Source: a virus. From it: 20,845 nt of DNA. Both the position numbers and the translations under genes were made by a program. The DNA lies in IMG/VR virus record IMGVR_UViG_3300047510_001467, positions 1-20,845 of that record, one strand, 5' to 3'. The notes beneath the pieces are model-generated. The model did not search any database and had not been told where the DNA came from. It was given only the letters and a program-made list of their open reading frames with translations. Positions 1 through 20,845 of the stretch are shown here, piece after piece. Each line of letters opens with the position of its first letter. Positions within the stretch are counted from its first letter, which is position 1.

Positions 1-432
1 GTGCATGTAATTGAGTGGGATGAGGAGTTGTGGAATCGTTTCTATCCTACCATTAAAGAGTTTGTTGAGCAGTTGTCTATGGCGAAGTCGATGATTTCAG
101 ATTCTGTCGGTGAGTCGGAAAGATTCCAAATAGCAGCAACCTTCGAACCCACCGCATACGAGGAGCAAGCTAAGCCATACGAAGCATTCCTATCTGACTA
201 TGCGAAGACTCGTGACAACGAGCTTGTGGTTGAAGGAGATGATGAAATGCTTAAGATTGCAGTAGACATTGTTGAGCGAGGTGAGTCCCTAAAGAAAGCC
301 GAAGAAGAGCTCCGTCACCGTAAAAACTTAGTTAGGAAGTACATGCTAGACAACGAAGCTCAAGTTATTACCTTTGGGGAGTCCGGTAATATCACATACC
401 GGTCGCAATTAAGGTTCAATATCAAATTATGA
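1..432 (+). CDS. C-terminal part of a YqaJ-like phage exonuclease/recombinase (5' partial)
   Basis: The frame is open from base 1, so the gene starts upstream and the first codon (GTG) is probably internal. The visible 143 residues resemble the C-terminal half of YqaJ/lambda-type exonucleases: an opening HVIEWDEELW segment that fits the usual last core strand before a helical tail, a charged helix (about residues 85-115), and a closing strand pair with GESGNITYRSQ like the family's terminal glycine-rich strands. The catalytic core would lie outside the window, so no active-site residues can be checked. Members of this family resect double-stranded DNA and usually work with a single-strand annealing or binding protein; the next gene, overlapping by 4 nt (ATGA), encodes an OB-fold protein. 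The assignment rests on the tail alone and is tentative. Confidence 0.5.
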   Translation: MHVIEWDEELWNRFYPTIKEFVEQLSMAKSMISDSVGESERFQIAATFEPTAYEEQAKPYEAFLSDYAKTRDNELVVEGDDEMLKIAVDIVERGESLKKAEEELRHRKNLVRKYMLDNEAQVITFGESGNITYRSQLRFNIKL

Positions 433-737
433 AAGACGTAAAATTTGCAGCAGAAGGGGTGTTTGTCGGGAAGGTAAACACCACCGCAATCGGCGCTGGT
501 GCCGGGAAAGGCATTGTGCTGGTAGACTTTGTAATCAACAACAGCATTCAAGACAACCGTGGTGTTGTTAAAGAGCAGCCGTTGAAGATTACAGCCTACA
601 ACAAGAATGCAGCGCTACTTGATGCTGTGCAGGTCGGTGACACGGTCGTTGTAAACGGGTATGTGCGTGGTAAGTATAACGATGGTAAGGACGAGTATTG
701 GACTAACCTAGTGATGCAAACTATCCGCATCTTGTAA
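429..737 (+). CDS. OB-fold single-stranded DNA-binding-like protein (DUF3127-like)
   Basis: A 102-aa protein with the strand pattern of an OB fold: a first strand with EGVFVGKVN, a glycine-rich turn (GAGAGKG), LVDFVINN, PLKITAYNKNAALLDAV, then VGDTVVVNGYVRGKY and a final NLVMQTIRI strand. The order 'fvl ... kity.k.a.ll...vGD.V.V.g' is typical of SSB and DUF3127-type proteins. The start ATG overlaps the previous stop (ATGA), which implies translational coupling with the exonuclease. It lacks the acidic SSB tail and ends MQTIRIL. It probably binds single-stranded DNA during recombination or replication; function is inferred from fold and neighbours. A strong hairpin follows the stop codon by 5 nt. 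Confidence 0.6.
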   Translation: MKDVKFAAEGVFVGKVNTTAIGAGAGKGIVLVDFVINNSIQDNRGVVKEQPLKITAYNKNAALLDAVQVGDTVVVNGYVRGKYNDGKDEYWTNLVMQTIRIL

Positions 738-742
738 AAGAA

Positions 743-762
743 ATGGGGGCCGAAGCCCCCAT
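743..762 (+). terminator. GC-rich hairpin after the SSB-like gene
   Basis: ATGGGGGC (743-750) and GCCCCCAT (755-762) form a perfect 8-bp stem with a CGAA tetraloop (GNRA-like in reverse context), starting 5 nt after the stop codon. There is no U-tract downstream (ATCCCCCCTT follows), so it is not a textbook intrinsic terminator. It may still stop or attenuate transcription, or protect the 3' end of the mRNA. The extra C6 run at 763-768 can compete for pairing with the G5 run. Confidence 0.55.
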
Positions 763-820
763 CCCCCCTTACCAATCAAATCAAACACTAACCACAGTGC
801 CTAATCATTACTACAAATAT

Positions 821-835
821 ATGGAATAATTCCAT
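821..835. promoter_or_regulatory. Odd-length palindrome upstream of the replication initiator
   Basis: ATGGAATAATTCCAT is a perfect inverted repeat: 7-bp arms around one A, 14 bp before the initiator ATG at 850. Its position in the 112-bp spacer (738-849), in an A/T-rich stretch, suits an operator or autoregulatory site. I see no clear -35/-10 pair in this spacer. The initiator itself has a winged-helix domain and could bind here, but this is inference. Confidence 0.4.
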
Positions 836-849
836 TAAACCAAAGTTGT

Positions 850-1662
850 ATGAGCAGTATTTTAGAAAAAGTTGTTCTTGATGAGCGTTTATCGCTCAAA
901 GCCAAGGGTTTATTCGTTCTTATTTATTCGCAAGGAGTGCGTGTAAGGAGAGTAATACCAATGTCAAAGGATGGAAGAGATGCGCACTATGCCGCATTCG
1001 CAGAGCTCCAAGCGTTGGGGTACACCGAGCATATTGAATATCCGGAAAATCCGGACACAAGTTCAAACACGTGTGCGGAAAATCCGGACACAATGCCCGA
1101 GGTGTGTGCGGAAAATCCGGAAATTATGGACGTTTGTACGGAAAATCCGGACATCGTGCAAAATTCCGTCTCCCCCCTTGACAATCCCCCCTCCCAAAAA
1201 GATAAAGAAAAGACTACTACAAGTAGTAGTCCAAAAGAAAGAGAAAAAGGGTTCCGAGCACCCAAGCCCCAAGAGGTCGAGGAGTACATGACCGAACGCC
1301 GATGGAAGGATGCCAAGCGTCAGGCCGAGGCATTCATCGACTTCTATGCCTCCAAGGGATGGATGATTGGCAAAAACAAAATGAAGGATTGGAAAGCAGC
1401 AGTCCGGACATGGGAGCGCCACGGTGATGTCGAACGAACAGAGGAGACCCAAGACCCACGAGTGGCAAGATTGTTCGAGATAGACTGGAACACACAGCCA
1501 GACGAACGTGTCGTCAAGGCATCGGTCTTCTGCGTTACCAACAAGGTCAACCCACCAAAGACACTTGCCAAGAGGTACTTCAACAACCTAGGGCTCTTGT
1601 CTAAATTCAAGGATGCATGCAAAGTCGAAGGCGTTGAACCCAAAATGCTTGCTGCAAAATGA
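850..1662 (+). CDS. Replication initiator / replisome organiser, lambda-O-like
   Basis: A 270-aa protein in three parts. Residues 1-62 resemble the winged-helix N-terminus of phage replication proteins (LSLKAKGLFVLI, then SKDGRDAHYAAFAELQALGY). Residues 65-120 are low complexity with four ENP(D/E) units encoded by DNA iterons, followed by a Ser/Lys-rich linker. Residues about 135-190 match the conserved C-terminal motif of phage O/DnaD-like proteins: PKPQEVEEYM, a helix, then FYASKGWMIGKNKMKDW and AAVRTWERH. The last 80 residues are not recognised. As in lambda O, the N-terminal domain should bind the iterons within its own gene while the C-terminal part recruits or loads the helicase, which is the next gene (4-nt ATGA overlap). 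ATG 850 is chosen because the winged-helix motif begins at once. No Shine-Dalgarno site is visible. Confidence 0.75.
   Translation: MSSILEKVVLDERLSLKAKGLFVLIYSQGVRVRRVIPMSKDGRDAHYAAFAELQALGYTEHIEYPENPDTSSNTCAENPDTMPEVCAENPEIMDVCTENPDIVQNSVSPLDNPPSQKDKEKTTTSSSPKEREKGFRAPKPQEVEEYMTERRWKDAKRQAEAFIDFYASKGWMIGKNKMKDWKAAVRTWERHGDVERTEETQDPRVARLFEIDWNTQPDERVVKASVFCVTNKVNPPKTLAKRYFNNLGLLSKFKDACKVEGVEPKMLAAK
1043..1153 (+). repeat. Four origin iterons, CGGAAAATCCGGA
   Basis: Four identical copies of CGGAAAATCCGGA lie at 1043, 1076, 1109 and 1139. Three are followed by CA and the third by AA. Start-to-start spacing is 33, 33 and 30 bp, close to three helical turns each and always in frame. Each copy holds a dyad, CGGA-AAA-TCCG. 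The codons GAA AAT CCG are the same in all four copies although synonyms exist, so selection appears to act on the DNA rather than the peptide. These are best explained as binding sites for the initiator encoded by the same gene. Confidence 0.8.
1212..1231. repeat. Perfect inverted repeat in the A-rich part of the origin
   Basis: GACTACTACAAGTAGTAGTC has 9-bp arms with a 2-nt AA centre. Within the gene it encodes part of the Thr/Ser-rich linker. In phage origins such repeats next to an A-rich tract can extrude as hairpins or serve as primer or loading sites; here that role is inferred from position. Confidence 0.5.
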
Positions 1663-2621
1663 AAGACGAACGTTTTGTAAACATGGACGAGCACCTTCGC
1701 ACCATTGACCTCAAGCGCAAAGGAAAGCTCAAGATGGGACAGACCATTGGCGTTGAACCATTCGACAAGCACATCCAACTTAAGAAGGGAGAACTTACCG
1801 TAATCGCTGGTCACGCCAACGCAGGTAAAACAACGGTCATTCTTTGGTACATGCTTGTCAATGCAGTGAAGAACGACACCCGGTGGCTTTTATACTCATC
1901 AGAGAACGACGCATGGATTCTCATAGACAAACTCATATCCATGAAGCTGCAGCAGCACACGGAGGACGTGAGCGATATGGAATTCTATAAGGCACGTGAC
2001 TACATCCTAGACCACTTTCGCTTTGTTGATGACACCAAGACCTACACGGCATACGACCTTCTACAGTTGGCCCGTGAGATTAAGGACGAGTGGGACTACC
2101 AAGCACTCCTATTAGACCCGTACAACTCAATCGCTAAAGACCGCAAGATGTATGCAGAGCTAGGTGGCCACGAGTACGACTACCGTGTACTTGGAGACAT
2201 CCGAATCTTCTGTAAGCAGACCGGTATCGCTGTCTACATCAACGCTCACGGCGTAACAGAGGCGCTTCGCAAGGTCCACACACGAGGTGACGAGTATATG
2301 GGCTACGAATTAGACGGACATCCCAGACCATTGGCCCAGGCAGATATCGAGGGTGGCTCCAAGTTCTCGTCACGTGCCGACAACTTCTGGTGTGTTCACC
2401 GATACACCAGACACGAAAGTCTATACAACTACACCCTTATCCACGTCAACAAGGTTAAGGTCACGGAGACCGGAGGCTCGCCTACTTTCTTTAACGACCC
2501 CGTAAGGCTCCAGATGCGAATTGGTGGAACGTTCTTGATAGACGACAGATACGACCCGCTCGGTAAATCTCATCGCACAGAGGAGCATATTACAACTAGT
2601 AACGACGACGATATTTTCTAA
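1659..2621 (+). CDS. DnaB/T7-gp4-type replicative helicase (RecA-fold)
   Basis: A 320-aa protein made almost entirely of a RecA-type motor domain. Walker A is AGHANAGKTT (residues 50-59), Walker B is ALLLDPYNS (149-157), a sensor-like NAHG lies at 195-198, and the EGGSKFSSRADNFWCVHR segment (231-248) followed by HVNKVKV (262-268) matches helicase motifs H3-H4 of DnaB, gp41 and Twinkle. There is no N-terminal primase or DnaB N-domain, so primase must come from elsewhere. The C-terminus is acidic with a terminal Phe (SNDDDIF), like T7 gp4 and SSB tails that contact other replisome proteins. The start overlaps the initiator stop (ATGA). It should form a hexameric ring that unwinds the fork after loading by the upstream protein. 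Confidence 0.8.
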   Translation: MKDERFVNMDEHLRTIDLKRKGKLKMGQTIGVEPFDKHIQLKKGELTVIAGHANAGKTTVILWYMLVNAVKNDTRWLLYSSENDAWILIDKLISMKLQQHTEDVSDMEFYKARDYILDHFRFVDDTKTYTAYDLLQLAREIKDEWDYQALLLDPYNSIAKDRKMYAELGGHEYDYRVLGDIRIFCKQTGIAVYINAHGVTEALRKVHTRGDEYMGYELDGHPRPLAQADIEGGSKFSSRADNFWCVHRYTRHESLYNYTLIHVNKVKVTETGGSPTFFNDPVRLQMRIGGTFLIDDRYDPLGKSHRTEEHITTSNDDDIF

Positions 2622-2917
2622 TGGACAGAGCAAATGAAATCCTCCTAATGGCCCAAGAGCTAGAGCTTGGACAAGCTCAAGTCTGGGTAGCTGACTGGGC
2701 GTCTAAAGCAAAAGGCGAAAGCCAAGACAAACTACTTACCCTACTTACAATACTTCACCGAACCTCATCATCACTTCAAACACTACGATATGAAATATCA
2801 ACACTCGAACAACAGGTCAACTCTGACAGAGCACGAATTACAGCAGCGACTGAGGATGCAAGACGCTATCGAGAAGAAGCGGATAGCCTTCGAAGAAGCA
2901 TTGAAGAAGCACTCTGA
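2621..2917 (+). CDS. Small coiled-coil protein of unknown function
   Basis: A 98-aa, highly charged and almost wholly helical protein. Residues 50-97 have a heptad-like pattern (LRYEISTLEQQV, then REEADSLRRSIEEAL) expected of a coiled coil. Its ATG shares one base with the helicase stop (TAATG), so it is probably translated by re-initiation after the helicase. I do not recognise a family. Position next to the helicase suggests an accessory replication role, but nothing in the sequence proves it. The last 128 bp overlap the next gene in another frame. Confidence 0.65.
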   Translation: MDRANEILLMAQELELGQAQVWVADWASKAKGESQDKLLTLLTILHRTSSSLQTLRYEISTLEQQVNSDRARITAATEDARRYREEADSLRRSIEEAL

Positions 2918-3161
2918 GTACAGCGAAGAGAAGATTAAACAGAAGGGCGGATTCTTTCTTGTGGGAGAGCGATTCATCACCCCAAAGGGTAAGTTTGAAA
3001 TATTAGACATCGACAGTGGATACAACGAAACTCTCGGTAAAAAAGATTGGTTGCTAACGATTGAAAACTATAACAACTTCGTTAGAATGACCATATGGTA
3101 CAGTGACCTGCTACAGCGCTACGAGGCAGGTGAGGCTGTGTTAATAACGTTTAAATCGTAG
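2790..3161 (+). CDS. Conserved-looking small protein, function unknown
   Basis: A 123-aa protein: a charged helix up to about residue 50 (QQRLRMQDAIEKKRIAF, then EEALKKHSEYSEE), then a compact beta-rich domain (GGFFLVGERFITPKGKFEILDID, WLLTIENYNNFVRMTIWY). The C-terminal half looks like a folded small domain and supports a real gene. The start is uncertain: ATG 2790 gives a 128-bp overlap with the coiled-coil gene, while ATG 2856 (Met23) would cut it to 62 bp. Neither has a convincing ribosome-binding site. I do not recognise the family. Confidence 0.6.
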   Translation: MKYQHSNNRSTLTEHELQQRLRMQDAIEKKRIAFEEALKKHSEYSEEKIKQKGGFFLVGERFITPKGKFEILDIDSGYNETLGKKDWLLTIENYNNFVRMTIWYSDLLQRYEAGEAVLITFKS

Positions 3162-3189
3162 CTTTGTCTAAATCCAAATTAATTTTACA

Positions 3190-3438
3190 ATGGAACAATA
3201 CAAAAAATTGGTTGTCGCTTCAGGAAAGTACACCGTCAACGGAGAAGAGAAAACCCGTTGGATTGAAATCGGCCGAGTGCTCAAGGCACCTACCGGATTT
3301 AAAATCAAGCTTGACGCTATCCCTGTCGAGTGGAACGGATGGGCCGAAATGGTAGACATCGAGCGTAAGGACGCAGCCGGAAAGCCTGCACCTAAGAAAA
3401 CGCAATCAGTAGTAGAAGCAGACGACCTTCCTTTCTAA
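3190..3438 (+). CDS. Small SSB-like protein with acidic DDLPF tail
   Basis: An 82-aa protein with a short beta domain (KLVVASGKYTVNGEEKTRW, IGRVLKAPTGFKIKLDAIPV, then WAEMVDIER) followed by a flexible Lys/Pro segment and a C-terminal VVEADDLPF. The last five residues match the SSB C-terminal tip (DDDIPF in E. coli), which docks replication and repair proteins, so the protein probably binds ssDNA or mimics SSB. The fold is shorter than a standard OB domain and is not certain. It starts 28 bp after the previous gene behind an A/T-rich leader and ends right before the nuclease gene (TAA then GTG). Confidence 0.6.
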   Translation: MEQYKKLVVASGKYTVNGEEKTRWIEIGRVLKAPTGFKIKLDAIPVEWNGWAEMVDIERKDAAGKPAPKKTQSVVEADDLPF

Positions 3439-3840
3439 GTGAAGCACGAAGAGTCGAGACTCCAGCGAGCCTGCGTGGCGTGGTTTAGAATGCAGTATGC
3501 AGATAAAGCATATTGCTTGTTTGCCATACCGAACGGAGGGCGCAGAGACAAGATTACTGCAGCCATTATGAAGGGGGAAGGCGTACTCGCAGGAGTCGCC
3601 GACCTCTTTCTTATGGTTCCTAACGACACCTACCATGGTCTATGGATTGAGATGAAGACCCCAAAAGGGAGGGCTTCTGATTCACAAAAGTTGTTCGAGT
3701 CCCTGTCTAAATCCCAAGGATATGAATACAGAATCGCAAGAACTTTGGATGAATTCCAGTTCATCATCAATGATTACCTTTGTACAAAATCGAAAGGAAA
3801 TGTCGTACTACACGAACATAGAGATTCGGGAGCAGATTGA
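3439..3840 (+). CDS. VRR-NUC family nuclease
   Basis: A 133-aa protein matching the stand-alone VRR-NUC form of the PD-(D/E)XK nuclease fold: an N-terminal helix (EESRLQRACVAWFRMQY), IPNGGRR (30-36), the catalytic strand GVADLF with Asp55, and LWIEMKTPKGRASDSQKLF with Glu71, Lys73 and Gln83. All key residues are present. Such proteins cleave branched or flap DNA and are thought to resolve Holliday-like junctions in phage replication. Translation begins at GTG 3439, directly after the TAA of the SSB-like gene. The last 15 or so residues (VVLHEHRDSGAD) overlap the next gene and are probably a dispensable tail. Confidence 0.85.
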   Translation: MKHEESRLQRACVAWFRMQYADKAYCLFAIPNGGRRDKITAAIMKGEGVLAGVADLFLMVPNDTYHGLWIEMKTPKGRASDSQKLFESLSKSQGYEYRIARTLDEFQFIINDYLCTKSKGNVVLHEHRDSGAD

Positions 3841-4000
3841 CAATGTGCTGAGGGCCAATGCGAACATATTCGCTAACCTTGGTCAGGGGTCGAGCAAGAC
3901 AGAGGTCGAGCGTGCCAAAATAATGGAGCGCAAGAACCTTAGACAAGTTCGAAACTTAGACATGACATTCGTTGATGCGCTCCTTTCGGCCTGCGACTGA
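3800..4000 (+). CDS. Small helical protein, unknown function
   Basis: A 66-aa protein beginning MSYYTNIEIREQ. A longer open frame from 3722 exists, but its first 26 residues (Ser/Asn-rich, inside the nuclease gene) look like shadow coding, and ATG 3800 has an AAAGGA Shine-Dalgarno-like sequence just upstream (GAAAGGAAATG). The protein is mostly helical, with a charged middle (KTEVERAKIMERKNLRQVR). It overlaps the nuclease gene by 41 bp and the next tiny ORF by 26 bp. No family is recognised. Confidence 0.6.
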   Translation: MSYYTNIEIREQIDNVLRANANIFANLGQGSSKTEVERAKIMERKNLRQVRNLDMTFVDALLSACD

Positions 4001-4094
4001 TAATCAGTCGGATACAAGCCAAGAGCCGCCCAAAGAGGGGGAAGGGAATCATCACCCCAATACAGACTGGATTTTTATTTACTGGGATATCTAA
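3975..4094 (+). CDS. Very small ORF (39 aa), acidic/Pro-rich with aromatic C-terminus
   Basis: ATG 3975 to TAA 4092-4094 encodes 39 residues: a polar Pro/Gly/Glu-rich first part (SQEPPKEGEGNHH) and an aromatic end (DWIFIYWDI). It overlaps the preceding gene by 26 bp and stops 2 bp before the next ATG, so it fills what would otherwise be a 96-bp gap in a gene-dense operon, typical of a translationally coupled phage mini-gene. The amino-acid makeup is plausible for a short peptide, but no homologue is recognised and it could be a chance frame. Confidence 0.45.
   Translation: MRSFRPATDNQSDTSQEPPKEGEGNHHPNTDWIFIYWDI
3994..4010. repeat. Odd-length perfect palindrome at a gene end
   Basis: CGACTGATAATCAGTCG has 8-bp arms around a single A and covers the stop codon at 3998-4000. 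The one-base centre makes a small RNA loop unlikely unless the inner pairs open, so a protein-binding site or cruciform is as likely as a terminator. No U-run follows. Confidence 0.4.
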
Positions 4095-4096
4095 TT

Positions 4097-4519
4097 ATGG
4101 ACTTTAATAGCGACTTCCGCTACGACCTAAAGCTTGGACAACTAGGCGAAACATTTGTTGCGCAACTGTTTGCAAGCAAGCTAGTTGAGGTGAAATTTGA
4201 CTTCGGCACATACCGCACTGGAAACTTCTACATTGAGTATGAATCCCGTGGTGTCCCGTCAGGAATTGCCACCACCCAAGCAGACTATTGGATGCTCATT
4301 GCTGCATCAGAGAAAGGTCTACGCCACAAACAAAACATAGGCACACTTGAGGCCGACGACGTATTGTACTGCATATTCATGCACGTCAGCGAACTGAAAG
4401 AGCGGTGCCGCAAAAACTTCTACCGAAGAGATGTGCCCGGGGGAGATGATAACACCTCCCTCGGTCTACTTATTAAAGTGGAAAAACTATTCCTACCCAG
4501 CATACACCGGATAGGATAG
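4097..4519 (+). CDS. PD-(D/E)XK-like endonuclease, phage type
   Basis: A 140-aa protein with the plan of small phage endonucleases: helix LGQLGETFVAQLF (13-25), then VEVKFD (30-35), a short turn, TGNFYIEYESRGVPSGI (41-57) and TTQADYWMLI (59-68). The Glu31/Asp35/Glu47 cluster and the 'GN.yiE...G.pSGi.tT.ADyw' string are what I recognise; the exact catalytic set is uncertain because the usual ExK is blurred (VEVK before, IEYE after). It would be the second nuclease of the module, perhaps for junction or debranching cleavage before packaging. Last + strand gene; stop 4517-4519 faces the stop of the giant - strand gene 9 bp away. Confidence 0.65.
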   Translation: MDFNSDFRYDLKLGQLGETFVAQLFASKLVEVKFDFGTYRTGNFYIEYESRGVPSGIATTQADYWMLIAASEKGLRHKQNIGTLEADDVLYCIFMHVSELKERCRKNFYRRDVPGGDDNTSLGLLIKVEKLFLPSIHRIG

Positions 4520-4527
4520 TCACTATC
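4515..4527. repeat. Short palindrome at the convergent junction
   Basis: GATAGT C ACTATC: 6-bp arms around one C, covering the + strand stop codon and ending 1 bp before the - strand stop. It is the only structure in the 9-bp gap between opposing genes. It is weak and lacks a U-tract on either strand, so a bidirectional terminator role is only a possibility. Confidence 0.25.
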
Positions 4528-4528
4528 A

Positions 4529-7500
4529 TCATTCGCCCCTATACTCTAAGAACTTCTCTAACGTCTTATCAGAGATAATAGTCTCACCAGAGCCATCCTC
4601 GTACTTCTGGATTTGCTGCAGGGCCTTCACAAGCGCCTCACGTCCATCCTTCTGTTCTATCTGAGTCAGAATCTCAGCACGCTTCTGTGGTGAATTAGCA
4701 CGTACAACTGTCTGAGCCTGCGGGCTTAGCATGTTCATCCGTGCAATCTCCGCAAAGTAGTATTTAGCCATGCTCTCAGCCTCATCAGAGGTCATGTCGT
4801 AGGACCTCGTGATGCGGTCTAACGCTTCTTTAGTGACATCCTTGTGGTTGTCAGCTTCCCAGCGTGATGCAATAGCCTTGATGTCTCTGCGCACACGTGA
4901 GCGAGTGTTTTCCTCGGCTGTAGACTTCTCTAGGCTGTCGTATCGGAATGCTGCCTGCCACCCAAGGTTGCCATCACGAACGATACGCTTGGTAACGCCG
5001 CCGCCGGCTTTCAAGATGTCTCCAATGTTTTCTGCTGGTCGGATAGTACCCTGAACCACACCTTCTTCCATTAGACCTTCGTAGCTAATGTTATCAGTAA
5101 CTGAGAACATCATTCTCAAGAAGTATTGATTGTCTACACGGGTAGCAAGCTTTTCGAACGCTGCCTGTAGCTGCTTAGGCTTGGCGCCAATCCCCTTACC
5201 CAATCTAACGAACGTGGCACGTGTACGGTCGTCGTACTTGTCGGTATCGGCAAGCTCTCCAAATCCTTCACGGAACACCTCGTCACCGGTGTAGGTGTCG
5301 TAGTTAGCGCTATACGCAATGTACGCACCAACCATTGGCACTTGACCAACCATACCGAGCATGGCGTCCACTACAGACTTGTTCTCGATTCCTTTTGCGG
5401 CAGACTGCCCCAATAATGGAATGTAGTATTCTGCTCCAAGAACTACTGCGCTCTTGAGGTTGCTTGGGTGACGGTCGCTGAACATCGGATTGACACTATC
5501 TGCAACAGCTTGAGTAAGTCTAACGAACGGAGCCATTTCATACGGTATACCAATCACAAACGCCTCTGGCACTGCGGACTTAGACCATCCCTGAACATAC
5601 TCGCCAGTGTTCTTGTCCTTCCACTTACCGTTAAGCACAACAATGTTTCTGTCCTTGATTTGTGGAGAGAAGTAGTCTAAAGCGTGTGGACGCTTTTCAC
5701 CGTTCTCATCGAACTCATCGTCCGGCTCACCAATCATGTTATTGAATGCCATGATGGCTGCATATCCAACTGCAAACTCGGCAATTTTCAAGAACGACCA
5801 AGCGTTTACCATGTTGTTGTCTTCAGAGACACGAGTTCCGAACATCTTGTTACCAGCGAGTGGTGAGATGTAGTAGACACTTGTTTCAATGGCACGAGTC
5901 GCTGCGTTGGTGTATGGCAAGAACTTCTCGACCATGTACGAAGCTTGTCCGCTGATGGCGTAATCCATGTGCTGACGGGCCTTGGCTGCCGCAAGCGTTA
6001 CCAATTCATCCTCAGTAAGATTTGGACGGGCGGCCTTTAGGTCACGGTACGTCTTCTCAAAGATGGCTAGACGGGTAATCTTCTCTGACTTCTCTTGGAG
6101 GAATAGCATTCCTTCTTTGATGTAAGTAAGAGCAAGTGATACCTTGTTAGCCTTGTCTCCAGTTCTGCGCTCCGTGATGCCCTTGGAAACATTCCGGAAC
6201 CCGAGTGGCGAATCCGAAACGAAGTCCATGGCGTAACCACCTTTTTCTGCGGCCTTAGACACGCTACGGTCTCCGAACAGTCTATTGACAGCGATTGGAG
6301 ATGCGTACTTGATGTAGTTAGCCATGCTACCCGTAAGGGTGTTGCCGAATGCGTTGGTGAAAGCGTTTACAAACAGGAAGTCACGGAACACGTTGACCGC
6401 AGCGAACGCAGGGTTTCCGATGGTTGCAGCAAGCTTAAGCCCGGTAGACCCAGTCGCCACACCAAGTAGCTCCATGAACATCTTCTGACCTTCGGTGCCA
6501 GCACCCCAGGTCTCAAGTCCACGCCATGTTTTGTAGAACTCCAAGTCTACACGCATTCTTACTACGTTGTTGTTCTTGTCAAAGAACTCAATCACCGTAG
6601 TTCCGGGTGCAATCTTTGGAGGGTATTGAATAACTCCGAAACGGTCACGCTTGATTGAACCGTCTTTGTTAAGCAACGGCTGCTCGATAGACAAAACATT
6701 GTTAGCTGGCGACGCCACAACGAAGTCGTACAGTCTTGCAGCTATCTCGTTTCTACGCATGGTGCGCTCGTGCGACACAATCGTTGCAGCAAATAGTGCG
6801 GTTGGGTCAGTAACCATCGCATCCTCAGTACCAGCGCCAAGCTTTTTAACGCCATTAGACGGGTTTTGTGACAGTACGCCAAGCTCAGACATCATCTCAC
6901 GGTCAACAAGTCGTTGCAGGACAATTCTCGGGCTGTACCCGTAGTCTTTTAGTGCATCGTAGATTCCTTGAGAGATGAGCCCACTGTCAAACTTCTCCTT
7001 TAGGATTCGTTTGGTTTCCTCAAACATCTTGTCTACAACGCTATTTGCGTACTTAGACAGCTCTGGATTGTCCTTCTTGCGCTGCTCGAGGTGCTCATTC
7101 GCCTGCTCGTATGTCATGCCGCCCGGATTTTTAATCGGGTCTTGAAGCTCCTGAATGCGAGTAGTCGAGCCAGTGATAACAGACACACGCTTAGCTAAGT
7201 CAGATGCCGTAGCTTCCACCTTAACGAGCTCAGATGTGTAGGTAAGGATATCCGAATTAAGTTGCGCCTGCTTGGCGAGGTCACCAGTGCGAATTGCGGC
7301 CTCAAGATTTCTTTCTGAGCGCTTGATGCGGGCACGAAGGTCCGAGCGGTACTCACGGGATGTTTCAAGCTCAGACTTAATCTGCTGAAGCGTAACCCCA
7401 GCAAGGGCGTCCTCTTTGCGCTTGTACTGCTTGGCAAGCATGGCATCACGACGGTCTTGAATCTCAATGATGGTGCGAGCCATCAATGTTTCTTCAACCT

Positions 7501-10500
7501 CTTGCATTTCCACGCTAGAAACGTTTAATACGTTTTTGCCAAACACCTCACGAAGCTTTTCCTCCGCAAGCTTAGAAGCGTAGATAGACTTACCACCCTC
7601 AGTGCGTACGTATGCTTGGAGCATTTCTGCAGCCTCAGCATTACGACCGTTTAGGTTCTTGTTGATGAAGTTGAAGATTCCAACCTTTTTGTCTAGCACA
7701 CCTTCACGGAATCTCTTGGCTACTGGGGCCTTTGCAGAATCAACAATTCTTCTTTGTTCAGAGCGAACGGTGTTGAACTTCTGGCTGAATGCAGTATTAG
7801 ACGGCTTGTACGAAGAGAATCTAACGTTTTCGTTATACTTCGGAGCAACCTTTCCTTCGGCAAGTTTAGCCTCGTAGTCCATCATTACTTGGTCTACCGG
7901 AGTGACGCCATTAGTCTTTGGCATGAACTGTGAAATCATTTCACCAGTCTTGGTCATCACATCACTGATAATGGTCTCTGGGGTAGACTTATCCGAGACA
8001 ATCACGTCTAGGTCAGTCATTCCGGTGAGCCCAAGTGGCTTCTCCACACCAGCACGCTCGAATACATCGTTCGTAAACTGATTCACGAACTCAGTAAGGT
8101 TCATCTCCTTGTTGCCCATAGACACACTGAAGTTGTCGTCGTTCACGAAGTAACGATTCAACTCTAGGTCAGCGATGTATCCGGGCTTGGGTACGAAGTT
8201 GTACGAAAGCTCATCAGCAAGTTTCTTGTTGATGGTGATTTCTGCAGAAGCTGCTGGCGTAGCACGTCTAACGAACTTGTCTGACGGAGCAAATACAATC
8301 TCGTTGTTGCGCTCGTTACCAATTGCGATGTGAGTGGCAACCGACTTAACAGCCTCCATTACCTGTGGGTTTGACCCCTCCGTCATGATGGCAACGGTAT
8401 ACTTGCCAAGTCCAGACTCAGTAGTTCTACGGATAGAAGCAATTGCGTTGTCTAGCTCCTCTTGGTTCGCCTTGCCATTCCTAGTGCTAACGTACAAGAA
8501 GTTAACATCCTTAAGAACAAGTTCTTGCGCAATGTAGCTGTTGTTCACAGTTACAAGTGCAATGTTTGTAAATCCGGGATTTGAAGACAATGCAGCGCTG
8601 CTGTTCAGAATGTGAACCTGCTCAAGCAATGCTTTAGGCAAGTTTAGTTCTCCAGCAGCAATGACGTTCCCGAATCCAAGGGTATTCAGTCTAATACCAG
8701 TAGGTCCAGTCTTTGCCGGAGTGTACTTGGCATATGTAACCGGAACCTTTTCGAAGCTGTCTCCGATAAGGTCGTAGTTATTTAGCGGAGGAACGAATGA
8801 GAACTTCTCTCCGTTGAGGATAATCTGACCACCGTAGCTATCGCCAAGCACGTCATTGAAGACCAAGTGAGACTGAAGGTCTGAGTTAGACGGTGCTGGG
8901 ATATCCGTTGGGTGGTTATGAATCGTAAAGATTTTATTCTCAGGCTGTTGCTTCTTAGTGTAGATAAGCTTCGCAAAGTCGTTCAACGCTACCTGACCAA
9001 ACATCTTGTTGGTGAAGACACGGTAGTCGACCAAGCGGCCATCCTTGTCTACCTCCACGATGATACCGTTCTCTTGAACAGTGCTGCGGAAAAAGCTAAA
9101 TAACTCAGCGATGTCTTTGATGTTGCCAAACTTGGAGCCGATTCTTGGCGCTTCGTCTAGGTTGATTTGACGTGCACGTACAAGGCCGCCCTCGCCAGAC
9201 ATAACCTCATCTGGAGATAGCCCCTTGATTTCTAGTGCAGACTCTAGATTTCCAGCCATCAACATTCCAGCAAGCGCAACTTCAGAACCCGCCATGCCCT
9301 CTTCAGCGAGGCTCATGGCCATCTCTGCCGCCACGTTTTTAGCTTCTGAGCCAACTGAAAACTCAACGTCTTCAATGTCGCTAGACACCACACGGGCAAG
9401 CTTGCTGATTGGCGACTCACCGTTGATGTACCCAAGCTTCTGAATAAATCCAAGCGGGTCAATGGTTGGAGCAGCACCTGGAACAACTCGAATCTCGGTG
9501 TTAGACGTAATCGCCTTGTCTACTATAGACATCATTAGCCCATGCACACGGTCGAATGCGTCCGGAGATGCAAAGTCGTACGTAAGGTTAATGTAGTTGT
9601 ACGCACCTTCCATGCTGCCCATTACGTAGGCATACTCAAGGAAGTCACGAGAGAATGCGTTGTTCTGAATTGGAGATATACCCTTGTCATTAAAATAGGC
9701 TTTGCCCATTCTATTGAATTCATTTACAAGCGAACCCTTAATGCTCTCAATGACACCCATTAGTTCCATAGCGACACTAAGCCCTTCAATAACAGTAGCG
9801 TCAAACTTGGCTTCCATGATGTCTTCGTACAGCATGTTCTTCTCCTCAGTGCTTAGGTCAGCGTATTGCTGGTCAATCTGAGCATGAATCAAATACTGCA
9901 TCTCTGTAAGGTCGGTCAGTCTAAAGACCTCAACGCCATCTTCGAGCGTCATTTCAATCAGCTCCTCGCCAAGCGAGGTCTTTGCAGTTACGATAGCCGT
10001 GCTAATCAAGTCCTTTTGGATGTTGTAACCGCCAACAAAGCTTGGGAACACAATAGAGCTAATCGTATTTGGATTCTCCACTGCTGGAAGATTCTCAAAT
10101 ACTTGATTCAACAATCCTGTAGGAATGAATGGACTGTATCGTGAAGCAAGACGGGTCTTGATTTCATCACGCTGCTTGACATCAAAGAAGTTGTACAGGC
10201 CAAGCTGCTCTGGAGTCATCTGTACGCTGTTGGCGTAGAACACGTGAAGTGCACGTAGGTAGTCTGCTACCGTTCCGTTCATTGCGTCTACTGCTGCGTT
10301 GAACTCAGCAGATAGGCCACCCTTCTCTTGCTTGTAGGTTCCAGGCTGGACACTGTTAGACTTCTCTGCAAACGCAATAACTCCACGCATAGCGCCAGAA
10401 GTGCGAATATCATCAGTGGCCTTAACCTGCTTGATGATGTTTTTAATCTTCTGGTTTACAGTATCAGATACTCTAGAGATAGGCGCTTGAACACTCATCT

Positions 10501-13500
10501 TAGACAGTCCCTCCTCGATGTCTTTAGCCACTGGGGCTTCTTTGGCAACGCTTACATTCTCACGACGGATGCGGGCCTTTTCATCGTTGAGTCTCTTGGC
10601 ACGGGCTGCAGCAACTTTTGCCTCACGAAGAAGCAAGTCAGTCTCCTCGTCAATAATAGCTGTAACGTCTTGAGACAAGTCTAGCTGGAGGGCCGCCATT
10701 CTGGTTTTAACCTCCTCTTGGAAGTCTAGCTCACCACTGTTGATTCGCTCCTGAAGCGCCTTGACAGATGCGTTGAACTTCTTCTTATCCGTGTATTTAG
10801 TCTCAATGAATACCTTGCGGCGTGGCTCACGCTCAGAAATGGTCATCGTGTTCGGATTGACCACTACGGCCACTTCTTTTCCACGCTTTCCTAGGTCACG
10901 AAGTAACTCAACGATGGTTAGGCCACCTTGCGCCTGAACACCCATTTGCTCTGCGGTGACCTCGGGTCGGGGCTTAGCTTCTACTGGAGTCTCTTCGGTT
11001 ACATTGTCAAACTTCTCACGGAGTTGGTCAGCAACGGTCTTCCGTCTCTCTGTTGGAAAGTTTCTAACATAGTCCACGGTAAAGTCAGACTCGTTCTTGA
11101 ATGCGTACCAACGAATGGTTCCGTCCTCTAGATAAGTACCACGACGTAGACGCTGGGGCTCGTAGACACGCCACTTCTTGCCGTCCTTCATCACCTCGAT
11201 TTGCTCAGTAACCTTTCTGCGGCGAGGAGCCTTGGTGGCAATGATGTCTTTTAGACTAAGCTTGGCAACAACGCCAAGAAGCGTAGACACCCTGTCCTTG
11301 TCTTCTCTAGCCTTAGCTGCAGCAGTTGCGTCTGCTGCGGTAGAAGCAGTTGCAGGTCCATCTTCTACGACTCTGGTAGGAGCTGGGGCAGCCTTTGGTG
11401 TAAACGGTTGTGGTTCGGGCTTAGTCTCCGTCTTCTTAAACTCAATGGTCGTGTATGGAGTAATAGCCTTTGCCGCTCCTTCGACAGAGTCAGATGTACC
11501 AACCACATTTCCATCAGTGTCCTTAGCGGTATAGGTTACATTCTTGTCTGAAGTCTTAGCTGCACGGTCACCGACAGTAGCTTCAATCGTGCCCATGATG
11601 TCACCGGTCTGGTTGTCCATAACCGTTTGAACTGGTATTTCACGTCCGGGGATGAGCTTCGCAATCTGGTCGTCGTACTTCTGATTGATTTTAGACTTGG
11701 CATCTTCAGAAGTAGCGGTAGCTAGTTCCGCCTTACGCTTAGACTCAATGGCAGCCTTCTTCGCTTTGAACTTATCGTCCTCAACGAACTTCTGGATGGG
11801 CTTGCCGTATACAACGACACGTTCACCCTTCTGTGGCGCCTGCGCTACTTCACGTGGCTTCTTGCGCTCGGGACGAGCTGGGGCTTCTTCTTTCTTGGCC
11901 TCTTGTTTTGGGGCTGGCGCTTCAGTCGGTGTACGTTTTACAAACTCAACCTTTGCGCCTTCTTTGAATGTCTGAGCAGCTTTTGTTGAGCTCTTTGCAG
12001 TGCCAACGGCATTGCCTTCAGCGTCTTTAATCTCGTAAACAGATTTTTTGCCCTTACCGGTTCTCTGGATAGTTCCAAGAACATCACCAGTCTCTTTGTC
12101 TACAATATTCCATCCACCGCTCTTGGCAGCTGGGGCAGCGACAAGCGTAGGTGCATCAGCCTTTGGAGCCTCACGTACTACCTCATCCTTCTCCTCGGTT
12201 TTCTTTTTGGGCTCACGCTTCTTAGACGTTGGAGCTTCTGCTACTGGAGCGGCAGGTACAGTAGCCGGTGCTGGAGCAGCGGGTGCGGCAACTGGAGCTA
12301 CTTCTGCTTGAGTCGCTTGAACATCTCCACCTGTTGCAGGCGCTTCTGGGCGTCCTTCTTCGATAGGAGTTTCGACAGCGGCTTCCCCTCCTTCGACAGG
12401 ACTTGGTACTTGCTCCCCTTTTTGCGTATCATCTCTTTTAAGTGCTTTAGTTAGTGCATCAATAGACTCCTCAGAAAAGAAGTCTTGTCTTTCAAGTTCG
12501 CCAATCGCTTCGTCAAGAGTAACTTCCTCGATGTTGTACATCTTGTCAGAAAGGGTGTTTAGACCCATGTACTCAAACAAAGTACCCAATGCACGGCGTG
12601 CACTTGGTGCGTTTTTGGTGTTGATTTTGGCCTCGAAAAGGTCAGCCATAAGTTCAGTAACTGCCTCGATTTCAAAGTCTTGGTCTGGGAAGACCTCCTT
12701 GATTGCAGCAGACCATTCGCCATACGTCTTAACGTCTTCGAGTTGAGCCTGTTGCTCTGGAGTAAGGTTGAATCTCTTAGCAAGGTCAGCAGCAGCACCT
12801 TTAGGCATTTCCACATCTTTGACAGCGCTGAACACCTCAGCAAAACCTTCTGGGTTGGAATTCTTTAGGAACTCAATGAATGGGTGGCTAGCCTCGTGAG
12901 CGTAGACATTATCAACGTAAGCATTTGTGTTTACGAAGATTGTATTTGTATTCTGGTCAAAGAACATTGCGCTGCGGCTAGGTCCGAAACGAGCAGTTTC
13001 CTGTGGGGCCACAACAAAACGAACATCACCGCCAGCTACTTGTGCCATGCCCTTAAGCTGCTCCATCATTCTACGAACGGTAGAACGCTGCTCTGGAGTT
13101 GGAGCCTTGTATAGTTTAGACAATACATCTGTGTAGCTAGCGCCAGAAAGTTCGCCAGCAGTGAACGTTGGGGCTTGTTCTCCACGAGTAGTCTCTGGAA
13201 TTGCTGCGCCAAACTCTTCGACCTGAGCTTCCATTCCTTCAACGATACCACGAACCTCGTCGTTAATCTTTTCAATCTCAGCCTGAACAGCAGGCTTCAG
13301 TGTCTCGTCAGCTTTTTCAAGCTCGGTGCGTAGGTCAAGCTTTTGCGACAAAAGGTCGAATACCTTCCTGCGTGCCTCAAGCTGATTGTAGCGATTTAGA
13401 GTGCGGCTAGGCATCATCTCTGCAACCATCTGAGCCTTGGCCATAGCGCCAATCTGCTCAGCGCCTTCAGTCTCAGTAATCTTACCTGCGCCAATAGCAT

Positions 13501-15268
13501 TGTTGATTGCGGTCATCTGCTCTTGGAACAGCTTTGGATTGCGTAGGGCCATCTCAAAGTTGTAGAACTCACCGTTCTCCATGAGGTCTCCGAGCTTGTT
13601 GTCACGGATAGCACCCGTAACCATGCTCCGTCCACCAATAATAATGGCTCCCATGCCCTCTTGAACGCCAGCCTTGTTGACTTCGTAGGCAATTTCACCA
13701 ATACCAGTGGGGTTGTTGAACATGTCCTTTTCGACAGCGGTATCGTAGATAGACTTTGTGGTCACATCCGCAAGCTGTTGTAAGGCTCCAGTTTCGTATT
13801 CTGCAGCAAAACCGGTTGCGGCACGGATGCCAAGGTTTGCAGTGATACTTCTAGCTTCGGCAGCGGCAATACGCTCTAGGGCCACTTTCGTTGGCGTGCC
13901 AACAGGAAGCTTCTTAATTACATTTAAAGCAATGTTTTTTACAATCGACTTGTTGGCAACAAGATTTCTAAAGCCCAAACGCTCGAGAGAAGCCATAATT
14001 ACGCCGGTCGTAGACTTTAGAAGAAGTTTGTGCTCCTCTGGGATTTGTGCCAACTCTGCGTCAGACTCAATTTCGTCAGCCATGAATCCGTACATCTGTC
14101 CGGTCATGCCAACCATTCCGGGCGTCAACATTGCTGGAACAGACTGCATTGCGCCAACGTATGCGCCACCAAGCCAAGAGCTGTTTGATAGTCTATTGAC
14201 GTACTCTGGTGATGCAATAGCGCCGACAGGAACGCCGGGTCCGCCTACCAATGATAAGACTCTTAGGTAATCTTCGTATCCCTCTCTTGCTCCCTGAAAA
14301 GACTGAGACACACTTCTTCTCGCTCCTTCTTCTAGCTGGGATAAATCTTTTTGTGGTGCGCCAGCGACTGCTTTGTTAGAAAGCGCAACTCCACGACCAC
14401 CATTAATCATGGCCTCAAGAGCAAAATCTGCAACAATTTGACCCATTCCAGTAACTGCGTCACCGGTTCCTTTCATTAATGAGTAGAATCCTGCACTTAC
14501 CCAGTTACCGTTTTCATCAAACGCCTCACGTGGGGCAGACTTTTCTGCCTCTTTGTATATTTGAGATGCAAGCGCAGCCTCGTACTCACCAATCTTATTG
14601 GTCAGTTCTCCTGATACCTCGTTGTAGCGAAGCTTTTCATTTTCAGTAAAGTCTAACCGGGCTTGGAAGTCCTTGAATTTGGCAAGGTCGTCCTCATTAG
14701 AGAATGCATACGTATTGTTGTCAATAGTGACAGCCCCACGAGCGGTGGCGTCTGCAATAAACTCGTCGAATCCGGTGGTAATTTCTGTAGACAGCGCAGA
14801 GACCTTGGCGCCAAGGTCCTTTTGCATTTTAATTCCAGTTTCTGTAGACGTCTTAAGCTCGGCAAGGCGCTCTGGAGATGCTACAGGCGTGACAAAGCCA
14901 CGTACAGTTTTCGATACAGCCGAAGGGTCAGTCCACGAAGTAGATGGGCCAGCGGAAGCGAATGCGTCGGATGGAGTAAGTTTTTTTTTTACATCAACCG
15001 GAGTGAATCCCGTAGACATCGGTGCGCCTGCCTGAGGGGCTGCAGCTGGAACAACTGGCTGGCCGGATACGATTTTGGTGAACTTGTCAAAGTCACCAAC
15101 CATGTTTTGACCGCCTAATCCCTTGTAGATATTTTCTACGTACGCAGGGTCGCTTGCGAGGTTAGTCTTGAAGTCATCAAGGCTTACACCTTGTGATTTA
15201 AATCCACCGAGGGCTTCATAGATACCAGTTAGGTACTGCTCCCTGCTAAGTTTTTTAGGCTCAGGCAT
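4529..15268 (-). CDS. Giant 3579-aa polyvalent virion protein with zincin and RadC-like JAB motifs
   Basis: Half the window is one gene. Seen: two N-terminal 'Y..(G/N)IY..LGG' repeats (12-38, 43-68); hydrophobic Gly-rich helices near 260-420; a zincin-type HEASH (791-795) with downstream EAVTELMADLF offering a Glu ligand (868 or 872); a Pro/Ala/Lys linker (955-1050); a duplicated domain (1051-1112, 1213-1281); a RadC-like JAB domain with HNHPTDIPAPSNSD (2117-2130) and all metal residues; a coiled coil (about 2606-2700); and a C-terminal region with NPAFAAVNVFRDF (2952 on) plus a hydrophobic helix near 3160-3180, like LPD38-type large polyvalent proteins. Such proteins are thought to be ejected with phage DNA to act in the cell. 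It follows nozzle and internal-protein genes, the T7 gp16 position. AGAG precedes the ATG by 4 nt. Roles of the two peptidase-like motifs are inferred; no polymerase motifs were found. Confidence 0.8.
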   Translation of the reverse strand: MPEPKKLSREQYLTGIYEALGGFKSQGVSLDDFKTNLASDPAYVENIYKGLGGQNMVGDFDKFTKIVSGQPVVPAAAPQAGAPMSTGFTPVDVKKKLTPSDAFASAGPSTSWTDPSAVSKTVRGFVTPVASPERLAELKTSTETGIKMQKDLGAKVSALSTEITTGFDEFIADATARGAVTIDNNTYAFSNEDDLAKFKDFQARLDFTENEKLRYNEVSGELTNKIGEYEAALASQIYKEAEKSAPREAFDENGNWVSAGFYSLMKGTGDAVTGMGQIVADFALEAMINGGRGVALSNKAVAGAPQKDLSQLEEGARRSVSQSFQGAREGYEDYLRVLSLVGGPGVPVGAIASPEYVNRLSNSSWLGGAYVGAMQSVPAMLTPGMVGMTGQMYGFMADEIESDAELAQIPEEHKLLLKSTTGVIMASLERLGFRNLVANKSIVKNIALNVIKKLPVGTPTKVALERIAAAEARSITANLGIRAATGFAAEYETGALQQLADVTTKSIYDTAVEKDMFNNPTGIGEIAYEVNKAGVQEGMGAIIIGGRSMVTGAIRDNKLGDLMENGEFYNFEMALRNPKLFQEQMTAINNAIGAGKITETEGAEQIGAMAKAQMVAEMMPSRTLNRYNQLEARRKVFDLLSQKLDLRTELEKADETLKPAVQAEIEKINDEVRGIVEGMEAQVEEFGAAIPETTRGEQAPTFTAGELSGASYTDVLSKLYKAPTPEQRSTVRRMMEQLKGMAQVAGGDVRFVVAPQETARFGPSRSAMFFDQNTNTIFVNTNAYVDNVYAHEASHPFIEFLKNSNPEGFAEVFSAVKDVEMPKGAAADLAKRFNLTPEQQAQLEDVKTYGEWSAAIKEVFPDQDFEIEAVTELMADLFEAKINTKNAPSARRALGTLFEYMGLNTLSDKMYNIEEVTLDEAIGELERQDFFSEESIDALTKALKRDDTQKGEQVPSPVEGGEAAVETPIEEGRPEAPATGGDVQATQAEVAPVAAPAAPAPATVPAAPVAEAPTSKKREPKKKTEEKDEVVREAPKADAPTLVAAPAAKSGGWNIVDKETGDVLGTIQRTGKGKKSVYEIKDAEGNAVGTAKSSTKAAQTFKEGAKVEFVKRTPTEAPAPKQEAKKEEAPARPERKKPREVAQAPQKGERVVVYGKPIQKFVEDDKFKAKKAAIESKRKAELATATSEDAKSKINQKYDDQIAKLIPGREIPVQTVMDNQTGDIMGTIEATVGDRAAKTSDKNVTYTAKDTDGNVVGTSDSVEGAAKAITPYTTIEFKKTETKPEPQPFTPKAAPAPTRVVEDGPATASTAADATAAAKAREDKDRVSTLLGVVAKLSLKDIIATKAPRRRKVTEQIEVMKDGKKWRVYEPQRLRRGTYLEDGTIRWYAFKNESDFTVDYVRNFPTERRKTVADQLREKFDNVTEETPVEAKPRPEVTAEQMGVQAQGGLTIVELLRDLGKRGKEVAVVVNPNTMTISEREPRRKVFIETKYTDKKKFNASVKALQERINSGELDFQEEVKTRMAALQLDLSQDVTAIIDEETDLLLREAKVAAARAKRLNDEKARIRRENVSVAKEAPVAKDIEEGLSKMSVQAPISRVSDTVNQKIKNIIKQVKATDDIRTSGAMRGVIAFAEKSNSVQPGTYKQEKGGLSAEFNAAVDAMNGTVADYLRALHVFYANSVQMTPEQLGLYNFFDVKQRDEIKTRLASRYSPFIPTGLLNQVFENLPAVENPNTISSIVFPSFVGGYNIQKDLISTAIVTAKTSLGEELIEMTLEDGVEVFRLTDLTEMQYLIHAQIDQQYADLSTEEKNMLYEDIMEAKFDATVIEGLSVAMELMGVIESIKGSLVNEFNRMGKAYFNDKGISPIQNNAFSRDFLEYAYVMGSMEGAYNYINLTYDFASPDAFDRVHGLMMSIVDKAITSNTEIRVVPGAAPTIDPLGFIQKLGYINGESPISKLARVVSSDIEDVEFSVGSEAKNVAAEMAMSLAEEGMAGSEVALAGMLMAGNLESALEIKGLSPDEVMSGEGGLVRARQINLDEAPRIGSKFGNIKDIAELFSFFRSTVQENGIIVEVDKDGRLVDYRVFTNKMFGQVALNDFAKLIYTKKQQPENKIFTIHNHPTDIPAPSNSDLQSHLVFNDVLGDSYGGQIILNGEKFSFVPPLNNYDLIGDSFEKVPVTYAKYTPAKTGPTGIRLNTLGFGNVIAAGELNLPKALLEQVHILNSSAALSSNPGFTNIALVTVNNSYIAQELVLKDVNFLYVSTRNGKANQEELDNAIASIRRTTESGLGKYTVAIMTEGSNPQVMEAVKSVATHIAIGNERNNEIVFAPSDKFVRRATPAASAEITINKKLADELSYNFVPKPGYIADLELNRYFVNDDNFSVSMGNKEMNLTEFVNQFTNDVFERAGVEKPLGLTGMTDLDVIVSDKSTPETIISDVMTKTGEMISQFMPKTNGVTPVDQVMMDYEAKLAEGKVAPKYNENVRFSSYKPSNTAFSQKFNTVRSEQRRIVDSAKAPVAKRFREGVLDKKVGIFNFINKNLNGRNAEAAEMLQAYVRTEGGKSIYASKLAEEKLREVFGKNVLNVSSVEMQEVEETLMARTIIEIQDRRDAMLAKQYKRKEDALAGVTLQQIKSELETSREYRSDLRARIKRSERNLEAAIRTGDLAKQAQLNSDILTYTSELVKVEATASDLAKRVSVITGSTTRIQELQDPIKNPGGMTYEQANEHLEQRKKDNPELSKYANSVVDKMFEETKRILKEKFDSGLISQGIYDALKDYGYSPRIVLQRLVDREMMSELGVLSQNPSNGVKKLGAGTEDAMVTDPTALFAATIVSHERTMRRNEIAARLYDFVVASPANNVLSIEQPLLNKDGSIKRDRFGVIQYPPKIAPGTTVIEFFDKNNNVVRMRVDLEFYKTWRGLETWGAGTEGQKMFMELLGVATGSTGLKLAATIGNPAFAAVNVFRDFLFVNAFTNAFGNTLTGSMANYIKYASPIAVNRLFGDRSVSKAAEKGGYAMDFVSDSPLGFRNVSKGITERRTGDKANKVSLALTYIKEGMLFLQEKSEKITRLAIFEKTYRDLKAARPNLTEDELVTLAAAKARQHMDYAISGQASYMVEKFLPYTNAATRAIETSVYYISPLAGNKMFGTRVSEDNNMVNAWSFLKIAEFAVGYAAIMAFNNMIGEPDDEFDENGEKRPHALDYFSPQIKDRNIVVLNGKWKDKNTGEYVQGWSKSAVPEAFVIGIPYEMAPFVRLTQAVADSVNPMFSDRHPSNLKSAVVLGAEYYIPLLGQSAAKGIENKSVVDAMLGMVGQVPMVGAYIAYSANYDTYTGDEVFREGFGELADTDKYDDRTRATFVRLGKGIGAKPKQLQAAFEKLATRVDNQYFLRMMFSVTDNISYEGLMEEGVVQGTIRPAENIGDILKAGGGVTKRIVRDGNLGWQAAFRYDSLEKSTAEENTRSRVRRDIKAIASRWEADNHKDVTKEALDRITRSYDMTSDEAESMAKYYFAEIARMNMLSPQAQTVVRANSPQKRAEILTQIEQKDGREALVKALQQIQKYEDGSGETIISDKTLEKFLEYRGE
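11426..12118 (-). repeat. Duplicated ~60-70-aa domain in the giant protein
   Basis: Residues 1051-1112 and 1213-1281 share a pattern: D..TGD..GTI, a charged turn, KD..GN.VGT, a small helix with AA, and a final EFxK strand. Each copy also holds two similar beta hairpins (TGD..GTI and GN.VGT). About 100 residues of Lys/Glu/Pro-rich linker separate them. The duplication is at protein level; DNA identity is low, so it is old. The family is not recognised. Confidence 0.7.
14981..14990 (-). repeat. A10 run in the coding strand of the giant gene
   Basis: Ten T on the + strand are ten A in the mRNA, covering the last base of Val93 and Lys94-96. Runs of this length are prone to polymerase slippage. 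Gaining one A leads to a stop about 17 codons on; losing one leads to a stop within about 40 codons. Confidence 0.8.
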
Positions 15269-15271
15269 GTC

Positions 15272-15300
15272 TCTTTATGTCTATTTTCAGAGCATAAAGA
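15272..15300 (-). promoter_or_regulatory. Inverted repeat in the leader of the giant gene
   Basis: In the 43-bp gap 15269-15311, TCTTTATG (15272-15279) and CATAAAGA (15293-15300) form 8-bp arms around a 13-nt loop, ending 4 bp before the start codon. In the mRNA the hairpin would sit beside the AGAG ribosome-binding sequence and could limit translation, or it may bind a regulator as DNA. Confidence 0.4.
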
Positions 15301-15305
15301 TACAA

Positions 15306-15337
15306 ATTATATTAGTCTTCTATCTCTAGATTGTCTA
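15306..15337 (-). promoter_or_regulatory. Possible sigma70-like promoter for the giant gene
   Basis: On the - strand a TAGACA box (15332-15337) is followed after 17 bp by TAATAT (15309-15314), overlapping a perfect TATAAT (15306-15311, 20-bp spacing). It lies across the end of the 540-aa gene. One -35 mismatch and a choice of two -10 boxes make this weak, and Bacteroidota promoters differ (TAnnTTTG), though ATAATTTG follows here. Confidence 0.25.
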
Positions 15338-16934
15338 CATTAAAGGCAGACTTGCTACCGGACGGGGTGTCTTTAGACTTCGTGACTCCGGGGCGACTGT
15401 TGTTGGCATTGTTGTAGTGCCCACGCAGTGCGTTAATTGTTGAACCCGTGCGAATCATTCGTGAATCCATACCAATTCCCAATGCGAGCTGAACAGCTGC
15501 AAACTCATCGCCATCAAACACTTGGTTTGGAGCAATGTCTACAACCTTAATCTGCTTCTCGGCACCCTCTGGTGAACCGGGCGAAACTTGACTCAAGGCT
15601 CCTTGAACAGCAACGGAGTTACTTAACTGATTGTCACTAAGCATGCTAATCATGGTTGCTATACTGCTAGCGCTTTGACCGTCAGCTTTAATCATGACAC
15701 CTCCACGCATCTTGAGCTGCTCTCCAGATACCGCCCATTCATTGGGAAGAATAAAGTATTGCTCACCGTTGTAACGAACAGGTACTGGTGTCTTTCTTGT
15801 TTTTTCCGGAACAGACATGAACTGAACTCCGCCAACAATATTTGTCGGGAAGCTCACAACATCCTTCTTGGAGCTGGTTCCGAACATGATTCCACCACCA
15901 GTGTACTGGAATGACTGGGTCATTAGACCTTCTGGCACAGACGTAAGATTGTACTTGCCCTCAGCAGCATTGTCTAAAAGCTGACCCATGCGTAGATTCT
16001 TGGCACGGTATGCCTCATCTGGGGTCATAGACTCACGCTCCTTAATTACCTCACGGTAGAACATAGATGACGCAGGGTTGTCGTCCGCAAATCCATAAAG
16101 ACCAACACGCTGAACCTCATCCCAGTCAGCTGGTAGTTCTTGGCCAGTGCGCTCAAATCTTTCGGTAACACGACGGTACGCCTCAAAAGTTACAGCGTCA
16201 TCTGCAATGCGAGAGAACAATGGGTTCTTGATGGTCTCGTTGTAAATCTCTTCAGTAATCAAACCACCTTCAGCACGCTTGGCACGGAAACCACCACCCG
16301 GAGCACGCTCAAACAATTGGCGAGCTGTTTCTGTCTGCGCAATGTAATCACCCCTGCGAAGGTCTTCTACGCTAACGCCATATGCCTTAACAAATTCTTC
16401 CGTAGCCTTAGCCTCATTAATAAGGTAAGACCCAAATGGCATCTGAGTGTATGCGCCAACCTCGTTAATCCGAGCATAAGCACGAGCCTTACTCTCTGGG
16501 TCAAGGCCCATTTTGGACAATGCAAGTGCATTAAATTCTTGGACACGCTCTGGGATATACCCACGGTTGTCTGAGTCTTTTACGAGTTCGTCACCAAGCT
16601 TGTATCCACCATTGATGGTCTGGGCCAGTGAGTCCAGACGGCTAGCTGTTTTTGAAATTTCAACAACGTTAAGCTCACCACTTTTAGCAAGTGACTGTAG
16701 ACGCTCAAGCTCTTGGTTTTGGATTTGGTCAAATCCAGCACGGCCACGGGCGTCAATATTACGGTCCTTAACAAGAGAGGTCATAGACATCTTGTTCATT
16801 TCCATTTCTTGGTCTGCTCTAATTTTTGCAGCACGGAGTCCCAACGACATTTGCTGCATCTCTTGACGCTGACGAGCCAAGAGTGGTGCAGTCGTGTTGA
16901 AGACTACGGCAAATCCTTTCTTACTTGGCGTCAT
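15312..16934 (-). CDS. 540-aa probable internal virion (ejection) protein, gp15-like position
   Basis: A 540-aa protein without a family I recognise by motif. Residues 1-110 are helical and charged (ARQRQEMQQMSLGLRAAKIRA, QNQELERLQSLAKSG), the middle is mixed alpha/beta, and about 330-430 is beta-rich (GGGIMFGTSS, VVSFPTNIVGGVQFM, VPVRYNGEQYFILPNEW). The end is acidic (NLEIED). No signal peptide or membrane helix is seen. It starts with ATG overlapping the stop of the 205-aa gene (ATGA), behind an AGGA site only 2 nt away, so it is translationally coupled. Lying between a gp14-like gene and a giant gp16-position gene, it probably takes the T7 gp15 place in the ejectosome; T7 gp15 is 747 aa. 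Role inferred from order only. Confidence 0.65.
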   Translation of the reverse strand: MTPSKKGFAVVFNTTAPLLARQRQEMQQMSLGLRAAKIRADQEMEMNKMSMTSLVKDRNIDARGRAGFDQIQNQELERLQSLAKSGELNVVEISKTASRLDSLAQTINGGYKLGDELVKDSDNRGYIPERVQEFNALALSKMGLDPESKARAYARINEVGAYTQMPFGSYLINEAKATEEFVKAYGVSVEDLRRGDYIAQTETARQLFERAPGGGFRAKRAEGGLITEEIYNETIKNPLFSRIADDAVTFEAYRRVTERFERTGQELPADWDEVQRVGLYGFADDNPASSMFYREVIKERESMTPDEAYRAKNLRMGQLLDNAAEGKYNLTSVPEGLMTQSFQYTGGGIMFGTSSKKDVVSFPTNIVGGVQFMSVPEKTRKTPVPVRYNGEQYFILPNEWAVSGEQLKMRGGVMIKADGQSASSIATMISMLSDNQLSNSVAVQGALSQVSPGSPEGAEKQIKVVDIAPNQVFDGDEFAAVQLALGIGMDSRMIRTGSTINALRGHYNNANNSRPGVTKSKDTPSGSKSAFNVDNLEIED

Positions 16935-17548
16935 CGTCCTGTTCTTCTCATTAAATCTTGACGAGTGCGAAATCCCGGAGTGTTTCTAAAATCTGACGCA
17001 AATGGGTCAGTCGTTGAAGTCGTGCCGCCAACCATAGAGTTCTGAGCATACACGCCAGTCTGCAATGCCCCGAAGATGTTCTGCATACCAGCAGAAATTA
17101 GTTGGTCACGTGCAGCATTTTCCTGCATAACCAGACTGTTTTTAAGGCCCTGCATTCTTTCTTTAGCTCCCGCAGTCGCCATTTTTGCGCTAGCAAGACC
17201 ACGGAGCTCTCCAGCTTTTTCTCTTACCTCAGACTGGTACAAACTAGCGATGGCAGATTGTTGACCTCTAGACGCCATTTGCTGGGCCCGTAGAAGTCCT
17301 GTTGGACTATTTGATGTGCGAATTAATGCAGCACGAGTCGAAGCTGCGTCAGAGGCCAAAGATTGACGGGCCAATCCATATGCCGCAGAGGTAGACTGAG
17401 ATGCGTTTTGCATTGCGCTCTCGGCCTCTTTAAACTCTGGTTGGATAGACGTGTCTATTTTCTGACGAGGTTTGGCTAACCCGCCAATAAATTGCGCCCC
17501 TCCGATGAGGGCTTGAGCTCCAAGTAATCCTAGTGTAAGTGGGTCCAT
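16931..17548 (-). CDS. 205-aa internal virion protein, gp14-like
   Basis: A 205-aa protein with an opening hydrophobic, Gly-rich segment (MDPLTLGLLGAQALIGGAQ) and then a long Ala/Ser/Gln-rich helical body (ASQSTSAAYGLARQSLASDA, GLLRAQQMASRGQQSAIASL), ending in a Gly/Thr-rich, Arg-rich tail. This makeup and length match the T7 gp14 type of ejectosome protein (196 aa), which inserts in the outer membrane during DNA ejection; sequence identity is not claimed. ATG 17548 follows the TAA of the nozzle-like gene with no gap and has an AGGA site 7 nt upstream. Its order between nozzle-like and larger internal proteins also fits. Confidence 0.6.
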   Translation of the reverse strand: MDPLTLGLLGAQALIGGAQFIGGLAKPRQKIDTSIQPEFKEAESAMQNASQSTSAAYGLARQSLASDAASTRAALIRTSNSPTGLLRAQQMASRGQQSAIASLYQSEVREKAGELRGLASAKMATAGAKERMQGLKNSLVMQENAARDQLISAGMQNIFGALQTGVYAQNSMVGGTTSTTDPFASDFRNTPGFRTRQDLMRRTGR

Positions 17549-20500
17549 TTAGTGTCCTGTTGAATCTTTAACTTCTGTGTAAATCCTTTTCACGCTGAAT
17601 GTACTTGGCATTCTTAGCAAAGATAGTAATTTACTTCCTCGTACTCGCTTGCCAGTCAGAATGTTTCCACTCAGCTTATCACGCTTAAAACTTGAGCGGA
17701 AGAAGTCTTCTTGCTCCACGTAATCCGCAGACACAAGCTCAGTTGCGTGGTTCTCACTTTGAAGCCTAGACTTAGCCGGAGCTACGTCAGTCTCAAGAGA
17801 ATGCGACACCGGCACCGATACCACATTTTGGTAATCAAGGTAGTAAGAGAATGCCGTTGGGTACGTAATACCATAAAAAGTAGCGACATTAGACTGATGA
17901 TGCTTATACATCAACCCATTCTGGAAGGTGTACAGCGTGTTGTTCACAATCGCAGAAGCCTCTGAGAAGTACATGTCGTATCCTCTCCATTTGTTTGCAG
18001 ATTCATTGAACGCATGCGTTAATGGCATGTGATGATGAACTTGCGAATAGTCGTGTCCGTACTTTTTAATTTGAATGTTGGTGTCTGGCGATACAACAGG
18101 CTCTGGAAGTCCGGTAATCAACAAAGAGCCAGAAGCCGAGGTTGGTACAAATCTTACATACAATACGCTTGTAGACGGGAACGTAGCGGTAGTAGAAGTA
18201 TATACTGGGTTTCCTCCAAAAGAAACACGTATGTTTTTCAATGGAAATCCAGTCAGTGTAGCTATCCTTACCTCAACAACATTATCAAGGCTCAACCCAG
18301 ACAAAGAGATATTTACTGAGCCGCCAAGAGTCGATACAGAGGCGTTATATAATGTCACAGTTGAGTAGTCAGCCAATGAAAAGGTATTGACCCTAAGTGG
18401 GTCAGATACGCTCAGAAGATATTCATTCTGTATGGGGTCAAAGTGACCAACTAAAGATGATTGAGTAGATAGTCCGGTAGTAATTTTATTAAGGGTAGAC
18501 TTATACTTATTTTGCGAAATTGGTATAACTCCATTTCTACCATATCTCAATACCTCCGCCTTGTTGGCGTCGTACCAATAAATGAATCCACCACGTTCTA
18601 CAACGGTTTCAGGGTGCTTGGTTCCGTAACCTCCCTGAAGGACATTAAACGTTCCAATAACGTTCCTATCAATTACAAGGTCGGCATTTTCAGAAGACCC
18701 AACTAGCTGAGATTCACCAATATATATTGAAGCAGTATTTACTTCACCAATCGCTAGCATTACGGTACCAATACTTTCTACCTTAGATGCAAGCTGAAGC
18801 TTATTGACCTGCACCAATTCACTGGGTAGGCGGACCTCTTCGACAGCATCAACAAAGTTCAGATTGTTGTTTTTGGTCCCAGATAGATACACGCCACTAA
18901 ATGAAATAGCGGTCTGATTTTGTTCGCTAGAGAGCTGCTGTGTGAAGTCAACATACGTAATAGAACGACCGAAGAACGAGCGATACGTGCGCACACCAAA
19001 AAGGCTTTCCCCGTGAGAGTTAACACAAAGAATTGTTTTATCAGCAGGAGTCGGGTCGAATGCAGCCGGTACAGTTTTGTGTACGACCTTGGTTAATGAC
19101 GTATCTCCAGAAATTTTAAGGGTAGTTGGTAGACTGGTAACATCAAAAACAAGCCCAGTTTCACGATATACAGAAGTGTCTACAGAAGCCCTTCTAAAGA
19201 CTGTAGCAACACCATAATCACAATAGTAGTTGTTGTCAGAAACTCCAGAGCCATCCACGTAAAGAAGATTGCTTGATTCGATAGTGTAACCAAGATAATC
19301 AGGTAGGCCGCCAAGTTGTGGAAGGTCGTGAATCTTAATAACAAGACGCTGGTCTTGTTGCGCAATCACTTCTCCAGTAACAAGCTCTTCATGCCATGAA
19401 CCAACGGAGCTTCCGACTTCAGATGTTCTATAGAAAGTTACTCTGATGTAATCTCCTGGAACAAAGTCCCACCCAAGCCCATTCTTTACGGCATCACGAA
19501 GATTCAACGCAAAGTATTTAATTTCAGTCTTATGCGTCTCGCTAAGAAAGCGTTGAGAGTTTGCAAAGGCGTATGTTCCGTCAGCAAGCTTTACACCAAA
19601 CTCAAGTCCGAACTGGTATTTGACGGAATTAACAGTCCCGTTTGAGTTTAGGCTGTCTGCATAGACAGACTCAAGAGGGAACTGGATAAAATCAGTAAAT
19701 GCCTTATTATCTGAAATAACAACCTCACACGTTTTTGCCCAGCTGGGAATCGTGTTAAATGCAGCATTTGAAAGATTGAAGCTTATGCTATCCGGAAGGG
19801 TAGTGTGGTCTTCATGCGGCAAATATGGACGTCGAACACTAGGAGATATTAATTGAATATCTGTTCCAGAACCGTCACGGAATGGAATGGTGGCTGAAAT
19901 GTTTAACTTCTTAACTCCAGAAGTTCTTCCGAACTCATCACGGTAGACAACTCCAATGTCAAATATAGAACCTTCAATGAAGCACGCTGGACGCTCTGTT
20001 CCAGAAGTTTGGAATGTGATAGATGGGGTTAAGCCAGTACCTTCAGCCTGTGTTGCATTATCGGCAAGCCAGTTTTTGTAGTTTGAGAAAAACAACCTAT
20101 TCTTTGCAGACGACAAAGCCTTAACGTCAAATGGCGCAGTAGCGTGAATGTATCCAGTCTCAATGTCTGCAATAACCTGATAGGTATTGGTTGCGGTATA
20201 GTCTGCGACGATTTGAGTCGACCCACTGTTGTGGTTGTTAAACACTGACTGACCACGGATGTCTTTGACTACGAAATATGTATTTGATTCGTCATTGTAT
20301 CCAATGATTTCCAAAGATTCAACCCCGGCATGCACCTTTTGCGCTGTCGGAATTGCTATAGTAATCTTGTTGATGTTGTATTCATCAATGTCGTGGACGT
20401 TCTTTATGATGGAAGACGGCGATAACGCTGAAATTCTACCATCAGCATAAATGTATCTGTAGTAGAACTTTAAGAACTGACGAGCCACCACAATGTTTGC

Positions 20501-20845
20501 GGAGCCGGTACTCACAACGGTGATGCTGGGAGCAAAAACAGGGGGCAGTACATTTAGTCTAACCCTTGAGGCATCTACGCCCGTTGGGACGCTTGATGAC
20601 CAGTAGTCTATATCTATAGCCCTTACTTCTCCGGTTCCAGTAGAATATACAAGGAAGTTGCTGACGATTGAGATTGCGGTGATTCTTGAAAGCTGGAATC
20701 CCAATGCATTACTGGTAACGAACTGGCCGTTTGATACCAATTTGTTGAATCCACCGAAATGGTCGTACTCATAGATTCCGTGATTGGCTGCATTGTCATG
20801 GTTAAATATGAAAAAATAAATCTTAGAATCTTTGTCGCTAGAAAT
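17549..20845 (-). CDS. Tail nozzle/stabilisation-like structural protein (5' partial)
   Basis: The frame stays open to the window edge: the codons above 20740 read KIYFFIFNHDNAANHGIYEYD, clear coding sequence, so the TTG at 20740 is not the start and at least 1098 residues are present. The protein is beta-rich throughout, with FLKFYYRYIYADGRISALSP and GDYIRVTFYR-like strands. The 'yyFiyN...hgIyeyd' opening and the 'YRYIYADG..SalSP' motif are like the stabilisation/nozzle proteins of crAss-like and other short-tailed phages, related in role to T7 gp12. It would form the distal tube through which DNA and the internal proteins pass. It ends TAA directly before the ATG of the gp14-like gene. Exact family is uncertain. 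Confidence 0.65.
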   Translation of the reverse strand: MSSDKDSKIYFFIFNHDNAANHGIYEYDHFGGFNKLVSNGQFVTSNALGFQLSRITAISIVSNFLVYSTGTGEVRAIDIDYWSSSVPTGVDASRVRLNVLPPVFAPSITVVSTGSANIVVARQFLKFYYRYIYADGRISALSPSSIIKNVHDIDEYNINKITIAIPTAQKVHAGVESLEIIGYNDESNTYFVVKDIRGQSVFNNHNSGSTQIVADYTATNTYQVIADIETGYIHATAPFDVKALSSAKNRLFFSNYKNWLADNATQAEGTGLTPSITFQTSGTERPACFIEGSIFDIGVVYRDEFGRTSGVKKLNISATIPFRDGSGTDIQLISPSVRRPYLPHEDHTTLPDSISFNLSNAAFNTIPSWAKTCEVVISDNKAFTDFIQFPLESVYADSLNSNGTVNSVKYQFGLEFGVKLADGTYAFANSQRFLSETHKTEIKYFALNLRDAVKNGLGWDFVPGDYIRVTFYRTSEVGSSVGSWHEELVTGEVIAQQDQRLVIKIHDLPQLGGLPDYLGYTIESSNLLYVDGSGVSDNNYYCDYGVATVFRRASVDTSVYRETGLVFDVTSLPTTLKISGDTSLTKVVHKTVPAAFDPTPADKTILCVNSHGESLFGVRTYRSFFGRSITYVDFTQQLSSEQNQTAISFSGVYLSGTKNNNLNFVDAVEEVRLPSELVQVNKLQLASKVESIGTVMLAIGEVNTASIYIGESQLVGSSENADLVIDRNVIGTFNVLQGGYGTKHPETVVERGGFIYWYDANKAEVLRYGRNGVIPISQNKYKSTLNKITTGLSTQSSLVGHFDPIQNEYLLSVSDPLRVNTFSLADYSTVTLYNASVSTLGGSVNISLSGLSLDNVVEVRIATLTGFPLKNIRVSFGGNPVYTSTTATFPSTSVLYVRFVPTSASGSLLITGLPEPVVSPDTNIQIKKYGHDYSQVHHHMPLTHAFNESANKWRGYDMYFSEASAIVNNTLYTFQNGLMYKHHQSNVATFYGITYPTAFSYYLDYQNVVSVPVSHSLETDVAPAKSRLQSENHATELVSADYVEQEDFFRSSFKRDKLSGNILTGKRVRGSKLLSLLRMPSTFSVKRIYTEVKDSTGH

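Follow-up and report, generated by a model that had tools for sequence, protein, structure and literature searches.

The DNA analysed here, called the window below, is the whole stretch of 20,845 nt, which is the entire IMG/VR record IMGVR_UViG_3300047510_001467, a linear fragment. It probably derives from a short-tailed virus of aquatic bacteria. Four genes follow one another on the minus strand and are transcribed in the order tail protein, 205-aa gene, 540-aa gene and, last, a giant gene. Convergent on the giant, the plus strand carries replication genes (RecE-like, SSB-like, DnaB-like helicase and VRR-NUC). The genes of the minus strand are:

17549..20845, minus strand: tail/virion structural protein, truncated by the contig end (phrog_14478 virion structural, E 2.6e-22)
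16931..17548, minus strand: 205-aa gene at the gp14 position (gp14-like size and order), with a hydrophobic stretch at residues 6-24, at the N-terminus
15312..16934, minus strand: 540-aa gene at the gp15 position, 68% identical in contig G004
4529..15268, minus strand: giant gene, 3579 aa, starting with ATG and with no internal stop; ejection/polyvalent-type protein at the gp16 position

The giant gene and its neighbours

The giant had been described beforehand as a single polypeptide of 3579 aa, and this holds: the reading frame is uninterrupted, orthologues exist, and dN/dS for the gene is ∼0.13 (with dS near saturation). An orthologue of 3416 aa is found at the same place in contig G004, and the two proteins are 59-69% identical across two long blocks. 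The gene is also present in a near-complete relative, contig G005 (61.9 kb), which supplies the gene order of the ∼62 kb genome; both ends of this contig fall within the giant gene, with ∼20 residues missing in between. Different parts of the protein evolve at different rates, with a low dN/dS of 0.08 in the C-terminal module and one of 0.34 in a linker rich in A, P, E and K. The ORF is thus a real gene under purifying selection. The fact that its parts differ in their closest relatives could point to an assembly chimera of unrelated genes, but this reading is rejected as virtually excluded because orthologues keep the order along the whole protein in contigs of 18.9 and 61.9 kb that are independent of each other, while three shorter contigs match portions of it at 83-99%; orthologues and dN/dS likewise rule out a chance ORF.

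In T7-like ejection operons, a gp14-like gene (181-240 aa) and a gp15-like gene (431-982 aa) are followed by a larger gp16-like ORF (PMC8954989). The series in the window has the order of T7 gp12-gp14-gp15-gp16, and the sizes fit this published layout except for that of the giant (PMC8954989). The gp14 and gp15 roles suggested for the 205- and 540-aa genes are assigned by order and size, because such proteins hardly conserve sequence; neither product has detectable sequence similarity to T7 proteins, and DNA and protein searches with the 540-aa gene against 50,697 phage records gave no match.

Relatives with virion proteins recorded by MS/MS are found among Cellulophaga phages. In the record of phage phi40:1, gp97-gp101 are annotated from experimental MS/MS, gp101 being a giant of 1691 aa; in the record of phi18:3 the same applies to gp120, gp121 and the 1935-aa gp123. 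The tail protein of the window is related to phi40:1 gp97 (MS/MS) and to a protein of Panino. By position, the 205-aa gene matches phi40:1 gp99 and phi18:3 gp120, and the 540-aa gene matches phi40:1 gp100 and phi18:3 gp121, both detected by MS/MS. The same order with a terminal giant also occurs in Panino, phi46:3, phi38:1, Tenacibaculum phage Gundel_1 and ctfjg026 (Manatee Spring podovirus, giant of 3859 aa), and further related IMG/VR contigs encode giants of 2266-3902 aa downstream of the tail-protein block. Two two-step links connect the giant itself with the MS/MS-detected proteins. Its C-terminal module is found in phi46:3, whose N-terminal half is 90% identical to phi18:3 gp123, and its zincin is found in Gundel_1 gp74, whose N-terminal domain matches phi40:1 gp101. 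From gene order and these MS/MS-detected relatives, it is highly probable that the giant is an ejection-class protein of the virion.

It is worth noting how the positional homologue in Panino, CDS0069 (PP540027.1; L016:18229-23718), is represented in the database. It is annotated as a tRNA methyltransferase, but Pfam finds no tRNA methyltransferase domain in it, and the label is likely a misannotation.

Two metal-site domains

Pfam and PHROGs scans of the whole giant return just a sub-threshold RadC match and a weak UvsW.1 match. From the N- to the C-terminus, the following parts can be told apart:

15065..15247, minus strand: N-terminal pair of ∼30-aa elements, residues 8-68, like the N-terminal tag ORF phi46:3 gp119
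13589..14251, minus strand: N-terminal domain common to other zincin-bearing giants, residues 340-560 (profile matches)
12452..13096, minus strand: predicted zincin-type metallopeptidase domain, residues 725-939 (leave-out profile, AF2, VIA-align)
12884..12898, minus strand: HEASH, HExxH zinc site, residues 791-795
12665..12667, minus strand: E868, candidate third zinc ligand
11309..12391, minus strand: A/P/E/K-rich linker with duplicated domain, residues 960-1320 (by composition; fast-evolving)
11909..12106, minus strand: duplicated domain, copy A, residues ∼1055-1120
11405..11623, minus strand: duplicated domain, copy B, residues ∼1216-1288
10589..11311, minus strand: basic, highly conserved segment, residues 1320-1560
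8798..9139, minus strand: predicted RadC-type JAB/JAMM domain, residues 2044-2157 (leave-out profile, PF04002, AF2 model against RadC 2qlc)
9071..9073, minus strand: E2066, candidate catalytic Glu of the JAMM motif (column >90% conserved in 38 sequences)
8879..8920, minus strand: HNHPTDIPAPSNSD, residues 2117-2130, the HxHx7Sx2D part of the JAMM motif (sequence and alignment)
8234..8701, minus strand: conserved segment after the JAB domain, residues 2190-2345
4532..7696, minus strand: C-terminal module, residues 2525-3579
5147..5548, minus strand: sub-threshold LPD38 match, residues 3241-3374

The HEASH motif had already been proposed in the preliminary description to mark a zincin, and several lines of evidence now bear this out. 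A zincin profile from which the window and its orthologue were left out finds the giant with E 4e-9 (32 bits; the best of 200 shuffled copies reached 5 bits), and H791, E792, H795 and E868 show no variation in any of the 60 aligned relatives. The AlphaFold2 model has a mean pLDDT of 76, with ∼90 for the core around the site. In VIA-align, the 17 top rows are lethal-factor-type folds at Z 6.3-7.4, a range where a common arrangement can suffice and where Z alone is no proof, followed by zincins such as N4 gp50, IrrE, thermolysin and others; the comparison with the zincin (C1) domain of N4 gp50 (9pnt) gives Z 4.6 with 169 residues aligned. Foldseek alone finds no PDB match with E < 0.2, and the viral structure library gives none with E < 0.004, several of its rows (probability near 1) being large phage structural or internal proteins. 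A PDB sequence search with the zincin profile gave no relevant match and no sequence link to N4 gp50. Motif, profile and fold combined make the zincin assignment a good one, and the predicted structure backs the fold moderately. This zincin has relatives in at least 80 viral loci, mostly in giants of ∼2700 aa. The clade is hardly covered by Pfam, where DUF6782 touches 3 of 60 members (best E 6e-5). Among 80 zincin ORFs, there is none with the C-terminal module and none with a JAB domain.

A few other domains were seen in giants at such loci. In Gundel_1 gp74 (L384:12109-19557) there is a weak match to GNAT acetyltransferases (E 0.002) between the N-terminal domain and the zincin, which, going by this match, may be another cargo. 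The 3443-aa giant of contig G012 (L172) has a weak ART-PolyVal match after the zincin, at residues 1355-1410 (E 0.0013, below the cut-off). DUF7178 (PF23802) occurs at the giant locus in three otherwise different giants, those of G029 (L177), G010 (L171) and G022 (L175), and is above the cut-off in G029 and G010.

The second metal site, for which a complete RadC-like JAB motif had been claimed at residues 2117-2130, could be confirmed as well. The JAMM motif E...HxHx7Sx2D is complete (E2066, H2117, H2119, S2127 and D2130), and a profile built on 36 RadC domains of viral contigs other than the window and its orthologue finds the giant with E 9e-12 (41 bits; best shuffle 3.4 bits). PF04002 itself scores 14.9-20.7 bits in the giant and 26.7-28.2 in orthologues, against a curated cut-off of 22.1. 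The core of the AF2 model has a pLDDT of ∼90 and matches Chlorobium RadC (2qlc) with Z 12.8 at 2.7 Å over 118 residues; JAMM deubiquitinases and bacterial BubCD are matched at Z ∼9. The alignment used as input for the model held RadC rows, so that the structural match cannot count as independent of the sequence match. Structure prediction backs the JAB fold strongly. The worry that the two motifs might lie in folds other than zincin and JAB is thus answered for both by AF2 models and structure comparison. Cellular bacterial RadC and other JAMM proteins have the JAB fold and the complete JAMM motif, as does the giant; cellular RadC differs in reading HNHPSG where the giant has HNHPTD, and in the giant the domain sits inside a 3579-aa protein of the virion class. 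Searches by peptide patterns found JAB relatives in the same two viral contigs only, and none in genome contigs.

Remaining segments and the C-terminal module

The N-terminal residues 8-68 resemble phi46:3 gp119 (shuffle z 9.5). Within the giant, the self-repeat of the two elements is weak (p 0.006); in the giants of phi46:3, ctfjg026 and G013 it is a clear tandem repeat. Residues 340-560 matched 13 ORFs, including L210, L255 and L190, with E as low as 1.7e-34. The duplicated domain that had been noted in the preliminary description is real: copies A and B align locally with a score of 109 against 30 ± 6 for shuffles (z 13). Copy A is present in the orthologue and copy B is missing there, so the duplication is specific to the lineage of the window. 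The basic segment at residues 1320-1560 is 70-85% identical to the orthologue, with no match in Pfam or in the fetched loci, and the segment at 2190-2345 has ∼55-60% identity and an AF2 pLDDT of 30-67.

Two observations concern the N-terminal tag in other phages. In phi46:3 (L007:16119-16439) and phi18:3 (L383:3310-3633), the tag ORF and the giant occupy different frames that meet at a run of nine A, with the second frame already open shortly before this run; the junction is a candidate for slippage-coupled expression or for a homopolymer sequencing error. The Bacteroides phage BKO1-TP3 has a 16.7 kb gene, gp55 (L385; ∼5550 aa), which is annotated as DarB-like antirestriction and bears the N-terminal tag of phi46:3 gp119 (41% identity, E 2e-3).

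The C-terminal module is common to Maribacter phage Panino, Cellulophaga phage phi46:3 and contigs G020 and G022 (BLAST E 1e-22 to 5e-11, and a whole-module profile), and in part to Pelagibacter phage HTVC010P. No link was found to phi38:1 gp101, and a PDB sequence search with the module profile gave no relevant match and connected the module neither with T7 gp16 nor with the C2 domain of N4 gp50. An LPD38-like C-terminus had been proposed for the giant, and this stands in part. The portion shared with HTVC010P lies directly ahead of the sub-threshold LPD38 match in the giant, and directly precedes a full LPD38 domain (169.5 bits) in that phage. PF18857 (LPD38) itself reaches 16.3-17.8 bits on the giant (17.8 at residues 3241-3374) against a curated cut-off of 27, and a profile-profile comparison of the C-terminus with two good LPD38 domains is negative (probability 0.3%). 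Because of these two results the giant is not filed as LPD38, and its membership is not established. A mark of gp16-class proteins is transmembrane helices close to the C-terminus; in the giant, hydropathy analysis shows weak hydrophobic peaks alone (1.3-1.45), at residues 3157-3175 and 3299-3317.

The giants of phi18:3 and phi46:3 have N-terminal halves that are 90% identical, yet the C-terminal module is present in phi46:3 only, a direct demonstration of module exchange. The giant of the window unites modules that are otherwise found in separate sets of giants; such proteins shuffle modules. In phi46:3 itself, gp120 and gp121 both align, in order, with the C-terminal module of the giant, and the open frame of gp121 reaches well back beyond its annotated start (L007:20600-21120); the two look like a single gene split by a frameshift.

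The preliminary description had expected many segments to be undescribed, and this is the case. In the loci searched, no relative from beyond the lineage was detected for residues 69-339, 561-724, 940-2039 and 2171-2524, apart from a weak match in L215 at ∼560-690, and DNA and protein searches of the 50,697 phage records with the middle of the giant, the JAB domain alone or the N-terminal 75 aa gave no match. In the loci covered, about half of the giant is without relatives beyond its own lineage.

Known systems and the proposed role

Like T7 gp16 and its class, the giant is the last and largest product of a gp14-gp15-gp16-like operon after a tail protein, and its relatives are virion proteins. 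It differs from T7 gp16 in being 2.7 times longer and in carrying a zincin and a JAB domain; no transglycosylase domain and no sequence similarity to gp16 were found. The ejected N4 gp50 has ∼3500 aa with a membrane-spanning N-terminal domain, a linker of ∼100 aa and a HExxH domain (PMC12633501). The giant shares with it the length of ∼3500 aa, the multi-domain build, a flexible linker after the N-terminal part and a HExxH zincin of matching fold, but has in addition a RadC-type JAB and a different C-terminal module. The length near that of the N4 virion RNA polymerase, with polymerase motifs missing, had been pointed out before; in line with this, Pfam and PHROGs scans of the giant show no RNA polymerase family. 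The giants of Pachyviridae, Pervagoviridae and related phages (phi46:3 gp119-121, phi18:3 gp123, phi40:1 gp101, Gundel_1 gp74 and Panino CDS0069) share the gene position and either the C-terminal module (phi46:3, Panino) or the zincin (Gundel_1). They differ in their size of 1691-2482 aa, in that no JAB was found, and in the modules swapped among them.

Polyvalent proteins of phages also combine unrelated enzymatic domains, including zincins, in one long chain (Iyer et al. 2017, PMC5512222). The giant belongs with them in having at least two domains of unrelated activity in one chain, the zincin and the RadC-type JAB, both backed by leave-out profile and fold. It departs from those described there in having RadC, in an LPD38 match below the cut-off, and in the lack of a described family for most of its segments. 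Iyer et al. list RadC for conjugative elements only, and LPD38 for phages only (PMC5512222). In viral contigs, the strict RadC motif is found in at least 120, and in ORFs of >1000 aa in at least 19. Among the matches listed, a HExxH string occurs in 7 of the 15 largest RadC-bearing ORFs, six of them plausible; by profile, these HExxH sites are not of the zincin clade of the giant. One giant (L306) combines RadC (102 bits) and LPD38 (82 bits) with ART-PolyVal, an N6-methylase and a piece of a helicase. A unique combination of zincin and RadC is ruled out by these other IMG/VR giants, so that the combination has precedents. What is new in the architecture is its arrangement; the type is known, and the family is larger than described.

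Taken as a whole, the giant is best read, with a probability of about 0.7, as the third and largest ejection protein, in the gp16 position, of a podovirus of ∼62 kb with relatives among Flavobacteriia phages. It would be packed in the head and exit through the tail with its domains strung out one after another, in the manner proposed for N4 gp50 (PMC12633501). The N- and C-terminal modules would aid DNA entry, like T7 gp16 and N4 gp50, and the middle would carry two enzymes into the cell. Both metal sites are complete in their residues, and both enzyme activities are predicted; an action on host defence, as suggested for polyvalent proteins in the preliminary description, is conjectural. The chances are about even that nucleic acid or nucleotides are the substrate of the JAB domain at an early stage of infection; being RadC-type, the domain is more likely to be such an enzyme than a deubiquitinase. 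The role favoured for the zincin, a proposal that we regard as tentative, is to cut the giant itself during or after delivery, releasing segments across the adjoining flexible linker. Self-processing is among the roles favoured for such zincins by Iyer et al. (PMC5512222), but it is not a given, because N4 gp50 is packaged uncut despite its zincin (PMC5512222).

The same linker next to the zincin would also suit a maturation protease that trims the giant or neighbouring proteins ahead of packaging or in the course of it, as suggested for phage P1 DdrB; in that case no peptidase would be delivered to the host. P1 DdrB has a C-terminal zincin and is processed before packaging (PMC5512222). Set against this are the whole packaging of N4 gp50 and the presence of the zincin clade in many giants regardless of their other domains, which fits delivery equally, and we consider a maturation role unlikely. 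A head or tape protein with a purely mechanical function, in which zincin and JAB are inherited passengers with no catalytic use, would agree with the relatives of 1691-1935 aa that are virion proteins and in which neither domain was found. This is more doubtful still, as no metal-site residue has been lost from any of the 60 zincins or from the JAB copies of the two lineages, and the JAB core is ∼57% identical between the lineages. The complete JAMM site and the model's matches to deubiquitinases and BubCD would allow the JAB to be an isopeptidase that strips the ubiquitin-like tags put on proteins by bacterial defence, and not a nucleic-acid enzyme; RadC stands out clearly as the best match (Z 12.8; PF04002), and the RadC clade has been argued to have no groove for the ubiquitin tail (PMC5512222), which makes this a poor prospect. 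Slimmer again are the chances of a scheme in which the ejected chain brings two pre-made metalloenzymes, the zincin frees the JAB, and the JAB strips the ubiquitin-like tags added by conjugation-based bacterial defences such as CBASS Cap2, Bil or Bub. If true, the virion would bring an anti-conjugation enzyme along with its DNA.

For the reading of the giant as an ejection protein, the consequences are of a more general kind. Polyvalent proteins, which are known mostly from prediction, are placed in the ejection operon of aquatic podoviruses that form a widespread group, and RadC-type JAB domains are shown to occur in phage giants, beyond the conjugative elements of the 2017 survey. With culturable relatives in Cellulophaga and Tenacibaculum, the packaging state of these giants, their passage through the tail and the roles of their enzymes become testable.
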